A stretch of DNA of 64,000 bases from an uncultured Eubacterium sp. (GTDB lineage: Bacteria > Bacillota > Clostridia > Lachnospirales > Lachnospiraceae). Below the pieces are notes generated by a model, which was given only the letters and a program-made list of their open reading frames with translations, was not told the origin of the DNA and ran no database searches. A program made the translations under genes and the position numbers. This document shows positions 1-64,000 of the stretch, piece after piece (within the stretch, counting starts at the first letter, position 1; every line of letters begins with the position of its first letter). Location: assembly GCA_947089855.1 (NCBI GenBank), contig CAMUML010000009.1, positions 1-64,000 of the forward strand. The letters are read 5' to 3'.

Positions 1-49
1 ACTTTTTTAACATTTTTCATTTTACCCATTGACATTTCTTAGCTGGACT

Positions 50-94
50 TTCTTTTTTTTGGCGGTCTGTGTTATAATCAGAACAGTAACCGCC
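50..94 (+). promoter_or_regulatory. extended -10 promoter inside a dyad
   Basis: TATAAT lies at 73-78 and is preceded by TG at 70-71, giving an extended -10; the -35 region (about 50-55) is poor. The -10 sits at the centre of an inverted repeat, GGCGGT at 61-66 with ACCGCC at 89-94, plus an inner CTGT/ACAG pair. A promoter whose -10 is centred in a dyad is a usual repressor arrangement. It points right, toward the candidate small ORF at 115-234. Activity is inferred from sequence only. Confidence 0.4.
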
Positions 95-114
95 AGATTG
101 GTTTAAAGGGTTTT

Positions 115-234
115 ATGTACTCCCAATCACGCAACATAGTTATCAATCTTTCTTTTCAGACCTGCTTTTGCGTGCTACTTTTGCTGTTTCGTTTGTTGTT
201 GAGACTATTGTACATATTTTTATGTACTTTGTAA
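115..234 (+). CDS. candidate small hydrophobic peptide (39 aa)
   Basis: I do not recognise this peptide and it may not be a gene. An ATG at 115 is preceded by AAAGGG at 105-110, a plausible but tightly spaced ribosome site, and the frame runs 39 codons to TAA. The C-terminal two thirds is rich in leucine, phenylalanine and cysteine with two arginines, which would make one membrane segment. It lies about 40 bp downstream of an extended -10 promoter, and its last codons overlap the first palindromic operator at 210-227. Size and hydrophobicity resemble type I toxins or small membrane peptides, but such leucine-rich frames also arise by chance in T-rich DNA. No homology can be claimed. Confidence 0.22.
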   Translation: MYSQSRNIVINLSFQTCFCVLLLLFRLLLRLLYIFLCTL

Positions 235-296
235 ATTGACGCAATACACAAAAATATGTACTCTTATTTGTTTATATTGTACATGTTTTTATATAC
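210..296. promoter_or_regulatory. left operator array, three 18-bp palindromes
   Basis: Three sites fit GTAYAYA-N4-TRTRTAC with small deviations. They lie at 210-227 (GTACATA-TTTT-TATGTAC, arms perfect), 244-261 (ATACACA-AAAA-TATGTAC) and 279-296 (GTACATG-TTTT-TATATAC). The start-to-start spacing is 34 and 35 bp. Three more copies with the same period occur at 651-735 on the other side of the 72-residue helix-turn-helix gene, the obvious candidate for the binding protein. Confidence 0.7.
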
Positions 297-310
297 CAAT
301 TTAAAGTATA

Positions 311-338
311 AAAAAAGAAAGTAGATAAATCTCTACTT
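311..338 (-). terminator. intrinsic terminator of the small repressor gene
   Basis: Read on the minus strand, a 7-bp stem (AAGTAGA with TCTACTT) around a 6-nt loop is followed by a T-rich run (complement of 311-318). It lies about 25 bp past the stop codon of the gene ending at 363. Confidence 0.65.
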
Positions 339-362
339 CCCCATGACTTTTTACTTTACTTT

Positions 363-581
363 TTACTTTATAATATATTCTTTATCTCCCTTTAAAACAG
401 CTTTCATATTCAAATAATTAGCTATTTTTACAATATCCTCTGCTGTAAAAGTATCTCTTTGCATTTTATTTGAAAAACTTTGTTTTGTCATTTCTAAAAC
501 ATTAGCAAGATCATTTTGTGTTAGTACTTTACCTTCTTTTTTAAAGTCATCTATTATATCCTTAATTGTATTTGCAAACAT
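363..581 (-). CDS. small Cro/C1-type (XRE) DNA-binding protein
   Basis: This 72-residue protein is essentially one helix-turn-helix domain. Residues 19-40 (LTQNDLANVLEMTKQSFSNK) have the pattern of the XRE family, with TKQSFSNK as the recognition helix, followed by a short helix ending in KIANYLNMKAVL. Homologues are common in phages and mobile elements as repressors or antitoxin-like regulators. The ATG at 581 is preceded by AGGGGG, and a consensus sigma-A promoter lies at 620-648. Three palindromes immediately upstream of that promoter and three beyond the gene's 3' end are probably its binding sites, so autoregulation is the likely arrangement. What else it controls is unknown. The AT-rich composition matches the island and not the rest of the window. 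Confidence 0.75.
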   Translation of the reverse strand: MFANTIKDIIDDFKKEGKVLTQNDLANVLEMTKQSFSNKMQRDTFTAEDIVKIANYLNMKAVLKGDKEYIIK

Positions 582-619
582 GAATATACCCCCTTATACA
601 ATAATGTTTCATATTTTAA

Positions 620-648
620 ATTATATCATATACTTAATTTTATATCAA
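620..648 (-). promoter_or_regulatory. sigma-A promoter of the small repressor gene
   Basis: On the minus strand TTGATA (648-643) and TATAAT (625-620) are separated by exactly 17 bp. The nearest palindrome (651-668) starts 2 bp upstream of the -35, so the bound regulator would sit against the promoter without covering the -10. Confidence 0.8.
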
Positions 649-650
649 CA

Positions 651-735
651 GTATATTTTTTTGTGTACTTTTCATATATTTAAGTACATAATTTTGTATA
701 CTTTTCCAATTTACACAGTACACAATATTATGTAC
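651..735. promoter_or_regulatory. right operator array, three 18-bp palindromes
   Basis: Sites lie at 651-668 (GTATATT-TTTT-TGTGTAC), 684-701 (GTACATA-ATTT-TGTATAC) and 718-735 (GTACACA-ATAT-TATGTAC), with start spacing of 33 and 34 bp. They match the left array at 210-296 in sequence and period. The array lies between divergent promoters for the repressor (minus) and the coiled-coil gene (plus). Confidence 0.75.
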
Positions 736-785
736 AATAATCACAACAAATAAAACAACAAACACAAAACACTTTGGCAATTTAA

Positions 786-814
786 TAGACTTTATACTCT
801 GGATGTGGTATACT
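786..814 (+). promoter_or_regulatory. promoter of the 80-aa coiled-coil gene
   Basis: TAGACT (786-791) and TATACT (809-814) are 17 bp apart, and TGG just before the -10 makes it an extended -10. The start codon follows 22 bp later with AGGAGG between, so the leader is very short. Confidence 0.6.
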
Positions 815-836
815 GATTTCACAGGAGGAAAACAAT

Positions 837-1079
837 ATGACAGATTCCGAAAAATTAGATTTGATATTAAATAAAATATCAAACATTGAATTACACCTTG
901 AAAATGTAACTGATAGAAATATTCAACTGCTTGCAGAGAATCACAGTAATTTAGTTGATAAACTTAACCAGGCCATACCAGTTGCAGACAAGAACCTCAC
1001 TTATGAAGTAAAAGTTAATTATCTTCTTGAGAGAGTATCGACACTTGAAAAAAAGGTTCAAATCTTAGAAGCAAAATAG
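837..1079 (+). CDS. small coiled-coil protein, unknown function
   Basis: An 80-residue acidic protein with no recognised domain. The heptad-like spacing of L, I and V (LDLILNKISNIELHLENV near residues 8-25, then LLERVSTLEKKVQILEAK at the C-terminus) predicts two helices able to form a coiled coil. The start is firm: AGGAGG at 823-828 is 8 bp before the ATG, and an extended -10 promoter lies just upstream. A terminator-like hairpin follows at 1103-1144. It is divergent from the small repressor gene and shares the operator array, so both are probably co-regulated. Similar short proteins occur in Lachnospiraceae accessory DNA, but I know of no function. Cytosolic, no signal peptide. Confidence 0.7.
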   Translation: MTDSEKLDLILNKISNIELHLENVTDRNIQLLAENHSNLVDKLNQAIPVADKNLTYEVKVNYLLERVSTLEKKVQILEAK

Positions 1080-1102
1080 CCACATAAGAAACCACCAATC
1101 AG

Positions 1103-1144
1103 AGTGTAAAGCCTATTCAATTGCCAATATGCTTTGCACTTTTT
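1103..1144 (+). terminator. probable intrinsic terminator
   Basis: A 10-bp stem with one wobble pair (AGTGTAAAGC at 1103-1112 with GCTTTGCACT at 1131-1140) is followed by TTTT at 1141-1144. It lies 24 bp past the stop of the coiled-coil gene. The loop is long (18 nt). Confidence 0.5.
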
Positions 1145-1261
1145 GTTTACAAAAGCATAGTTGAGATACAGACGTTTTTAACGATCGCTATTTTGTGGTG
1201 ATAACACATCTTTTGACACTCCACAACAATATTTCAATATTTTTCATTTCTTCATCACATA

Positions 1262-1292
1262 CAAAAAGGATGTCAAAACCATTGACACCCTT
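1262..1292 (-). terminator. intrinsic terminator of the serine recombinase gene
   Basis: On the minus strand, AAGGGTGTCAA and TTGACATCCTT form an 11-bp stem with one wobble pair, followed by TTTTTG. It starts 10 bp past the recombinase stop codon. Confidence 0.75.
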
Positions 1293-1301
1293 GTATCATT
1301 T

Positions 1302-1895
1302 TCATACTGCTGTCATTTCTGCTTTGTCACTATGATTCTTTATGATACGGTTTACTGTGCTTCGGGATAGTTCTGTATTGCGTACTATGTCAGCTATCTT
1401 CATACCGCTGTCATATAATGCCATTACCATTTCTGCCTTTTCATTTTGTTTGCTTGGTCTGCCGCCATTGCGCCCCCTTGCCTTTGCAGATACTAACCCC
1501 TCTTTAGTTCGTTGGCTGATTAAATCACGCTCAAGCTGCGATAGGCCAGACATAACCGTTAGTAAGAAATCGTTGTAAGGATTATTGCTAGTAGTATCTA
1601 ACCAGGTATCTTTCAGGCTTTTTATGTATGCACCCTTATTTTTGATTTTATCAACGGTTTCAAGCAAATCTTTCGTGCTTCGGGATATTCTTGTTAAATC
1701 AGCTATAATGACTGTATCTCCTGTTTCTAAATCATTAATCATCCTGTTTAGTTCCGGCCTGTCTGCTTTTGTGCCAGTCATTTTCTCACAATACAAATGC
1801 TTTCGGCTTACCCCTGCTGCTATAAGGGCATCTATCTGCCTGTCTAAATTTTGGCTATCTGTACTAACCCTTGCATATCCCAAAAAATCAGCCAT
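1302..1895 (-). CDS. serine recombinase (resolvase/invertase family)
   Basis: This 197-residue protein has the small serine recombinase layout. The catalytic domain begins GYARVSTDSQNLDRQ, with Ser11 as the expected nucleophile and Arg9 beside it. The conserved arginine-rich segment ADLTRISRSTKDL and the segment SQLERDLISQRTKEGL before the long helix follow. Residues about 140-187 (GRPSKQNEK to STVNRIIKNH) are the C-terminal helix-turn-helix that binds the recombination subsites. Length and order fit Tn3-type resolvases and Pin-type invertases. It acts on DNA as a dimer or tetramer; its target site is not certain here. A consensus promoter at 1939-1967 overlaps two ATATCAAAA direct repeats, which could be an autoregulatory site. 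No transposase is adjacent, so it is probably a leftover of a plasmid or transposon. Confidence 0.9.
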   Translation of the reverse strand: MADFLGYARVSTDSQNLDRQIDALIAAGVSRKHLYCEKMTGTKADRPELNRMINDLETGDTVIIADLTRISRSTKDLLETVDKIKNKGAYIKSLKDTWLDTTSNNPYNDFLLTVMSGLSQLERDLISQRTKEGLVSAKARGRNGGRPSKQNEKAEMVMALYDSGMKIADIVRNTELSRSTVNRIIKNHSDKAEMTAV

Positions 1896-1938
1896 ATTAA
1901 AAACCCCTTTTATATTTGTTTTGCTGTTTGATGTTAGA

Positions 1939-1967
1939 ATTATATCAAAAACATATCAAAACGTCAA
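1939..1967 (-). promoter_or_regulatory. recombinase promoter with overlapping direct repeats
   Basis: TTGACG (1967-1962) and TATAAT (1944-1939) are 17 bp apart on the minus strand. The spacer contains two ATATCAAAA repeats with an 11-bp period (1942-1950 and 1953-1961), one helical turn apart. This placement suggests a repressor site, possibly for the recombinase itself. Confidence 0.75.
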
Positions 1968-2306
1968 TAGATTATGATACGTTTTTTGAAACATTTTTAA
2001 GGAACAAGGATGTTGATTTTATGGGGTTTGCCCATGCAAGAAAAAATTGTACCAAAAACATTCGTTTTTGACACACTTAATATAGACGGGGATTACTGTT
2101 AGCCTTGTTATATGGTTGGCAAACGGATCAACGAAAGCATTAATTTTATTGGTTTATAGCAACGTACCGGTAAGGGGCGGTGCATTGAAAGGTAAACGTG
2201 TGGGCGGAATGCATACGTCGGAACTATTGGAGGGATTAGGACATCATACATAACAGTAACAATTTTTTATATGGTTAAGCCAATGCAAAGCAGCCACACA
2301 AGGGCA

Positions 2307-2325
2307 TAGGGGGCGTATTGCATAA
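2307..2325. repeat. direct repeat copy 1 (TAGGGGGCGTAT motif)
   Basis: TAGGGGGCGTAT followed by TGCATAAA, then an AT-rich stretch starting TATTTT. A second copy with a 3-bp insertion lies at 2627-2648, about 320 bp away and in the same orientation. The pair may be element ends or recombinase subsites; nothing in the sequence settles this. Confidence 0.4.
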
Positions 2326-2626
2326 ATATTTTGATTTTACTTTTCGGGTTGCCGGTTGTGCGGTACATCTATTCCTCAACGGTTTTTTGAAACCTCCCGA
2401 AAAATTGAGGGCGTGGACAAAATTATCAGCTGCCACTATCCATAAGCCAAAGCCGGTTTAACTGCTGCAATAGCTTTTTTAATCCGCTGGTTTTGACTTT
2501 ACAACTGCTGCATCCCTCCGGCAATTATCTTTACCCCTTTTCTTAGCTTAAACCGCATTAGAACGCCCATATTCGCATTTTATACTGCTTACCCTAGAAG
2601 TTTGCCTAAACAGCAAAAATGGATTC

Positions 2627-2648
2627 TAGGGGGCGTATACGTGCATAA
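2627..2648. repeat. direct repeat copy 2 (TAGGGGGCGTAT motif)
   Basis: TAGGGGGCGTAT, then ACG, then TGCATAAA, the same motif as at 2307-2325. Its first five bases are also the right arm of an 8-bp hairpin (CCCTAGAA at 2592-2599). Confidence 0.4.
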
Positions 2649-2741
2649 AATCCATATTTTATTATATGTGCTATCCAACCGACAAAATTGACGGATAGAT
2701 CTTATTACAATAAATACGGGCACGAATTTATGAGTGTCCGT

Positions 2742-2793
2742 GGTTCAGCCCCTTGAGGGGCGTGCCGAATGAGCAAAGCGAGTGGGGTGAACC
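2742..2793. other. GC-rich folded segment, oriT-like in appearance
   Basis: GGTTCA (2742-2747) pairs with TGAACC (2788-2793), enclosing a strong inner hairpin, GCCCC-TTGA-GGGGC (2748-2761). The segment is GC-rich inside an AT-rich island. Compact hairpins of this sort are found at transfer origins and in attenuators of conjugative elements. No relaxase gene is present, so the oriT reading is only a suggestion. Confidence 0.3.
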
Positions 2794-2909
2794 GGGGGAG
2801 GATCCCTGGCCTTATATAAAGCTGGCGCACTCGCAGGCTCGTTTGCCGTGCCGTTTCGCTATTGCTCAACAGCACCTGTTGTAGAAATAAAAAATGTGGC
2901 AATTTATTG

Positions 2910-2969
2910 TTAGGGTACTTTAACCTATAATAAAAAGTTTAAATAGCATTATAGGTTAAAGTACCCTAA
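2910..2969. repeat. 22-bp perfect inverted repeat
   Basis: The arm at 2910-2931 (starts TTAGGGTACTTTAACC, ends ATAAT) is repeated exactly in inverted orientation at 2948-2969, around a 16-bp AT-rich loop. A perfect 22-bp match is far beyond chance. No T-run follows on either side, so it is not a classical terminator. It could be an element end, a cruciform or a recombination site. Confidence 0.8.
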
Positions 2970-3014
2970 ATATTTTAAACCTATTTCAAATCCATATTTA
3001 CTATTTTTGTTATA

Positions 3015-3221
3015 TTAACTGTCGGTTAATAAACATTCACATAAATAGTACAATGTTTCAACATAATTTTCAGGGTACCTATAAGCTGATTTTGGTTTTG
3101 GCATATAAGGCCTCGCCTGTTCTGCCTTTTCCGTCTTGCCCTGCATGGAAAGCTTCTTTGCAAAGTTGGCGGATAGCTTGAAATCCTGTGTCGGATTGGG
3201 CTGGTATTTTTCGCTCTTCAT
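3015..3221 (-). pseudogene. possible fragment of a mobile-element gene
   Basis: A 68-codon frame whose first two thirds (residues about 1-40, rich in K, Q, E and A, including NFAKKLSMQGKTEKAEQARP) has balanced, GC-richer codon use than the surrounding DNA. Its C-terminus runs into AT-rich sequence. I do not recognise it. The sharp composition change suggests the 5' part of a conjugative-element gene cut off by rearrangement. It overlaps the GTG candidate start of the facing gene at 3188, one reason to prefer the later start there. It could equally be a chance frame. Confidence 0.25.
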
Positions 3222-3223
3222 TG

Positions 3224-3976
3224 ATGAAGAACGAACCTCTTTACCTTCGACATCAATGTAAATTCAAAAATTTATTAGATGCTCGCTATCATAACTTGGC
3301 TACTCGCAAAAGAAGAACTGAATTTTGTAAGGATTTTGATAATAAATTTTCCAAAGACGGAGAAAGCATAACACAAAGTTGTAAAAATTGGTTTGCTCAT
3401 GTTTCTACCCCTAATCTCGAAAAGTTAATGAATATTTGTGAATTGCTTGATTGCGATATAGACTATTTTTTAACTGAACAAGATGATTTTCAAAAAGAAG
3501 CTCGTTCCGCCTCTGAATATTTGGGACTTTCTTATAATACTGTTGAAAGAATATCTGATTATGACGATAAGATAAAAGGATTACTAGATGTTATTATATT
3601 TGACAATCACAATAATAGTTCAAATGAAGATATGAAAAATGCTGATTTACTTTTTGAATTATTAGATTCAATTCATGAATATGCAATAAATTACAGCACT
3701 TCTTCTATAAAATACAAAACTGCATCTGGTGTTGAACATGAAATAACCGACAAAAAACAAATTGATACACTGTTAAGAAACAATCCAATAAGGGAATGTG
3801 GTACTATATTAAACACTGCTTATGTAGAATATAGTGAAACCCGCCATTACAATGACTGGCTTCACATGAATGATATAATTATAAATTTATCAAAAAACGG
3901 CGAAAATGAAGACGAATTAAGAAAAAAATTTCATGTGCCAAAACAATACAATCATTCCATTCCTACACATTTCTAA
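3224..3976 (+). CDS. putative helix-turn-helix regulator, island-encoded
   Basis: The 250-residue product starts at ATG 3224; a GTG at 3188 is the other option, and neither has a clear ribosome site. Residues about 9-85 resemble an XRE DNA-binding domain followed by its usual linker: ESITQSCKNW sits where the recognition helix would be, and STPNLEKLMNICELLDCDID is the typical following segment that ends in DYFL. The remaining 160 residues are mostly helical, acidic and unrecognised. It is very AT-rich, like the rest of the island and unlike lysS next door. A bidirectional terminator follows at 4031-4066. The likely role is a regulator from a mobile element, but the N-terminal 20 residues look unrelated to the family and may reflect a fused or shifted start. 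Confidence 0.6.
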   Translation: MKNEPLYLRHQCKFKNLLDARYHNLATRKRRTEFCKDFDNKFSKDGESITQSCKNWFAHVSTPNLEKLMNICELLDCDIDYFLTEQDDFQKEARSASEYLGLSYNTVERISDYDDKIKGLLDVIIFDNHNNSSNEDMKNADLLFELLDSIHEYAINYSTSSIKYKTASGVEHEITDKKQIDTLLRNNPIRECGTILNTAYVEYSETRHYNDWLHMNDIIINLSKNGENEDELRKKFHVPKQYNHSIPTHF

Positions 3977-4030
3977 CAATGTTTCTCCTGTTAGAGAGAT
4001 TCCATTTTCTATAAGGATATGAAACAATAC

Positions 4031-4066
4031 AAAAAAGACTACCGGCAACTGCTGATAGTCTTTTTT
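4031..4066. terminator. bidirectional intrinsic terminator
   Basis: AAAAAAGACTA (4031-4041) pairs with TAGTCTTTTTT (4056-4066), with a T-run on both strands. It separates the island's plus-strand regulator from lysS, which ends on the minus strand at 4186. The AT-rich gap 4067-4185 also holds a tandem TCCGTGTAAA pair (4102-4111, 4113-4122). Confidence 0.8.
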
Positions 4067-4185
4067 TCCCTCTACACAGTTTTACATATTATAAAATGCA
4101 ATCCGTGTAAAGTCCGTGTAAAATCACTATATAATCTTCATCTAACATTCAAGAAATGCTTTATTTATGCGGTTTTCAAGCCCTT

Positions 4186-5667
4186 TTACTTCTCAAGACT
4201 TTTCATCGTCGGAAATAATATTACATCCCTAATTGCACTAGAATCCGTCATAATCATAACCATCCGGTCAATTCCGAACCCTATCCCACCTGTCGGCGGC
4301 ATTCCGATGCTTAAGGCATTTAAAAAGTCTTCGTCTGTATGGTTCGCTTCTTCGTCACCGGCTGCAAACGCTTTTTCCTGTTCTGCAAAACGTTCCTTTT
4401 GGTCGACCGGGTCGTTCAGTTCGGAGTAGGCATTTGCCATTTCCCATCCATTGATAAAAAATTCAAACCGTTCGACATATTCTGGATTATCTGGTTTTTT
4501 CTTTGTCAAAGGCGATAATTCAATCGGGTAATCCATAACAAAAGTCGGCTGGATTAAATGTTCTTCAACAAACTGTTCAAAGAAAAGGCTGACAATATCG
4601 CCTTTTTTATGCCTGTCCTCATATTCTACATGATGTTCATCTGCAAGTTTTTTTGCTTCTTCGGTTGTAGCAACGTTATGGAAATCAACGCCTGTATATT
4701 TTTTTATGGCTTCAACCATTGTAATGCGTTCAAATGGTTTTGATAAATCTATGGCCTGCCCTGCGTAGGTCAATACTTCTGTCCCAGCTACTTCTTTTGC
4801 TACATAGCGGTACAGGTTTTCTGTTAAATCCATCATGCCGTAGTAATCCGTGTATGCTTGATACAGCTCCATTAGCGTAAATTCTGGATTATGCCTGGTA
4901 TCCAGCCCTTCGTTACGGAATACGCGCCCGATCTCGTAAACACGTTCCAAACCACCTACAATCAGCCTCTTTAAATATAATTCCAATGAAATACGCATTT
5001 TTAAATCTTCATTCAATGCATTAAAGTGCGTTTCAAATGGCCTTGCTGCTGCACCCCCTGCATTGGATACAAGCATTGGTGTTTCTACTTCCATAAAACC
5101 CTGCCCGTCTAGATAACGGCGGATACTGCTGATTATTTTCGATCGTTTCCGAAAAGTTTCTTTTACATCTGCATTCATGATCAGGTCAACATAACGTTGG
5201 CGGTACCGCAGGTCAGTGTCCGTTAGGCCGTGGTATTTTTCTGGCAGGATCTGCAGGCTTTTGGATAAAATTACAACCTCAGAAGCATGTACTGAAATTT
5301 CCCCGGTTTTGGTTTTAAATACAATGCCTTTTATCCCTAAAATATCCCCTACATCGTATTTTTTAAAATCTTTATAGCTGTCTTCCCCAATATCATCCCT
5401 TGCAACATATGCCTGGATGCTGCCATGCAGATCCTGCAGGTTGCAAAAAGATGCTTTTCCCATCACACGTTTAAACATCATGCGCCCGGCTATTGTTACT
5501 TCTTTTCCTTCCAGCTGGCCAAATTGATCTTTGATTTCCAGGCTGTGATGGGTAACTTCGTATTTTGTAATCTGAAATGGGTCTTTGCCATTTGCCTGCA
5601 GTTCCTGTAGTTTTTCACGGCGAACCTTTAACAACTGGTTCACATCCTGATTCTGCTGTCCGGCCAT
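4186..5667 (-). CDS. lysS: lysyl-tRNA synthetase, class II
   Basis: It charges tRNA-Lys with lysine using ATP in the cytosol. The 493-residue length is normal. An N-terminal OB-fold anticodon-binding domain (about 50-140) precedes the class II catalytic core. Motif 2 is visible as [20 protein letters not shown] (about 250-270) and motif 3 as [13 protein letters not shown] near the C-terminus (about 461-473). I chose the ATG at 5667 (MAGQQNQ) because GGAGGAAAGAAA directly precedes it; an upstream ATG pair at 5694 has no such site. greA lies 221 bp upstream in the same direction. The gap contains two hairpin elements (5696-5775 and 5826-5878) and no T-box that I can see. The 3' end borders the accessory island. 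Confidence 0.97.
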
Positions 5668-5695
5668 TTTCTTTCCTCCGTTATTTTCCATCATT

Positions 5696-5775
5696 TTATA
5701 CTATATAAACGGCGTAAAATATCAGCGCAATATCCTTTATTTCTGGCCCGCCGTTTATCGGGTTTATTGTGCAGT
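5696..5775. repeat. dispersed hairpin element, probable diverged copy
   Basis: TAAACGGCG (5706-5714) pairs with CGCCGTTTA (5749-5757). The left arm is preceded by TTATACT and the right arm followed by GGGTTTATTGTGCAGTAT. The layout matches the elements at 46858-46950 and 50775-50860: TTATACT, then a hairpin with GC arms spanning about 46 bp, then a GGTTATACTGTAAAT-like tail. The arms differ from those copies but remain paired, which would be compensatory change. It lies in the lysS leader. Confidence 0.45.
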
Positions 5776-5825
5776 ATTCAATCGCCGAATATATAGTATG
5801 CAGTAAACTTTACCAATTAACGCCA

Positions 5826-5878
5826 ACTCACGAGCGTTACTGCCTTAAGCTAAATGGCAAACTTTATCGCTCGTGAGT
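5826..5878 (-). repeat. 11-bp perfect inverted repeat after greA
   Basis: ACTCACGAGCG (5826-5836) and CGCTCGTGAGT (5868-5878) are exact inverted copies around a 31-bp loop, ending 10 bp past the greA stop codon. No T-run follows. It may slow or terminate transcription, or process the greA-lysS transcript. Confidence 0.5.
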
Positions 5879-5888
5879 ATGCATATTC

Positions 5889-6371
5889 TTAAGCATTTGA
5901 TCTTTGTATTTCTAGTACTTTGTACTGCAAGACTCCTGCTTGTGTCTCGACATCTACAATATCGCCAATTTTATGGCCGATCAATGCACGGCCTACCGGC
6001 GATTCGTTTGATATTTTGCCTTTTAGGCTGTTTGCCTCGGTAGAACCAACAATTTTATATTCCAATTCTTCGTCAAATTCACAATCTAGTATCCTTACTT
6101 GGCATCCTACGTTGATTTTATCCAGGTCTACTTCTTCTTCAACAACTACTTCAGCATTTTTAAGAATTTTTTCCAGTTCTTCAATACGGGCTTCAATATC
6201 ACGCTGTTCATCTTTTGCTGCGTCGTACTCTGCATTCTCAGATAAATCGCCCTGTTCCCTGGCTTCCTTAATCTTTTCTGCAATTTCTTTCCGTTTAACC
6301 AGCTTTAAATCCTGCAGTTCATTTTCCAGCTTTTGTAAGCCTTCGTACGTTAAAATGTTTTTCTTTTCCAT
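5889..6371 (-). CDS. greA: transcription elongation factor GreA
   Basis: GreA enters the secondary channel of RNA polymerase and stimulates cleavage of backtracked transcripts. The 160-residue length is standard. The N-terminal coiled coil carries the tip motif GDLSENAEYDAAKDEQ, with the acidic residues Asp42 and Glu45 that act at the active site. The C-terminal domain (about 85-158) includes SPVGRALIGHKIGD, typical of the family. The ribosome site AGGAAGGG overlaps the last codons of the upstream gene, which ends 6 bp before the ATG, so the two are translationally linked. It belongs to the run dusB, unknown gene, greA, lysS. Confidence 0.97.
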   Translation of the reverse strand: MEKKNILTYEGLQKLENELQDLKLVKRKEIAEKIKEAREQGDLSENAEYDAAKDEQRDIEARIEELEKILKNAEVVVEEEVDLDKINVGCQVRILDCEFDEELEYKIVGSTEANSLKGKISNESPVGRALIGHKIGDIVDVETQAGVLQYKVLEIQRSNA

Positions 6372-6377
6372 TGCGTT

Positions 6378-7076
6378 TTAACCCTTCCTGAATTCCCGAT
6401 CCAATCGATCTGTCTTTTGGCAGCATCCTCTCTGCTGAGGCAAGGTAATGCCCTTTACAACCAGAGTATTATAACCAACAGGCACCATTATGTCAAGATT
6501 TTCGGCAATTTCCCACGGTTTTTTATAAACAGGCACATAAATGATATCCGGACGCAGACCGCTTTTAGATGCCGTATTGTTTGCACGCTCAAAGTCAAGA
6601 ACGAAATTCCCTTTCGCGCGCCCGCATTCTGATTTTGGCAGCTGCTGGACGATCAAGCCATTTTCTTCATACATCTCATCCACAAACAGTGCAAAATCAA
6701 CTGGCCGGTCTGTGATAAGCATTAAATAATTAAGCTTGTCCGAAAGCTGTGCAAGGACATCAAAAATGTCTTCATCATCCTTTTCATCTCCAGCATCGAT
6801 CAAGATCATCTCCAATTTTTGATATGACAGCTGCTTTTTATCCAGGACATACCCTAAAATTTCTTTCATACAGCCAATGCATGGATTACGGTATGCCAAC
6901 GGTGAAAATACAAACGGGCTGTTTTCTGCCCATTTACAAGCTGTTTTCGAAAATAACAATTGCAGCTGTTTTACCAACGTATTCCAGACCAATCTCCCTT
7001 TTTGAATAAACCGGTTTGCCATTTTTATGACCGCCTGCTTTACTGCCTTTCTTTTCAATATATGCAGGAGATGCAT
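6378..7076 (-). CDS. unknown protein between dusB and greA
   Basis: A 232-residue protein I cannot assign. Its place is firm: the ATG is 1 bp past the dusB stop, and its own stop is 6 bp before greA, so all three are one operon. The N-terminus (first 40 residues) is basic and amphipathic. The middle (about 60-160) has alternating hydrophobic strands such as KLEMILIDAGDEKDDEDIFD and YLMLITDRPVDFALFVDEMY, which look like an alpha/beta fold with an acidic loop. Two cysteines lie in NPCIGCMKE (near 65-70) and another pair near the C-terminus (GCCQK). No signal peptide. A Met at residue 19 is another possible start. Similar genes occur in this position in related Clostridia, to my recollection without known function. 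Confidence 0.75.
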   Translation of the reverse strand: MHLLHILKRKAVKQAVIKMANRFIQKGRLVWNTLVKQLQLLFSKTACKWAENSPFVFSPLAYRNPCIGCMKEILGYVLDKKQLSYQKLEMILIDAGDEKDDEDIFDVLAQLSDKLNYLMLITDRPVDFALFVDEMYEENGLIVQQLPKSECGRAKGNFVLDFERANNTASKSGLRPDIIYVPVYKKPWEIAENLDIMVPVGYNTLVVKGITLPQQRGCCQKTDRLDREFRKG

Positions 7077-7077
7077 T

Positions 7078-8064
7078 TTAAGAACCGACGGCTTCCCTTC
7101 TGTTTACGGCTTTCTCCATTAATTCTTCCAGCTGGGTATAAGTTTCAACACTGCTTATCTCACGCCGCAAAGCCGCAGCATACTTATATCCGTTTAAATA
7201 CCAAGAAGCATGTTTGCGCATTTCCCTTATCCCGGTATACAGCCCCTTACATGCGATCTGCATCCTTGCATGCCGCAATATCATATCGGCCACTTCCTGT
7301 ATACCTGGTTTTTTCTGATGGCGCCCTTCTGAAAAATAATACAGGATCTGTGAAAAAATCCACGGGTTCCCCTGTGCGCCCCTGGCGATCATAACTCCGT
7401 CGCATCCTGTCTGGCTTTTCATCTGGACCACATCCTCTGCTGTATGAATATCGCCATTTCCAATCACTGGTATAGAAACAGCTTCTTTTACCTTGCGGAT
7501 GATGTCCCAATCTGCCTTGCCGGAATAATACTGTTCCCTCGTCCTTCCATGTACTGCAACTGCTGCTGCGCCGGATTCCTGTGCAATATGCGCCATCTCC
7601 ACTGCATTCACATGCCCATCATCAAAACCTTTGCGGATCTTAACGGTCACTGGCTTTTGAATCGCCCTGGCTGTTTTTTCAATAATCTTTCCGGCTAAAA
7701 CCGGATTTTTCATAAGTGCGCTTCCTTCCCCGTTATTTACTACTTTTGGAACCGGGCACCCCATGTTTATATCCAGTAGATCAAATGGCCTGTCTTCTAT
7801 TTTTTTTGCCATTTCTGAAATAATGTCTGCATCCGCTCCAAACAACTGGAGGGAAACCGGATGTTCCCTACTGTCGATTGCCAGCAGCGACTCTGTATTT
7901 TTATTTTTATATAAAATGCCTTTTGCACTGACCATTTCCATACATAACAGCCCTGCGCCCTGCTCTTTGCAAAGCAGACGAAATGGCAGGTCTGTTACAC
8001 CTGCCATTGGGCCTAAAATCAAATAATTTTTTAACGTCACATTCCCTATTTTTAACTGTTCCAT
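7078..8064 (-). CDS. dusB: tRNA-dihydrouridine synthase B
   Basis: An FMN enzyme that reduces uridine to dihydrouridine in the tRNA D-loop with NADPH. The 328-residue chain is a TIM barrel with a helical C-terminal domain. Family marks are GPMAGVTDLPFR (18-29), the catalytic-cysteine motif DINMGCPVPKV (Cys103), VKIRKG (about 141-146), VHGRTREQYYSG (about 171-182) and VIGNGDI (about 204-210) for flavin and RNA binding. The ribosome site GGAAGG lies 12 bp before the ATG. coaX ends 32 bp upstream and the unknown 232-residue gene follows after 1 bp. DusB is the usual paralogue in Gram-positive bacteria; assignment among the Dus types rests on this context and motif style. Confidence 0.95.
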   Translation of the reverse strand: MEQLKIGNVTLKNYLILGPMAGVTDLPFRLLCKEQGAGLLCMEMVSAKGILYKNKNTESLLAIDSREHPVSLQLFGADADIISEMAKKIEDRPFDLLDINMGCPVPKVVNNGEGSALMKNPVLAGKIIEKTARAIQKPVTVKIRKGFDDGHVNAVEMAHIAQESGAAAVAVHGRTREQYYSGKADWDIIRKVKEAVSIPVIGNGDIHTAEDVVQMKSQTGCDGVMIARGAQGNPWIFSQILYYFSEGRHQKKPGIQEVADMILRHARMQIACKGLYTGIREMRKHASWYLNGYKYAAALRREISSVETYTQLEELMEKAVNRREAVGS

Positions 8065-8096
8065 CCTAATAACTACCTTCCAGACATGCCTGGCCC

Positions 8097-8864
8097 TTAT
8101 TTTTGTTTCTCATAGATCAGACGCATTCCTTGCAGCGTCAAGTTTGGATCATAGACATCAATATATTTTGTCTCTGATGCAATCAGTTTGCCTAGCCCGC
8201 CAGTTGCAATGACTTTTATATTTTCATAAGATGATTCCTTTTTCATATGTTTGATAATATATTCGCTTTGCCCAATCTGGCCAAACACCAGCCCAGCCTG
8301 CATACTGCTAATCGTCTCCTGCGCCAGAATGCTTTTGGGCTTGCGTATTTCTACCTCTGGCAGTTTGGCTGCTTCCTCCCACATTGCTTTCGCAGAAGCA
8401 AGGATGCCTGGAGCTGTTACGCCTGCCACAAAAGCACCGGACTTGTCTACAAGGTCATAGGTTGTTGCAGTTCCATAGTCAATTACAAGCACAGGCCCGC
8501 CATAAAGTTCATAAGCGCCTACTGCATCTACAATGCGGTCTGCTCCAAGCTGCCTTGGGTTTTCCGTTGCAATACGGATGCCGGTCTTAATGCCAGGCGC
8601 TACGATCAGCGGGGTGACTTTCATATATTTGATAATTGCACTGGTCAATGAATGCATTACTTTTGGCACAACGGATGATAAGACGACTGCTTCAATATCA
8701 CTGAAATGAATCTGGTTATGCTGCAGCAAATCCCGTACAACAATGCCATACTCGTCCGATGTCCGCACAATTTTTGTTGTCATGCGGAACGTCGCTTCTA
8801 GTTCTTTCCCATCAAATACACCTAATGTAATATTTGTGTTTCCTACATCCATTACTAACAGCAT
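8097..8864 (-). CDS. coaX: type III pantothenate kinase
   Basis: It catalyses ATP-dependent phosphorylation of pantothenate, the first step of coenzyme A synthesis. The 255-residue protein has the acetate-kinase-like fold typical of CoaX. The phosphate motif [13 protein letters not shown] is at 5-17, GADRIVDA (107-114) carries the catalytic aspartate Asp109, and [13 protein letters not shown] (127-139) carries the second phosphate motif. CoaX enzymes resist feedback by CoA and need a monovalent cation. The start codon overlaps the end of the DUF6145-like gene by 10 bp, indicating coupling. The neighbour birA, acting on biotin, makes a cofactor-related cluster. Confidence 0.96.
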
Positions 8865-9205
8865 TCCCCGTCCTCCTCATACTTTCCGCCCAAAAAAAAT
8901 ACTTTATAAAACATTTCCAGTGCTTCCAATAATTCGTGCTTCTCCTGGCGAAGCTGCTTGATCTTTAATACGCTTCCAATTTCGTCATACGCATAATCGC
9001 TTTCCTGACATTCTGTACGGAGGTTCAAATTCCCTTCCTCATCAAATACAAGCTGTAGGATGCCGCCTACGTCTTCTGTATACAAAACACATAATATTTT
9101 CAATTCATCCTGGACCTGTTCCGGCAGATTCAAAAAGTCCTCATTCAAATAAAATTTTTTTGTATATGCACTGGAACCGCATAGCACAACTTCGCCTTGA
9201 TACAT
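8855..9205 (-). CDS. conserved small protein, DUF6145-like
   Basis: A 116-residue acidic protein. From memory it resembles the family named DUF6145, found between birA and coaX in Lachnospiraceae; the name is tentative. The N-terminal half reads as a compact domain ([20 protein letters not shown], then [21 protein letters not shown]), followed by a strand-rich piece and a C-terminal amphipathic helix with the leucine pattern of a short coiled coil. It ends in a Cys-Cys pair. No signal peptide, no catalytic motif that I can name. It overlaps coaX by 10 bp and lies 12 bp after birA, so it is a member of the same transcript. Confidence 0.8.
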
Positions 9206-9217
9206 GTTTTTTCCTCA

Positions 9218-10195
9218 TTATACGTAACCATAAATTCCGCGTACCGATACTTCTCCTGCAGATACAAGCCTTCTGGATTCCCACGTGTCCACCAGCAGTT
9301 CCCCCCGTGCAGTAATACCGCGTGCCTGCCCTTCATATGGTTCCTTTGGATCCAGCACCCTGACAGCCTGGTTCCGGTTAACCATATAGGCATCATACTG
9401 TTTTACAATTGCAGTCAGGTCTTCTGTTTTCAGAAAAATATCGTAGTATGCTTCAAAATATTCACAAATTCTTTCAATCAATGCTGCACGGTTGACCTTT
9501 TGACCGGATTCTTTATATATAGACGTCGCCATATCACTTAATTCCTCCGGAAAAGACTCTACCTGCACATTGATTCCTATTCCAACTACAATGTGGTTTA
9601 CAAAATCAATCTGCGCACTCATTTCGGTCAGTATCCCACCGACTTTTTTACTGTTAATTACAATATCATTCGGCCATTTGATCCCAACTTTCAGCCTGGT
9701 TGCATCCTCTATCCCCCTGGTGACTGCCATTGCAGCAACGAGGGTAAGCATTGAGGCATTATTTGGATTGATTTCCGGACGTAGCAAAAATGACATTGCA
9801 ATTGCTTTGCCAGCAGGCGTTTCCCATTTTCTGCCGCGCCTGCCACGGCCACTCTCCTGTTTATCCGTTACAATCAAAGCCCCATGTGGTGCGCCTTCTT
9901 CCGCAAGCTTCATAGCCTTCGTATTGGTAGAGCCCATAACAGGTTCGTAATAAATAATATTTCCAAGCCACTGTGTCTTACGGATGCTCCTTAATTCGTT
10001 CTCGCTCAAAATATCAGGCGTTGATACAATGTGGTATCCGCGGTTTTGCACTGCTTCAATCTCATAGCCAGCTTGTTTTAGCTGATTTACTGCTTTCCAT
10101 ATTGCTGTGCGGGAAACACCGAATTTTTCACATAAATCCTGCCCCGACACATATCCGTCTGATTCCCTAAGTGCCGCTAGTATTTCTGCTTTCAT
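9218..10195 (-). CDS. birA: biotin--protein ligase with repressor domain
   Basis: It activates biotin to biotinyl-AMP and transfers it to the carboxyl carrier protein of biotin enzymes. The 325-residue form has an N-terminal winged helix (about 1-60, LCEKFGVSRTAIWKAVNQL), so it can also act as the biotin repressor. The catalytic domain shows GRGRRGRKW (116-124), the biotin-AMP loop, and KWPNDIVINSKKVGGILTEM (173-192) with the active lysine. The C-terminal SH3-like cap is at about 270-325. No biotin genes are in this window, so regulated targets lie elsewhere. A 10-bp inverted repeat lies in the upstream gap at 10230-10274. Confidence 0.96.
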   Translation of the reverse strand: MKAEILAALRESDGYVSGQDLCEKFGVSRTAIWKAVNQLKQAGYEIEAVQNRGYHIVSTPDILSENELRSIRKTQWLGNIIYYEPVMGSTNTKAMKLAEEGAPHGALIVTDKQESGRGRRGRKWETPAGKAIAMSFLLRPEINPNNASMLTLVAAMAVTRGIEDATRLKVGIKWPNDIVINSKKVGGILTEMSAQIDFVNHIVVGIGINVQVESFPEELSDMATSIYKESGQKVNRAALIERICEYFEAYYDIFLKTEDLTAIVKQYDAYMVNRNQAVRVLDPKEPYEGQARGITARGELLVDTWESRRLVSAGEVSVRGIYGYV

Positions 10196-10229
10196 GTAGC
10201 CTACCCCATTTCTTATGTAGCTGTATGAT

Positions 10230-10274
10230 ACATATTACAGATGATTTCTCTTGATGACGACCTTTGTAATATGT
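10230..10274. repeat. 10-bp inverted repeat upstream of birA
   Basis: ACATATTACA (10230-10239) and TGTAATATGT (10265-10274) are exact inverted copies around 25 bp, in the 112-bp gap between argF and birA. No T-run, so an operator or mRNA structure is more likely than a terminator. It does not match the known BirA operator. Confidence 0.4.
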
Positions 10275-10307
10275 GGTTGCTTTGAAGCAGTTACAAGCTG
10301 CGGTTCT

Positions 10308-11297
10308 TTATCGCGGCATGGTAGCATACATAATTGCTTTGATGCTGTGCATACGGTTTTCCGCTTCGTCAAATACAACTGACTGGCCGCTTTCAAATAC
10401 CTCATCTGTAACTTCCAACTCTTCCAGTCCGAATTTCTCATATACCTGCTGACCAATTGTAGTCTTTAAATCATGAAACGCCGGCAGACAATGCATAAAA
10501 ATCGCGCTGTCTTTTGCACTTCCCATAGCCTGTGCATCTACCTGATATGGTTTTAAATCATGAATCCGCTCTGCCCACACCTCCTCTGGTTCTCCCATAG
10601 ATACCCATACATCTGTATAAATTACATCTGCATCGCTGGTAGCTGCTTTAACATCCTCTGTAAATGTAATGCTTGCGCCTGTTTGCGCCGCAGTTTCTTT
10701 ACAATAAGCAGCCAATTTTTCATTTGGAAAATATTTTTTATCCGTACATGCCGTAAAATGCATTCCTAATTTAGCACATGCTGTCATCAGGGAATTCCCC
10801 ATATTGAAACGTGCATCTCCCATATAAACCAGCTTCACTCCCTCCAGCCTGCCAATATGCTCTTTAATAGTAAGCATATCCGCAATCATCTGTGTCGGGT
10901 GAAACTCATTTGTCAATCCATTCCATACCGGTACCCCGGCATATTCTGCAAGTTCTTCCACAATTTCTTGACCAAAACCGCGGTATTCAATCCCGTCAAA
11001 CATTCTGCCAAGAACCCTGGCTGTATCCGCAATGCTCTCTTTTTTTCCAATTTGGGAGCCAGACGGATCCAAATAGGTTACATGCATTCCAAGGTCATAT
11101 GCTGCTGTTTCAAAGGCACAGCGTGTCCTTGTACTCGTTTTTTCAAAGATCAATGCAATATTCCTGCCGGCCAGTTCATTATGGGCGATCCTTTTTTTCT
11201 TTTTTTCCTTAAGCTGTGCCGAAAGGTCGATCAGGTACCTGATTTCTTCCGGCGTATAATCAATCAGTTTCAAAAAATGCCTTCCCTGAAGATTCAT
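10308..11297 (-). CDS. argF: ornithine carbamoyltransferase
   Basis: It converts ornithine and carbamoyl phosphate to citrulline. The start is the ATG at 11297 ([10 protein letters not shown]), preceded by AGGTGGG; a longer reading from 11339 lacks a ribosome site. The 329-residue chain has the carbamoyl-phosphate motif [12 protein letters not shown] (STRTR at 55-59), HPTQ at 133-136, the SMG loop in [13 protein letters not shown] and the catalytic HCLPA at 269-273, which is diagnostic for ornithine over aspartate transcarbamoylases. No other arginine genes are nearby, so the sequence alone does not say whether it serves synthesis (ArgF) or the deiminase pathway (ArcB). It is probably transcribed alone or with birA. 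Confidence 0.95.
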
Positions 11298-11512
11298 TTT
11301 ATCCCACCTTTCTGTTTCAAAATCATAATCTGTTTCCAACGTTCCATCCTAGCCATGTATCACCCCTTTCTGTTTTCAAACATGCTAACTGGCCGATACG
11401 TATGAATGTATTTCTGCCTGCACCGGCTTTTGGCACTAACTGTATTTTTATTGATACAAAGTAGTACAAAATCACTCTGCAGGCCGGAAGAAACATATAA
11501 TTTACGGCCATC

Positions 11513-11542
11513 TATATAGAAAAAACAATCTTTTTCTATATA
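11513..11542. repeat. 12-bp AT-rich palindrome upstream of argF
   Basis: TATATAGAAAAA (11513-11524) and TTTTTCTATATA (11531-11542) are exact inverted copies around 6 bp. They lie in the 397-bp gap between argF and the SPFH gene, about 215 bp upstream of the argF start, so an operator near the argF promoter is possible. I see no further gene in this gap. Confidence 0.5.
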
Positions 11543-11566
11543 AATCAACGTAAATAAATGTTAAAA

Positions 11567-11661
11567 GGCTGCCTCATTAAGCGAAAGCCTGCAAGATGTA
11601 CTGTATCCGGAATATACAGCCCGTTCCTTCATCCTGCATTTTTACACTTAATGTGGCAGCC
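11567..11661 (-). terminator. long nested terminator of the SPFH gene
   Basis: GGCTGCCTCATTAAG (11567-11581) pairs with CTTAATGTGGCAGCC (11647-11661), with 14 of 15 bases matching. Inside are a second stem (TGCAAGATG with CATCCTGCA, one wobble) and CTGTAT/ATACAG. Read on the minus strand the outer stem ends in AGCCTTTT, 34 bp past the SPFH stop. It is much longer than a usual terminator and might also be a small structured insertion. Confidence 0.6.
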
Positions 11662-11694
11662 CCATTATTGAAATCAGTAAAATAGCCTTACTTG

Positions 11695-12624
11695 TTAATT
11701 TTTTTCCGCCCCAACTTCAACAATGGACTTTGCCAATCCAGCCACACCCTGTATTTCCGATGGAATAATGATCTTCGTTGCTTTTCCATCCGCAGCCTTT
11801 GCAAATGCCTCCAGGCTTTTTAGCTGTAATACAGCCGTATCGGGTGCCGCCTCTTTTAAAAACCGCAGGCCGTCCGCATTTGCCTGTTGAACTTTTAAAA
11901 TAGCTTCAGCCTGGCCTTCTGCTTCGCGTATCATTGCTTCCTTATGTGCTTCTGCACGTAGGATTGCCGCCTGCTTCTCTGCTTCTGCATCCAAAATAGC
12001 AGATTCTTTTTTACCTTCTGCAACAAGGATCGTAGATTTTTTCTCCCCTTCTGCTTTTAAAATTGCCTCCCGCCTTTCCCGTTCTGCTTTCATTTGTTTT
12101 TCCATCGCATCCTGGATTGCCTGCGGCGGGATAATATTTTTTAATTCTACCCGGTTCACCTTAATGCCCCAAGGGTCTGTTGCAACATCGAGGGAAGCCC
12201 TCATTTTTGTATTGATCGTTTCCCTGGACGTCAGTGTTTCATCAAGTTCCAGGTCGCCGATAATGTTACGTAAGGTAGTAGCCGTCAGATTTTCAATCGC
12301 CATAATTGGGTTTTCAACGCCGTAAGCAAACAGCTTAGGATCCGTAATTTGAAAATATACAACGGTATCGATCTGCATCGTTACGTTATCTTTTGTAATA
12401 ACCGGCTGTGGTGGAAAATCTACCACTTGCTCCTTTAACAGCACCCTTTTTGCAATACGGTCTATAAACGGCGCCTTGACATGGATTCCAACACCCCAAG
12501 TTGCTAGGTATCCGCCCAAACGTTCAACTACAACTGCATGCGCCTGCGGTACAATTTTAATACAAGATACTGTGATCAATAAAGCAATAACAATGAGTAC
12601 AACTGTAATAACCATCGGTTCCAT
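11695..12624 (-). CDS. SPFH/band-7 membrane protein (QmcA/stomatin-like)
   Basis: A membrane-anchored scaffold of the stomatin/prohibitin superfamily, linked in bacteria to membrane microdomains and protein quality control. The ATG at 12624 (MEPMVITVV) has AAAGGAGGT 8 bp upstream, giving 309 residues; a longer reading is unlikely. One N-terminal transmembrane helix (about 4-24) is followed by the band-7 domain (PQAHAVVVERLGGYLATW to about 200, with RNIIGDLELDETLTSRE). Next comes a long Ala/Glu/Lys-rich coiled coil (about 190-265, with repeats such as AEGEKKSTILVAEGKKESAI) that drives oligomerisation. Many relatives have an NfeD partner gene; none is adjacent here. It is followed by an unusually long terminator. 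Confidence 0.92.
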   Translation of the reverse strand: MEPMVITVVLIVIALLITVSCIKIVPQAHAVVVERLGGYLATWGVGIHVKAPFIDRIAKRVLLKEQVVDFPPQPVITKDNVTMQIDTVVYFQITDPKLFAYGVENPIMAIENLTATTLRNIIGDLELDETLTSRETINTKMRASLDVATDPWGIKVNRVELKNIIPPQAIQDAMEKQMKAERERREAILKAEGEKKSTILVAEGKKESAILDAEAEKQAAILRAEAHKEAMIREAEGQAEAILKVQQANADGLRFLKEAAPDTAVLQLKSLEAFAKAADGKATKIIIPSEIQGVAGLAKSIVEVGAEKN

Positions 12625-12780
12625 AATAGGTACCTCCTTTATCCATTTACGCGGCTCAAATGATAATTCATCCGTGTAAATTTTCTTTATCATACTATAA
12701 TTAACCCCAATTTACAACCATGAAAATATCGAAACTCTATGATAAATGCAAAAAATATTTGATTTTTAACAATACGCGCC

Positions 12781-12809
12781 AAAAAAACTGCTGTATTATC
12801 ATACAGCAG
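12781..12809 (-). terminator. terminator of the cell-wall hydrolase gene
   Basis: CTGCTGTAT (12788-12796) and ATACAGCAG (12801-12809) form a perfect 9-bp stem with a 4-nt loop. On the minus strand it runs into seven Ts. It starts about 20 bp past the hydrolase stop. Confidence 0.9.
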
Positions 12810-12830
12810 CTTTATTATATGCAATATATT

Positions 12831-14450
12831 TTAATAAAATACATGATTTCCGATCACAAGGCCAGCCGCCCCATTTGCACGGTGGAAGAATTTTGCCCCT
12901 CCTGTATTATCGCTGCCGGCAAGCGCTGCCCTGGCTGCAGACGTACAGTACTGGTAATTGCCGTTGGAAAGCGCCCTTGACAAGGAACCATTGCCAACTG
13001 GCGAAAATTGCCCGCTTTGGTAAACCACGCTGGAAATCGAATTTGGGAAAGAACCGCTCTTGACACGGTTCATTACAACCGCCCCTACCGCTACTTGCCC
13101 TTCATAGCTCTCCCCACCTGCTTCACAAAAAATAATTGCAGAAAGCAACGTCAGGTCACTTGCTGAAACCTGTGCAGAACTATTTGTCGAAACTGCATTG
13201 TTGGAAGAAACACTTGCTGCAGATGCCCCTGATGTATTCTGGGCAGCTGCCCTAGCTGCATCTTCATCTGCTTTTTTCTTCGCTGCAAGCTGTGCGATCT
13301 CTTCCTGGATAGAAATTGCTTCGCTGGTACCAAGCCCTACTTTTACGTACTCATCGGAAACATATCCCTTTAAGCCGTTTAATTTAACAACAACCCATCC
13401 GTCTTTTGTATCAGCCTTTGGAACTACAGTAAGCCTGTCGCCTTTAAAAGCAGCATCCAATATCGTAGCTTTTTCACTAGGTTTTTTACGGACACGTAAC
13501 CCATCTGTCTGGACTGTTGCATATGTTTTGCAGATTTTTTTAGCCAGTTTGTATGCTTTTTCACCAAATACACAATAACTGTTTTTTACATATCCAGTAA
13601 CAGAACCAGATTTGATTTTCGTCCATTTTTTGCCTTTTTCTATAATAGTAGCAACATCGCCCTTGCGCAATTTTCCAACGATTTTTGAATTTTCATTAGA
13701 AGATTTACGGATGTTTAAACGGTCGCTAACATCAGCCATCAGCTTATTTGCCCACTTTTCAGCTTCTGATACCTTCTTTTCACCTTTTTTTTCTGTTTTT
13801 TTCGTATCATTGTTTGTTTTGCTTTCGCTGGTTTTTGTACTATTTTTTTCTTCTTTTTTTGTTTCGCTCTTATCTGTTTTTGTATCGTTTTTGCTTTCTT
13901 TACTTTCAGATTTTTTACTGCTGTTATCTTCTGTTTCCTTTTTTTCATCTTGGCCAGATTTTTTATCTGCATCAGATGCTTCTTCTTTATCTGAACCGGA
14001 TGATTTTTCTGTTAAATCTGATTGATTTTGATCTATGCTATTTTTGCTATCTTTGTCATTTGCATCAGCAGCTTTTGGCGCATCGTTTTCCTGTTCTGCC
14101 TGTGTTTTGTCATTTGACGTTATTTCTTCGGCTTTTTTTTCTGCCGCTGCTTTTATCTGGCTGTCTGCTTCAGAAGAACTTGGTTCTTCAAAAGATGCTT
14201 TCACATCATCCATTGAAGCTGCTACTTTAAATATATTATGTTTTTCAATTGTCAGCGCCTGTGCCGGAACCTCACCGATCTGTTCATCCGGATGCAATTC
14301 AGACAGATGGCCTGCCAAGCCATTATTCATAATCTGGACTGTTCCTTCGGTCTGCCTTATCTGTGGTTGGGAAATGGTAACGGATAGTGCCAGCATCCCT
14401 GTTGCACCTGCAACGGTAATGCCCTGTACCAATCTCTTGTTTCCTCGCAT
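12831..14450 (-). CDS. secreted SH3 / SleB-type cell-wall hydrolase
   Basis: An exported 539-residue protein predicted to act on peptidoglycan. A short basic N-terminus and hydrophobic stretch (about 8-27) form a signal peptide or anchor. Residues about 88-235 are a low-complexity Lys/Glu/Asp/Ser linker. Two bacterial SH3 domains follow: about 240-296 (VSDRLNIRKSSNENSKIVGK) and about 310-372 (DGLRVRKKPSEKATI). The C-terminal domain, 432-539, is Hydrolase_2 (SleB/CwlJ type) with FCEAGGESYEGQVAVGAVV, where Glu443 is the expected catalytic residue, and NRVKSGSFPNSI. The family includes spore-cortex lytic enzymes, but the SH3 and linker layout suits a vegetative wall protein as well. The strong promoter at 14558-14586 and the terminator at 12781-12809 make it monocistronic. 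Confidence 0.9.
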   Translation of the reverse strand: MRGNKRLVQGITVAGATGMLALSVTISQPQIRQTEGTVQIMNNGLAGHLSELHPDEQIGEVPAQALTIEKHNIFKVAASMDDVKASFEEPSSSEADSQIKAAAEKKAEEITSNDKTQAEQENDAPKAADANDKDSKNSIDQNQSDLTEKSSGSDKEEASDADKKSGQDEKKETEDNSSKKSESKESKNDTKTDKSETKKEEKNSTKTSESKTNNDTKKTEKKGEKKVSEAEKWANKLMADVSDRLNIRKSSNENSKIVGKLRKGDVATIIEKGKKWTKIKSGSVTGYVKNSYCVFGEKAYKLAKKICKTYATVQTDGLRVRKKPSEKATILDAAFKGDRLTVVPKADTKDGWVVVKLNGLKGYVSDEYVKVGLGTSEAISIQEEIAQLAAKKKADEDAARAAAQNTSGASAASVSSNNAVSTNSSAQVSASDLTLLSAIIFCEAGGESYEGQVAVGAVVMNRVKSGSFPNSISSVVYQSGQFSPVGNGSLSRALSNGNYQYCTSAARAALAGSDNTGGAKFFHRANGAAGLVIGNHVFY

Positions 14451-14535
14451 AATAGTAAACCTCCGCTTTTTCCATGAATAAAAATTTATTTTTTCTTTAC
14501 GTATTTATCCTATTTTATTCACATTTATTAAATTT

Positions 14536-14586
14536 GTTACAACTTTGTTACGAATGCATTCTATCATGTTGTAACAGTTTTGTCAA
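14536..14586 (-). promoter_or_regulatory. hydrolase promoter within a GTTACAAC dyad
   Basis: On the minus strand TTGACA (14586-14581) and TAGAAT (14563-14558) are 17 bp apart. GTTACAAC (14536-14543) and GTTGTAAC (14568-14575) form an inverted repeat around the -10, and GAATGCATTC (14552-14561) is a perfect palindrome across it. This suggests a regulated promoter; the regulator is unknown. The remaining T-rich sequence up to pgi (14587-14700) shows nothing else. Confidence 0.65.
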
Positions 14587-14700
14587 ATTTTTTTTGAAAT
14601 TTTTTTTAATTTTTTTTATGGATTTTGATTTTACAGCTAAAACAAAGGCTTTTCACTTGCTGCCAGCTTGTAGAAAATAGATATAGAATAATACGAAACA

Positions 14701-14731
14701 AAAAAGAACCGATAAAATATCGGTTCTTTTT
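14701..14731. terminator. bidirectional terminator after pgi
   Basis: AAGAACCGAT (14704-14713) pairs with ATCGGTTCTT (14719-14728), with A/T runs on both sides. It serves pgi, which ends on the minus strand at 14776. Confidence 0.88.
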
Positions 14732-14775
14732 CAGCCTTACTAATCTATTACATTTTATTACAATCTTATATTTTA

Positions 14776-16122
14776 TTACAATCTCTTTAACAATTCTTCT
14801 TTTTCTGCTTCATAGCCTGGTTTACCCAACAACGCAAACATATTCTTTTTATAGCTTTCTACACCTGGCTGGTTAAATGGGTTCACACCTAACAAATATC
14901 CACTGATACCGCAAGCAAACTCAAAGAAATACATTAATTCGCCAAGGTAAAATTCATTCTGTTCCGGAATCTTTACCATCAGGTTTGGTACATTGCCATC
15001 CGTATGTGCCAATATCGTCCCGTTCATAGCACTCTTATTTACAAAATCCATGTCTTTTCCTGCCAGATAGTTTAATCCGTCAAGGTCGACTGGTTCTTCT
15101 TTTAATTCGATATGGCCGCGTGAATGTTCTACATTTAATACCGTTTCAAACATAATCCTAGAACCGTCCTGGATAAACTGCCCCATAGAATGCAAATCTG
15201 TAGTAAGGTCAACGGAAGCCGGGAAAATACCTTTTTGATCTTTGCCTTCCGATTCGCCATAAAGCTGTTTCCACCATTCGGATATATAATGAAGGCTTGG
15301 CTCATAATTGGCCAGCACTTCGACAGATTTTCCTTTCCTATGCAGGATATTACGGACTGCCGCATACTTAAGGGCATCATTTTCTTCAAATTTGCCCTCC
15401 AATGCCAGTTTCCTACCTTCTGCTGCCCCTTCCATTAATTTTGTAATGTCAGCGCCGCTAACTGCAATTGGAAGCAGGCCTACTGCAGTCAATACAGAAA
15501 AACGCCCGCCTACATCGTCCGGCACTACAAACGTTTCATATCCTTCTTCGGTAGAAAGATTCTTTAAAGCACCCCTTGCTTTATCGGTTGTTGCATAAAT
15601 CCTCTTTGCTGCTGCTTGTTTGCCATATTTTTTCTCCAGCAGTTCCTTAAAGACACGGAATGCAATTGCTGGTTCCGTCGTTGTACCAGATTTTGAAATA
15701 ATATTTACAGAAAAATCACGGTCGCCAATAACATCAATCAGCCCCTGCACATAAGCACCGCTGATACTGTTGCCTACATAATAGATTTCTGGGGTTTTAC
15801 GCATTTCTTTTGAAATATTATTGTAAAATCCATGCCTTAAAAATTCAATCGCAGCCCTTGCCCCAAGATAGGAACCGCCAATACCGATTACCAAGAGCAC
15901 ATCTGAATCGGACTGGATTTTTTGAGCCGCTTTCTGTATACGGGCAAACTCTTCCTTATCATAGTCTACCGGAAGGTCGATCCAGCCAAGGAAATCGTTT
16001 CCAGCACCTGTTTTTGATAATAGAAGCTGCTTTGCATCATCTACCAGTTTGCTCATATACCCTACTTCTTCTTCACTGACAAATCCAGACGCTTTCGCAT
16101 AATCAAAAGTAACTTTGCTCAT
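14776..16122 (-). CDS. pgi: glucose-6-phosphate isomerase
   Basis: It interconverts glucose 6-phosphate and fructose 6-phosphate in glycolysis and gluconeogenesis. The 448-residue length fits the shorter bacterial/Firmicutes type. Sugar-isomerase (SIS) fold motifs are clear: [18 protein letters not shown] (78-94), [18 protein letters not shown] (141-158) for phosphate binding, and [18 protein letters not shown] with the nearby [36 protein letters not shown] near the C-terminus carries the conserved lysine and glutamate region. It is transcribed alone: a terminator follows and a 400-bp repeat-bearing gap precedes it. Confidence 0.97.
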
Positions 16123-16296
16123 GTCTTTAACTCTCCTTCTTCATTATTATATACAGCTTTTCCAAAAACTGCCATTCGTAACTATTATTCATTTTAACAA
16201 AATGCTGGATAATCCGCAAGACAATATATAAATTTTCAACAAAATTATAGGATTTACCTATGCCATAATGAAACAAGTGTGTTGTTTTTGTGGCAG

Positions 16297-16460
16297 TTAG
16301 GAACTGTCGTGAAATAACTTGTGCAGTTTGCTGAGGATAAATTTTCGAGAGTGCCCTGCAAAAACCGGAGGCATAGTGGGCTATGTTGAGGATTTTTGCA
16401 GGGTGCTATCGGAGATTTAGACCAGCAAACTGCACAAGTTATTTTACGACAGTTCCTTAG
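16297..16460. mobile_element. palindromic MITE-like element, long copy
   Basis: A 164-bp segment that folds back on itself. The left arm (TTAG, then GAACTGTCGTGAAATAAC, continuing through TTGTGCAGTTTGCTG to 16333) is matched by an inverted right arm (16423-16457) with one internal mismatch. Inside, CCCTGCAAAAA pairs with TTTTTGCAGGG and CATAG with CTATG. TTAG occurs at both outer ends (16297-16300 and 16457-16460), which looks like a target duplication. Short copies of the same ends are at 20934-20982 and 24161-24212. It lies in the gap upstream of pgi and codes for nothing. Confidence 0.8.
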
Positions 16461-16463
16461 GAC

Positions 16464-16514
16464 GCGGGTGATAGGGCGGTGGGCTGTAATCCAGTCCACC
16501 GCCTCATCACCCGC
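16464..16514. repeat. long GC-rich hairpin beside the MITE
   Basis: GCGGGTGAT-AG-GGCGGTGG (16464-16482) pairs with CCACCGCC-TC-ATCACCCGC (16496-16514), leaving one 2-nt mismatch bulge. It ends 28 bp from the stop of the 134-residue gene on the minus strand, so it may act as a terminator without a T-run. Confidence 0.6.
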
Positions 16515-16542
16515 ATCCGGGAGGCCAAACTATATACTATTG

Positions 16543-16947
16543 CTAATCAAAAATTTCCTGCAACACACTATCCAATAGTTCCTCATCCCTTTTTTCTTTC
16601 TTACGGGCCAAAGAAGCACGCATATTTTCTTCCTGCATGCTTTTTAATTGTGCAACCTCAAGCTGTGCCTTTGTATCACGCACGCTTGCGCGGCTTTCTG
16701 GATTCTGCTCCCTTGACCTTTGTATTCTTGTATCCTGCTCTTCCTGTATCGTTTCATTTTCTTGTGTACTTTCATTGAAAACCGCATTTAGATACCTTTG
16801 CAGCCAGCGGGCTGCACGGCTCAGTTTTTTATTAATCCGGCTTGTCTGCCCGATATGTATTAGTTCTAAAGCCACTGCTGTTAAAAGCAGGCAGGCTGTT
16901 ATCAGTTGTACGTGTGACATGGCCAGTGCCAAAACCTGGTCTAACAT
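16543..16947 (-). CDS. small single-pass membrane protein, unknown
   Basis: I chose ATG 16947 (MLDQVLALAMSH), which has AAAGGAGG 8 bp upstream; a longer reading from 17097 overlaps the previous gene and has no ribosome site. The 134-residue product has one hydrophobic helix near residues 10-32 (VQLITACLLLTAVALELIHI), then a basic and then Glu/Gln/Arg-rich helical tail reaching the C-terminus (QLEVAQLKSMQEENMRASLA). Predicted topology is one membrane anchor with a cytoplasmic coiled coil. I do not recognise the family. It follows the MBL-like gene by 100 bp in the same direction, so a functional link is possible. Confidence 0.7.
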   Translation of the reverse strand: MLDQVLALAMSHVQLITACLLLTAVALELIHIGQTSRINKKLSRAARWLQRYLNAVFNESTQENETIQEEQDTRIQRSREQNPESRASVRDTKAQLEVAQLKSMQEENMRASLARKKEKRDEELLDSVLQEIFD

Positions 16948-17047
16948 GCCTTTTCCTCCTTTCTCCCTTATTTTTGTGTACACAGCAAGTATAGTAGAAA
17001 GCAAATGCAGATACTGTCGAATGATGCATGTAAAACAGCTTGTTCTA

Positions 17048-18283
17048 TTACACTTTATCTGATAAAAAGCCATTAAAACAACATCCATACTTTTCATTCA
17101 GCCCAATGATACGGTACCGGGCATTTTTTGATTTTATTTCCCGTAATACCTGATCAGATGTCTGGGGCTGGATAGGGCACACCCAAAACAATGTATTCTT
17201 TTTCACATTTTGAACCAGTAATTCACTATCCCAATGATTCTTATTCCCACAATTTGGCAATGTAATTGCACGTGTCTGCTTAAAAAACATTCCAAAATGC
17301 TTTTTTAATTGCCCGATATGTTTATTTAGTTTCATATTTCCTAATAAAATCACGCCTGTACGTAGCTCTGCATCTTCCGTCCGATGGCAGTGGCATACAT
17401 CATAATCATTGTACAGCATACATTTCAGGGTACACCTTCCCTCATCTGATGCAATATCAGCATGGCACAAATCATCTTTGTCAATTACAATAATATTTAA
17501 TACGCAATCGGTCTGTGAAGCAGCAATTTCAACTGGACTGCAATACATGGCCAGCGTATCTACCCCAAAACTGGCAAATTCCTTACGGAACGTCAAAATC
17601 ATCTTCTGAATTTGCCTTTCATCAAATTCTTTCATTGGTTTATTTTTTGTATAATGATAAAGAAAGTGGCGTATCATGCGCAGGTCTATGCCAAAATGCC
17701 CAAAGTAAAACAACATTCGGTTATTCATAATATAACCTGCTTTCAAAACCGGTATCCGTGCCCCTTCCATTTCTTCAATAATATCCAATATTTCTTCTTC
17801 CTGTGGTTCAAACCGGTATTCCGGGTACCATTTTTCACCTTTACTTTCATAAGGTTTTCCATTTCCATAAATAAAATAGAACCTTTTAACCGATGACTTC
17901 TGCAGATACGAATACGGATCTTTAATAAATTCTATAACGTCTGGATGATAGGCAGTTATTCCGTGTTCCAAAATTGTTTCCATTAGGGAAAAACGCTGCA
18001 GAGGAACTGTATAAGGAACCAAGGCCGTATCTACACTGTTGCAATGAACTACATAAATGAAACGCTCTATATCTTCAATAGAAAAAGACCCCATAACAAA
18101 TAAATCGATTGGGCTTGTACCGTAACGCATCTGAGTTGCCTGGCTACGGCAGTATATATGGCTCATTTCACAAGAGTATACATAACGTATCTGTTCCTGC
18201 ATGCCTTTATCCCATGTACATCCGGTCATTATTATTGCATTTGATGTGTTTTCAAACAAATAACGAAACAATCTTGCATCCAT
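17048..18283 (-). CDS. MBL-fold-like protein lacking metal ligands
   Basis: A 411-residue cytosolic protein from ATG 18283, which has AAGGAG 7 bp upstream. I see a distant resemblance to metallo-beta-lactamase-fold hydrolases of the type whose motifs read SHxHxDH, YTGD and PHHGSxxNW. Here the corresponding stretches read LFVMGSFSIEDIERF (about 60-75), VILLGNMKLNKHI (about 312-324) and ITLPNCGNKNHWDSELL (about 340-356), so the His and Asp ligands are gone. If the match holds, the protein has lost metal catalysis. It is rich in cysteine (for example CTLKCML and DVCHCHR near 285-302), which could bind another metal or form disulfides. The match is by eye and weak; another fold is possible. It has its own promoter, divergent from murG. 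Confidence 0.6.
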   Translation of the reverse strand: MDARLFRYLFENTSNAIIMTGCTWDKGMQEQIRYVYSCEMSHIYCRSQATQMRYGTSPIDLFVMGSFSIEDIERFIYVVHCNSVDTALVPYTVPLQRFSLMETILEHGITAYHPDVIEFIKDPYSYLQKSSVKRFYFIYGNGKPYESKGEKWYPEYRFEPQEEEILDIIEEMEGARIPVLKAGYIMNNRMLFYFGHFGIDLRMIRHFLYHYTKNKPMKEFDERQIQKMILTFRKEFASFGVDTLAMYCSPVEIAASQTDCVLNIIVIDKDDLCHADIASDEGRCTLKCMLYNDYDVCHCHRTEDAELRTGVILLGNMKLNKHIGQLKKHFGMFFKQTRAITLPNCGNKNHWDSELLVQNVKKNTLFWVCPIQPQTSDQVLREIKSKNARYRIIGLNEKYGCCFNGFLSDKV

Positions 18284-18339
18284 TCGCATCTCCTTAAAAT
18301 ATAATCGGCCAGCCATTTGCAACTACAATATCTATTTTC

Positions 18340-18367
18340 ATTTTATTCGTTTCGTAGCCATTTACAA
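18340..18367 (-). promoter_or_regulatory. promoter of the MBL-like gene
   Basis: On the minus strand TTGTAA (18367-18362) and TAAAAT (18345-18340) are 16 bp apart, 57 bp from the start codon. Confidence 0.55.
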
Positions 18368-18480
18368 GTCTTTTATCTTAATTTTTTAAAATATTTGATG
18401 CAAATAAACTTTTTTTTAATAACCTTTTATAAATAATAGTCTTTTTTTGCAAGATTTGCATAAATTGTAAAAATAATAGT

Positions 18481-18509
18481 TTGACTTTTATCATCTTTGG
18501 TTTAATAAT
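18481..18509 (+). promoter_or_regulatory. murG promoter
   Basis: TTGACT (18481-18486) and AATAAT (18504-18509) are 17 bp apart, 40 bp before the murG start. The gap 18368-18480 is AT-rich and otherwise featureless. Confidence 0.6.
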
Positions 18510-18548
18510 AAGAAGAGATAGGTATTATATTTGAGGAAGGAATTTCAA

Positions 18549-19616
18549 ATGAAAAAAATAATATTAACCGGCGGAGGTACGGCCGGACACGTTACACCCA
18601 ATATAGCCCTTCTTCCGCGCTTGCGGAAAGCTGGATTTGACATCTCTTATATCGGTTCCTACAATGGTATAGAAAAACAGTTAATGGAAGAACAGCAGAT
18701 TCCTTACTATGCTATTTCTTCTGGTAAGCTGCGCAGATATTTTGATATAAAAAATTTTTCTGACCCTTTTAAAGTAGTAAAAGGGCTTGGCCAATCTTTT
18801 CGGCTGATGCGCAAGCTGAAACCGGATATTGTATTTTCAAAAGGCGGCTTTGTTTCCGTTCCGGTCATACTTGCTGCAAAATTCTGCCATATACCGTCCA
18901 TTATACATGAATCAGATCTAACACCAGGGCTGGCTAACAAAATTGCAATCCCACATGCTGTGAAAGTATGCTGCAACTTTCCGGAAACAATGAAATACCT
19001 GCCAGAAGGAAAGGCAGTCCTTACTGGGTCGCCAATACGAAGCGAACTGCTGTCCGGAAATAAAGAAAACGCCCGTAAACTTTGCGGGTTCCATAAAGAA
19101 AAACCCGTGCTGTTTATTATCGGCGGAAGCAGTGGATCCAAATTTATCAATGATACCGTTCGTTCCCTTCTCCCGGAACTTCTGAAAACATTTCAGATTA
19201 TACATATGTGTGGTAAAGGGAACCTAGAAGAATCGTTAAATAAAACTACCGGCTATAAACAATTTGAATATATAGGCTCTGGCCTTAATGATATATTTGC
19301 ACTTGCAGACCTTGTAATCTCACGTGCCGGGGCCAATTCTATCTGTGAACTGCTAGCACTGCATAAGCCAAACATTTTAATCCCCCTTTCGGCAAACGCA
19401 AGCCGGGGCGACCAGCTTTTAAACGCCCATTCTTTTGAAAAGCAAGGATATAGTGTCGTAATAGAAGAAGAAATTATTACACCGGATAAATTTTTGAACA
19501 TGATACTTGAAACTTATAAAAATAGGGACCGCTATATAAAAGCTATGCAAAAAAGCAATACCATTAACTCTATTGACAAAATTGTTTCTCTAATAGAAGA
19601 AACACTGCAAAAATAA
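18549..19616 (+). CDS. murG: MurG-type GlcNAc transferase
   Basis: It transfers GlcNAc from UDP-GlcNAc to lipid I, forming lipid II at the inner face of the membrane. The ATG at 18549 follows AGGAAGGA. The 355-residue GT-B enzyme begins KKIILTGGGTAGHVTPN, the glycine-rich loop of MurG, and has SKGGFVSVPVILAA and HESDLTPGLANK (about 95-128), then FIIGGSSGSKFIND (about 185-198) and the donor site ISRAGANSICELLALHKP (about 257-274). It stands alone as a plus-strand gene, away from any division and wall (dcw) cluster, which is common in Lachnospiraceae-type genomes. A related glycosyltransferase of other specificity cannot be excluded, but the motif set fits MurG well. Confidence 0.9.
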   Translation: MKKIILTGGGTAGHVTPNIALLPRLRKAGFDISYIGSYNGIEKQLMEEQQIPYYAISSGKLRRYFDIKNFSDPFKVVKGLGQSFRLMRKLKPDIVFSKGGFVSVPVILAAKFCHIPSIIHESDLTPGLANKIAIPHAVKVCCNFPETMKYLPEGKAVLTGSPIRSELLSGNKENARKLCGFHKEKPVLFIIGGSSGSKFINDTVRSLLPELLKTFQIIHMCGKGNLEESLNKTTGYKQFEYIGSGLNDIFALADLVISRAGANSICELLALHKPNILIPLSANASRGDQLLNAHSFEKQGYSVVIEEEIITPDKFLNMILETYKNRDRYIKAMQKSNTINSIDKIVSLIEETLQK

Positions 19617-19632
19617 AATTTGCATGGCAGGC

Positions 19633-19675
19633 TTATCCCAAATTTTACAACATTCGTTGATAAAATTTGGGATAA
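19633..19675. terminator. 15-bp palindrome between convergent genes
   Basis: TTATCCCAAATTTTA (19633-19647) and TAAAATTTGGGATAA (19661-19675) are exact inverted copies around 13 bp. It lies between the ends of murG (plus) and the HIT gene (minus). T-runs are weak, but position suggests a shared terminator. Confidence 0.6.
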
Positions 19676-19688
19676 CCTCCATAACCTA

Positions 19689-20105
19689 TCAAAGCTTTAA
19701 TTTTTTACATATATCGTCTTGTTCTTCCGCAGTAAATTCTTCATGTGTCCAAACCAAAAGGTCATCATTTTTCATCCCTTTGTATCTTGGAATTAAATGC
19801 ATATGAAAATGGAATACCGTCTGGCCTGCCACTTCTCCATTGTTCTGTAAAAGATTCAGTCCATCGCAGTCAAGTACATCCGACATATGCGATGCTAATT
19901 TTTTTGCTAATGTTGCTGCTTTTGCCAGTAATTCTGTACTTATTTCGTATATATTAGCACAATGCTCTTTTGGAAGGATTAATGCATGCCCTTTGGATGC
20001 TGGGTTTACATCCAGGATCACTTTAAAATCTTGGTCTTCATAAATAGTCCTTGATGGAATCTCCCCTGCAATTATTTTACAAAAAATACAATTTTCATCT
20101 CTCAT
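19689..20105 (-). CDS. HIT-family nucleotide hydrolase
   Basis: A 138-residue histidine-triad protein. HIT enzymes hydrolyse nucleoside phosphoramidates, adenylylated conjugates or dinucleoside polyphosphates. The triad motif is FHFHMHLIP (98-106), with His99, His101 and His103. Cys6 and Cys9 in NCIFCKII and His48 in KEHCANI are the usual structural zinc ligands of this bacterial subgroup, close to Bacillus Hit. The N-terminus ENCIFCKIIAGEIPSRTIYE is typical. It is convergent with murG and probably monocistronic. Substrate cannot be told from sequence. Confidence 0.93.
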   Translation of the reverse strand: MRDENCIFCKIIAGEIPSRTIYEDQDFKVILDVNPASKGHALILPKEHCANIYEISTELLAKAATLAKKLASHMSDVLDCDGLNLLQNNGEVAGQTVFHFHMHLIPRYKGMKNDDLLVWTHEEFTAEEQDDICKKLKL

Positions 20106-20271
20106 AATTCGTCCGCTCCTATTCTTCTTTTCTATGCTGCTATCTGCAATGCATTATGGAAATCCGTAACATCTTATTCTAGTTTTGCCTATATCTCATC
20201 ATTATCATTGTAACAGAAACTAAAAAATGCTAGAATTTAACAAAGTATAAACTTATGAAAGGGCTATATTT

Positions 20272-20907
20272 ATGAATTCATTAGATTATCAACGTATCCT
20301 ACACGAAATCAAAAACACTGCTACACTAATAAACAGCTCTATGCAGTTGTTGGACAGCAAATGCACACAGCTGCAATCCGAACCGTACTGGGATACTATT
20401 AAGCATGAGGTTACATATTTAAAAAATATGGTTTTGGAAGTCTCCCAGGCAGGAAACATGGAGCAGCTTCAAAAAGAACCTGTCGATTTAAACGATTTAC
20501 TGCAAAATACCTGCCGGTTTATGAATGATGCTTTTCCAAATCTAAATTGGGAATTCCACCTATGCGAAAACCTCCCATCCATTCAGGGAGACGCTACCAA
20601 ACTAAAGCAGGCCGTTTTAAATCTGCTGAAAAATTCTGCTGAAGCTGGTTCACAATCGATTATCATCACAACAAAACAGGAAAACTCCCATACTCAAATA
20701 ATCATTAAAGATTTTGGAGGCGGCATCCCTGTTGATTTTGAAGGCAAAATCTTCGATTTATTTACTACCCGCAAAAACCAGGGCACCGGACTTGGCCTCG
20801 CCATAACCAAACAGATTATTGAATATCACGGCGGGACACTTTTACTGGATAATTTTCCAGGAAAAGGCTGTACATTCACAATTTGCCTCCCAAACAGTGT
20901 GCGGTGA
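20272..20907 (+). CDS. sensor-less histidine kinase
   Basis: A 211-residue soluble protein with only the kinase core. The phospho-acceptor box is at the very N-terminus (YQRILHEIKNTATLINSSM, His11). The ATPase domain shows the N box (VLNLLKNSAEAGS, Asn121), G1 (KDFGGGIP), the F region (IFDLFTTRKNQ) and G2 (GTGLGLAITKQII), so it should be catalytically competent. It has no transmembrane or input domain, and there is no response regulator next to it. It is most like the core of NtrB/KinB-type kinases. The partner may be encoded elsewhere or its signal may come by protein contact. GAAAGGG before the ATG is the ribosome site. A short MITE copy lies 27 bp after the stop. Confidence 0.88.
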   Translation: MNSLDYQRILHEIKNTATLINSSMQLLDSKCTQLQSEPYWDTIKHEVTYLKNMVLEVSQAGNMEQLQKEPVDLNDLLQNTCRFMNDAFPNLNWEFHLCENLPSIQGDATKLKQAVLNLLKNSAEAGSQSIIITTKQENSHTQIIIKDFGGGIPVDFEGKIFDLFTTRKNQGTGLGLAITKQIIEYHGGTLLLDNFPGKGCTFTICLPNSVR

Positions 20908-20933
20908 TGGTTGGATACGGCATCCTATATGCG

Positions 20934-20982
20934 ATAAGGAACTGTCGTGAAATAACTTGTGCATTTTGCGACAGTTCCTAAG
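20934..20982. mobile_element. palindromic MITE-like element, short copy
   Basis: TAAG then GAACTGTCGTGAAATAAC, continuing through TTGTGCA, then TTTTG and the inverted end CGACAGTTC and TAAG. The first 27 bp match the copies at 16297 and 24161. TAAG on both sides (20935-20938 and 20979-20982) would be the target duplication. Only about 40 bp separate the ends, so this is the minimal form of the family. Confidence 0.78.
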
Positions 20983-21020
20983 GCTGCCGCTGTTTATTTT
21001 TTCTGACCGCAGCAGCCTTT
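20981..21020. terminator. hairpin between convergent kinase and flavodoxin genes
   Basis: AGGCTGC (20981-20987) pairs with GCAGCCT (21012-21018) around a T-rich loop, and CCGC/GC extends it imperfectly. It probably terminates the kinase gene on the plus strand. Confidence 0.45.
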
Positions 21021-21055
21021 ATACTTTAATGCCACAGCTTGCCTTTTCTGAAGCT

Positions 21056-22057
21056 TTATCCAAAATTAAATATATCATCCAACATACGCAATGTTTTAAA
21101 ATTACCCTTTGCAGTCAATTCGCCTGTCATAAATGCACGTTGGAATGTCATTTTTCCAGCAATGATACGGTCCAGGACATCGGTTGACATCTTTGTATAC
21201 ACATCAATGCCATCCTGCTTTCCATAACTGCATTGCAGATGATCCTGCTCTACTTCTATTGTCAGCGGTTTTGTCTTTCCTTCAATAATAAAAAGGTATT
21301 TTGCCTTAAAATCCTGCTGAGGCCGGAAGTTCGATTCAAAATCTGATATATAAGCTGGCGTTTCCTCTTCCTCTTCTGGTTTATCTTTGTCCAGAAGTCC
21401 CTTAAATTTATTTGCAAGCTCTTCAATATCTTCTTTTTGTTTTTTTACATAACTGTCGTCTGAAACATATTTTGACAGCTGCTCACTCTCCTGCGGAGTC
21501 AGGCCCAAATCCTGCGTACGGAGTACCGTCTTTGTAACCGCCTGGTTGCTGGTAGGCAGGCTCTTCATTTTCTGTGAAATCGTCCGGTACAAATTTTCCG
21601 CCTTTTTTTCTATGATCAGCGAATAATCTTGATTCATTTCAAATGTAAGCAGGTCTGCCACATATCCGCACACGCCGCTGCAAGGCAAGCCACCTAAAAT
21701 TTCCCAAGCATTTGCTAGCGTAATTTCCCCTTCCCGTTCTCCATAAGTGGTAGACATAACTACTGGCTGCATATAGGTACTGCTAATTTTTTCTTTATCC
21801 CCATACAGCCAGCAGGAATCTAAAAACTGCTGCATATAGCCCCCGATTCCGAGCCATTCTACAGTTGTAGCAAGAATAATGCCATCTGCTTCTTTAATCG
21901 TTTGTGGAAGCGTTGCGATGCTATTTTTTTGTTCGTAAATATTATAACGTTCTACGGTAACACGAAGTTCTTCCAATACTTGCTGCATTTTATTAATTAC
22001 ATACAAAGTCGGATCATCCAGAACGCCTCTGCCTCCATAATAAATATTTACTTTCAT
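21056..22057 (-). CDS. flavodoxin-like reductase fused to SCP2 domain
   Basis: The 333-residue product starts at ATG 22057 (MKVNIYYGGRG), with GAGAGG 7 bp upstream. Residues 1 to about 160 have a flavodoxin/NADPH-dependent FMN-reductase pattern: an N-terminal strand and FMN-loop region, then IKEADGIILATTVEWLGIGG (about 60-80) and later PVVMSTTYGEREGE (about 100-113). A Glu-rich linker near 220-240 leads to a C-terminal domain, residues about 250-330, matching the SCP2 sterol-carrier fold (FIIEGKTKPLTIEVEQD, IIAGKMTFQRAFMTGELTAKG). SCP2 domains bind lipids or fatty acyl groups. The combination suggests an FMN enzyme acting on a hydrophobic substrate, but this is inference. It is transcribed singly. 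Confidence 0.8.
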   Translation of the reverse strand: MKVNIYYGGRGVLDDPTLYVINKMQQVLEELRVTVERYNIYEQKNSIATLPQTIKEADGIILATTVEWLGIGGYMQQFLDSCWLYGDKEKISSTYMQPVVMSTTYGEREGEITLANAWEILGGLPCSGVCGYVADLLTFEMNQDYSLIIEKKAENLYRTISQKMKSLPTSNQAVTKTVLRTQDLGLTPQESEQLSKYVSDDSYVKKQKEDIEELANKFKGLLDKDKPEEEEETPAYISDFESNFRPQQDFKAKYLFIIEGKTKPLTIEVEQDHLQCSYGKQDGIDVYTKMSTDVLDRIIAGKMTFQRAFMTGELTAKGNFKTLRMLDDIFNFG

Positions 22058-22225
22058 ATTTTTACCTCTCATTTGTATGTTTTGCCTTTATACCATGCTG
22101 CCTAAACCAGCCTCACCCATTTGGGCAGGAAAGACAGCGCCGGCACAAACCTTTTTAGCATTTTTATTTCCTGCCTTACCTAGTATATAGGCTTTTATCA
22201 ATAATTTCAAGCATCCACAGATATT

Positions 22226-22834
22226 CTATAATAAAAGGATACTTAAGATAAAACCTCCAGCCAGCCCTCCAAAATGTGCCCAATTATCTATTCCTGTAGT
22301 TGTTATACCGTTATACAAGCAAAGCGCTGCCATAAACAACAGCCCTTTCGCAGTAAATCCTTCAAACCTGCCGTGGGAACGCACTGCTGCCCACAACAAA
22401 GCACCAATAATCCCAAATACAGCACCAGAAGCGCCTGCTCCAACCGCATAATCGCCTGAGTACCTCATAACAAAATATGACAACAGGTTTCCTGCCAATC
22501 CAGAGCCTAGATATATGGCCAAATATTTCCACCAACCAACCGACCGTTCCAATTTACTTCCAGCAGCAGCCAGTAAAACCATATTATTCGCCAAATGCTG
22601 TATACCAAAATGCAAAAACATCGCTGTAAACAAACGGTACCACTCACCCCGGTAAATGATAAATTCTGGATATAAGCCCCCAAACTGCACAATATAAGCC
22701 CCATCTAGCGTATCCCCAAAAAACTCCAATACACACCATACCGCTACATTTAAAACCACTATAATAATGGTTATTATAGGCCGTTTCTCACCATCTGCCT
22801 GATATAAAATCCTATCCCATACCGATTGATTCAA
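22226..22834 (-). CDS. rhomboid family intramembrane serine protease
   Basis: A 202-residue polytopic membrane protein. Five or six transmembrane helices are visible. The catalytic serine lies in GASGAVFGIIGA (Ser136) and the histidine in NWAHFGGLAGG (His187); the HFGIQHLANNM segment (75-85) provides the conserved His/Asn of helix 2, and EWYRLFTAMFLH is the L1 loop signature. It should cleave membrane-anchored substrates within the bilayer. It is the last gene after the FHA gene at the downstream end of the Tad pilus operon (72 bp gap). A role in processing a pilus or Tad-associated protein is possible, though not shown by sequence. Confidence 0.93.
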   Translation of the reverse strand: MNQSVWDRILYQADGEKRPIITIIIVVLNVAVWCVLEFFGDTLDGAYIVQFGGLYPEFIIYRGEWYRLFTAMFLHFGIQHLANNMVLLAAAGSKLERSVGWWKYLAIYLGSGLAGNLLSYFVMRYSGDYAVGAGASGAVFGIIGALLWAAVRSHGRFEGFTAKGLLFMAALCLYNGITTTGIDNWAHFGGLAGGFILSILLL

Positions 22835-22906
22835 TGTTTAGCCCTTCCTTACAAATATATTTCGTTTTTTGTAATGACTAAAACATAACATGTACCTAAC
22901 CTACTG

Positions 22907-24151
22907 TCAATGAAAACTATAAGATTCTCCTGCAAGGCTGATAATATCACCTTTTTCTAATTTACATTTTTTACGGTACTGCAATAATTCACCATTCACA
23001 TGTGTCCCATTTTTAGAATTCATATCTTCGATAAAAGTACCCTCTTCTTTTACTTCTACCCTTGCATGCACCCTGCTGACCAAAGGAAGCGGGATACAAA
23101 TGTCACTTTCTTCTATACTGCTGCCTAAAATCATTTTCCCTTCCTTACAGCAAAAATCCCTAGATCTGTCTGCCCCCTGGTAAATAAACTGGTTTTGGAT
23201 GCTTTCTTCCTGCGCCATCAAACAGACTGTTGGATTTCTGACAACTTCTTCTTGTATATCTTCTTCCGTAACAAATTCCCCTTCCATGTACTTCTGGCCG
23301 TCAGTATATATTTTTTTCCGAAGCAAATTTTTCAGTTTTTCGGCTGGCTGCTGTTTTTTCGCCACCTCCTTCGGATGTTTTGACGGCTGCGGGCCGACCT
23401 TTGTTTTCTTTTTAGCAGCAATACTCTGTTTTTGCGGCATGCAGTCTGCAACATCTTCATAAACGCTGCTTTGTGCTGATTTTTGTATGAAAGGCTGTTT
23501 TGGCATTGCCTGGCTTTGCATTGTGTCCTGGGCTTCCTTTTGTTCATACTGTTCTGTTTCTAGTTTTTCCATTTTCAATGATTTTATGATATTGCCTTCC
23601 ATTCCGCCTTTTGTTATTTCTGCCAAAACTGAATGCAGCGCCGCCTTTTCCTCAGACACACGTTGATGGACTCCATATGCAAGCTGGACTGCCCGTTCAT
23701 CTTTATGTTCTAGCTTTTGAAGCAGGTATTCCATAAACAGCTGGAACTGTTTACATATATCTGTTCCATTTCCCGGAAAATAACAATACATGACCCGGCC
23801 CGGTTCACTTTCTGTAAATATAAATTCGGCATCCAGCAAAATATCATTTTCGGCAAGCAGATATTTTTCGGCTTGTATACATGCCTGGTCGAAAGAATAC
23901 AATATTTGAAATAGCATTGTGTAATCTAATGCTTTATATTCCAATAATTGGTCTAGGGAACGCCTGCCTGCAATATCATAATAGTATTGCAGCTCCAATC
24001 CTTGCTGCTGTACACGCATTGTTAAAAAGCAGGGGATTTTATTATAGTGGAACATTTCTATACTATCCCTGTCTGATTGGCTGTTGCTTTCTGCTGTTAA
24101 AATTAGTGAGCTTTTATTTATGCTGCGGCTGAATTCTGCTTTTTTAATCAT
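22907..24151 (-). CDS. DUF6382-FHA domain protein
   Basis: A 414-residue cytosolic protein. The N-terminal half (about 1-185) matches the layout I associate with DUF6382 (MFHYNKIPCFLTMRVQQQGL, then LLEYKALDYTMLFQILYSFD). A variable Lys/Gln-rich linker runs from about 190 to 300. The C-terminal FHA domain (about 330-412) binds phosphothreonine peptides: MILGSSIEESDICIP with SRVHARVEV and DMNSKNGTHVNGELL carry the Gly, Ser, Arg, Asn and Gly-Thr marks. In Lachnospiraceae this type is found in Tad loci, and here it follows the small TadE gene in the same direction. A cognate Ser/Thr kinase is not in the window. A MITE copy starts 9 bp upstream of the start codon, between this gene and its presumed operon partners. 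Confidence 0.85.
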   Translation of the reverse strand: MIKKAEFSRSINKSSLILTAESNSQSDRDSIEMFHYNKIPCFLTMRVQQQGLELQYYYDIAGRRSLDQLLEYKALDYTMLFQILYSFDQACIQAEKYLLAENDILLDAEFIFTESEPGRVMYCYFPGNGTDICKQFQLFMEYLLQKLEHKDERAVQLAYGVHQRVSEEKAALHSVLAEITKGGMEGNIIKSLKMEKLETEQYEQKEAQDTMQSQAMPKQPFIQKSAQSSVYEDVADCMPQKQSIAAKKKTKVGPQPSKHPKEVAKKQQPAEKLKNLLRKKIYTDGQKYMEGEFVTEEDIQEEVVRNPTVCLMAQEESIQNQFIYQGADRSRDFCCKEGKMILGSSIEESDICIPLPLVSRVHARVEVKEEGTFIEDMNSKNGTHVNGELLQYRKKCKLEKGDIISLAGESYSFH

Positions 24152-24160
24152 TGGATCCTC

Positions 24161-24212
24161 CTTAGGAACTGTCGTGAAATAACTTGTGCAGAATTTTACG
24201 ACAGTTCCTTAG
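24161..24212. mobile_element. palindromic MITE-like element, short copy in tad operon
   Basis: CTTAG, then GAACTGTCGTGAAATAAC, continuing through TTGTGCA, then ATTTTACGACAGTTC and CTTAG. The 5-bp CTTAG duplication (24161-24165 and 24208-24212) brackets the element. It lies 9 bp upstream of the FHA gene, so its hairpin falls in the leader of that gene. The near-perfect CTAGAGC-G-GCTCTAG palindrome at 24241-24255 is next to it. Confidence 0.8.
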
Positions 24213-24292
24213 CCTATTTTTAGATTACTTGGTTGTACTGCTAGAGCGGCTCTAGAGCATGTCTTAAAATTACTTATAGCTGTACATAAAGA

Positions 24293-24538
24293 TTATCCAT
24301 ATTCATCCATAATCCCTTGAATAAATGTACACTTGCGCACTATTTTAACTGGATCCAATTTTTGAATTTCTTCCTGTATTTTTGAAGCATCCCTCGCCTG
24401 TTGGAACATATCATATCCTATGTTTATGCCGCCTACAATTAGAAACAATGTCATCGGAATGATAAAGGCAGCTTCTACGGTAAAACTCGCTTTTACTTTC
24501 TTATTTTGCTTATTTGCCATTTTTCCTCTTTTCTTCAT
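24293..24538 (-). CDS. small TadE-like pseudopilin
   Basis: An 81-residue protein with a basic leader, then KASFTVEAAFIIPMTLFLIV, the TadE/pilin-type transmembrane segment with Glu five residues after the likely processing site, and a short exposed domain. TadE-type minor pilins are processed by the Tad prepilin peptidase and assembled in or near the pilus. ATG 24538 has AAAGGA nearby; ATG 24520 with AGAGG is an equally good start. It sits between the second prepilin peptidase and the FHA gene in the Tad operon. Two cysteines absent elsewhere in the operon pilins are not seen except Cys64. Confidence 0.82.
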   Translation of the reverse strand: MKKRGKMANKQNKKVKASFTVEAAFIIPMTLFLIVGGINIGYDMFQQARDASKIQEEIQKLDPVKIVRKCTFIQGIMDEYG

Positions 24539-24599
24539 TAAATCCTTTACACTATGTATTTCATTTCCCTGTCAGTCCTCTGTAACGATATAGTGTGTT

Positions 24600-25031
24600 T
24601 CAAAAATAGTTGTTTATGATCAGGTCACCGGCAAATGCTATGAATAAAAATGGGATAAATGGCATTTCATATTTTCGGCTTTTCTTTTTAATTACGCATA
24701 AATATAATGCATAAATAAAGGATAAAAAAATTGCATAGATAAAAATACGGAATGTATCTTTTACCCCAAGAAACAATCCTGTTACTATCATTAAATAACC
24801 ATCCCCCTTACCGATGCTTCCTCTGCTCAGGAACGCAAAAACCAAAATAACAAGGCCAGGGAATATGGCAGCCAGTAATCCTATGGCTGGCTGTTTGTAC
24901 AAAAATAGCCTGCACAGGCATGCTTCTGCAGCAAATGCTGTTATCCATTTGACAGGTATCTGCCTTGTCTTAATATCTTCTATGCTGCATATTCCAAACA
25001 TTGCCAATATAGATAATTCTTTTACTATCAT
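24600..25031 (-). CDS. A24 prepilin peptidase (second copy)
   Basis: A 143-residue membrane aspartyl protease (TadV/CpaA type) that cleaves the leader of Flp and TadE-like prepilins. The two catalytic aspartates are Asp19 in CSIEDIKTRQIP and Asp77 in GKGDGYL, the usual D and GxGD pair. Four to five transmembrane helices are visible. It is the second such enzyme in the operon; the other is at 32883-33428. The two differ in loop and length and may have different substrates (Flp against TadE-like). The methylase domain of type IV PilD enzymes is absent, as in all Tad peptidases. Confidence 0.9.
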   Translation of the reverse strand: MIVKELSILAMFGICSIEDIKTRQIPVKWITAFAAEACLCRLFLYKQPAIGLLAAIFPGLVILVFAFLSRGSIGKGDGYLMIVTGLFLGVKDTFRIFIYAIFLSFIYALYLCVIKKKSRKYEMPFIPFLFIAFAGDLIINNYF

Positions 25032-25104
25032 TTTCCCACTGCCCCTCCTATTAGCCCAAATACCGCCAATACCGATAATTTATGATTACAGATAATTACT
25101 TTTA

Positions 25105-26196
25105 TTATCCTCCACATTTGCTGCACATTTTTTTACCAAATGCCTGTGACCTTCGGATCATAAATATATTGCGTTTTAATCCGCTGCAGGTAAGGCTGCT
25201 GTGATAGCGGTCACCATAGTTTGTAATATATACCATGCCTCTTACCGATCCATGTTTGCACTTTTCACATGGATGGTATTTTCCGCCGCTATTATTCCGG
25301 CTGCTGCCTGCCTGTGCATAAGTTACCCCTTTTATTGACAAATCCAAATGTGTACAAGACCTACTGGCATGGTATACTGTCCCATATTCTGTATAATACA
25401 GCCATATATCTGATTCCTGCCCTTCTTGGCCAAGCTGGTAGCCGGTCCATTTCCTGCATTTTGCTTCTTGTACGATCCGGTATTGGACATTGCCAAGCAA
25501 TCCAACTGGCAGCTTCATACGGTAAACTGCTTTTAAATCTATATAATTGCCTGAAACGTCTGATTGAAGCAGGCTAATCCCGGCTGCCCCGCTTTGTATA
25601 TATTGTGTTGGACATCCTTGTTTTTTCAATTGTTGATGGAAATATGCTTTTGCCTTGATCAGCTCCGTAAGGCTTTGCCTACCTGGTACCCCACTACCTT
25701 CTTGTACTGCTAGGCTTTGACTGTCTGATATTCCAGTGCCTGCAAGGCTTTGCCCGTCTGAAACTTCTAGTCCATCTAGCACCTTTTTACCCTTTGATGT
25801 TTCCAGGCCAGATCCTGCCGCCTGTTCCTGCTGCGGCTTTGTACTGCACTCTGCCGCAGCTTTCCTTCCTGCAAACTGCAATGCCTGGGAAATACCTGCC
25901 TGCACTTGCAAGATTCTAAAAAAGTATAATACAAATACAAGAAAACAAACAAAAAATGGAAGTATAACAGCAGCCTCAACCGTCAATGATGCTTTTTTGC
26001 AGCTATTTGCAAATTTTTTCTTTTTTTGAAAGAATATCTGAAAAAATGCACGCTGACTATGAAATGCTTCTTTTTTATATAGGCCATCCAAGAGAGAGCT
26101 TTTCTTTTTATTACTATAATTTAATTTTTGCCTATATCGATTACCAATTAACATCCAAAGCACCTGGCCTTTCCATTGTATTTCCATTTTGCCCAA
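25105..26196 (-). CDS. TadE-like protein with Cys/His repeat domain
   Basis: A 363-residue minor pilin-like protein. A basic leader of about 66 residues, unusually long, precedes ASLTVEAAVILPFFVCFLVF, the TadE-type membrane segment. A Ser/Gly-rich low-complexity stretch with imperfect repeats of SDGQSLAGT and DSQSLAV follows (about 140-190), then a beta-rich region. The C-terminal 85 residues contain two related modules: YYTEYGTVYHASRSC ending CEKC, and YITNYGDRYHSSLTC ending CSKC. Each has His-x3-Cys and a later Cys-x2-Cys, so they look like small zinc-binding knuckles. Their extracytoplasmic location would be unusual for zinc fingers and may favour disulfides. It lies between the DUF5702-like gene and the second peptidase in the Tad operon. 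Confidence 0.82.
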   Translation of the reverse strand: MGKMEIQWKGQVLWMLIGNRYRQKLNYSNKKKSSLLDGLYKKEAFHSQRAFFQIFFQKKKKFANSCKKASLTVEAAVILPFFVCFLVFVLYFFRILQVQAGISQALQFAGRKAAAECSTKPQQEQAAGSGLETSKGKKVLDGLEVSDGQSLAGTGISDSQSLAVQEGSGVPGRQSLTELIKAKAYFHQQLKKQGCPTQYIQSGAAGISLLQSDVSGNYIDLKAVYRMKLPVGLLGNVQYRIVQEAKCRKWTGYQLGQEGQESDIWLYYTEYGTVYHASRSCTHLDLSIKGVTYAQAGSSRNNSGGKYHPCEKCKHGSVRGMVYITNYGDRYHSSLTCSGLKRNIFMIRRSQAFGKKMCSKCGG

Positions 26197-26203
26197 CTAT
26201 CCA

Positions 26204-27802
26204 TTATTTTTCATCCAAATAAGAAAACTGGTAAGTTTCTTTATATTGGTATCCTTTTTTTGACAAACCTACGATTGTTACCATTGATAAAAATACTTGC
26301 TGCGCCTTATATGCATGTTCTGCTTCCATTGCGGTAACCATACAGTCTAATTTGACCTGTTCATATCCAGCATACAGGCGGATATTTTTTTCTAAAAGAT
26401 TGGCAAACCGGCTCCCTAGTTTCTCCATATTTTCCAATGCTAAAAAAGTATGCAGGTAATCTTCATACTGAAGCCCTTTTTCTACTTCTTTTGACTTAAC
26501 CGATGTTTGAAAGAGGACAACCGCTGCTTGTGGCAGGCTGATTGTCCAGCTCTCTGCTGACTTGACTGCTGCAACTTTTCCACCTGAAAATAAAGTACGC
26601 AACTCTACAATACTTTCTGCATAAGCCCATGATGCAAGAAGCCCCATTTCAATCACCGAAACTGCAACCGGTACGCCAGCAGCAGCGGCGATTGTTGCCG
26701 CCATTGCATGTGCCTGTTCGCGTTTTGTATGGTCGGCCAGTAGATATGCAAAATTCATCCCTTCCCGTACAAGCAGCAGCCTGCCCGCCATTTTTTTTAA
26801 GTTATCTTCATCGGTATATTTGCCAAATAAAAGATATTCCTGCTCATAGGAAAGTGCATGGGAACCAGGTGCTTTATTCCTGAAATTTGAAGTATATTTT
26901 TTTAAATACTGGATAACCAAAGCCTTATCCAACAGGCCTGCTTCATGGGTGGAATCGTAATTTCCTATATTAAGGGTGCGTTGTTCAACAGCATCTGCTT
27001 TGGAAATCTGTTTTGCAGAAACGTGTTGCCCGTCCGATAAGACCTGTGACAGTAACGGGGAACTTTTTGCATCCTTTACATCCTCCATAGGGTTCTCAAC
27101 TTCTAAATCTATATCTTCTGGATAGATATTGCCGGAATCTGTCCCAAAACCTGATAAGCTGGCAATACCGGATACCTCTTTTATCCCTGCTTTTGTTTCT
27201 ATCCCATTTTCTGCTTCCTCTGCAGCTTCTTTAGCCTGTTCCAATGTATCCAGAGCCCCATCCAGATAGCCATCTGTCTGTTTTCCTTTTTCACAGGATT
27301 CTTTGACATCTGTAACTTTCTGGTACACCTGCTGGGCGATGTCGGTTCCAATTTCTTGCTTTGCTACCTGGACGGCCTGCTCTATCAATGGGCCTGCACT
27401 TTGGTCTGTAGCAATCTCATATTTGACTATGCTGCTGTCAACCACATCCATCTGTAGAAAATTAGTATATCTCCCTAATCCCACAACAGATGGATTTAAG
27501 TTTTCCTGCCCTAATTGCTGCATACGGGCATTCACATTTGACAGCAGCAGTTCCCCGCTTCCATAACCGCTATCCATCATAAACAAATGGTACTGCTGGT
27601 AAGTAGGCACATTATATTCTGCAAACATAGATTCGGTAACACTTTGGCTGTTTAAAACAGCTGCCATGCCAAGCATAATAAACCGGGAACCTTCCAGCAA
27701 TGTGAATAAAAGCGATGCCAGAATCATCAGCATTAGGCTCATAAATACCGTAATACTTCCATTTACCGCTTTTTCATCCGTCTTAATCTGTGGTAGACAC
27801 AT
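26204..27802 (-). CDS. DUF5702-like Tad-locus exoprotein
   Basis: The 532-residue protein (from ATG 27802, AAAGGTG upstream; a TTG at 27829 in the same frame is possible) has an N-terminal TadE/TadG-like segment, VNGSITVFMSLMLMILASLLFT, so it is membrane-anchored with the bulk outside. The exterior is helical and Gln/Glu/Ala-rich. I place it in the family I know as DUF5702 from Lachnospiraceae Tad loci; the name is from memory. A short hydrophobic stretch near residue 385 (AATIAAAAGVPVAVSVIEMG) suggests a second membrane or buried helix. The start overlaps the last 20 bp of the Flp pilin gene, so they are translationally coupled. Function is probably a large pilus-associated component like TadG. 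Confidence 0.8.
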   Translation of the reverse strand: MCLPQIKTDEKAVNGSITVFMSLMLMILASLLFTLLEGSRFIMLGMAAVLNSQSVTESMFAEYNVPTYQQYHLFMMDSGYGSGELLLSNVNARMQQLGQENLNPSVVGLGRYTNFLQMDVVDSSIVKYEIATDQSAGPLIEQAVQVAKQEIGTDIAQQVYQKVTDVKESCEKGKQTDGYLDGALDTLEQAKEAAEEAENGIETKAGIKEVSGIASLSGFGTDSGNIYPEDIDLEVENPMEDVKDAKSSPLLSQVLSDGQHVSAKQISKADAVEQRTLNIGNYDSTHEAGLLDKALVIQYLKKYTSNFRNKAPGSHALSYEQEYLLFGKYTDEDNLKKMAGRLLLVREGMNFAYLLADHTKREQAHAMAATIAAAAGVPVAVSVIEMGLLASWAYAESIVELRTLFSGGKVAAVKSAESWTISLPQAAVVLFQTSVKSKEVEKGLQYEDYLHTFLALENMEKLGSRFANLLEKNIRLYAGYEQVKLDCMVTAMEAEHAYKAQQVFLSMVTIVGLSKKGYQYKETYQFSYLDEK

Positions 27803-27962
27803 CGGTAGCACCTTTTGTAATCGTGTCAAAAATATCTTTTACTAATTTACGCAGGCTGTCTTTGAATATCAGCACAAGGCCGATCAGTACTACCAGGATT
27901 AAAATCAACTCTACTACACCAATACCATCTTCTTCATCTAAAAAGCTAATAAAATTATTCAT
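27783..27962 (-). CDS. Flp-type pilin
   Basis: A 59-residue prepilin that is short enough to be overlooked. The start ATG 27962 has AAAGGA 5 bp upstream. The sequence MNNFISFLDEEDGIG then VVELILILVVLIGLVLIF fits the Flp family: a short polar leader, a Gly (residue 13) followed by a Glu five residues later (EDG-IGVVE), and a hydrophobic helix, then a short charged tail ending in STTD. It is the expected major subunit of the pilus, cleaved after the glycine by a TadV-type peptidase. It lies between the TadC-like gene and the DUF5702-like gene, the normal position for flp in Gram-positive Tad operons, and overlaps the latter by 20 bp. Confidence 0.88.
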   Translation of the reverse strand: MNNFISFLDEEDGIGVVELILILVVLIGLVLIFKDSLRKLVKDIFDTITKGATDVSTTD

Positions 27963-28020
27963 ACAATCCTTTTTCCTTTCTTAATATTATTTATAACTAA
28001 CTTTCAAATCCTTCTTGTTA

Positions 28021-29325
28021 TCATCCAATCTGTATGGAAAGGAATGCCGGGACTAAAATTATGACCATAACAATACATAACATCAGCATCATTGGGATCA
28101 GGATTTTTGTACCTGCTTCTTCCCCTGCTTTTTTGGCATGGTTCTTACGCAGTGCAAATGCTTCCGATACTTCCTTTTCCAAAATCTGGCGCAGCCCGCA
28201 AGACCCCTTTCTTAAATTCTGTATGATCAGCATTGCCAGTTTCCGGTATTGCGGCGTCCCACAGCGTTCCCCAAAACGCTCATATACTTTTAGTTCCCCT
28301 ATGCCATCCTGCATTTCCCGGTAAGCCAGCAGCATCTGCTCATATACCTCTGTTTTCTGCGTCTGGTGCCGTTCTAACTGCCTTTGGTAATTAAGTACGA
28401 TCCGTTCCCAAGCACCGCTTAATGTCATACCTGCGCCAAGCAGAAGCGATATTTTGCTTACCATATCTGGATACTGCCTTAGAAGCTGTTCTTTCCGTTT
28501 TTGCTCCAATTTTTGCTCCTGCATCCCCTGTTGGATATAGACAACTGCAGCGGCAGCCAGGCCAAGCAAAAGGATAATCTGATAGGTACGTTCTGGGCTT
28601 TTAGACCATTTCAGCCGCATGCCGTTTAACTGCGCCGGAAGTCTCATATATTGTTTATGTTTGCTGATTTCTTGTTCCTGTTCAAAATACTCTTGGAGGC
28701 TGGACAATAATTGCTCCATACCGCTCAACTTCCGTTGGTATACCATACAGCCAAATGTATGGTTACGGACTTCTTCAAAATAGCTTAAAGTCAACGATAC
28801 CATTACCAACGTGCCATTTTTATCCAACGCTTCTGGATAAAGTTCCCCTTCGCTTCCTATTACCTGTTCAGGATTAAATTCCCATTTTGCGCGTACCTGT
28901 CCATCTTGAAGGTTTTTTGGCAAAGAAACCGGATACTCAATTCGGTCAAGTGATAAATTGCTGTTTAGGAATGCCTGTTCTGCTTCTTTTCCCGCATTAT
29001 CAAATAGCTGTTCCAGTTCATCGCCCATCAGCCTTTGTGCTTCCACTTCCACCGTATAATCAAAGGCTTCGGCAATACCATCGGCATAAAGCAATAGCTC
29101 CTGCGTATCCGTATCTCCCCCAGCCGCATTCCTTTTTAATTTTCCATCCTCTGTTAATTTTTGGCTCTCGGAACCCGTTACACAGATGGCCAGCCCTAAT
29201 AACCCAGCCACGGCCATTACTTTCGCAGCATCTTTCTTATTTTTTTCTTTCCCTTTGGCATAAAGCCAGAGCAAAACAAGCAAGCTGACTGCCATAACCG
29301 CCAAGCATACTAATTTTTCCGCCAT
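28021..29325 (-). CDS. TadC-like pilus assembly membrane protein
   Basis: A 434-residue protein. The C-terminal part (about 260-430) is a T2SSF domain as in TadC and GspF: QYPDMVSKISLLLGAGMTLSG, ILEKEVSEAFALRKNHAKKAGEEAGTKILIP, then the last membrane helix MMLMLCIVMVIILVPAFL. Unlike a plain TadC it carries an extra N-terminal region of about 240 residues with a membrane segment (about 5-22), another near 38-50 and a soluble domain. It works with TadB as the inner-membrane platform driven by TadA. The start ATG 29325 has GGAGGGAAAG immediately upstream. A 33-bp tandem duplication lies in the 220-bp leader between tadB and this gene. Confidence 0.85.
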   Translation of the reverse strand: MAEKLVCLAVMAVSLLVLLWLYAKGKEKNKKDAAKVMAVAGLLGLAICVTGSESQKLTEDGKLKRNAAGGDTDTQELLLYADGIAEAFDYTVEVEAQRLMGDELEQLFDNAGKEAEQAFLNSNLSLDRIEYPVSLPKNLQDGQVRAKWEFNPEQVIGSEGELYPEALDKNGTLVMVSLTLSYFEEVRNHTFGCMVYQRKLSGMEQLLSSLQEYFEQEQEISKHKQYMRLPAQLNGMRLKWSKSPERTYQIILLLGLAAAAVVYIQQGMQEQKLEQKRKEQLLRQYPDMVSKISLLLGAGMTLSGAWERIVLNYQRQLERHQTQKTEVYEQMLLAYREMQDGIGELKVYERFGERCGTPQYRKLAMLIIQNLRKGSCGLRQILEKEVSEAFALRKNHAKKAGEEAGTKILIPMMLMLCIVMVIILVPAFLSIQIG

Positions 29326-29336
29326 CTTTCCCTCCT

Positions 29337-29402
29337 GTCAGTATTTGTCATTTTGTCTGCTTTGTCCACGTCAGTTTTTGTCATTTTGTCTGCTTTGTCC
29401 AC
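29337..29402 (-). repeat. 33-bp tandem duplication in tadC leader
   Basis: Two units of 33 bp (29337-29369 and 29370-29402) differ by one base. Each contains TTTGTCATTTTGTCTGC and TTTGTCCAC. The first unit starts 1 bp beyond the ribosome site of the TadC-like gene, so the duplicated sequence lies in the 5' untranslated mRNA. The rest of the 29326-29545 gap is AT-rich and without other recognisable features. Confidence 0.85.
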
Positions 29403-29545
29403 ATTTGAAGGCACTTATCCATACATTATCAACAATTTCCATATTGTTTTTCACATTTCATCAGCTGAATGCGTTTTTCATCTGTGTTTTCTACAAAAAC
29501 CGACGTACTGTAAAATACTTTCCCACAAAGTTTTCCACATAGTGT

Positions 29546-30454
29546 TTATACTTCGATTGCCATGATTTTTTCGGAAAGCAGATAAGATGCCAAATATAAT
29601 ACCAAGCAGGCCGTCATGACGCAAATACCAAATGCATTGTGGTACAAGCTGTCCAAATATCCTCCAAAAGATATATCCACATACAATAGGATAAATAAAG
29701 GCATCAGGTTCATGATTTTTTGTTCCATCCGTTTTCCAGAAATCTCTGTCTGGATGGCTTCCATCAATTCACTTTTTTCCGAAATCCTGGCAGATGTCAT
29801 ACGGATAATTTGGATAAAATCCCCTCCGCTGCGTTTCGCAAATACAAATACTTCACAAAAACTCCTAACATCTTCCAGTCCGCTGCGGTTTGCGAAATCA
29901 TACAGCAACTCTTCCAATGGTATATTCAGCGACAAACAGCCTGTCAGATACCGCAGCTCTTCTGTCATCAATGCATGCTCCCCGTACTGCATACGCATTT
30001 CCGTATATGCTTCCCGAAATGCATTCTCAATAGAATAACCAGCAGCCATTGATGCAGCCGCACACTGGATACTGTCTTTAAACTCCCTGCATAAAATATC
30101 CTGGCGTTTTTGAACCTTTTGTTTTTTCTTGCGCCGGTAATATACTGGAAATCCAATCCATATCGCAGCCATTACCATCCAGGAACGGTAAAATAAATAG
30201 GAAAACCCTCCGCTTAAAGCTAAATATCCACAAACGATACGTAACAATTCTTTTTTTGAAAAAAAATACTTACGATAATCAGTGCCTTTTTGCTGCTGTT
30301 GTACATTTAACTGAAATCCTGGCTTATTATCTGTGTTTTTTTTCTTTTTACGCTCCCTATCCTTAATCTGTTTTTCCTGCTTAGGATAGATGCCTAACAC
30401 ATACCCGCCCTTTTTAACTTCCCGGAATGCAGCAGCCCGCCTGTTTTCTCCCAT
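29546..30454 (-). CDS. TadB-like pilus assembly protein
   Basis: A 302-residue T2SSF-family membrane protein. A charged cytoplasmic N-terminus (about 1-65) is followed by two membrane helices near 75-110, the conserved cytoplasmic core (LCREFKDSIQCAAASMAAGYSIENAF, then FANRSGLEDVRSFCEVFVFAKRSGGDF, about 125-230), and two C-terminal helices ending in KIMAIEV. It is TadB or GspF-like and forms the platform with TadC. The start ATG overlaps the end of the TadA ATPase gene by 61 bp, unusually long; GGAAGG upstream of the ATG supports it. No later Met would leave a full protein. Confidence 0.88.
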   Translation of the reverse strand: MGENRRAAAFREVKKGGYVLGIYPKQEKQIKDRERKKKKNTDNKPGFQLNVQQQQKGTDYRKYFFSKKELLRIVCGYLALSGGFSYLFYRSWMVMAAIWIGFPVYYRRKKKQKVQKRQDILCREFKDSIQCAAASMAAGYSIENAFREAYTEMRMQYGEHALMTEELRYLTGCLSLNIPLEELLYDFANRSGLEDVRSFCEVFVFAKRSGGDFIQIIRMTSARISEKSELMEAIQTEISGKRMEQKIMNLMPLFILLYVDISFGGYLDSLYHNAFGICVMTACLVLYLASYLLSEKIMAIEV

Positions 30455-31608
30455 ATCCCAGTTACCTTCCCCTCTCTATTATCCTGTGTTGTCTCTACAA
30501 ACCGATAAATTGGATGCAGCTGGACCTCGCCATTGGCTATGCCGTCAATTTCGTCCACATTCAACACTTTCCTGGAACGGTCCCTAAGCCTGCCTAGATG
30601 AACCAGAATATCTATCCCGGAAGCAATCTGGCCACGGATTGCCGAAACCGGCAAATCCATCCCCATCAGCACCATTGTTTCCAAACGCTTTAGCATATCC
30701 TGGCTGGAATTGGCATGCCCTGTGCTAAGGCTTCCGTCATGCCCAGTATTCATAGCCTGCAGCATATCCAATGCTTCAGCCCCCCTGCACTCTCCAACAA
30801 TAATACGGTCTGGGCGCATCCGCAAAGACGTACGTATCAAATCCCGTATCGAAATCTCCCGCACCCCTTCCATATTGGCAGTCCTGGTTTCCAGCCTTAT
30901 TAGATTAGGTATTGAATGGATCTGCAGTTCTGCGGAATCTTCAATCGTAATCAACCGCTCATCTTTTGGGATAAATTCCGATAATGCATTCAGAAAAGTT
31001 GTTTTTCCCGCACCTGTCCCCCCAGATACAAAAATATTATAACCTGCCTGCACGAGCTGTTTTAAAAACCCTGCTACTTCGTTTGAAATAGCGCCAATCT
31101 GAACCAGCTGTTCCATCCGCATCGGCTGTTCTGGAAACTTTCGGATCGTGATAACTGAGCCGTCAATGGCAACCGGAGCCAGCACAATATTGACCCGGGA
31201 ACCATCTTTAAGCCTAGTATCTACAATTGGATTTGCTTCATTTACAATTTTATTTCCAGCCGCTACAATCTGCTGGATCACATCTTCCAGTTTTTCCACG
31301 GAATAAAATTGCCTGTCCCACTGTAGTACACGGCCATCTTTTTCAAAGAAAATACGCTGTGCGCCATTTACCATTATTTCCGTAACTGTTGGATCATCTA
31401 CTAATTCCTGCAATGCATCCAGTTTACGGAGCGAATGGAAGATTTCTTTTTGAAACTGCTCCCTTTGTTTTAAAGAAAGCCCCTGCTGCCTGCTGTAGCC
31501 ACCAACTTCATCGTAAATAAGCCCGGCCAGCTCTTCATCGCCTGTTTCCCTTGTCATATCCAGCTTCGTCAATATATGCTGGCGGAGCTGTTCCATCTCC
31601 TGCGTCAT
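30394..31608 (-). CDS. TadA/CpaF-type secretion ATPase
   Basis: A 404-residue hexameric ATPase that powers assembly of the Flp pilus, in the cytoplasm against the membrane. The N-terminal helical domain (about 1-60) is short. The Walker A loop is FVSGGTGAGKTTFLNAL (193-209), the Asp box ITIEDSAELQI (about 220-230), and Walker B DRIIVGECRGAEALDM (267-282), with the His box GHDGSLSTGHANS after it. It belongs to the TadA/VirB11 clade, not PilB. It is preceded by the TadZ-like gene by 27 bp and overlaps TadB by 61 bp. Confidence 0.95.
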   Translation of the reverse strand: MTQEMEQLRQHILTKLDMTRETGDEELAGLIYDEVGGYSRQQGLSLKQREQFQKEIFHSLRKLDALQELVDDPTVTEIMVNGAQRIFFEKDGRVLQWDRQFYSVEKLEDVIQQIVAAGNKIVNEANPIVDTRLKDGSRVNIVLAPVAIDGSVITIRKFPEQPMRMEQLVQIGAISNEVAGFLKQLVQAGYNIFVSGGTGAGKTTFLNALSEFIPKDERLITIEDSAELQIHSIPNLIRLETRTANMEGVREISIRDLIRTSLRMRPDRIIVGECRGAEALDMLQAMNTGHDGSLSTGHANSSQDMLKRLETMVLMGMDLPVSAIRGQIASGIDILVHLGRLRDRSRKVLNVDEIDGIANGEVQLHPIYRFVETTQDNREGKVTGIWEKTGGLLHSGKLKRAGMC

Positions 31609-31635
31609 TTAGCTAATTACTTCCTCCATTTCAAA

Positions 31636-32628
31636 TCATCCTACCGCAAGTTTCACCTGCTCTCCAAATTCCCCATTTCTAAGCTGGGCAAATAGGTCGG
31701 CTTCTTGTATCAATCCCCCCAATCCTGCTTGCAGGCTGATACACTTTATTTTTTCCTGCAGTTTTTTCCACTTTCCCTTTTCCAGAAACTGATCAAATTC
31801 CGCTTTTCGGTATTTTCCAAACATATTTTCTTTTGTCAGGCAGATAATGCTGCTACTATGCTCCATAACCTGTGCCACCGCCTGGTTCCATGTCCCGCAA
31901 TTCCAGACTACCAATTCATATTCCGTCTGTTCGCGCAGTAACGTAAGCAAAACTGCCACATCTTCCTCTTGCGCTTCATACAGGTCCTGCGGGCTTCCTG
32001 GCGGCTGTACATAGTCAAATGTTTCTGCATGGTGGAGTACGCTTTGCAGGCACAGTTGAAACTTTGCTTTCCGGTGCCGGATACCATAGACCAGGTCGCT
32101 GAAATTTTCCCCCTCTTCTTCTGCAAACAGTTGCCCCATACCGGTAAATTCCGCCAAGTTTAGGTACAAGACTTTTTTCTCCTCCCCACATAATGATGCA
32201 TAAGCCAATGAAAACGGCAGCTGAAGTTCATGCCCGCCAGGCGCATAAACAGCCGTCATTGCCAGATCGGCTGTTTTACACCAGCACACCAGGTTTTTAT
32301 TTGATTCCTTTTCATAAATTTGAAAGGCCTGGCGCAATATTTCCGGCCCTTGCTGGTAACGGAAAATAAACGGGCCTGTTTCATCCCCACAGCCTTTGCT
32401 GTCTGCTAACAAAATCTTCACGGTATGCTGGGGCAGCTGTTTTGGCAGTGCCGCCCCTTTATCATACAGTAAAATATCTGGTGAAAGCATTTCTAAAAAT
32501 ACTGGCAGCTGCACTGCCTGCAGGCAGCTTGCTACTTCTAAATATTCTGGCGCATTTTTGCGGATGCACTCTGCCAGCCGCCCTGCATATGGGGCAGCTC
32601 CGGCAACTGCCAGCTTTAATTTGCCCAA
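31636..32628 (-). CDS. TadZ-like protein with degenerate P-loop
   Basis: A 330-residue cytosolic protein in the position of TadZ/CpaE, which localises Tad pili. The N-terminal region (about 1-110) resembles a receiver-like fold (KLKLAVAGAAPYAGRL, then SPDILLYDKGAALP). The ATPase part has VYAPGGHELQLPFSLAYA at 127-144, where active ParA-type members have GGxGKT; the lysines and glycines are lost, so nucleotide binding is doubtful. Later segments (VLYLNLAEFTGMGQLF, YELVVWNCGTW) fit the strand pattern of a ParA/MinD fold. The start is the TTG at 32628, with a run of nine Gs as ribosome site and an ATG-TGA in the same frame just before it. It is the first gene upstream of TadA. Confidence 0.8.
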   Translation of the reverse strand: MGKLKLAVAGAAPYAGRLAECIRKNAPEYLEVASCLQAVQLPVFLEMLSPDILLYDKGAALPKQLPQHTVKILLADSKGCGDETGPFIFRYQQGPEILRQAFQIYEKESNKNLVCWCKTADLAMTAVYAPGGHELQLPFSLAYASLCGEEKKVLYLNLAEFTGMGQLFAEEEGENFSDLVYGIRHRKAKFQLCLQSVLHHAETFDYVQPPGSPQDLYEAQEEDVAVLLTLLREQTEYELVVWNCGTWNQAVAQVMEHSSSIICLTKENMFGKYRKAEFDQFLEKGKWKKLQEKIKCISLQAGLGGLIQEADLFAQLRNGEFGEQVKLAVG

Positions 32629-32643
32629 TCACATCCCCCCCCC
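32626..32643 (-). promoter_or_regulatory. G9 ribosome site with in-frame AUG-stop-UUG
   Basis: On the minus strand nine Gs (32643-32635) are followed by ATG (32634-32632), TGA (32631-32629) and TTG (32628-32626), all in one frame, then the TadZ-like coding sequence. The TTG is 6 bp from the G tract, an optimal spacing. The ATG-TGA is a minimal ORF that a ribosome must skip or reinitiate from. Homopolymer slippage here would change spacing. Confidence 0.6.
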
Positions 32644-32882
32644 TTCAAACTATTGGCTTTACCCAATCATTTCACATACGCTTACAGGCGATAAATTTTC
32701 CATATAACTGAATGTTAATAATGGAAGCTTATGCAAGCACGTTAGTGGTTAATCTTTTACTTGCCAGTATATATTCACAACAATGAAATTTCCCATATAA
32801 TTTTACGCATAAACATTTATGTATTGCGTTTCTTGTGCATTTTTTGTTTGTGTGCATAAATTAAGGAAATGACTGGATCAAC

Positions 32883-33428
32883 TTACCGGCAAGTACATAA
32901 ATAAATACAATAGCCAATAAAAATTGCAATGGAAAAATGCAGGAAATTCTGCTTTCCGTCAGACGTATAATCATATTTTGCAATACATTTTGTATCCAGA
33001 ACTGTCCTGACATAATTGAAAAAATAGATAAGGCGTGTATACAAATTCTTATTTTGCATCAAAATAAGAAAAGAAAATACTGCCCCAACGAGAAACGAAT
33101 AAACAATTACCTTTGCTAATCCTACAAGTCCAATACAGCTGCCAATAACGGAAAATAACTTGATGTCGCCTGCACCAAACGCACGCATAAGAAACAATAG
33201 ATAAAATATTAGAACCGGTATCGAAATCTGCAATAGAAAATGAAAACTTCCACTCCAGCCATATACGTATAAATTACGGATAAAGCCAATCCATAAGCCA
33301 AGGCCAACCAGCCGGTTACTGATTTTTCTTGTACGTAAATCCATCCAGACTGCCATCCCCAACAGGCAGAACAGGAAGGCTACTATAAAGCACCCAATTG
33401 AACCCCCTCCTTTTTGATCCGGCATCAT
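32883..33428 (-). CDS. A24 prepilin peptidase (first copy)
   Basis: A 181-residue membrane aspartyl protease of the TadV/CpaA family. Catalytic aspartates are Asp30 in WMDLRTRKISN and Asp88 in FGAGDIKLFS, the expected pair. Five or six hydrophobic helices are visible. It is longer than the second copy (24600-25031) by a C-terminal extension. A perfect ribosome site sits inside its first codons (the G-rich codons 6-9) just before an ATT codon, so the true start could be later than the ATG pair at 33428. It probably heads the Tad operon, but the 254-bp gap to the TadZ-like gene may contain another promoter. Confidence 0.88.
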   Translation of the reverse strand: MMPDQKGGGSIGCFIVAFLFCLLGMAVWMDLRTRKISNRLVGLGLWIGFIRNLYVYGWSGSFHFLLQISIPVLIFYLLFLMRAFGAGDIKLFSVIGSCIGLVGLAKVIVYSFLVGAVFSFLILMQNKNLYTRLIYFFNYVRTVLDTKCIAKYDYTSDGKQNFLHFSIAIFIGYCIYLCTCR

Positions 33429-33531
33429 CTCTTAGTGTTGTTTGCCAGATGTATTTTGTAAGATGGATTATACGGGCATTTGCGCCGTTTGTCTACCCTT
33501 TTTTGAAAATTCCTTTAATTTTGGCATATTT

Positions 33532-33804
33532 TCACAATAAACTGTAAAACAAAATGCCGTAAATAAGCGCAAACCCGCCTGTACCAAGGCTTCCGATTGT
33601 CAAAAGGTTTAAAGGGTTCAATCCTGCCGATACAGGAATACCCTGTTTTTGCAGAAAATCATTTAAAAAAATAATTGCAACACATCCAACAATTGTGCGT
33701 ACTAAAATATTTAACAGGATTGCTGCCCTGCGTTTCAGCATACCGATAATCAACACCAATGCGCAAATACCGGTCATAATAAAAAATACGGTTTTTTCGT
33801 CCAT
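33532..33804 (-). CDS. BofA-like pro-sigma-K inhibitor family protein
   Basis: A 90-residue membrane protein. It has two or three hydrophobic segments (about 5-20, 30-48 and 70-90) and the family-like C-terminus GLNPLNLLTIGSLGTGGFALIYGI. In Bacillus, BofA restrains the SpoIVFB protease that activates sigma-K in the mother cell during sporulation. Clostridial relatives often lack a sigma-K processing step, so its role here is uncertain. In many Firmicutes bofA follows recR and a DUF2508 gene in one direction; here the DUF2508 gene is next door but divergent, and recR is absent. Confidence 0.8.
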   Translation of the reverse strand: MDEKTVFFIMTGICALVLIIGMLKRRAAILLNILVRTIVGCVAIIFLNDFLQKQGIPVSAGLNPLNLLTIGSLGTGGFALIYGILFYSLL

Positions 33805-33956
33805 ATATTCCCCGCTGGATTATTGGTCATTTTAATTTATGCCTGTATTATGCAAAATATGTCCATTTTTTCTTAGCCAGTTTATGAATATTTTTCCATG
33901 TCTTTGACTATACTTTTAATACTCATAAACGGAAGAACAGAAAGTGAGGTAGCCCT

Positions 33957-34181
33957 TTGTTTCCATTTTTTAAACAAGAACCACAACCGGATGAAACTTA
34001 CCAGAGCCTGTTAGATAATATTATGCAGGCAAAAGACAGTCTTGATCTTGCTTACCAGAATTTTGAAAATGCCACAGACCCCGAGCTGATCGACAGTTAC
34101 ATCTATGAAGTGAATGCGATACAAATGCGCTACAAATTTTTGCTCTGCCGTCTAAAATCCTATGAAACGGCAGAGCCTTAA
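33957..34181 (+). CDS. DUF2508 family protein
   Basis: A 74-residue acidic, fully helical protein of the DUF2508/YaaL family, of unknown function. The start is TTG 33957; GTGAGGT lies 8 bp before it and the frame reads FPFFKQEPQPDETYQSLLDN from the second codon. The rest, AKDSLDLAYQNFENATDPEL and YIYEVNAIQMRYKFLL, matches the family pattern as I know it. In Bacillus it sits between recR and bofA. Here it is plus-strand and diverges from bofA with 152 bp between. It is convergent with the flagellar FliS gene. Confidence 0.82.
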   Translation: MFPFFKQEPQPDETYQSLLDNIMQAKDSLDLAYQNFENATDPELIDSYIYEVNAIQMRYKFLLCRLKSYETAEP

Positions 34182-34221
34182 TACTTAACCACTCAATTTA
34201 GGGAAGATAGCCTCTGGTACA

Positions 34222-34695
34222 TTATACCAAAAAGCCCCTGGACGCCCCTATATCATAACTTTCATTCAAATCATTTTTGCCATATGTGTATCCTGCATAC
34301 ACTTGCTGCGTATTCTGCATCAGCGGCCGGGAAGCGTCCTGTTTGGACGCTTCCTGGAACGACTCGTAAAGCTGCTGCAATAGCTGCCTGCTTTGCTCAA
34401 GCTCTGTGAGCGAATGGCGCATCAGCACTTTGGCCAGCTGCCTGCGGTGGAAATCGTAAAGTGCAAACAGGCGCGCAGATATATCGTATGAAAAATCAAG
34501 CGTTTCCTGAAAACTCTTTAATACTGCATCGGCACGGCGTACACTATAGGTCAACTCTTCTTTATCATCTTTTTCAAATGCCGCACATATATCATCAAAA
34601 TATACAAACAGCATTTCAAATTTTATCAACACAAGGCCGCTCCTGTTCGCCTGTGTGATCTTTCTAGTAAAAACAAGTTTTTGTTCGTTTGTCAT
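34222..34695 (-). CDS. fliS: flagellin chaperone, FliS-like
   Basis: A 157-residue helical protein. FliS binds the C-terminus of flagellin in the cytoplasm and keeps it from polymerising before export. The pattern MTNEQKLVFTRKITQANRSG followed by LIKFEMLFVYFDDICAAFE and LKSFQETLDFSYDISARLFALYDF is a four-helix bundle as in FliS; the long tail from about 118 (SKQDASRPLMQNTQQ) is longer than in typical FliS. It is 11 bp downstream of flagellin in the same direction, the expected partner. Similarity is moderate, so FliS-like is the safe reading. Confidence 0.8.
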   Translation of the reverse strand: MTNEQKLVFTRKITQANRSGLVLIKFEMLFVYFDDICAAFEKDDKEELTYSVRRADAVLKSFQETLDFSYDISARLFALYDFHRRQLAKVLMRHSLTELEQSRQLLQQLYESFQEASKQDASRPLMQNTQQVYAGYTYGKNDLNESYDIGASRGFLV

Positions 34696-34706
34696 AAACC
34701 CCTGCC

Positions 34707-36263
34707 TTACCCTTGCAGCAGCGATAATACCTGCTGCGGCAAATCATTTGCCTGTGCCAATACGGAAATGGATGCCTGCGTCAATACTGTGGCATTGGTA
34801 TAAGTCGTCATTTCTTTTGCCATATCCACATCTGCGAGGTTTGAAAGCGCATTGGTCATATCTTCTTCCGTTTCATCCAACCCTTTTTTTGCATAATCCA
34901 GCCTGTTTTCATAGGCACCCATTTTGGCACGCGCTGCGGATACGATGCTGATCGCATTGTCCAATTGGGCCATCCCCCTGTCTGGGCCGCCTTTTTTGGT
35001 TACGTCCACATCGTCAATATAAAGGCTGCGTGTGTTTAGGATTGGCACCCGGACTGCCAGTTCCTGGTCTTCATTTGCGCCAATTTGTAACTGTAGTGTG
35101 CCGATGTCGGTTGCTTCGATCGTAATTTCAGAAGAAGCCCCCATACCCCCGTATACCTCAAAAGAAATTTCAAAACCGCTTTTGTCTGTAATAACGACCC
35201 TATCACCAGAAGTCATAAAAGATACCTGGCCTGTATATTCATCATAAGGCACGAAAATATTCCCAGTAGGGTTGTTCGGATCTGGCTGTGTATTGCCTAA
35301 TTCGACTTCTGCATCTATTCCAGGTACACGTGTAAAGCCGCCAATCCCCAATAAAGCGCCCAATGCTCCATTACTGCATGTAACTTCCACATCGCCTTGG
35401 GAACCATACCTTTCAGCAACAAATAGGAAATTCGTTGTACCAGGAGTATAAGTTATATCTTCTCTATATCCTTGTGCATCTAACCGGTCCGCCGGGACAG
35501 GGTTTTGCTGGACATCTCCTGCATTCGTTGCAAAAACATTTACACATGCAGTTTTCCCAGCATCGCGGATTGTATCAAATACTTCTTCTGGCGTCATACC
35601 AGCTTTAATTTCCGCTTTTACGCCATTGATCGTTACCGTCCCTGCCTGGCCTGCCCCTACCACACCATTGGTATAGGCCGACCCGCTTGCATTTGCCAAA
35701 CAGTACGTATGGGTTGGAGGCGTATCAATACTGACCCTATATGTTCCAGCCTGCACTTCATCTGAAATAATGATATTTGATATTTGGTCAAATATGCTTT
35801 CTGTCCCATTTTGTCCTTCAGCCGTCACATAAGTCCGCCTGTCCATCGAACCGTCCAGAAGTTTCATACCGTTATATTCCGTATCCGTGGAAATACGGTT
35901 TATTTCTTTCTTTAACTCTTCAATTTCTTTTTGCACTGCCGCCCTGTCTTCCGGCGTATTTGTGTCATTGCCTGCCTGCACGCACAGTTCCCTCATACGC
36001 TGCAGCACCTCGGTCATCTCACCGATAGAACCGTCAACGGTCTGCACCAGGCTCGTTCCATCGGTCGTATTGGAAGAAGCGCGGCCCAATGCATCAATCT
36101 GCGCCTGCATTTTATAGGAAATTGCCACTCCGGAAGGGCTGTCTTTGGAACTGTTAAATTTTACGCCGGACGACAGTTTTTTTACAGATTCGGACAATTT
36201 AAACTCATTGCGGAGCAAATGGTCATTTACGATAACTGCTGATATGTTTTGATTTATTTTCAT
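34707..36263 (-). CDS. flagellin
   Basis: The 518-residue filament subunit. The conserved N-terminal D0/D1 region is visible at 1-140 (MKINQNISAVIVNDHLLRNE, then KLSSGVKFNSSKDSPSGVAI, then RMRELCVQAGNDTNTPEDRA), and the C-terminal D1/D0 region at about 425-518 (ARAKMGAYENRLDYAKKGLD and LTQASISVLAQANDLPQQVL). The middle 140-420 is the surface-exposed variable part. The start has AAAGGAG 8 bp upstream, and a sigma-28-like promoter lies at 36294-36320. It is exported through the flagellar type III apparatus; FliS follows it. Some features also occur in hook-associated protein FlgL, but the size and partner favour flagellin. Confidence 0.9.
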   Translation of the reverse strand: MKINQNISAVIVNDHLLRNEFKLSESVKKLSSGVKFNSSKDSPSGVAISYKMQAQIDALGRASSNTTDGTSLVQTVDGSIGEMTEVLQRMRELCVQAGNDTNTPEDRAAVQKEIEELKKEINRISTDTEYNGMKLLDGSMDRRTYVTAEGQNGTESIFDQISNIIISDEVQAGTYRVSIDTPPTHTYCLANASGSAYTNGVVGAGQAGTVTINGVKAEIKAGMTPEEVFDTIRDAGKTACVNVFATNAGDVQQNPVPADRLDAQGYREDITYTPGTTNFLFVAERYGSQGDVEVTCSNGALGALLGIGGFTRVPGIDAEVELGNTQPDPNNPTGNIFVPYDEYTGQVSFMTSGDRVVITDKSGFEISFEVYGGMGASSEITIEATDIGTLQLQIGANEDQELAVRVPILNTRSLYIDDVDVTKKGGPDRGMAQLDNAISIVSAARAKMGAYENRLDYAKKGLDETEEDMTNALSNLADVDMAKEMTTYTNATVLTQASISVLAQANDLPQQVLSLLQG

Positions 36264-36293
36264 AATTGTACTCCTTTATTTGTATTAGTATCT

Positions 36294-36320
36294 ATTTCGG
36301 ACAAAAACAGGCAATCCCTA
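36294..36320 (-). promoter_or_regulatory. sigma-28-like promoter of flagellin
   Basis: On the minus strand TAGGGATT (36320-36313), 11 bp, then TCCGAAAT (36301-36294) resembles the sigma-28 consensus TAAAGTTT-N11-GCCGATAA, with the key CCGA kept. It lies 30 bp before the flagellin start. Confidence 0.5.
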
Positions 36321-36338
36321 ACCGGAACCATAAAGATT

Positions 36339-39300
36339 TCACATTTGTACTTCCAATTGCCTGAGCACCCGTATAAAACCTTCTGCCATGCCATACAATA
36401 CCTTTGTCTGTACTTCTTGTTCTTCCTCTGTTTCTGGCTGTACACTCGTGCCGCTTTGCGCTGCAAAATGATTTAAATTTAAATTTGTACTGGTCACATA
36501 ACTAATTTGCAACGGCCCATCCTGTACCCCCTGCAATGCCTGTGTAAACTTCCCATCTACGGATTTTAGAAAATCCCTTGTCTGCCTCGAATTGGCGGCT
36601 ACATAGCCGGTAATGCCGTTTTGCCTTGCCTTAAATTCTGCTGCAATTTTACCTAAGCGGCTTGTTTCTAATGTGATATTAACCAGACCTTGTTTGCCTT
36701 TATCACGAACAATTTTTAGGGTAACGTTGGTGACTTCTCCGTCCACTACAATTGGCATAGAAAAGCATTCGGAAGATGCCATTTTCGCATTTACGGATAT
36801 TTGTGCGTTCATCAACTTCAAACTGCGGATGTCAAGGCTTGTTACATCCGGTTCCAAAATCATTGTACTCATGCATTTTTCAGCACATTCTGCCAGTTCT
36901 GCCATTGCCTTGGCCAGTTCTTTTGGTTTTTTGATTTCTTCGCCAAACCGCTGGAGCAATTCCGCCTGGATTGCTTCAAAATCAACTTCTACACTTCCGT
37001 CTTCCTTTGTTTTCATGTACTGGTCCGTAGATTTCGCGGAATCCGGGGTACGGCCAGGGTTCCTGCCAAAGAAACTGCGGTATGCGCCATTCCGGTTTTT
37101 CATAAGTTCTGCTACCGCCATAACGTTCATAACGGTATTTGGCAGTTCATACTGTTCCAATACTTGATAGACTTCGTGTGATGTGTTTGCACACTTTTCC
37201 AAATCTTCCAGCTGCTGTTTATAATACGATTCTTCAGCTGAAACATCTTCCGGTGCTTCCTGAAGTTTTTGCAAAAACTGCTCTGGTGTCAACTGTTCCC
37301 ATCCAGATTCCTTGGTAACGGTATGCAGCCGCTGCGGGGATATTTCATTCATTGCCTGTTTTACGCACTGCTGCTGGTAGCCTGCTTCAATCTGGCTGGT
37401 AATGGAATTGCGGTATCCGCCGCTTTTTAATTCCCCAAACAAATCATCAATCGTAATATCCATATTTCCATGCATTTCTGACCGGACTGCAGTCAATAGG
37501 TTACGCATTGTCAGATCCGCCCCTTGGTTGACCAAAGCGCCAATAGCAGCGCCGTCCGATTGCGCGACATGGTTCATCAAACGGTAAATACCGATAAATG
37601 CACTGCGCTCTTCCGGCGTAATGCTATGGTTTTGTTCTAATTTATATAAATACTCACTGTATTTTTCTTCCGGAGCATTGATATTTAATTCTGTTTTTAT
37701 CTGTTCTGCCTGCCGGTTCAGTTCGGTAATATCCAAATCGAGCGGGTTAATGCCCCTGCCGATAAATTCCCGGATGACAGACGGGGTCATATTTTGGAAT
37801 GCCGTCTGTACCTGCTGGTCAGCCTTTTTCATTTTTGCAATATTTTCTGGCGTAATTTCAATCTGGTTATACCCTAAAATACGCACGGCACGTTCATTTG
37901 CAAGGTTAATATCCTGCCCTAATTCCCGTAAAATATCGTCTACGGTATAAAATGCCTTATGGATCGAATCGCCAAGGTCTTTGCGTACCTTTGTCTGCAT
38001 TGTCTCATAACGCTGGTTTGCCTGGTCAAATTCCTGCTGCATCTGGCTGCCGTCCTGATGGAGTTCTTCAAGCGTAACAACCTCGATATTCCTGGCACCC
38101 AATGCATATGCCGGCATATCTTTTAATTCTTCAACTTTTTCTGTCGTTTCCGCAAACAGGCTGACATTCGCTTCTGTCGCTTCCACGCCGCCTTGTTCTA
38201 ACAGCTTTTCATAATAATTATGCTCGATCTGTTTCAGTTCTTGGATCAACTGCTCCATCGAAGTGGTATCCACGGAAATGCCTTGTTTTAACATAAAGTA
38301 GCTGGATTCTACCGTCATCCGGAGCCTAATCTGTTCGAGCAGCCTGCGCTCGGATACCAGTGCGATCGTCTGCTCGTCGTATTCCATATCCTGGTTTTGG
38401 GAAGGGTTGCCTGTACCATTGCCCATCATGCCGGAATCTGCTGTTTCTTCTTTTTCACCGGCTGGCTGTATATACGTATCGGTATCCATTGAAGCCTGCG
38501 GCGTTTCCATAATAGAATCTGCTTGGGGCTTCCCATTCATCCCAGATGCTTGGGCTACTGCACCAGAAATCGCCTGGGCTGCCGTATTTTCCGTAACGGC
38601 CGACGTCATAGCGTCTGCATGGACAGCTGGCTGGTTGCCTGCCAAGCCCATATTGAAAGAAGAGGTACCTGCAGCTGCCTGGCTTTGCCACATTCCGTCT
38701 GCCTGCGCCACATTGCCTGCACCTGCAGCTGCCATGCCGACTGCGCCATCTGGCTGGCTGCTGTCCGTCCCAAATCCTGGCATATTTCCAATTCCTGCTT
38801 GGCTGCCTGCATCCGCGGACTGGCTAGCTGCACCAAGGCCTGTGATACTGCCTGCATTTGCGAATTGGCTGGCTGCGTCAAGGCCTGCCATACTGCCTGC
38901 ATCCGCGGACTGGCTAGCTGCACCAAGTTCTGCCATATCGCCTTTATTGACCGGCTGGCCGGATGTATCCTGCCCTGTTATACCTACTACAGCAGCTCCA
39001 TTCCCCGCCATATTCCCTGTGTTGACAGAAGTACCATTTTCGATAGCCCCTGCACTGGCAGTTAACCGGCCCTGAGACAGCCCACCATCCGCTGCCTGTT
39101 CTGCTTTTTCCGCCCCCTGAACCAGATGGACTGCTGCCTGCGCTTCTTCCCGGCTGATCATTCCGGCTTTGATCTGGTTGTGTACCCTTTCCAGATTTTT
39201 AATCGTAACTGCTTCCCCCTGGCTTACCACATATGCCAAGTCCACATCGGTTACCCAATGGAGTACATCTACGGCCTTTTGTGCCTGGCCCATCAGGGAA

Positions 39301-40253
39301 TACCCATCTAAAAGCATGGCATCCTGCGGCCTTTTTCCTTCCGAAATAGCGGTAACCATGCTGCTTAACATTTTATCTGGATCCTGAGGGAATTCCAATG
39401 CCTTTAGCTGCTCTAAATAATCCAGGTTATCAGCTGTCAAAAGGATCTGGTTACGCAACATCCACTGGCTGTCTGACAAGGTCTGCGCATCTTCTGGCAG
39501 CCCAGCCTGTGCGATAACCTTTGAAATCTGCCCCTGCATCCCGCTCAAATCAAGCTGCTGCGTAGATGGGTCTGCATAAAGCGCGCTTCCGGAATACTGT
39601 GCCTTATACAAATTTGCTATAGACGGTTCCAATTGATTATCCAACATATACTTTAAAGCACCATCATTTAACTTATGCAGCTCCCCTGCTTCTTGAAGCG
39701 CTTTCTGGCAGTCCCCTACATTTTCTACCGTAAGCGGAATGTCCGCCTGCATCTGCTGGATCTTGCTGGCAAGCTGCCTGGCCAAAGCTGCATTTTGGCC
39801 AAATTTCTCTAATTGTTCAGCACTTAGGCTATCGCCAAAATAGCTGATGTCCACGCCTGCTTTTGCAAGCTCTATCTTAATTTTATCCGTTACCGTAACA
39901 ATCGTTTCTATTTCTGTCTGCTGCAGGGAAAAACCATCTTGTTCCACATGCTTACAGTCCGTTGTTGTCGTGGTATTGGAGGCGACTACCATTTTATTTT
40001 TCATCAGCCCTGCGTCTATATTTTCCGCCTGCTGCATCACATCTTCCATCGTCCCCGCATGGTTTTCCTGCTGCGGCTTTTGATAGGTTACCTCTGTTGT
40101 CTGCTCCCCTTTCGACAATTTTTCCGACTCATATATTTTCTCATATGTTCCAGTGGAAACGGTTCCAAAATCAAAACCATCTTTTGGGCTATTTCCCCCA
40201 ATTCCATCCAGAAGGGCTGCTCCATCTAATTGAATATTCTGCACCCTTTGCAT
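36339..40253 (-). CDS. very large FliK-like flagellar protein (DUF6240-like)
   Basis: A 1,304-residue, Gln/Glu/Ala-rich protein with no membrane segment or signal peptide. I associate it with the family named DUF6240, seen next to flagellin in Lachnospiraceae, but from memory only. The N-terminal 400 residues are helical. Residues about 430-490 contain three imperfect 15-residue repeats of the form AGL-AASQ-A-AGS. The C-terminus (about 1175-1304: VTNVTLKIVRDKGKQG, TLETSRLGKIAAEFKARQNG, then GPLQISYVTSTNLNL) resembles the FliK hook-length-control domain. Hook-length rulers have long repetitive middles, which fits. It lies 75 bp upstream of flagellin and convergent with nothing. Function is inferred. 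Confidence 0.75.
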   Translation of the reverse strand: MQRVQNIQLDGAALLDGIGGNSPKDGFDFGTVSTGTYEKIYESEKLSKGEQTTEVTYQKPQQENHAGTMEDVMQQAENIDAGLMKNKMVVASNTTTTTDCKHVEQDGFSLQQTEIETIVTVTDKIKIELAKAGVDISYFGDSLSAEQLEKFGQNAALARQLASKIQQMQADIPLTVENVGDCQKALQEAGELHKLNDGALKYMLDNQLEPSIANLYKAQYSGSALYADPSTQQLDLSGMQGQISKVIAQAGLPEDAQTLSDSQWMLRNQILLTADNLDYLEQLKALEFPQDPDKMLSSMVTAISEGKRPQDAMLLDGYSLMGQAQKAVDVLHWVTDVDLAYVVSQGEAVTIKNLERVHNQIKAGMISREEAQAAVHLVQGAEKAEQAADGGLSQGRLTASAGAIENGTSVNTGNMAGNGAAVVGITGQDTSGQPVNKGDMAELGAASQSADAGSMAGLDAASQFANAGSITGLGAASQSADAGSQAGIGNMPGFGTDSSQPDGAVGMAAAGAGNVAQADGMWQSQAAAGTSSFNMGLAGNQPAVHADAMTSAVTENTAAQAISGAVAQASGMNGKPQADSIMETPQASMDTDTYIQPAGEKEETADSGMMGNGTGNPSQNQDMEYDEQTIALVSERRLLEQIRLRMTVESSYFMLKQGISVDTTSMEQLIQELKQIEHNYYEKLLEQGGVEATEANVSLFAETTEKVEELKDMPAYALGARNIEVVTLEELHQDGSQMQQEFDQANQRYETMQTKVRKDLGDSIHKAFYTVDDILRELGQDINLANERAVRILGYNQIEITPENIAKMKKADQQVQTAFQNMTPSVIREFIGRGINPLDLDITELNRQAEQIKTELNINAPEEKYSEYLYKLEQNHSITPEERSAFIGIYRLMNHVAQSDGAAIGALVNQGADLTMRNLLTAVRSEMHGNMDITIDDLFGELKSGGYRNSITSQIEAGYQQQCVKQAMNEISPQRLHTVTKESGWEQLTPEQFLQKLQEAPEDVSAEESYYKQQLEDLEKCANTSHEVYQVLEQYELPNTVMNVMAVAELMKNRNGAYRSFFGRNPGRTPDSAKSTDQYMKTKEDGSVEVDFEAIQAELLQRFGEEIKKPKELAKAMAELAECAEKCMSTMILEPDVTSLDIRSLKLMNAQISVNAKMASSECFSMPIVVDGEVTNVTLKIVRDKGKQGLVNITLETSRLGKIAAEFKARQNGITGYVAANSRQTRDFLKSVDGKFTQALQGVQDGPLQISYVTSTNLNLNHFAAQSGTSVQPETEEEQEVQTKVLYGMAEGFIRVLRQLEVQM

Positions 40254-40427
40254 TGCATATCCTGCCTTTCTATGAAAATCTCAGCTTCCCTGCATTCCAT
40301 CCTCATTTTATGTATCTTCCGCTTCCTGCGTCCGGTATCCGCGGCTGCTGCCCGCATCAAACCATTTAGGCCCCAACCATATAAAGTATGTCGGCTATTT
40401 GTGCCTAAAACTTTACAAACGAGTAAT

Positions 40428-40618
40428 GGACGGAAGTTACTATTCACAGCCACCTGAACACCCAGCTGTTCAGGTGGCTGCCAAGCTGATTCAAGAGTGA
40501 GCAGGCTCCAATTTGCAAGGCAAATTCTTTCAATGAGCCTGCGAATGTTACTATTTACAGCCCCATAACTTAGAATGTTTGTCAAGAGCAAATTGGCTGT
40601 GAATAGTAACGGACGGAA
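40428..40618. mobile_element. MITE with 16-bp TIRs and 8-bp duplication
   Basis: The element is 175 bp (40436-40610). Its ends are exact inverted repeats, GTTACTATTCACAGCC (40436-40451) and GGCTGTGAATAGTAAC (40595-40610). GGACGGAA flanks it directly on both sides (40428-40435 and 40611-40618), an 8-bp target duplication. Inside are two strong hairpins: CAGCCACCTGAACA/TGTTCAGGTGGCTG (40447-40480) and GCAGGCTC/GAGCCTGC (40501-40542) with an inner AATTTGC/GCAAATT. A third, direct copy of the terminal motif with one change is at 40547-40562. No coding capacity. It lies between glgB and the large FliK-like gene; the rest of this gap (40254-40427 and 40619-40691) holds only the glgB terminator. Confidence 0.88.
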
Positions 40619-40638
40619 ACGATGGTTACAGGCAATCA

Positions 40639-40680
40639 TAAAAAAACTGCGTGTACCTATCCAGGCACACAGCAGTTTTC
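40639..40680 (-). terminator. glgB terminator
   Basis: AAAACTGC (40643-40650) with GTGT pairs with ACAC and GCAGTTTT (40672-40679), one bulged base. On the minus strand it runs into TTTTTT, 12 bp past the glgB stop. Confidence 0.8.
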
Positions 40681-40691
40681 GGTTGCTCTAT

Positions 40692-42599
40692 TTATACTTT
40701 ATAATTGAATTCAAATATTGCTACCCCATAAGCAGGCAACGGGTATGCAAAGGAATATTCCCTGTCATCGCATTCTGATTTTACAGTCCGGTACCGGACA
40801 GGTTTTGGGTTTCCAGAACCACCGAAACGTTCCTCGTCGCTATTTAAAATCAGCTTGTACGAGCCTTTTGTCGGCGCCCCTACACGGTAATCTTCCCTTG
40901 CTACCGGCGTAAAATTAATGATAAACAGCAAGTTGCGTTTTCCATTTTTGCTCTTACGTACAAAACTAAAAATACTGCGTGAAGCATCGTTTGCATTGAT
41001 CCATTCAAACCCTTGCCAGGAATGGTCCAGCTCATACATGGAAGGGTATTTCCGGTATATATGCATCAATTCCCGGAAGAAATCATGTATCTGCCTATGG
41101 TTTTCTTCTGCCAACAGGAACCAGTCCAGCTCCCGCTCTTCGCTCCATTCCCGAAGCTGTGCAAAATCCTGGCCCATAAATAACAGTTTTTTACCTGGAT
41201 GGCCAATCAAGAAGGCATATCCAGCCATCAGGTTACGGAATTTATCTATGCCAAGTCCAGGCATTTTATTAAGCATCGAGCATTTTAAATGGACTACTTC
41301 ATCATGTGACAGCACCAGGATATATTTTTCCGCCTCATTGTAGCTCATAGCAAATGTCATCTTATTATGGCAGCCTTTTCTAAAATATGGGTCTTGTTTC
41401 ATATAGTCCAGGAAATCATGCATCCATCCCATATTCCATTTAAATGTAAAATTCAGCCCGCCATCCTCTGCCTTGCCGGTAACGTTTGGCCATGCAGTTG
41501 ATTCTTCGGCAATCATAATAGCGCCGCGGTTCCTGCCTGTTAGGGAAGTATTGATGTGTCTGAAAAACTCAATTGCTTCTAAGTTTTTGTTCTCTCCATA
41601 TTTATTTGCCACCCACTGGCCGTCGTTCTTCCCGTAATCCAGATACAGCATAGAAGCCACCGCATCCACCCGCAGCCCGTCTACATGGTAATGCTCAATC
41701 CACATTAAAGCGCTGCCGATCAAGAAATTTTTAACCTCGCTCATCCCATAATTAAAAATCTTGGTACCCCAATCTGGATGTTCGCCCATTCTTGGATCTG
41801 GATATTCATATAACGGGCAGCCGTCAAAATCTGCCAGGCCATGCGCATCCCTTGGGAAATGCGCCGGTACCCAGTCCAAAATAACGCCTATTTTATTGCG
41901 GTGCAGGTAATTTACAAGGTAAGCAAAATCCTCCGGCGTACCGTAACGGGAAGTCGGAGCATAGTAGCCCGTTACCTGGTATCCCCAAGAACCCTCATAT
42001 GGATATTCGGCAATACCCATCAGCTCTACATGGGTATAGCCCATCTCTTTGACATACTCTGCCAGTGCTTTGGCAAATTCCCGGTAACTGTAAAACCCTT
42101 CGTCTTCCCTGCCTGGATGGCGTTTCCAGGAGCCTGGATGCACTTCATAAATCGCCATCGGTTTTTCAAATGGGTCTGTCTGCGCACGTGTTTCCAGCCA
42201 CTGCTGGTCAGACCACTTAAAGTGTGAAATATCGGTTATAATTGATGCGCTCCCCGGCCTTAATTCTGCATAATTTGCATAAGGGTCCGCCTTGTACAGC
42301 CGTTTTCCATCCGGTGTTTCAATTAGGTATTTATACATATCCCCGCATTTTGCACCTGGTATAAACAGTTCATAAATACCCATCTCCACCGGTTCCAGCC
42401 GCTTCATCTCATGGCTGGTTTCATTCCAGCCGTTAAATGTACCAATGACATACACCTTTTTTGCATGCGGCGCCCATACGTCAAATACCGTCCCTTCTTT
42501 TTTATGGACTGTCATTGGATGCGCACCCATCTTCTTATAAATATCGTAATGTGTACTCTGACCGAATAAATACATATCCAGCTCTGTCATGTTTCTCAT
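40692..42599 (-). CDS. glgB: glycogen branching enzyme
   Basis: It cuts alpha-1,4 glucan chains and rejoins them by alpha-1,6 bonds. The 635-residue protein has the CBM48 domain at about 20-120 (FDVWAPHAKKVYVIGTFNGW), a GH13 barrel with GLRVDAVASMLYLDYG, where Asp312 is the nucleophile, IMIAEESTAWP, where Glu365 is the acid/base, and LSHDEVVHLKCS with His432 and Asp433. A C-terminal beta domain ends at EFNYKV. MRNMTELD is the start: CAGGAGGG is 7 bp before ATG 42599. No other glycogen genes are in the window, so polymer synthesis must be encoded elsewhere. Confidence 0.96.
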   Translation of the reverse strand: MRNMTELDMYLFGQSTHYDIYKKMGAHPMTVHKKEGTVFDVWAPHAKKVYVIGTFNGWNETSHEMKRLEPVEMGIYELFIPGAKCGDMYKYLIETPDGKRLYKADPYANYAELRPGSASIITDISHFKWSDQQWLETRAQTDPFEKPMAIYEVHPGSWKRHPGREDEGFYSYREFAKALAEYVKEMGYTHVELMGIAEYPYEGSWGYQVTGYYAPTSRYGTPEDFAYLVNYLHRNKIGVILDWVPAHFPRDAHGLADFDGCPLYEYPDPRMGEHPDWGTKIFNYGMSEVKNFLIGSALMWIEHYHVDGLRVDAVASMLYLDYGKNDGQWVANKYGENKNLEAIEFFRHINTSLTGRNRGAIMIAEESTAWPNVTGKAEDGGLNFTFKWNMGWMHDFLDYMKQDPYFRKGCHNKMTFAMSYNEAEKYILVLSHDEVVHLKCSMLNKMPGLGIDKFRNLMAGYAFLIGHPGKKLLFMGQDFAQLREWSEERELDWFLLAEENHRQIHDFFRELMHIYRKYPSMYELDHSWQGFEWINANDASRSIFSFVRKSKNGKRNLLFIINFTPVAREDYRVGAPTKGSYKLILNSDEERFGGSGNPKPVRYRTVKSECDDREYSFAYPLPAYGVAIFEFNYKV

Positions 42600-42620
42600 G
42601 TAATAACCCTCCTGTTAATT

Positions 42621-45600
42621 CTACTGCTCGAAATCCTTTTCCCGTAAAATAATATAATTGTCATTATTATATCTGGTCGATGTCAAAATGCCCAGCACTT
42701 TTTTTAATGCCCCTTTTTCTGCATTATCAATCGCTTCATCAATTATTTCTTTTACTTCTGTCAGTGTTGTGACATGGTTCAATTTTTGTATACTGCTGAT
42801 ACGTTTGTATAATGCAAGCGTACCCATTTCATCTATATCATAATTCAGGTCATTTGCATATGCCCGGCCAAATTCAACGAGTTCATCGCTTGTAAAAAAC
42901 GGAATGGATATTTTTTCCGTAAATTTTGCTGCAAACGAGCTGTCCCGGTTCAATGCTTTTTGAATACCCTGTTTTGTATCTTCTAAAATATACAGCGTAC
43001 CCGAACGGTCTTTTTCCATGCATTCGGAAAGTTTTACGGCTGTCTCACGGGCAATCTTTCCCGCCGACTCAATGATCAAACAACCGCCGCTAATTTTATC
43101 TGTCAATACGTCCAAATCTTTCTGGTTCAAAGCACTGGCATCAATCCTGCCGATCTTGCCGTTTGGACGCTTCCATTCTTTTTGCAGGACCTTTATAATA
43201 TCCGTAATCAGTACCGTCTTTCCACTTCCGCTGATCCCTTCTACAATAAAATTGCCAGTAATCGAATTTTTATCAAACCGCAGATGATTGGAAACACCTT
43301 CCAACAAATCATATATTTGGGCCTCCATACCGGAAATCGGCACAAAATAGGAAAACACTTGCTTTTGCTCCGGCGTAAGCAGCTTAATCCCTGTATCATC
43401 CGGGCGGAAGCCTGCTGCCTGGGCGGCTGCTTCCATATCTGCTTCCGAAAATTCCTCCATAGATGCCTGAACCTGCGCCTGTGTCCGAAACCTAGGTTTT
43501 CCTGTCAAAGAAGTATGTGTATGTTCCATGTCATCCTGAACTGCCTGTCCTGGCCCTATCTGTGTTGCATCCGGGCCGTTTTCCTGCCTTTGTTCCATGA
43601 TCGAACCTTCTTCCTGTATGCCATACCCTTGCTCCTGCGGCATACTTGCTTCTATCGGCATTTGCGGCTGCATCCCATAGCCTGCGCCATTTCCAGGGCC
43701 AAACCCTTGCGGCTGGAAACTTTCTGGATACGGACTTTCCGGATATGATTCCTGTGGCCTATAACCTGTTTCCATATATGGGCTTTGGCGATACCCTTCT
43801 GCTTGCGGATATTCCCTGTTTTCCATGCCTTGCAGATATGGACTGTCTTCTACCGGTCCATCTTTTGGATATATTCTATTTTCCATTGGCGCCTTTTGGG
43901 GATATATTTTATTTTCTTCCCTTTCATTTTCTGGATATACCTTATTTTCTTCTATCGGCCCATCTTGTAAAAATGCCCTTTCTTCCGCCTGTATGTCTTG
44001 CGGATATGGCTGTTCTTCTGCTGGAACATCTTGTGGATATGGCCTTTCTTCCGTAAAGCCCTTTTGTGGATATACCCTTTGTTCTATCAGACTGTCTTGT
44101 GGATCTATCTTTTCTTTTATTGGACTGTCTTGTGGATCTATCTTTTCTTTTATTGGACTGTCTTGTGGATCTATCTTTTCTTCCTTCTCGCTGTCTTGCG
44201 GATATACCCTTTCTACTATCGGCCTCTCTTCCGGATCTATTTTATTGCCGGACTGGCCATTGTCTGGATATGCCATATTGGCTGCTTGATAGAAAGCATC
44301 ACTTCTTGCTACATCTTGGGCTGTTTTAGATACAGCTTCATCCGGTATTTGCACGTTGTTCGTTTCATCTACATTTCTATCAACCGCTTTCTGGTCAATT
44401 GTAATATCTAACCGGCTGGCCGGCACTGCACGGGTTTTTGCCTCTGGCTGCATACTTGCCTGTTTTTGGCCGGGTTCCTTCATTGGATGCAATTGCTCCT
44501 GTGCCTTTCCACGTGTACCTCTCATTGCCTGCCTAACCCGCTCAATCCCTGTTTCTATATCCGGTTTTTCTGGTACTGTCCGCTGCAAAGCTGCCGCAGC
44601 TGCACCTGTTTGGTTTGGCTGCCTAGCTCCTGGCATCGCTATATCCGCTGCATTTGGCTGCCTACCTCCCGGTATCTGCATACCCATTGGACTTGGCTGT
44701 CCCATTGTAGCTGCCTGCTGGACCTCTGGCCGTCCGCCTGCTAAATTTGCCTGCTGGACCTCTGGCATCTCCATGCCTGCTGTCTGTAGCTTTTCCTCCA
44801 GCATTCCATTGCCTATTGGCTGTTGCTTTCCTGTGATTTCTGGCTGGATTCCTGTTGCCGCCCCCATAACGGCTGAATCCATGCCTAATACTTGCTGCTG
44901 CATACCTGTTCTTACCTTTGGGCTTTCTTGCCGGATCCCAGCTCCTGCCTTCATTGCCTGCTTCACACGCTGAATCCCTGTTTCCATACCCAATGGCTCT
45001 TCCTGCATTCCATGCCCTGGCTCCATGCCCTGTACCTCACTTTGGAATCCTTGTCCAGATTCCATCCTTATTTCCTGAAATCCTTCTCCTGCCCCCATTC
45101 CCCGTCTATCCTGGATTTCCTGTCCTGTTCCTGCCCTTTCCTGGATCCTTGTATCCATTCCACTGGAATAGCTGCCCATCTGCGGCAACGCAGCGGATCC
45201 CTGTGCTGCCAGCAGTTCCTCTGTCAATATTGGCAGTTCCTGTGTTGGGTCTGCCGGCACATATACCTGCAGATCCTGCTCCTGCCCTTTTGCAAGTAAA
45301 CTGTCAATCTGAGACTGGAGCAACTGGTTCATACCTGCAATGATCCTGCTGGCCTCATCTATGTCGCTTTGCACCGCACCGTAGCCTTGCAGCCCTTGCG
45401 ATGCTTCTGCCGGAAACTGTGGAATAAGTTCCTTCAAACGTTCCACCAAATGTTCCGCCTGTTCCAAAACTACCCCATTTTCCGCTTCCAACCCAGAATT
45501 GCCAGCACTTTGCAGTGTTTCCTGCGCTGCCTGCTTTGTCTTTTCCCAATCCGACAAGATCTCCCCCAGGCTCTTCCTGCTTTCTGTTACTGGGGTTTCA

Positions 45601-46805
45601 TCCTGCTGTACTGGCACATATGGATAAGGAAGTGGAAAATGCGGAAAACCTTCCACTATTTTTTTAATATGCTCCATTGCATTGGATGCATGATCCTGCG
45701 CTGGCGCATTATTATACGGATCTATGCCGCTGTTTATGGGCAAATCGGCTGGCCCATTTGGATTTTCCTGGCCATCTGCCTGCAAATTGCCATTTTCATA
45801 TAACTGGCCGCTTGCTGGCATCCCTGCTGGATTTGCAGCATATGCTTCTCCTGCTGCCCCCGTTTGGCTGCCCGCTGCTGTATCTTGCCCACCGGCTAGG
45901 TATTGCTGGCCGGGGGCTATGGCTTCCTGCCCGGACGGGTATAACTGGCCATCCGCTTCCATTTGGCCGCTTATTATATTGCTTTCCTGCCCCTGTACAT
46001 AAAATTGCCCTGCCTGCGGTACCCCGCCAGATATTGGCATCTGCCCTGCTTGCGGGATCTTGCTGGCGGCCGGTATCTGCCCTGCCTGCGGTACCCCGCC
46101 AGATATTGGCATCTGCCCCGTCTGCGGAATCTTGCCAGTGATCGGTATATCTGGCCTTACTTCAATAACACCAGCCCGTTTTTGCCGGAACAAACGATAT
46201 TTTTCTTCCTGCGACCTTGTCAGGGGCTGGTAATTCATTTTTAATTCGAGCGCTTTTTCTACATAAATCCCATCTCCAAACCATAAAATCAATTCGTCAC
46301 AAGCTTCCACACATCGTTCAGGATGATTGGCTTTATGGTATAAAAAAGCAAGTTCATATGCCCATTCCTCAGAATACTCCTGTTCCTTTAATTCCTCTAG
46401 AATGTGTATCTGGTCTTCGTACGGAAGGCCCTGTGCTGCTGTCATTTTATATTTTAAGACATATTTTAAATTATCATGCGGCGCAATATCGACAAATTCA
46501 TCATAATATTCCTGTGCATCTTCAAAATTCCCTGTCTTAATTGCGATTTCAGCCAGACGATAAATGATATTCCTTCCAATTGGGGACTTATCGTATGCCA
46601 TAAGCAGTATTTCTTTACTTTCATCATACCGCCCCACCTGTTCAAAAACTTCGCCAGCCAGCACCAGAGCGTTTAGGTTACGAATTTTGCGCCAGTTAAT
46701 TGTTTCTGCAATTTCTGCTGCCGCATCATATTTACGCTCATTGACCAGCGACTTCATCTCGTCAACTTTCAGTTTAAACTCGTATTTATCCACGCCCGCC
46801 ACCAT
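42621..46805 (-). CDS. giant TPR / low-complexity / ATPase protein
   Basis: A 1,394-residue cytosolic protein. The N-terminal 230 residues are TPR-like helices (AAEIAETINWRKIRNLNALV, then RYDESKEILLMAYDKSPIG, then NFEDAQEYYDEFVDIAPHDN). Residues about 230-1080 are low complexity, rich in Gln, Pro, Gly and Met, with several repeat types, including GQMPISGGVPQAGQ early and IDPQDSPIKEK in tandem near 870-910. The C-terminal part (about 1150-1394) is an ATPase: Walker A is VEGISGSGKTVLIT (about 1187-1200) and ISGGCLIIESAGKI is the Walker B region, which lacks the usual Asp. The start is ATG 46805 or GTG 46793 (VDKYEFKLK), and neither has a standard ribosome site. It is 21 bp upstream of glgB. I know of similar TPR-led proteins in related genomes, all without function. 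Confidence 0.8.
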   Translation of the reverse strand: MVAGVDKYEFKLKVDEMKSLVNERKYDAAAEIAETINWRKIRNLNALVLAGEVFEQVGRYDESKEILLMAYDKSPIGRNIIYRLAEIAIKTGNFEDAQEYYDEFVDIAPHDNLKYVLKYKMTAAQGLPYEDQIHILEELKEQEYSEEWAYELAFLYHKANHPERCVEACDELILWFGDGIYVEKALELKMNYQPLTRSQEEKYRLFRQKRAGVIEVRPDIPITGKIPQTGQMPISGGVPQAGQIPAASKIPQAGQMPISGGVPQAGQFYVQGQESNIISGQMEADGQLYPSGQEAIAPGQQYLAGGQDTAAGSQTGAAGEAYAANPAGMPASGQLYENGNLQADGQENPNGPADLPINSGIDPYNNAPAQDHASNAMEHIKKIVEGFPHFPLPYPYVPVQQDETPVTESRKSLGEILSDWEKTKQAAQETLQSAGNSGLEAENGVVLEQAEHLVERLKELIPQFPAEASQGLQGYGAVQSDIDEASRIIAGMNQLLQSQIDSLLAKGQEQDLQVYVPADPTQELPILTEELLAAQGSAALPQMGSYSSGMDTRIQERAGTGQEIQDRRGMGAGEGFQEIRMESGQGFQSEVQGMEPGHGMQEEPLGMETGIQRVKQAMKAGAGIRQESPKVRTGMQQQVLGMDSAVMGAATGIQPEITGKQQPIGNGMLEEKLQTAGMEMPEVQQANLAGGRPEVQQAATMGQPSPMGMQIPGGRQPNAADIAMPGARQPNQTGAAAAALQRTVPEKPDIETGIERVRQAMRGTRGKAQEQLHPMKEPGQKQASMQPEAKTRAVPASRLDITIDQKAVDRNVDETNNVQIPDEAVSKTAQDVARSDAFYQAANMAYPDNGQSGNKIDPEERPIVERVYPQDSEKEEKIDPQDSPIKEKIDPQDSPIKEKIDPQDSLIEQRVYPQKGFTEERPYPQDVPAEEQPYPQDIQAEERAFLQDGPIEENKVYPENEREENKIYPQKAPMENRIYPKDGPVEDSPYLQGMENREYPQAEGYRQSPYMETGYRPQESYPESPYPESFQPQGFGPGNGAGYGMQPQMPIEASMPQEQGYGIQEEGSIMEQRQENGPDATQIGPGQAVQDDMEHTHTSLTGKPRFRTQAQVQASMEEFSEADMEAAAQAAGFRPDDTGIKLLTPEQKQVFSYFVPISGMEAQIYDLLEGVSNHLRFDKNSITGNFIVEGISGSGKTVLITDIIKVLQKEWKRPNGKIGRIDASALNQKDLDVLTDKISGGCLIIESAGKIARETAVKLSECMEKDRSGTLYILEDTKQGIQKALNRDSSFAAKFTEKISIPFFTSDELVEFGRAYANDLNYDIDEMGTLALYKRISSIQKLNHVTTLTEVKEIIDEAIDNAEKGALKKVLGILTSTRYNNDNYIILREKDFEQ
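44091..44182 (-). repeat. 33-bp tandem repeat inside the giant TPR gene
   Basis: Two identical 33-bp units (44091-44123 and 44124-44156) and a third partial one (44157-44182) encode IDPQDSPIKEK repeats. Degenerate copies of the same YPQ/DPQ pattern run on either side (about 43800-44240). Identity at the DNA level indicates recent slippage, so copy number may vary between strains. Confidence 0.85.
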
Positions 46806-46857
46806 CTATATCTAATAAGGAGGAATGGCCTGCCATCCCTGCTGCCTGTTGCCAGTT

Positions 46858-46950
46858 CTTATACTTCAGACCGCCAGATATACAATCATGTAACCAGGAA
46901 AGTGCCTGGCTGGCGGCCTGAAGCCGGGTTATACTGTAAATAAAACCCTA
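46858..46950. repeat. dispersed hairpin element, copy A
   Basis: CTTCAG-A-CCGCCAG (46864-46877) pairs with CTGGCGG-C-CTGAAG (46910-46923), with an inner hairpin CCAGG/CCTGG. TTATACT precedes it and GGGTTATACTGTAAAT follows, in turn closed by AACCC. Copy B (50775-50860) shares most of this. It lies in the 262-bp gap upstream of the giant TPR gene. A ribosome site (AAGGAGG) at 46817-46823 on the plus strand precedes only a 22-codon frame, which I do not call. Confidence 0.7.
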
Positions 46951-47067
46951 AGATTAAGGAACCTGCACATAACATACGAAGATTACACATACCGCAGATT
47001 CCTATTGAAAACATAAACACCGTTATTAGTTTACCATAGGTGGGCGCTCCTGTCAAAAAACTACTGG

Positions 47068-48426
47068 TTAATTTTGCATTTCCTGTGCAGGCACCTCCTT
47101 TTTCCGGTGCGTTTCCTCCAGTTCTTTATCATCCGCATATTTGCCATACCAAAGTTCGTTGCTGCCAGGCTCTACGCCGGTTGCTTTGATATAAACGTCC
47201 GTTTCCATCGGCATCTCTTTTTTTGACAAAAAGAAATGGATCGTTTTTTGGACAATATAATATATCACAGCAAATACCGGGCAGCCAAGCACCATCCCCA
47301 TCACACCGAACATGCCGCTGCCTACCAGAATCGCAAACATTACCCAAAATGAAGATAACCCAGTAGAATCACCCAAAATCTTTGGCCCAATAATATTGCC
47401 GTCTACCTGCTGCAGTACCAATACAAAGATCACAAAATACAATGCATATAATGGATCCGCCAACAAAATTAAAAACGCGCTCGGGATTGCCCCAATGATC
47501 GGCCCAAAAAATGGTATTACATTCGTAACTCCCACAATCACGCTGACCAGCAGCGCATATGGCATTTTAATGATCGTTAACCCAACATACGCTATGATCC
47601 CGATAATTAATGAATCCAGCATTTTTCCTTTGATAAAGCCACCGAACACAACATTGCTTGTATGAAAAAGCTGTATCACCTGGTTTGCAGCGCGTGCCGG
47701 CAGCAATGCAAAAATAATCTTTTTCGACTGCCCTTCAAAATTTTCTTTTTCACACATTGCGTAGATAGACACGATCAGCCCAATAATGATATTTTTAAAA
47801 GCAACCAGCACATTTATAACACCGTTAGTAAATGAAATTACATAATCTTTTGTCTGCGGAAGCAGTGAATTTTCCAAAAAATCTTGAAGCCAGTCTACAA
47901 AAATCATCAGGTTTTCTTCGATCATCTGCACAATTTCATGGTTTCCAAACTGCCAGTCATCCATAAGTTTTACTAACATCGTAATCTGCCCTGGCAGCGT
48001 ATCGACCAAATGTGAAATATTTTCGGATAACTGTGGGATGACCATTGATAAGAGCATGGCAATTATCAAAAGAAATACAAGGACTGCCAAAATACTGGAA
48101 ACCGTACGGATCAAACGGCGGAATTTTTGTTTTCCGCCCATATACGCCACCAGCTTCGTTAGCCGCCGCTCGAAAAACATCATGATCGGGTTGATCAGGT
48201 AGCCGATTGCCAGCCCATATAAAATGGGCTGTGCAATCCCGACAAACATATTAATTCCACCTTTAATTGATTCAAACCGGAACAATAGGCATACAACCAA
48301 TATACAACAGCAGAACACAATAAAGAAAATCAGCCCCATTGCCAGATAAGGCCGTATATTCCAATCCGAATCTGCCCCAAACCGATGCTGCTTTTTTTGT
48401 TTTACGTTTATTTTTTCTTCTTCCAT
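47068..48426 (-). CDS. AI-2E family transporter
   Basis: A 452-residue polytopic membrane protein of the AI-2E (UPF0118, PerM-like) family, which exports small molecules and in some members ions. Eight hydrophobic segments are visible, starting MGLIFFIVFCCCILVVCLLF near residue 30. The family signature region is GGFIKGKMLDSLIIGIIAY (about 265-283) followed by GVTNVIPFFGPIIGAIPSAF (about 300-320) and FGVMGMVLGCPVFAVIYYIV near 385. A charged tail follows the last helix. Substrate cannot be told; the name is historical. It is 34 bp downstream of the hydratase gene and likely in the same transcript. Confidence 0.9.
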   Translation of the reverse strand: MEEEKINVKQKKQHRFGADSDWNIRPYLAMGLIFFIVFCCCILVVCLLFRFESIKGGINMFVGIAQPILYGLAIGYLINPIMMFFERRLTKLVAYMGGKQKFRRLIRTVSSILAVLVFLLIIAMLLSMVIPQLSENISHLVDTLPGQITMLVKLMDDWQFGNHEIVQMIEENLMIFVDWLQDFLENSLLPQTKDYVISFTNGVINVLVAFKNIIIGLIVSIYAMCEKENFEGQSKKIIFALLPARAANQVIQLFHTSNVVFGGFIKGKMLDSLIIGIIAYVGLTIIKMPYALLVSVIVGVTNVIPFFGPIIGAIPSAFLILLADPLYALYFVIFVLVLQQVDGNIIGPKILGDSTGLSSFWVMFAILVGSGMFGVMGMVLGCPVFAVIYYIVQKTIHFFLSKKEMPMETDVYIKATGVEPGSNELWYGKYADDKELEETHRKKEVPAQEMQN

Positions 48427-48460
48427 AGTTTCTGCTCCGTTTTGCCGCTGTAAAATACGG

Positions 48461-50746
48461 TTAAATACTGTTAAAATTAATCAGGCAGCCTTTTAAGATA
48501 ATTTCGCGTTCGTCGTCGGTCAGTTCGCCGAAAGACATAGAAAATTCCTGCATGCTGCTGCCTTTTACCGCATAGGCTGTAATATCGGACGCTTTTTCTT
48601 CCACTGCCTTGCGGATATTTGGCAAGAATAAATAGTCGCCATTTTTAAACGGCAGATCCCCTTGCGCAATCAGCAACGGAAGCATGCCCCAGTTGATCAG
48701 ATTGGAACGGTACCGCTTTGTCGCATATTCATTTGCAATATTTGCCCATCCGCCCAATACTTTCTGGCAGGACGCTGCCTGTTCACGTGCAGACCCGTCG
48801 CCCGGCTTTACAGCAAAAATAGTGCTTCCAATACCAGTATTCTTTTCGTTTGCATCCGGAAATTTCTGTAAGATCACATCCACTGCATCTTTTAATTCCG
48901 GCAATACCTCATATGGCTGGCCGCCTGCTTCCCTTGCCTGCTCTGCCTTTTGCACTTCCTTTGCACGGCCTACATATGCAGGGTCTTTCCTGGACAGTGT
49001 AAACTCAGCCAGGCCTAGCGGGTTGGAACGGTAAGAAGACGTTTCCCCTGACGGGATAAGTTCGTCTGTTGTTGTAACCGGGTCGTGTATTTCCGATACT
49101 ACTTTTAATACCAAATGTTCTGTCAAAGCTGGCATTGCAGGCCAGTCCTTAATATTCGGGCCCATTTTCACCTGCACGGAAGTATCTGCTTTGCCGTGGC
49201 TGTCAAAAACACGTTTTTCATAAATGGACTGATCAAAGAAATATTTCGGTTTTGTAAAATTCACATCCATATCTGCCGCAGAGGTTAAATAGCCCTTATT
49301 AGCTGCTGTTGCCGCGATCGACCGTGCATCCATCAATGCAACCGAAGCAATCTGCCCGCTTTGTACTTTGGATCCTTCCCGGTTCGGGAAATTACGGGTC
49401 GAATGGCGGATAGAAAAACCGTTATTCGCAGGCGTATCCCCAGCGCCAAAACAAGGCCCGCAAAATGCGGTTTTCATAACGCCGCCTGCCGCCATGATCT
49501 TTGCTGCCGCACCATTTCGCACCAGTTCCATATATACCGGCATACTGGCTGGATATACGCTTAATGTAAACTCGTCCGCACCAATGCCTGCACCGTCTAA
49601 AATATCTGCCGCATCACAGATATTTTCAAATCCGCCGCCTGCACAGCCTGCAATAATCCCCTGGTCTACATATAGTTTGCCATTACGCACTTTATCCTTT
49701 AAATGTAACGAAACTGCACCATTAAAACTTACTTGCGCCTTCTTTTCACAATCATCCAAAATATCCATTAAGTTCGCATTTAACTCTGCAATTGTATATG
49801 CATTGCTCGGATGGAACGGCATAGCGATCATAGGTTCAATTGTATCTAGGTTCAGCTCGATCATGCCATCGTAATAAGCAGCCTGCCCTGGTTTTAATTC
49901 TTTATAATCTTCTGCCCTGCCGTGGATTTCATAAAATTCCTTTACCTGGCTGTCCGTCTGCCAGATCGAGGATAAGCAAGTCGTCTCAGTTGTCATCACA
50001 TCGACGCCGATCCGGTAGTCCACACTCAGGTTTGCGACGCCTGGGCCTACAAACTCCATGACTTTATTTTTAACATAGCCATTTGCAAATACTTCCTTTA
50101 TAATTGCGATTGCTATATCCTGTGGGCCAACGCCTTTTTGTGGCTTTCCAGTCAGGTAAACTCCGACAACGCCCGGCATATTAATATCATATGTCTGGTT
50201 GAGCAGCTGTTTTACAAGTTCTGGCCCGCCTTCGCCCATTGCCATTGTGCCAAGCGCACCGTAACGGGTATGGGAATCCGAGCCCAAGATCATTTTGCCC
50301 CCGCCAGCCATCATTTCCCGTGCAAACTGATGGATCACTGCCTGATGGGGCGGCACATAAATTCCGCCATAACGTTTTGCACAAGATAATCCAAACATAT
50401 GGTCGTCTTCATTGATCGTCCCGCCAACTGCACACAGGCTATTATGGCAGTTTGTCAGCACATAAGGGATGGGAAATTTTTCTAACCCGGAAGCACGAGC
50501 CGTCTGTATAATTCCAACAAACGTAATATCATGGGAAGCCAGCTTATCAAATTTAATCTGGAGTTTATCCATATTTCCAGAAGTATTATGCCCTTCTAAA
50601 ATATGGTAGGCAATCGTCTGTGCCTTTGCCTGCTGTTTTGAGATTTCCACGCCTGCCTTTGCTTTTAGCATTTCATCCGCCTGTGGGGTATCTTCTATTA
50701 GATCGGTACCATTTACCAGATATACCCCATGTTCGTATAATTTCAT
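48461..50746 (-). CDS. aconitase-family hydratase
   Basis: A 761-residue [4Fe-4S] hydro-lyase of the aconitase superfamily. I chose ATG 50746 ([13 protein letters not shown]), which has CAGGAGGG 7 bp upstream. Family marks: [20 protein letters not shown] (residues 152-171), [39 protein letters not shown] and [11 protein letters not shown], which carry cluster cysteines and substrate arginines, and [20 protein letters not shown] in the swivel domain. Lachnospiraceae often have this single aconitase-like hydratase, acting in glutamate synthesis through citrate; related members act on other acids (methylaconitate, homoaconitate), so acnA or acnB is not asserted. Copy B of the hairpin element lies at its start. 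Confidence 0.93.
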
Positions 50747-50774
50747 TTTATACCCTCCTGTCTTCCTATATATT

Positions 50775-50860
50775 TTATACTGCAAACCGCCAGAATGTAC
50801 AGTAATACAACTAAGAAAGTGCCTGGCTGGCGGTATACAGTCAAGTTATACTGTAAATTT
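50775..50860. repeat. dispersed hairpin element, copy B
   Basis: CCGCCAG (50787-50793) pairs with CTGGCGG (50827-50833). TTATACTGCAAA (50775-50786) and TTATACTGTAAA (50846-50857) flank it as a direct repeat with one change. GAAAGTGCCTGGCTGGCGG is shared exactly with copy A at 46858-46950. It lies just upstream of the hydratase start. Confidence 0.7.
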
Positions 50861-50882
50861 AACTGGTATGCAGTATATCATA

Positions 50883-52121
50883 TCAAAATGACCGTTTCTT
50901 ACCCATTAATTTATCTAAAAGAGAAAATTTTTCATGGCGCTTTTCTTCTTTTTCTTCAAAATCATCATCTTTCCATTTAAAATAATCGTTATCAAGCTTT
51001 GTGTTTAACAGTTCCATCATCGCTGCCCTGTCTTCTAATGTGGTACCAAGGTGTGGCTGTATGATTTCTTCTTCTGTATCCTGATCTTCATCCATATCGT
51101 CCTGGCCCTGCGGGCTTGCCTGTCCATTTTTTGCACCGGCCTGGACTTCTTCGTCTGGCTCTGTACCGCCCTCCTTGATACTGCCTTTCGCCTTATCTTC
51201 GCTTTTATCTTTTTCTTTATCCTGAACTTTTTCTTTGTCCTGATCTTTTTCTTTGTCCGGTTCCTTGTCTATATCTTTGCCGTTATTTTTTCCTTTATTT
51301 TTATCCTTGGCTTTTCCTTTCCTGATACCATTATCCTTTTTATCCTCTTTGCCTTTGTTTTTATCTTGCCCAGCATCTTCTTTTTCTTGTACCGCTTCCC
51401 CAGCTTTCTTTAAAGATGATTCAATAACCCCCTCGTCTTCCAAAGGAGTCATGACTTCCCCTTCTTCATTGCGTTCGATCACGCCCTCTTCTTTGGATTT
51501 ATCCTCATCCTTTTCTAATGGTATCCCAGCTTTGCGGAAATATTCCTCATTGATACGGATCTCTGGTTTTACTTTCAAAAGGGAACCGACCGTTTTTTCT
51601 TTTAGTTTTATCCCTTTTTTCTCTGCCCGCTCCCGTTCAATCTCATGGTTGCGTTCTTCAATTAAGCGCAGGTATTTTTCCGTATCCGCTAAAAGCTGTA
51701 ATTGGCTCTTTAGCTCCAGATGGTTTTCCCTAATCGTATCCTGCTGCCGCTTCATATTCTCCTGAAAATCCTGGTACAGCCTGCCAATTGTAGTATCGGC
51801 ATCCTGGACAATCAAATTGAGGTGGTTTAAAGCCTCTTCCGTATACAAGACCGATGCCGCATAAATATCTTCCGCCTGGCGGCTGGCGTCCCATATGATC
51901 TTGTCCCCTTCTTTCTTCTTCTCACGCAGCGCACGGTCCCTGCTCTGCTGTGTCAGCTCATATTCATCCATAATTTCATAAACGCTGGCATTCAGACGGT
52001 CCATCAGGTTAAATATGTCGGTTTTGCTGACAATGATGCGGTCTGCGTCATATGTCTCGCTCTTGGAAATCATAACGTGTATATCCCTTAACACATGTTC
52101 GAGCTTATCCTGTGAACTCAT
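50883..52121 (-). CDS. highly charged coiled-coil protein
   Basis: A 412-residue cytosolic protein without recognised domain. The N-terminal half (about 1-190) is a long helical coiled coil (MDRLNASVYEIMDEYELTQQ, then IIWDASRQAEDIYAASVLYT, then QLLADTEKYLRLIEERNHEI). The middle (about 190-345) is extremely charged and repetitive, with runs of KDKNKG, DKEKD and EDKA. The C-terminus (about 365-412) is again helical (LEDRAAMMELLNTKLDNDYF). It resembles DivIVA- or ATPase-associated scaffolds only in a general way. It is 136 bp upstream of the hydratase and 51 bp downstream of the PurM-like gene. I see no enzymatic motif. Confidence 0.75.
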   Translation of the reverse strand: MSSQDKLEHVLRDIHVMISKSETYDADRIIVSKTDIFNLMDRLNASVYEIMDEYELTQQSRDRALREKKKEGDKIIWDASRQAEDIYAASVLYTEEALNHLNLIVQDADTTIGRLYQDFQENMKRQQDTIRENHLELKSQLQLLADTEKYLRLIEERNHEIERERAEKKGIKLKEKTVGSLLKVKPEIRINEEYFRKAGIPLEKDEDKSKEEGVIERNEEGEVMTPLEDEGVIESSLKKAGEAVQEKEDAGQDKNKGKEDKKDNGIRKGKAKDKNKGKNNGKDIDKEPDKEKDQDKEKVQDKEKDKSEDKAKGSIKEGGTEPDEEVQAGAKNGQASPQGQDDMDEDQDTEEEIIQPHLGTTLEDRAAMMELLNTKLDNDYFKWKDDDFEEKEEKRHEKFSLLDKLMGKKRSF

Positions 52122-52172
52122 TTATTTTCCTTTCTTCTACTTATCGCCGGCACAAACCTAGCCGTTTATTTC

Positions 52173-53114
52173 TTACTCCAAATACCGGATGCGTTCCTGT
52201 TCCGTCTCTACCAGGCCCAGAAAAATCGGGCTTTCCCCTATTTCTTCCAGGCATTCTGCAGCCCGTTCTGAATTTTCTTCTGACACAACCAATAGCATTC
52301 CTATCCCCATATTAAATGTCTGCCGCATCTGCTGCATATCAATATTTCCATCTTTATGAAGCATCTGATACAAAGGAGGGATAGAATCCATCCTGCGCTT
52401 TACAACCGCGCCGTTTTTTTCCTGTAACAGCAGGCGAAGCGCGCGGTCAATTCCGCCGTGTGCTACCTGTACGCAGGATTTTACCTCAATATCCGATTCC
52501 AGCAAATGTTCCATTCCTGTCCGGTACATCCTTGTTGGACGCAAAAGCTCGTCCCCCAAGGTACCGCCCAATGTGTCATAATAGACTTCCATTGTCCCTT
52601 TTGACAAAAACAACTGCTTTCTTGCCAATACATATCCGTTATTATGTAGGCCATCCGAAGCCAGGCCAATGATCACATCCCCATCCTGCAGCCGCACCCT
52701 GCCGATTTTTTTTGCACGGTCTACAATCCCTACAATAAAACCCGCCAATTCATACTGGTCAAACGCATACTTATCCGGTAATTCTGTAATTTCACTCCCG
52801 GCAAATTGGATACCGGCTTCTTTGCATCCCAATGCAATGCCATCTTCTAAAATCCTTACCTTATCAGCCCTTGGCCTTACACATGAAATATTCGCATAAA
52901 AGAACAACGGTTCCGCGCCTAAGGCTGCCATATCGTTTACACAGGCAGCCACGCAGTCATACCCTATTTTATCCATTTTGTCCATTTCCGATGCAATATA
53001 CAGCTTTCCGCTTAAGCCATTTGTCTTTGAAACCAGCGTCGGCTGGCTCATTGTACGGAAACGGTCCAGTAAAATTTCATTATGTAGTTTTGCTAAACCA
53101 AATTTTTCCCTCAA
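52173..53114 (-). CDS. diverged PurM (AIR synthase) paralogue
   Basis: A 313-residue protein whose strand and helix order follows PurM, the ATP-dependent cyclase of purine synthesis. Recognisable pieces are IASEMDKMDKIGYDCVAACV and NDMAALGAEPLFFY (about 40-75), DGDVIIGLASDGLHNNGYVL (about 141-160), LLRPTRMY (about 190) and TFNMGIGMLLVVSEEN (about 262-277). The ATP and substrate loops differ from PurM: SKTNGLSGK at 29-37 where PurM has SGTDGVGTK, and VQVAHGGIDR (about 215) where PurM has HITGGG. Activity as a cyclase is thus doubtful. The start is TTG 53114; an in-frame stop lies upstream and no ATG fits. The product may use another substrate of the PurM/SelD/HypE fold. Confidence 0.8.
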   Translation of the reverse strand: MREKFGLAKLHNEILLDRFRTMSQPTLVSKTNGLSGKLYIASEMDKMDKIGYDCVAACVNDMAALGAEPLFFYANISCVRPRADKVRILEDGIALGCKEAGIQFAGSEITELPDKYAFDQYELAGFIVGIVDRAKKIGRVRLQDGDVIIGLASDGLHNNGYVLARKQLFLSKGTMEVYYDTLGGTLGDELLRPTRMYRTGMEHLLESDIEVKSCVQVAHGGIDRALRLLLQEKNGAVVKRRMDSIPPLYQMLHKDGNIDMQQMRQTFNMGIGMLLVVSEENSERAAECLEEIGESPIFLGLVETEQERIRYLE

Positions 53115-53142
53115 ATTCCCTGCCCTGCCTTTTTAATAATCT

Positions 53143-53176
53143 TGTAACCGTTCTGATAATGCATTGAACGGTTACA
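53143..53176. repeat. 11-bp inverted repeat upstream of the PurM-like gene
   Basis: TGTAACCGTTC (53143-53153) and GAACGGTTACA (53166-53176) are exact inverted copies around 12 bp, 29 bp upstream of the TTG start. Without a T-run it looks more like an operator. Confidence 0.5.
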
Positions 53177-53317
53177 TAATCTATTTCCATCAAATGAAGT
53201 AATCCCCCGTACCTTATTGACAACAATAGGCAGATAATTTTTTACAAAATATAAATGCATGTCAATTTATCTTTCCAGACCAGATTTATGGAACCGTCAA
53301 CTGATTTGCACACACAG

Positions 53318-54442
53318 TTAAACTTCAATCAGCTCATACTGGTCCGAACCAAGCCCAATCTTTACTGCATGTTCAATACAGGATTTCCACTCGGTATCTG
53401 GATGTGTCATATGAAAATGGTCATGTCCTTCGCCGTGCTGGCTGTCCTGCTTGATATGGTCACTTAGGATGCTCCCTTCGATGGCCGGCATTTTATTGAC
53501 AGCATCTGCACAAGCTACATCCAACGCAACCGGGTCAAAGGAAGCAAACATCCCTACATCCGGTATAATCGGAATATCGTTTTCTGCATGGCAGTCACAA
53601 TTTGGCGATACATCACAGATCAAAGAAATATGGAAATTTGGACGCCCTTTGCATACCGCAAGGCTGTATTCCGCCATTTTGCAGTTCAACCGTTTTACCG
53701 AAGAACTGTTTTGCGCTTGAATGACATCCTTTGGACAGACTGCCAAACACCTGCCACAGCCAACACACTTATCATGGTCAATATGTACCTTTTTATTTTC
53801 CATAACCGGTGCCCCATGTGCACAGATACGCTGGCAGCTGCCGCAGCCGATGCAATGTTCTTCGTCTACCACCTGTGGTTTGCCGTCATTATGCATTTCC
53901 ATTTTCCCAGCCCTAGAACCGCTGCCCATGCCGATATTTTTCAATGCGCCGCCAAACCCTGCCATTTCATGGCCTTTAAAATGTGTCAGCGTCAAAAAAA
54001 CGTCTGCATCCATAATTGCAGATCCGATTTTTGCTTCCTTCACATATTCTCCATCCACCGGCACGATCGTTTCGTCCGTGCCTTTTAGCCCGTCGCCGAT
54101 CAATACATGGCAACCGGTAGCATACGGGGTAAACCCATTTAAATAAGCAGTCTCGATATGGTCAAGCGCATTTTTTCTGCTTCCTACATACAAGGTATTG
54201 CAGTCTGTTAAAAACGGCTTCCCGCCGCACTCTTTTACCAGGTCAGCGATTACTTTGGCATAATTCGGCCTCAAAAAAGCCAGGTTGCCATATTCGCCAA
54301 AATGGATCTTAATAGCTGTATATTTATTGGTAAAATCAATGCCTTTGATCCCTGCTTTGACTACAAGCCGACGCAGCTTCTGAAGCAGGTTTTCGCTTAG
54401 GCTTGTCTTAAAAGAAGTATAGTACACTTTTGATTTTTGCAT
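53318..54442 (-). CDS. DUF362 protein with two 4Fe-4S motifs
   Basis: A 374-residue cytosolic protein. The N-terminal DUF362 domain (about 1-195) holds IKIHFGEYGNLAFLRPNYAK and VFLTLTHFKGHEMAGFGGAL. A two-cluster ferredoxin insert follows: CIGCGSCQRICAHGAP (about 197-212) and CVGCGRCLAVCPKD (about 226-239). A C-terminal region has DVSPNCDCHAENDIPIIPDV, with further cysteines, and the His-rich tail HGEGHDHFHMTHPD. DUF362 proteins are thought to be iron-sulfur redox or assembly proteins; the exact reaction is unknown. GGAGGAGATGAACA precedes the ATG. It lies upstream of the PurM-like gene in the same direction but with a 203-bp gap. Confidence 0.92.
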   Translation of the reverse strand: MQKSKVYYTSFKTSLSENLLQKLRRLVVKAGIKGIDFTNKYTAIKIHFGEYGNLAFLRPNYAKVIADLVKECGGKPFLTDCNTLYVGSRKNALDHIETAYLNGFTPYATGCHVLIGDGLKGTDETIVPVDGEYVKEAKIGSAIMDADVFLTLTHFKGHEMAGFGGALKNIGMGSGSRAGKMEMHNDGKPQVVDEEHCIGCGSCQRICAHGAPVMENKKVHIDHDKCVGCGRCLAVCPKDVIQAQNSSSVKRLNCKMAEYSLAVCKGRPNFHISLICDVSPNCDCHAENDIPIIPDVGMFASFDPVALDVACADAVNKMPAIEGSILSDHIKQDSQHGEGHDHFHMTHPDTEWKSCIEHAVKIGLGSDQYELIEV

Positions 54443-54542
54443 TGTTCATCTCCTCCATCATTTACATGAAACTTCTGCCTGCCATACGGCAGGCTTGCAA
54501 ATTTGCCTGCTAAATGGAAATATCATCCGCTTATAACGATTT

Positions 54543-54570
54543 ATTCTAACATATTTTTATTCTTTGCAAA
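54543..54570 (-). promoter_or_regulatory. promoter of the DUF362 gene
   Basis: On the minus strand TTTGCA (54570-54565) and TAGAAT (54548-54543) are 16 bp apart, about 100 bp from the start codon. The rest of the 54443-54723 gap shows nothing else. Confidence 0.5.
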
Positions 54571-54723
54571 ACCTATTTATCTGAGAAATATTATAAATCT
54601 TTTGTAAATTTGGGTTTTTCGGCAGGATTCGATGCATGTAATGCAAAATACAGCCAGACAGAAGAAACGAATGGCCTGTATGCGGCCGCAATTAACTATG
54701 TAACACGTAATTAACAAATAAAA

Positions 54724-54750
54724 CGCGGCACAGGAATTGCCTGTGCCGCG
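54724..54750 (-). terminator. terminator of the Ig-like exoprotein gene
   Basis: CGCGGCACAGG (54724-54734) and CCTGTGCCGCG (54740-54750) form a perfect 11-bp stem with a 5-nt loop. On the minus strand TTTTATTTG follows. It is 35 bp past the stop. Confidence 0.92.
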
Positions 54751-54785
54751 TTGCTACCGCTATAAAGAAAATAATAATCTGTTAT

Positions 54786-56309
54786 TTACTGCGCTGCAGA
54801 TAAATTGTGGTCGCCTTTTTCTAAATCGCCCACGGAAAATTTAAATGTTTTTGTTTCCACACTGCTTACGTCCGAACCGTTCTTTGCCCTGAACTGGACG
54901 CTAAATTCAGCGGTGGAACTGCTGCTCAAATTCGAGATAGTTTTTGTAAGCGTAACTGTACCGCTTGCTGTTTTCCAGGTATCGCCATCTTTGTATTCAA
55001 CAGTGCCTTTTTCGCACGATGCTTTCGATACATCAACGGTAGCCGTTACAACTGCTGATTTTACAGCAGCCCCTGACGAAACGCTGGAACCGCTTGTTAC
55101 GGATACCGTTGCTTTTGCGGTAGCCGTTACTGCGCTTACATTTGGCGCTTTTATTGCCGACGGTGTCGTTGTACCAGTGGATGGCTTATTATTTGTTGTA
55201 TTTCCTCCTGTACTGCCGCCCGGAGTTGTTCCGGCCGTAAGAATATCGGAAGATTTGCCAGCATCTACGGTTGTCTTTGTGCCGTCTGCTTTTGTAACGT
55301 CCATCTTGGATGTAGTATTATTTACAACCGTTGCTTTTACATTATGTGTTTTTACATTTACGGTACTTCCTTCTGCACCTTTCGCAAAAGTAAGCGTAAC
55401 TGCTGCATTTACTGTAACATCCAGTTTTACAGAAGAAGTTAATTTTGTATCGCCTGCTGCTTGCGCGATAGTTACCGGAATCGCTGCTTCCGGCGTACCT
55501 GAAATATCAACGGTTGCTTTTGCGCTGATAGTAAACAGCGTTACTTTTCCGTTTACTTCCAGTTTTACTACACCATTAGCCTTAGCAGCATCGATCGATT
55601 TTACCGTAAACCCTTTGCCTACTACTAACCGAACATTGTCAGCCAGTAATTTCATAGCATTGCCGTTTGCATTTTCAAACCATGTATCGCCTTTAATTGC
55701 CTGGATCTCAATAGACTTAAATACACCTGCGTTTGTAACGTCTGATAAAGGAGCATTTACGACTAAGTCTACATTAGAATACGTCCCAGCTGGAATTTCA
55801 AATTTTTCAGCCGTTGTAGCGTTAATAGTAATTTTCGTCAAATCTTTGTTTGCCAATGCGGCCGTTAACCCATTCTGGTCTTGCACCGTTGCCGATGTTT
55901 CAACGGAAGGCCCGGTTGGATTGTCTGGCTGCTGTGCTGCTGGAACATTTACTCTACATTTTACTGTTTTTGTGTTCTTTGTTTTCCTTGCTGTTGTTTT
56001 CAATTTTGCGGAAACGGTTGCCCGTCCTGCCGAAACAGCAGTAATCTTAAAATCTTTTGTAGTCTTGTTCGATACTTTTGCAATGCTTGTGTCGTTTGAA
56101 GAAATACTTTGAATCTTCCAATTAATGGAATTGTTCTTCAAAGTCATTGTTGTGCTTTTGCCTACTTGTAAAGTCTTGAACTTCGTCCGAAGGTTCACAT
56201 AGGCTTTCGCAGCAGATGCAGTTACTGGTTTCCTTGTTGGTACAAACGAACAAGCCATAGCGATAGACAGAGAAACTGCAAGTGCTTTTTTAATGAGACC
56301 TTTCTTCAT
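54786..56309 (-). CDS. secreted Ig-like / repeat surface protein
   Basis: A 507-residue exported protein from ATG 56309. The start is set by AGGAGG, with 6 bp to the third of three ATGs in a row; the two earlier ATGs and the ATG at 56336 are less likely. Residues 1-32 (KKALAVSLSIAMACSFVPTR) are a signal peptide. A BIG2-like domain runs from about 40 to 120 (VGKSTTMTLKNNSINWKIQS, then ITAVSAGRATVSAKLKTTAR). A long Ala/Thr/Val-rich, strand-rich region follows (about 125-345). A Gly/Thr/Asn/Pro spacer (about 350-385) leads to a C-terminal Ig-like module (about 385-495). No LPxTG or anchor is seen, so it is probably loosely wall-bound or released. Ligand unknown. Confidence 0.85.
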   Translation of the reverse strand: MKKGLIKKALAVSLSIAMACSFVPTRKPVTASAAKAYVNLRTKFKTLQVGKSTTMTLKNNSINWKIQSISSNDTSIAKVSNKTTKDFKITAVSAGRATVSAKLKTTARKTKNTKTVKCRVNVPAAQQPDNPTGPSVETSATVQDQNGLTAALANKDLTKITINATTAEKFEIPAGTYSNVDLVVNAPLSDVTNAGVFKSIEIQAIKGDTWFENANGNAMKLLADNVRLVVGKGFTVKSIDAAKANGVVKLEVNGKVTLFTISAKATVDISGTPEAAIPVTIAQAAGDTKLTSSVKLDVTVNAAVTLTFAKGAEGSTVNVKTHNVKATVVNNTTSKMDVTKADGTKTTVDAGKSSDILTAGTTPGGSTGGNTTNNKPSTGTTTPSAIKAPNVSAVTATAKATVSVTSGSSVSSGAAVKSAVVTATVDVSKASCEKGTVEYKDGDTWKTASGTVTLTKTISNLSSSSTAEFSVQFRAKNGSDVSSVETKTFKFSVGDLEKGDHNLSAAQ

Positions 56310-56365
56310 CATCATCCTCCTCATTTTTTTACCCATTTTGGGCAGTATTTTATCGTTGCTCTGTC

Positions 56366-56394
56366 ATTATACTCCTTTAAAAAAAAGAAAACAA
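56366..56394 (-). promoter_or_regulatory. promoter of the Ig-like exoprotein gene
   Basis: On the minus strand TTGTTT (56394-56389) and TATAAT (56371-56366) are 17 bp apart. The mRNA start would lie about 50 bp before the ATG. Confidence 0.6.
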
Positions 56395-56468
56395 GGTATT
56401 TTTGAATTTAATACAAAATTATTTCAAATTTATATTATAGTTCAGATAATTTACTGGACAACTACAAA

Positions 56469-58052
56469 TTATTTTTGGTTTGCAGGTTCGATATTGATCG
56501 TCTTTCCTTTAATCTTTGTCTTGGACATCGCTTTTAATACTTCTTTTCCATACTCACGCGGAACTTCTACAAATGTATATTTATCATACATATCGATCGC
56601 GCCTACAAGGTCGCCCGAAATACCCGATTCGCCTGCAATTGCCCCAAGGATGTCGCCAGGGCGTACCCTTTGGTTTTTACCGATATTAATAAATAGCCGG
56701 ACCATACCTTCTTCCGCACCGGTATCGCCAAAATCAAAAATATCGTCGTTGGTACGGCCAGTTTCTTCGTATCCATAAAGTGCCTGCCTTAAAAATGCAG
56801 CGGCTATATCCATTGCGGTATAATCTGCTTCGTTAATCTTTCCTTCGATTAAATCAATCATACGTGACAGGTCATTATCTTCCATCACATGCTCCAGCTG
56901 TTCCATGATCTTTTCTGTCTTGATCACAGTCACATCATCCATCGACGGAAGCTTGCGCGCCAGGATCTTTGTCTTGCAGTAACGTTCAATTTCTTTCAGT
57001 TTATAGACTTCTTTTCCTTTTACAAACGTAAATGCCATACCAGTCTTGCCTGCACGCCCTGTCCTGCCGATGCGGTGTACGTAATATTCGTCGTCCTGCG
57101 GCAAATCGTAGTTAAACACGACCTCCACATCATCGACGTCAATCCCCCTTGCAGCTACATCGGTCGCGATAAGGATTTCGGTTTTTCCGTTACGGAAGTT
57201 TTTCATTACACGGTCACGCTGTGCCTGCTTCATATCCCCATGAAGGCCCTCGGCAAAATATCCGCGGTCGGACAATTCCTTGGTCAGTTCATCGACGCAG
57301 CGTTTTGTATTACAAAATATTAACGAAAGCTTCGGGTTATAATAATCCAAAAGGCGGGTCAGCATGTCCACTTTGTCACGCCGTTTTGCATCGTAATAAT
57401 ACTGTTCGATGCTTGGAACCGTCAGCTCTTTTTTTACAATCTTAATCGTTACTGCATCATGCTGGTATTTTCTGGTAATATCCAAAATTGGTTTTGGCAT
57501 AGTTGCGGAAAACAGGACCGTCTGATGTTCTTGCGGTATGTATTCCAGGATCGTTTCAATATCTTCCCGAAAACCCATATCCAGCATTTCATCTGCTTCA
57601 TCCAGCACAATCGTATCCACATTTTCAAAGCGGATAGTTTTCCTGCGCAAATGGTCCATTACACGTCCAGGCGTCCCTACAATGATCTGGCATCCGCCTT
57701 TTAGGGAACGGATCTGTTTTGTGATTTCCTGTCCGCCATATACTGGCAGCACTTTTATGCCATGCAGGTGCTTGCTTAGTTTGCGCATTTCATCTGCTAC
57801 CTGGATAGCCAGCTCCCTGGTTGGGGATAAAATAACCGTCTGTGTCTTTTTGCAGGACGGATCTACTTTCTGCAATACTGGAATGCCAAATGCGGCGGTT
57901 TTCCCAGTCCCTGTCTGTGCCTGCCCGATAATATCCTTGCCTTCCATCATAGCAGGGATTGCTTTTGCCTGTATCGGGGTTGCTTCTTCAAAGCCCATTT
58001 CCTTTATCCCGCGCATAATCGCAGGTATTAACTCTAATTCATCGAATTTCAT
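56469..58052 (-). CDS. DEAD-box RNA helicase with DbpA-like C-terminus
   Basis: A 527-residue ATP-dependent RNA helicase from ATG 58052 (GAAGGAG upstream; MKFDELELIPAIM). Motifs in order: Q motif near 24-29, AQTGTGKTAAFG (45-56), PTREL (77-81), TPGR (127-130), DEAD (151-154), SAT (182-184), and HRIGRTGRAG (326-335) with ARGIDV before it. The C-terminal 75 residues (MVRLFINIGKNQRVRPGD, then YTFVEVPREYGKEVLKAM) match the DbpA RNA-binding domain, which in Escherichia coli docks to 23S rRNA. A role in ribosome assembly or cold-stress mRNA unwinding is likely. Assignment to dbpA, cshA or deaD is not certain, so no symbol is given. Confidence 0.93.
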   Translation of the reverse strand: MKFDELELIPAIMRGIKEMGFEEATPIQAKAIPAMMEGKDIIGQAQTGTGKTAAFGIPVLQKVDPSCKKTQTVILSPTRELAIQVADEMRKLSKHLHGIKVLPVYGGQEITKQIRSLKGGCQIIVGTPGRVMDHLRRKTIRFENVDTIVLDEADEMLDMGFREDIETILEYIPQEHQTVLFSATMPKPILDITRKYQHDAVTIKIVKKELTVPSIEQYYYDAKRRDKVDMLTRLLDYYNPKLSLIFCNTKRCVDELTKELSDRGYFAEGLHGDMKQAQRDRVMKNFRNGKTEILIATDVAARGIDVDDVEVVFNYDLPQDDEYYVHRIGRTGRAGKTGMAFTFVKGKEVYKLKEIERYCKTKILARKLPSMDDVTVIKTEKIMEQLEHVMEDNDLSRMIDLIEGKINEADYTAMDIAAAFLRQALYGYEETGRTNDDIFDFGDTGAEEGMVRLFINIGKNQRVRPGDILGAIAGESGISGDLVGAIDMYDKYTFVEVPREYGKEVLKAMSKTKIKGKTINIEPANQK

Positions 58053-58116
58053 GTCTACTCCTTCTATACTATTAAGGCTGCAACGTTTTCCATCATAGCA
58101 AACCCGGTACAAAATG

Positions 58117-58443
58117 TCAAATACTGATATGATTTTCCAGCAAAATTTTTTCCAAGCACCCTTGTTCGATCAACTGCTGCTTCTGGCTGCGCCTTAGCTT
58201 TTTAATAGCAGCCTCCCGCTTCATCGCTTCCGATTTTGTATCCAATATTTCTAAGTACCGCAGTTTAACCGGCCTTCTGGCACGTGTGTATTTGGCGCCT
58301 TTTCCGTCATTGTGGTCTTTGAGCCGTTTTTCAATACAGTTTGTCCATCCAGTATACAGCCTTCCATCGCTGCATTCTACAATGTATGTATAATTTTTAT
58401 GATTATTTTTACTGCTATTTTTTTCTATCTCTTCCTGCTGCAT
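58117..58443 (-). CDS. GIY-YIG domain protein (UPF0213-like)
   Basis: A small GIY-YIG protein of 108 residues from ATG 58443. An upstream TTG (58524) in frame has no ribosome site. The motif order is NYTYIVECSDGRLYTGWTNC (residues about 16-35), where YIV and YTG are the GIY and YIG elements, then RLKDHNDGKGAKYTR with the usual Arg and His, and RRPVKLRYLEILDTKSEAMK with a Glu. These marks fit the YhbQ/UPF0213 family, which may be DNA-nicking. It is 64 bp upstream of the helicase gene, codirectional. Function in the cell is not known. Confidence 0.88.
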   Translation of the reverse strand: MQQEEIEKNSSKNNHKNYTYIVECSDGRLYTGWTNCIEKRLKDHNDGKGAKYTRARRPVKLRYLEILDTKSEAMKREAAIKKLRRSQKQQLIEQGCLEKILLENHISI

Positions 58444-58659
58444 GCTATTACCTACATTATGTAAGGGGCTTAAAACAAGCCCCTGTGCTTTTATATGCAA
58501 TCGGCCAATCTGCGCCACGCCCAAAACTGCCCGGCCGGGGCGCCAAGTACTCCATTCACATTGTCCCTTCGCCGGCTTTTTCTAAATGAAATTGTTTTTC
58601 GATAACAATTGGCCGTTACAAAATTAGTATATGCTGCATTTGGCATTTTGTGTACCTAT

Positions 58660-59640
58660 CTATTGCATATACTGCATCGGGTTGATCGGCTTGCCATCTT
58701 TTTGCAGTTCAAAGTACAGGTTGCTCCCTTCTACCGAATAATATTTCGTCGGTTCGGCAACATAGCCAATAGCATTCCCAGATTCTACCACGGCGCCTTC
58801 TTTATAGAGCACTTCTTTTAACTGGCCATATTTTGCAGTATACCCATCACCAAGGTCCATTGTTACTGTAACGCCTGTTTCCTCATTGGCCGATATATCC
58901 GTAATTTTCCCAGTAGCAGCAGCCTGCACGGGATCATTTACTTTTGCTGCAATGATTACCGCCGGATTATACTTATACTGTTCCAAAGTTGAAAAATAAA
59001 CCGTCTGGTCCATACTGTAGTTCATGATCACATCACCCTGCATCGGCCATGCCAGGTCTGACTCCGGTGAAAAATGCAGTGAAACTGATTTTGCCGGTTT
59101 TGCCTGTGTTGCGGTATCTTTTTTTTCTTTGGCCCCATTTTCCTGCATCTGCTGGCTGGACGGCTGGCTGCTGTTTGCATTTGAACTTTCCTTCTCCTGC
59201 GCTTCAGATGTGCCTGCATTTGCTGCGGCATTTGGCTTTGCGCCAGTTCCTGTGCTTTCTGTATCCGTATCCAATTCCACACCGTTTTCCTGCCCTGCGC
59301 CGGTACTGCTGCTGGAATCTACGCTGGATTCTTCACTCGACTTTGTACTGGAACTAGTATCGTCCTTATCGGAATTATTTTTGTTTTCCTGCTGGCTTTT
59401 TTCCGCTGGCTTAATAACCGAAGTAACGCTTTTTACGTCTTCCTCCCCTGTATCCGGCAGACGGCCGGTATCAAGGTCAGGAGCCTGTTCTTCCTTTGCA
59501 ATATCTGCCCCTTCATTCCTGCCAGTAATGCTGTTCGAAAAGTATATACCGGTCATAACAGCAACTGCGGCAAATAATACCAAGGAAGCAATTGCATACT
59601 GTTTTTGTTGGATAAATCTCCGAAGCCTGTTTCGTTTCAT
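58660..59640 (-). CDS. SpoIIQ-like LytM-domain protein, catalytic His lost
   Basis: A 326-residue protein with an N-terminal membrane segment (SLVLFAAVAVMTGIYFSN, about 19-36), a very Ser/Glu/Asp-rich linker (about 60-180), and a C-terminal LytM/M23 fold (about 195-326: LAWPMQGDVIMNYSMDQTVY, then DLGDGYTAKYGQLKEVLYKE, then NLYFELQKDGKPINPM). M23 peptidases have HxH-type motifs here; the sequence shows AKYGQL where the first His is expected and NLYFEL where HLHFE is usual. So zinc binding and cutting should be lost, as in Bacillus SpoIIQ. Position 91 bp after spoIID supports spoIIQ. It would link the forespore to SpoIIIAH across the septum, with the linker outside. Confidence 0.82.
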   Translation of the reverse strand: MKRNRLRRFIQQKQYAIASLVLFAAVAVMTGIYFSNSITGRNEGADIAKEEQAPDLDTGRLPDTGEEDVKSVTSVIKPAEKSQQENKNNSDKDDTSSSTKSSEESSVDSSSSTGAGQENGVELDTDTESTGTGAKPNAAANAGTSEAQEKESSNANSSQPSSQQMQENGAKEKKDTATQAKPAKSVSLHFSPESDLAWPMQGDVIMNYSMDQTVYFSTLEQYKYNPAVIIAAKVNDPVQAAATGKITDISANEETGVTVTMDLGDGYTAKYGQLKEVLYKEGAVVESGNAIGYVAEPTKYYSVEGSNLYFELQKDGKPINPMQYMQ

Positions 59641-59731
59641 CTCACACCATCCTCTTTCTATCGTTTAGGAATAGTGTTGCCCGAAATCTCCCAGCTATGC
59701 AAAATTCTCCATAAAAAATTTTCCAATTATA

Positions 59732-60625
59732 TCAAGATTCTGTAAGCGTAACCCCGCTATAAAAATACTCCAATATTTCCTGGTAACTGCTTCCTTCTTT
59801 TGCCATTTCATTCGCCCCATACTGGCTCAATCCATAACCCTGCCCATATCCTTTGGTAACGATCCGCACCTGGCCGTCTATTTCTTTCATAGAAAAACAA
59901 GGCGAATGCAATGAGAAAACTTTCCCAAACTCCTCCCCGCTTACTTTTTTGCCAGGAAGTGCCACAGATAGGACATAGGAAGCCGTATCGCGTTTTTCAA
60001 CCACAGCCATATGGTCCGCCCCTTTATCCGGAAATTCCAGCTCTGGATAAGCCGCTTCCAATTTATTGCGGAACTGCTTTAAGCTGTAAAACTCGATTTT
60101 TAAAAACTGCCCACACCGCAAGTCATTGGCACAGGATACCGATTTTAGATACGGCATCGTATTTTTCCCGTCCACTTTTGGCGCATCCCTTGTTTTTCCG
60201 GCGCTGACATAGTGGTAAGGAAGCTGTACTGCTTTCCCTTTCCGCGTAACGGTCTGGCCAGCGGTTTCTTCTACACAGCTTTTGAGCAGGTCATAATATT
60301 TTTGAAAATCTTTTGCGCCCAGCTTTTCGCGCATGTCCTCCCAGGAGACGCCCTCTGGTTCTGCCTGGTCGTTTTCCATCGCATAAGCGACATTGGTCCG
60401 GGCTATCACTGCCTGCGCTTTGAGCGCTTCTTTTTCAAAAGAAACCGGCATCTCATTTGCAAGCAGCAACACCAGTTTTCCAGTATCCTCATCCTGTTTT
60501 TGTGCATCCCCTTCTTCTGTTTCCTCACTATTTAGGAAATCCCCTTGCACAACAAACGTAATAAGATATGGCAGGCATATAACAATAACAATGATTGATA
60601 AAAATGTTTTTAATTTCTCCATCAT
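59732..60625 (-). CDS. spoIID: stage II sporulation protein D
   Basis: A 297-residue lytic transglycosylase-type protein of the SpoIID/LytB family, needed for engulfment. A single N-terminal membrane helix (KLKTFLSIIVIVICLPYLIT) anchors it, and the bulk lies outside. Family marks are EALKAQAVIARTNVAYAMEN (about 63-82, with the key Glu), KSVSCANDLRCGQ and the C-terminal KGYGQGYGLSQYGANEMAKE. ATG 60625 and ATG 60622 are both possible. It is 22 bp downstream of rsmA and followed by the SpoIIQ-like gene, giving the order seen in sporulating Clostridia. Confidence 0.95.
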   Translation of the reverse strand: MMEKLKTFLSIIVIVICLPYLITFVVQGDFLNSEETEEGDAQKQDEDTGKLVLLLANEMPVSFEKEALKAQAVIARTNVAYAMENDQAEPEGVSWEDMREKLGAKDFQKYYDLLKSCVEETAGQTVTRKGKAVQLPYHYVSAGKTRDAPKVDGKNTMPYLKSVSCANDLRCGQFLKIEFYSLKQFRNKLEAAYPELEFPDKGADHMAVVEKRDTASYVLSVALPGKKVSGEEFGKVFSLHSPCFSMKEIDGQVRIVTKGYGQGYGLSQYGANEMAKEGSSYQEILEYFYSGVTLTES

Positions 60626-60647
60626 GTTATTACTATATGTCCTGCCA

Positions 60648-61526
60648 TTATGAAAAATGACTATGATATTCGCTCAAAATATCTGCAAGAAGCGCAAACT
60701 GTTCCAGCGTCAGCGATTCGCCGCGCACTGTAATAGGAACCCCAAGCCTTTCAATGCCTTCTTGTATCTGGCCCTTCGTCAGTAAAAGCTGCGGGCAGTT
60801 TGCAAGCCCATTGGCAAGCGTTTTCCTACGCTGGTTAAAAGATGCCCGGATAATGGCAAACAAAAACGCTTCCTCTTTTACCTGCACCGCAGGCTCCTTG
60901 CGGCAGTCAAGCTGGACCACAGCACTCCCGACTTTCGGCCTTGGCATAAAACAGTTGGGCGGTACATAAGCCACCACCGACGGATCCGCATAATACTGCA
61001 CAGCCAGCGACAACGCGCCATAATCTTTCGTACCAGGCCCAGCCTTCATACGCTCTGCAACTTCCTTTTGCACCATAACCGTAATGCTGTCTGCCGGTAC
61101 ATGCTGCTCAAACAGCCCCATTAAAATCGGCGTCGTAATATAATAAGGAAGGTTAGCTACTATTTTAATATGGCCCCCGTTGTTTTTTTCCTGTACAAGA
61201 CGGTTTATATCTATATCTAAAATATCCCCTTGTATAACTTCCACATTTCCATAGCCGCCTAAAGTTTCCTGCAAAATAGGGATTAAATGCGTATCGATCT
61301 CTACTGCTGCCACAAACCGCGCCCGTTCGCATAAAAACTGGGTCATTGTTCCAATACCTGGGCCAATTTCCAGCACAAGGTCATTTTCTGACACACCGCA
61401 GGATGCCAGGATCTTGCCCATTACATGTGCATCAATTAAAAAATTTTGCCCGAACCTTTTTTGAAACTGAAAGTTGTACTTTTTTAATATAGAAACCGTA
61501 TTCTGCGGATGGATCAAATGGGCCAT
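60648..61526 (-). CDS. rsmA: 16S rRNA dimethyladenosine transferase
   Basis: It adds four methyl groups to two adjacent adenines near the 3' end of 16S rRNA with S-adenosylmethionine, in late small-subunit assembly. I chose ATG 61526 (MAHLIHPQNTVS), with AAAGGA upstream; a longer reading from 61571 is unlikely. The 292-residue product has QKRFGQNFLIDAHV (22-35), the SAM motif LEIGPGIGTMTQFL (52-65), VEIDTHLI, and the target motif IVANLPYYITTPIL (122-135, with Asn125). The C-terminal domain has the RNA-binding FMPRPKVGSAVVQL. tatD is 20 bp upstream; no rnmV gene intervenes as it often does in Firmicutes. Confidence 0.96.
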   Translation of the reverse strand: MAHLIHPQNTVSILKKYNFQFQKRFGQNFLIDAHVMGKILASCGVSENDLVLEIGPGIGTMTQFLCERARFVAAVEIDTHLIPILQETLGGYGNVEVIQGDILDIDINRLVQEKNNGGHIKIVANLPYYITTPILMGLFEQHVPADSITVMVQKEVAERMKAGPGTKDYGALSLAVQYYADPSVVAYVPPNCFMPRPKVGSAVVQLDCRKEPAVQVKEEAFLFAIIRASFNQRRKTLANGLANCPQLLLTKGQIQEGIERLGVPITVRGESLTLEQFALLADILSEYHSHFS

Positions 61527-61546
61527 AGATTTTTCCTTTTCTTTCT

Positions 61547-62320
61547 TTAAACAATCCGATACAGGCTGCATGCATTCTGCCTCGTTTCCTCTATCACATC
61601 CTGTTTTGTTACGTCTTTTATCTGCGCAATCTTTTCTACTACATACGGCAGATAGGCGGAACAGTTGCGTTTCCCGCGGTATGGTTCCGGCGCCATATAT
61701 GGGCAGTCTGTCTCTAGCAGTATCCGTTCCAGAGGGATTGCAGCAACCACTTCCCTTAGTTTCTTTGCATTTTTAAAGGTAACAACACCGCCCACCCCGA
61801 TATAATACCCCATTTTCACAAACTCCTGTGCCATTTGCACCGAGTAGGAAAAACAATGGATTACGCCTGGAATATTCCGTGCATGGGCCTCTTTCATGAT
61901 CGCAAGCGTATCCTGGGCAGCATCCCTGGAATGGATAATCACAGGAAGGCCGGTATCCGCCGCAGCTTCCAGCTGCCTGCAGAACCAGTATCGCTGTTTC
62001 TCTTGTACCGCTTCCTCCTTATCCCAATAATAATCCAGCCCAATCTCACCGATTGCCACAACCTTCGGGTGTACTGCCTGCCCACGCAGCCATTGTATGC
62101 CCTCTTCATCCAGGCAGCCAACCTCACTCGGATGTACGCCGGCTGAGGCATAGACAAATGCATATTTTTCCGCCAAACGTATGCTCCGTTTCGTCGTTTC
62201 TATGGTAGAACCCACATTTACGACCGGAGAAATCCCACGCCCAGGCATGGAAGACAACAGCGCGTCCCTGTCATCGTCAAAACATTCATCTTCATAATGT
62301 GCATGTGTTTCAAAAATCAT
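61547..62320 (-). CDS. tatD: TatD-family metal-dependent hydrolase
   Basis: A 257-residue TIM-barrel deoxyribonuclease or 3'-exonuclease of the TatD family. The metal motif HAHYEDECFDDD is at 6-17. VGSTIETTKRS and AIGEIGLDYYWDKE (about 93-106) follow, with a Glu, then VIIHSRDAAQDTLAIM (about 127-142) and GVIHCFSYS (about 151-159). The C-terminal ILLETDCPYMAPEPYRGKRN (about 200-219) holds the last aspartate. It is 25 bp after metG and 20 bp before rsmA in the same direction, a common Firmicutes order. Substrate in the cell is not settled for this family. Confidence 0.95.
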   Translation of the reverse strand: MIFETHAHYEDECFDDDRDALLSSMPGRGISPVVNVGSTIETTKRSIRLAEKYAFVYASAGVHPSEVGCLDEEGIQWLRGQAVHPKVVAIGEIGLDYYWDKEEAVQEKQRYWFCRQLEAAADTGLPVIIHSRDAAQDTLAIMKEAHARNIPGVIHCFSYSVQMAQEFVKMGYYIGVGGVVTFKNAKKLREVVAAIPLERILLETDCPYMAPEPYRGKRNCSAYLPYVVEKIAQIKDVTKQDVIEETRQNACSLYRIV

Positions 62321-62345
62321 ATTCCGTCCTTATTTTATGGATGCA

Positions 62346-64000
62346 CTAACAGATCGTCGCACCTGCAGGCATTGGTTTTTCCGGTGCCATCAAAGCAAGG
62401 TTTCCATTTTCGTCTTCTGCGCAAAGCAGCATCCCTTCGGACAATACGCCAGCTAGTTTCGCTGGTTTTAAGTTCACCAGCACCATTACCTTTTTACCGA
62501 CCATTTCCTCCGGTGTATAGTACTTTCGAATACCAGATACGATCTGCTTTATCTGGCCGCCTATTTTTACCTGGGAACAAAGCAGCTTTTTGGATTTTTC
62601 CACAGCCTTGCATGCAACTACCTCGCCTACTAGAAATTGCATTTTTTCAAAATCATCGAATGTAATTTCCGGTTTTAATTCCACGTCAGCCAGTTCCTGT
62701 GCAGCACCTTCTTCTACCTGTACATCCTCTTCCTGTGGATAACGTGCATTTACCCGCTCCATTACCTCATGGATGTCCAGCCGGGCAAACAAGATCTCCG
62801 GCTTTTGCGTTACTTTTGTCCCGCTTTCATAATTGCCAAATGTACCTAGCTTGCTATATTCTATTTCATTTGTATTTAACTGCGCAAATATCTTGTCTGC
62901 AGTTTCCGGCATAAAGCTTTTTAATAAACTTGCCCCAATTGTAATACCTTCTGCAAGGTTATACATCACTTCTGATAGACGTGCTTTTTTTGATTCCTCT
63001 TTTGCCAGTATCCAAGGGGTTGTCTCATCAATATACTTATTGCAGCGCCGGAACAGGTTAAAGATTTCCGTGATCGCATCTGCTACCCGCAGTTCAGCCA
63101 TTTTTGCAGCCACTTTGCCCGCCGTACTGGTAACCGCATCTTTAAAGCCAGCGTCCATATCCCCTGTTTCCCCGGTTGCTTCCACAACACCGCCAAAATA
63201 TTTGTTGCTCATCGAAATGGTACGGTTTACGAGGTTTCCAAGCGTATTTGCCAGTTCCGAATTTATGCGCTCCACCAGCAGCTCCCATGAGATCAAGCCA
63301 TCGTTGTCAAACGGCATTTCATGCAACACAAAAAAGCGTACCGCATCTACACCAAAAAACTCGACTAACTCATCTGCATACAAGACATTCCCTTTGGACT
63401 TGCTCATTTTGCCTTCTCCCTGCAGCAGCCACGGATGCCCAAAAATCTGCTTTGGAAGCGGCAGATCCAGCGCCATAAGAAAAATCGGCCAATAAATCGT
63501 ATGGAAACGGATAATATCTTTTCCGATCAAATGCAGGTCTGCCGGCCAGTTTTTATCAAATAATCCGGAAGAACTTCCGCCGCAATCATAGCCAATTCCA
63601 GTAATATAATTAGTAAGCGCATCCAGCCATACATAGATCACATGGTTTTCATTAAAATCGACCGGGATGCCCCAGTCAAAAGATGTCCTTGATACGCACA
63701 AATCCTGCAGCCCAGGCAGCAGGAAATTATTCATCATCTCATTTTTTCTGGAAACCGGCTGGATAAATTCCGGATGTTCCTCAATATACGCAATCAGCCG
63801 GTCTGCATATTTGCTCATTTTGAAAAAATATGCTTCTTCCTTTGCCGGCTTTACTTCCCGTCCGCAGTCTGGACATTTGCCGTCTACAAGCTGGGATTCT
63901 GTCCAAAATGATTCACAAGGGGTACAGTACATCCCTTCATAAGAACTTTTATAAATATCGCCTTTGTCATATAGTTTGCGGAAGATTTTCTGGACTTGCT
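62346..64000 (-). CDS. metG: methionyl-tRNA synthetase, 5' end beyond window
   Basis: It charges tRNA-Met with methionine. The gene runs off the right edge; the frame stays open to 64000, so this is the C-terminal 551 residues, with no start in the window. The zinc knuckle YEGMYCTPCESFW followed by CPDCGREV is visible near the right end. KMSKSKGNVLY is the KMSKS loop, and YVWLDALTNYITGIG is the conserved stretch before it. The anticodon-binding domain follows, with WILAKEESKKA. A C-terminal tRNA-binding OB domain (MQFLVGEVVACKAVEKSKKL, then QIVSGIRKYYTPEEMVGK) ends at the stop, as in dimeric bacterial MetRS. tatD follows by 25 bp. Confidence 0.97.
   Translation of the reverse strand, partial: QVQKIFRKLYDKGDIYKSSYEGMYCTPCESFWTESQLVDGKCPDCGREVKPAKEEAYFFKMSKYADRLIAYIEEHPEFIQPVSRKNEMMNNFLLPGLQDLCVSRTSFDWGIPVDFNENHVIYVWLDALTNYITGIGYDCGGSSSGLFDKNWPADLHLIGKDIIRFHTIYWPIFLMALDLPLPKQIFGHPWLLQGEGKMSKSKGNVLYADELVEFFGVDAVRFFVLHEMPFDNDGLISWELLVERINSELANTLGNLVNRTISMSNKYFGGVVEATGETGDMDAGFKDAVTSTAGKVAAKMAELRVADAITEIFNLFRRCNKYIDETTPWILAKEESKKARLSEVMYNLAEGITIGASLLKSFMPETADKIFAQLNTNEIEYSKLGTFGNYESGTKVTQKPEILFARLDIHEVMERVNARYPQEEDVQVEEGAAQELADVELKPEITFDDFEKMQFLVGEVVACKAVEKSKKLLCSQVKIGGQIKQIVSGIRKYYTPEEMVGKKVMVLVNLKPAKLAGVLSEGMLLCAEDENGNLALMAPEKPMPAGATIC

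Follow-up and report, generated by a model that had tools for sequence, protein, structure and literature searches.

A gene for a 72-aa protein and the two arrays of palindromes around it most likely form a small switch that turns off the genes on both sides, laid out as in phage lambda. Judging from sequence comparison, we consider it quite probable that a single-domain CI-type repressor would silence two promoters directed outward and leave its own promoter free, in an arrangement that resembles the OL and OR operators of lambda in compacted form.

Six palindromes around a gene for a CI-type protein

The gene (positions 363–581, minus strand) is located in a 64-kb stretch of DNA, the whole of which is called here the window. 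Its product is presumed to be a CI-type repressor on account of its homologues and of a match to the Phage_CI_repr family (PF07022; 30.5 bits with a cut-off of 22, residues 12–58). The window protein shares with this family the helix-turn-helix (HTH) domain only, with a score above the gathering threshold. Apart from the HTH domain it has only about 14 residues; given its length of 72 residues and the extent of the HTH match, it lacks a second domain that would serve cooperation and cleavage. By sequence, the gene has relatives in phages and mobile DNA of gut bacteria. The protein had no match among plasmid records and none among solved structures, and a literature search did not find a description of its family. 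Comparison of window positions 1–3200 with Rfam gave no match. The gene has an apparent promoter of its own, TTGATA-17-TATAAT (620–648, minus strand), overlapped by none of the palindromes, and a terminator-like hairpin (315–342, minus strand).

The palindromes follow the consensus GTAYAYA-N4-TRTRTAC, three on each side of the gene. The left array includes the outermost site (210–227, GTACATATTTTTATGTAC), the middle site (244–261) and the inner site (279–296); the right array includes the inner (651–668), middle (684–701) and outermost (718–735) sites. Those starting at 210, 684 and 718 match exactly, and those at 244, 279 and 651 have one mismatch each. Start-to-start steps are 34 and 35 bp on the left and 33 and 34 bp on the right; the gaps between the gene and the arrays are 66 and 69 bp.

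A first reading made from the letters alone (the sequence-only reading) had reported the six palindromes at these places with a period of 33–35 bp, and we confirmed that they are real and far above chance. Positions 1–1000 contain three exact sites and six sites with at most one mismatch, compared with means of 0 and 0.008 (maxima 0 and 1) in 2000 dinucleotide shuffles. When up to two mismatches are allowed, the 64-kb window has eight matches (the six palindromes and two isolated ones at 21183 and 26892) vs a mean of 1.72 and a maximum of 5 in 100 shuffles. Across the whole genome the motif with at most one mismatch is found at 15 places vs 22 for a reversed-pattern control; in the absence of an excess, these numbers give no hint of a wider target set.

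Parts of the two arrays belong to an inverted duplication. Its left arm (180–262) contains the middle and outermost sites, a promoter-like site and an A/C-rich leader; the right arm (683–762) is 78% identical to the left one over 83 bp. In three homologous loci (L016, L017 and L018) the arms are 71–76% identical over 79–100 bp.

Outward promoter-like sites at the arrays

Each outermost palindrome sits in the spacer of a promoter-like site TTTACA-17-TACAAT, leftward on one side (207–235, minus strand) and rightward on the other (710–738, plus strand); both face away from the repressor gene. The leftward site had been missed by the sequence-only reading, which saw no benefit for a repressor in a simple operator at the left array. 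With this site underneath it, the left array is the putative operator for a promoter that points left, and the objection is thereby answered; the same outward geometry recurs at the 3′ array of eight other loci. A rightward promoter at 50–94, which had been offered as a target for the left array, need not be invoked, and the window opens with ∼55 bases that form the edge of a repeat. The right array does more than stand beside the promoter of the gene, where its inner site precedes the −35 box by 2 bp: its outermost site lies inside the rightward promoter-like site.

The promoter scan taken alone is weak evidence, as it returned 19 promoter-like sites vs 11.7 in shuffles. In all 13 outermost sites, a −10-like hexamer with 5/6 matches (TACAAT in 12 cases and TATCAT in one) begins with the final three bases of the operator. 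This box was positioned from the operator end, not scanned freely, so its TAC, being shared with the operator, is not independent evidence; what is independent is the last three bases of the hexamer and the −35 box. The hexamer 17 bp upstream agrees with the −35 consensus at 5/6 positions in nine cases, at 4/6 in two and at 3/6 in two (L019 and the 5′ promoter of L018). L030, L060 and L061 have an operator of 17 bp and, between the −35 box and the operator, a linker of 3 bp instead of 2, and still the spacer has 17 bp; these loci are the telling case for the predicted promoter geometry. The overlap with the outward promoter-like sites supports a putative operator function of the arrays, as in one of the readings originally put forward.

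The exact promoter-plus-operator pattern was found in only one of 397 family genomes, namely the genome studied here, at its two window places. Outside the window, these genomes have 13 matches, all with two mismatches; the reversed control had four among the matches listed. A genome-wide regulon was among the readings set aside.

A/C-rich leaders follow the outward promoter-like sites (window 200–130 on the minus strand and 745–785 on the plus strand). Over 70 nt, the G+T fraction of the leader is 0.20–0.43 at 13 places, one of them shortened by a contig end.

Conservation in homologous loci

Nine loci (the window, L016–L020, L030, L060 and L061) have the protein at identity of at least 51%. 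A 3′ array is present in all nine, reduced in L019 to a single site. In the eight loci with three sites, which represent seven distinct sequences (the arrays of L030 and L061 are identical), the 3′ spacing is invariably 35 and then 34 bp; L019, having one site, is outside this count. A 5′ array is present in the window, L016, L017 and L018, with spacing of 34 and then 33 bp in all four. The sequence-only reading had made its proposal depend on the presence of the sites beside close homologues, and they are indeed found there. The two-sided form rests on these four loci, all of which are metagenome-derived or draft contigs. On the 5′ side of L020, L030, L060 and L061 there are other, unrelated genes, and the 3′ array stands alone; the L019 contig begins 21 bases before the gene, too near to judge.

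Conservation is concentrated in the half-sites. Identity in five 3′ arrays is 0.84 for half-sites, 0.64 for spacers (of constant length) and 0.64 for the upstream flank; in four 5′ arrays it is 0.88 for half-sites and 0.74 for spacers. The sites of L020 have two, one and two mismatches to the consensus, and those of L060 were picked out by eye. In none of the four two-sided loci does the inner site overlap the gene's own promoter; the gap to the −35 box is 2 bp in the window and 6 bp in each of L016, L017 and L018. With its promoter free of sites, repressor synthesis could continue, and the repressor could possibly activate its own gene.

In 37 more distant loci, the window-type motif with at most one mismatch gave no cluster. 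A motif-free palindrome search in 28 of the 37 found no triple; this search is insensitive, as it detected pairs in four of six known positives (L020 and L060 were missed). In L107, a more distant homologue excluded from all counts, TAGACA-17-TACAAT is kept, the sites are degenerate and there is no even array.

Neighbouring genes and mobile DNA

The rightward promoter-like site is followed first by a gene (837–1079, plus strand) for an 80-aa protein, coiled-coil-like by eye; similar proteins are encoded beside the repressor-type gene in L016, L017 and L022. The 80-aa gene has a second promoter-like site (786–814, 9/12 matches) outside the palindromes and so may escape control. On the left, the window starts at a contig edge with a repeat (1–55) that cuts the leftward transcription unit and puts the leftward target outside the contig. 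Another 14 copies of these ∼55 bases are present in the genome, at least nine of them at contig ends, and they probably represent the end of an insertion sequence.

A 49-nt inverted repeat (753–801 and 1100–1148) brackets the 80-aa gene and adjoins a gene for a serine recombinase of DNA-invertase type (1302–1895; PF00239, phrog_125). Similar copies of the repeat occur beside small genes in L016, L017 and L022 and, in the same genome as the window, in L108–L110; some copies resemble terminator hairpins. A small protein ending in LTSSGxNLTEID(Y/R)IKE is encoded at L017:4044–4226, L060:2084–2413, L108:1009–1230 and L110:1568–1750, near a copy of the repeat in three of the four loci. Window genes to the right of position 4000 (lysS and others) were named by reading translations.

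Neighbours of the homologues include ArdC-type, sigma-like, DnaJ-like, GmrSD-like and ORF6N proteins. Record MT835469 is a tailed phage with DNA polymerase, portal and tape-measure families and with an integrase-family gene two genes beyond the array; of seven records in which terminase PF03237 and relaxase PF03432 were sought, MT835469 is one that matched neither. The repressor-type gene was present in 1 of 11, 1 of 29 and 2 of 38 genomes of three genera, each count including the genome by which the genus was chosen; such sporadic presence fits mobile DNA.

Two homologous loci have a toxin-antitoxin context, and a toxin-antitoxin operon could include the gene as a third member with a regulatory role, the arrays being its autoregulatory or downstream operators. 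In L020 (619–1348) it comes after a gene for a ParE-type toxin (PF05016, 8.2e-8) and a 70-aa gene, and in L060 (927–1781) after HicB-like (PF15919, 1.7e-11) and HicA-like (7.4e-4, below cut-off) genes. However, the arrays are on the side opposite the toxin genes, turned towards other genes; four scanned window proteins and the neighbours of the gene in L016, L017 and L018 gave no toxin or antitoxin match; and no such pair was seen by eye in the phage loci L030 and L061. We regard this explanation as improbable.

The inverted duplication may alternatively mark the ends of a small mobile cassette, the sites being bound by a recombinase or a helper. Homology between the window and L018 stops near the inverted-repeat arms (window 180–765), and in L018 a chromosomal mgsA-type gene (PF12002) ends immediately next to the 5′ array (around 4829), with the 5′ outward promoter pointing into the end of that gene; this junction may represent either the end of an element or a rearrangement. 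The serine recombinase gene is also close by. Yet the arms are just 71–78% alike and contain promoters and leaders, five of the nine loci have no visible 5′ arm, and the window and L016 have common sequence past the arm; we find the cassette explanation highly improbable.

The sequence-only reading had likened the arrays to iteron or centromere-like sites as much as to operators, and both proposals were rejected: 29 neighbouring proteins scanned with Pfam include no supporting family, and the motif has no genome excess (15 places vs 22). Evenly spaced palindromes around a small DNA-binding gene do suggest a partition site, but the ParA, ParM and TubZ families are absent from those 29 proteins (neighbours, not whole elements), the outermost sites coincide with promoter-like sites and the three sites of phage MT835469 form a single promoter-proximal cluster, which leaves partition a very remote prospect. 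Replication iterons, with repeats of similar length and regular spacing, are the remotest of all, as the sites here are palindromic and not plain direct repeats, the gene between the arrays is of CI-type HTH and no replication-initiator family is found among the same 29 proteins.

Proposed mechanism and comparison with known systems

In the repressor switch that we favour, dimers of the single-domain CI-type protein would occupy the three palindromes on each side. Since the outermost site fills the spacer between the −35 and −10 boxes of the outward promoter, its occupancy would block RNA polymerase on either side of the gene; cooperation through the middle and inner sites, with their fixed spacing, would most likely raise occupancy. 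The inner right site, lying just upstream of the repressor gene's own −35 box and not overlapping it, would let synthesis of the repressor continue, or even help it, with the flanking genes shut. In this genome the rightward target would be the 80-aa gene.

A further step is possible, though we hold it doubtful: the 72-residue single-domain repressor may wind the two arrays up or bridge them, so that its own gene lies within a loop of ∼450 bp and one ordered nucleoprotein body results. As part of the same tentative claim, this would be a minimal lambda loop made without the second domain of lambda CI. The spacings of 35 and 34 bp and of 34 and 33 bp correspond to about 3.2 to 3.3 helical turns. 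Middle-to-middle distances between the arrays in the four two-sided loci are 440, 440, 470 and 450 bp (differing by 0, 30 and 10 bp) and, as a sign of a loop between the arrays, are only suggestive.

Lambda, in the part of its description drawn on here (PMC5880393), has three operators on each side of the repressor gene, outward promoters and a separate repressor promoter. To the extent of that description, the likeness is in the two sets of three putative operators flanking the repressor gene in the window, L016, L017 and L018, and in the overlap, by sequence, of each set with an outward promoter, two of the −35 boxes being weak. The arrays here are 440–470 bp apart, middle to middle, whereas the distance in lambda is about 2.3 kb. 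Sites here are 33–35 bp apart, whereas the spacing of lambda operators is about 23–24 bp. Unlike lambda, the 72-aa protein lacks the second domain of CI, no site overlaps the repressor's own promoter, and no Cro-like partner was identified. The switch falls outside the lambda type because the second protein domain and the own-promoter overlap are both missing.

The closest Gram-positive cases, within the portions of the accounts available, are ImmR of ICEBs1 and Rco of pLS20 (PMC4207663; PMC6540685). ImmR, likewise a repressor of a Gram-positive mobile element, is described there as binding six regions, with three of them close to each of two promoters (PMC4207663); these promoters share one region of ∼130 bp, whereas the arrays here flank the gene, and an ImmA-like protease was not seen here among the proteins scanned. 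Rco, according to the same portion of the account (PMC4207663), is an HTH regulator with two operators, forms a loop as shown by a 5-bp insertion and activates its own promoter. It differs in that its two operators, separated by about 75 bp, both lie to one side of divergent promoters that overlap, its motifs are not those of the window palindromes and, as far as described, it is a tetramer.

Biological meaning

The layout is already known from lambda; the variant proposed here is compacted around a single-domain protein. If the repressor reading is true, a complete two-sided switch would be contained in about 530 bp with a protein of 72 residues, and it could show the minimal protein required for cooperative, possibly looped, repression. 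It would also provide a small controllable promoter pair for organisms short of such tools. Mobile DNA of gut Lachnospiraceae would then carry the two-sided switch, and a large gut phage its one-sided form.
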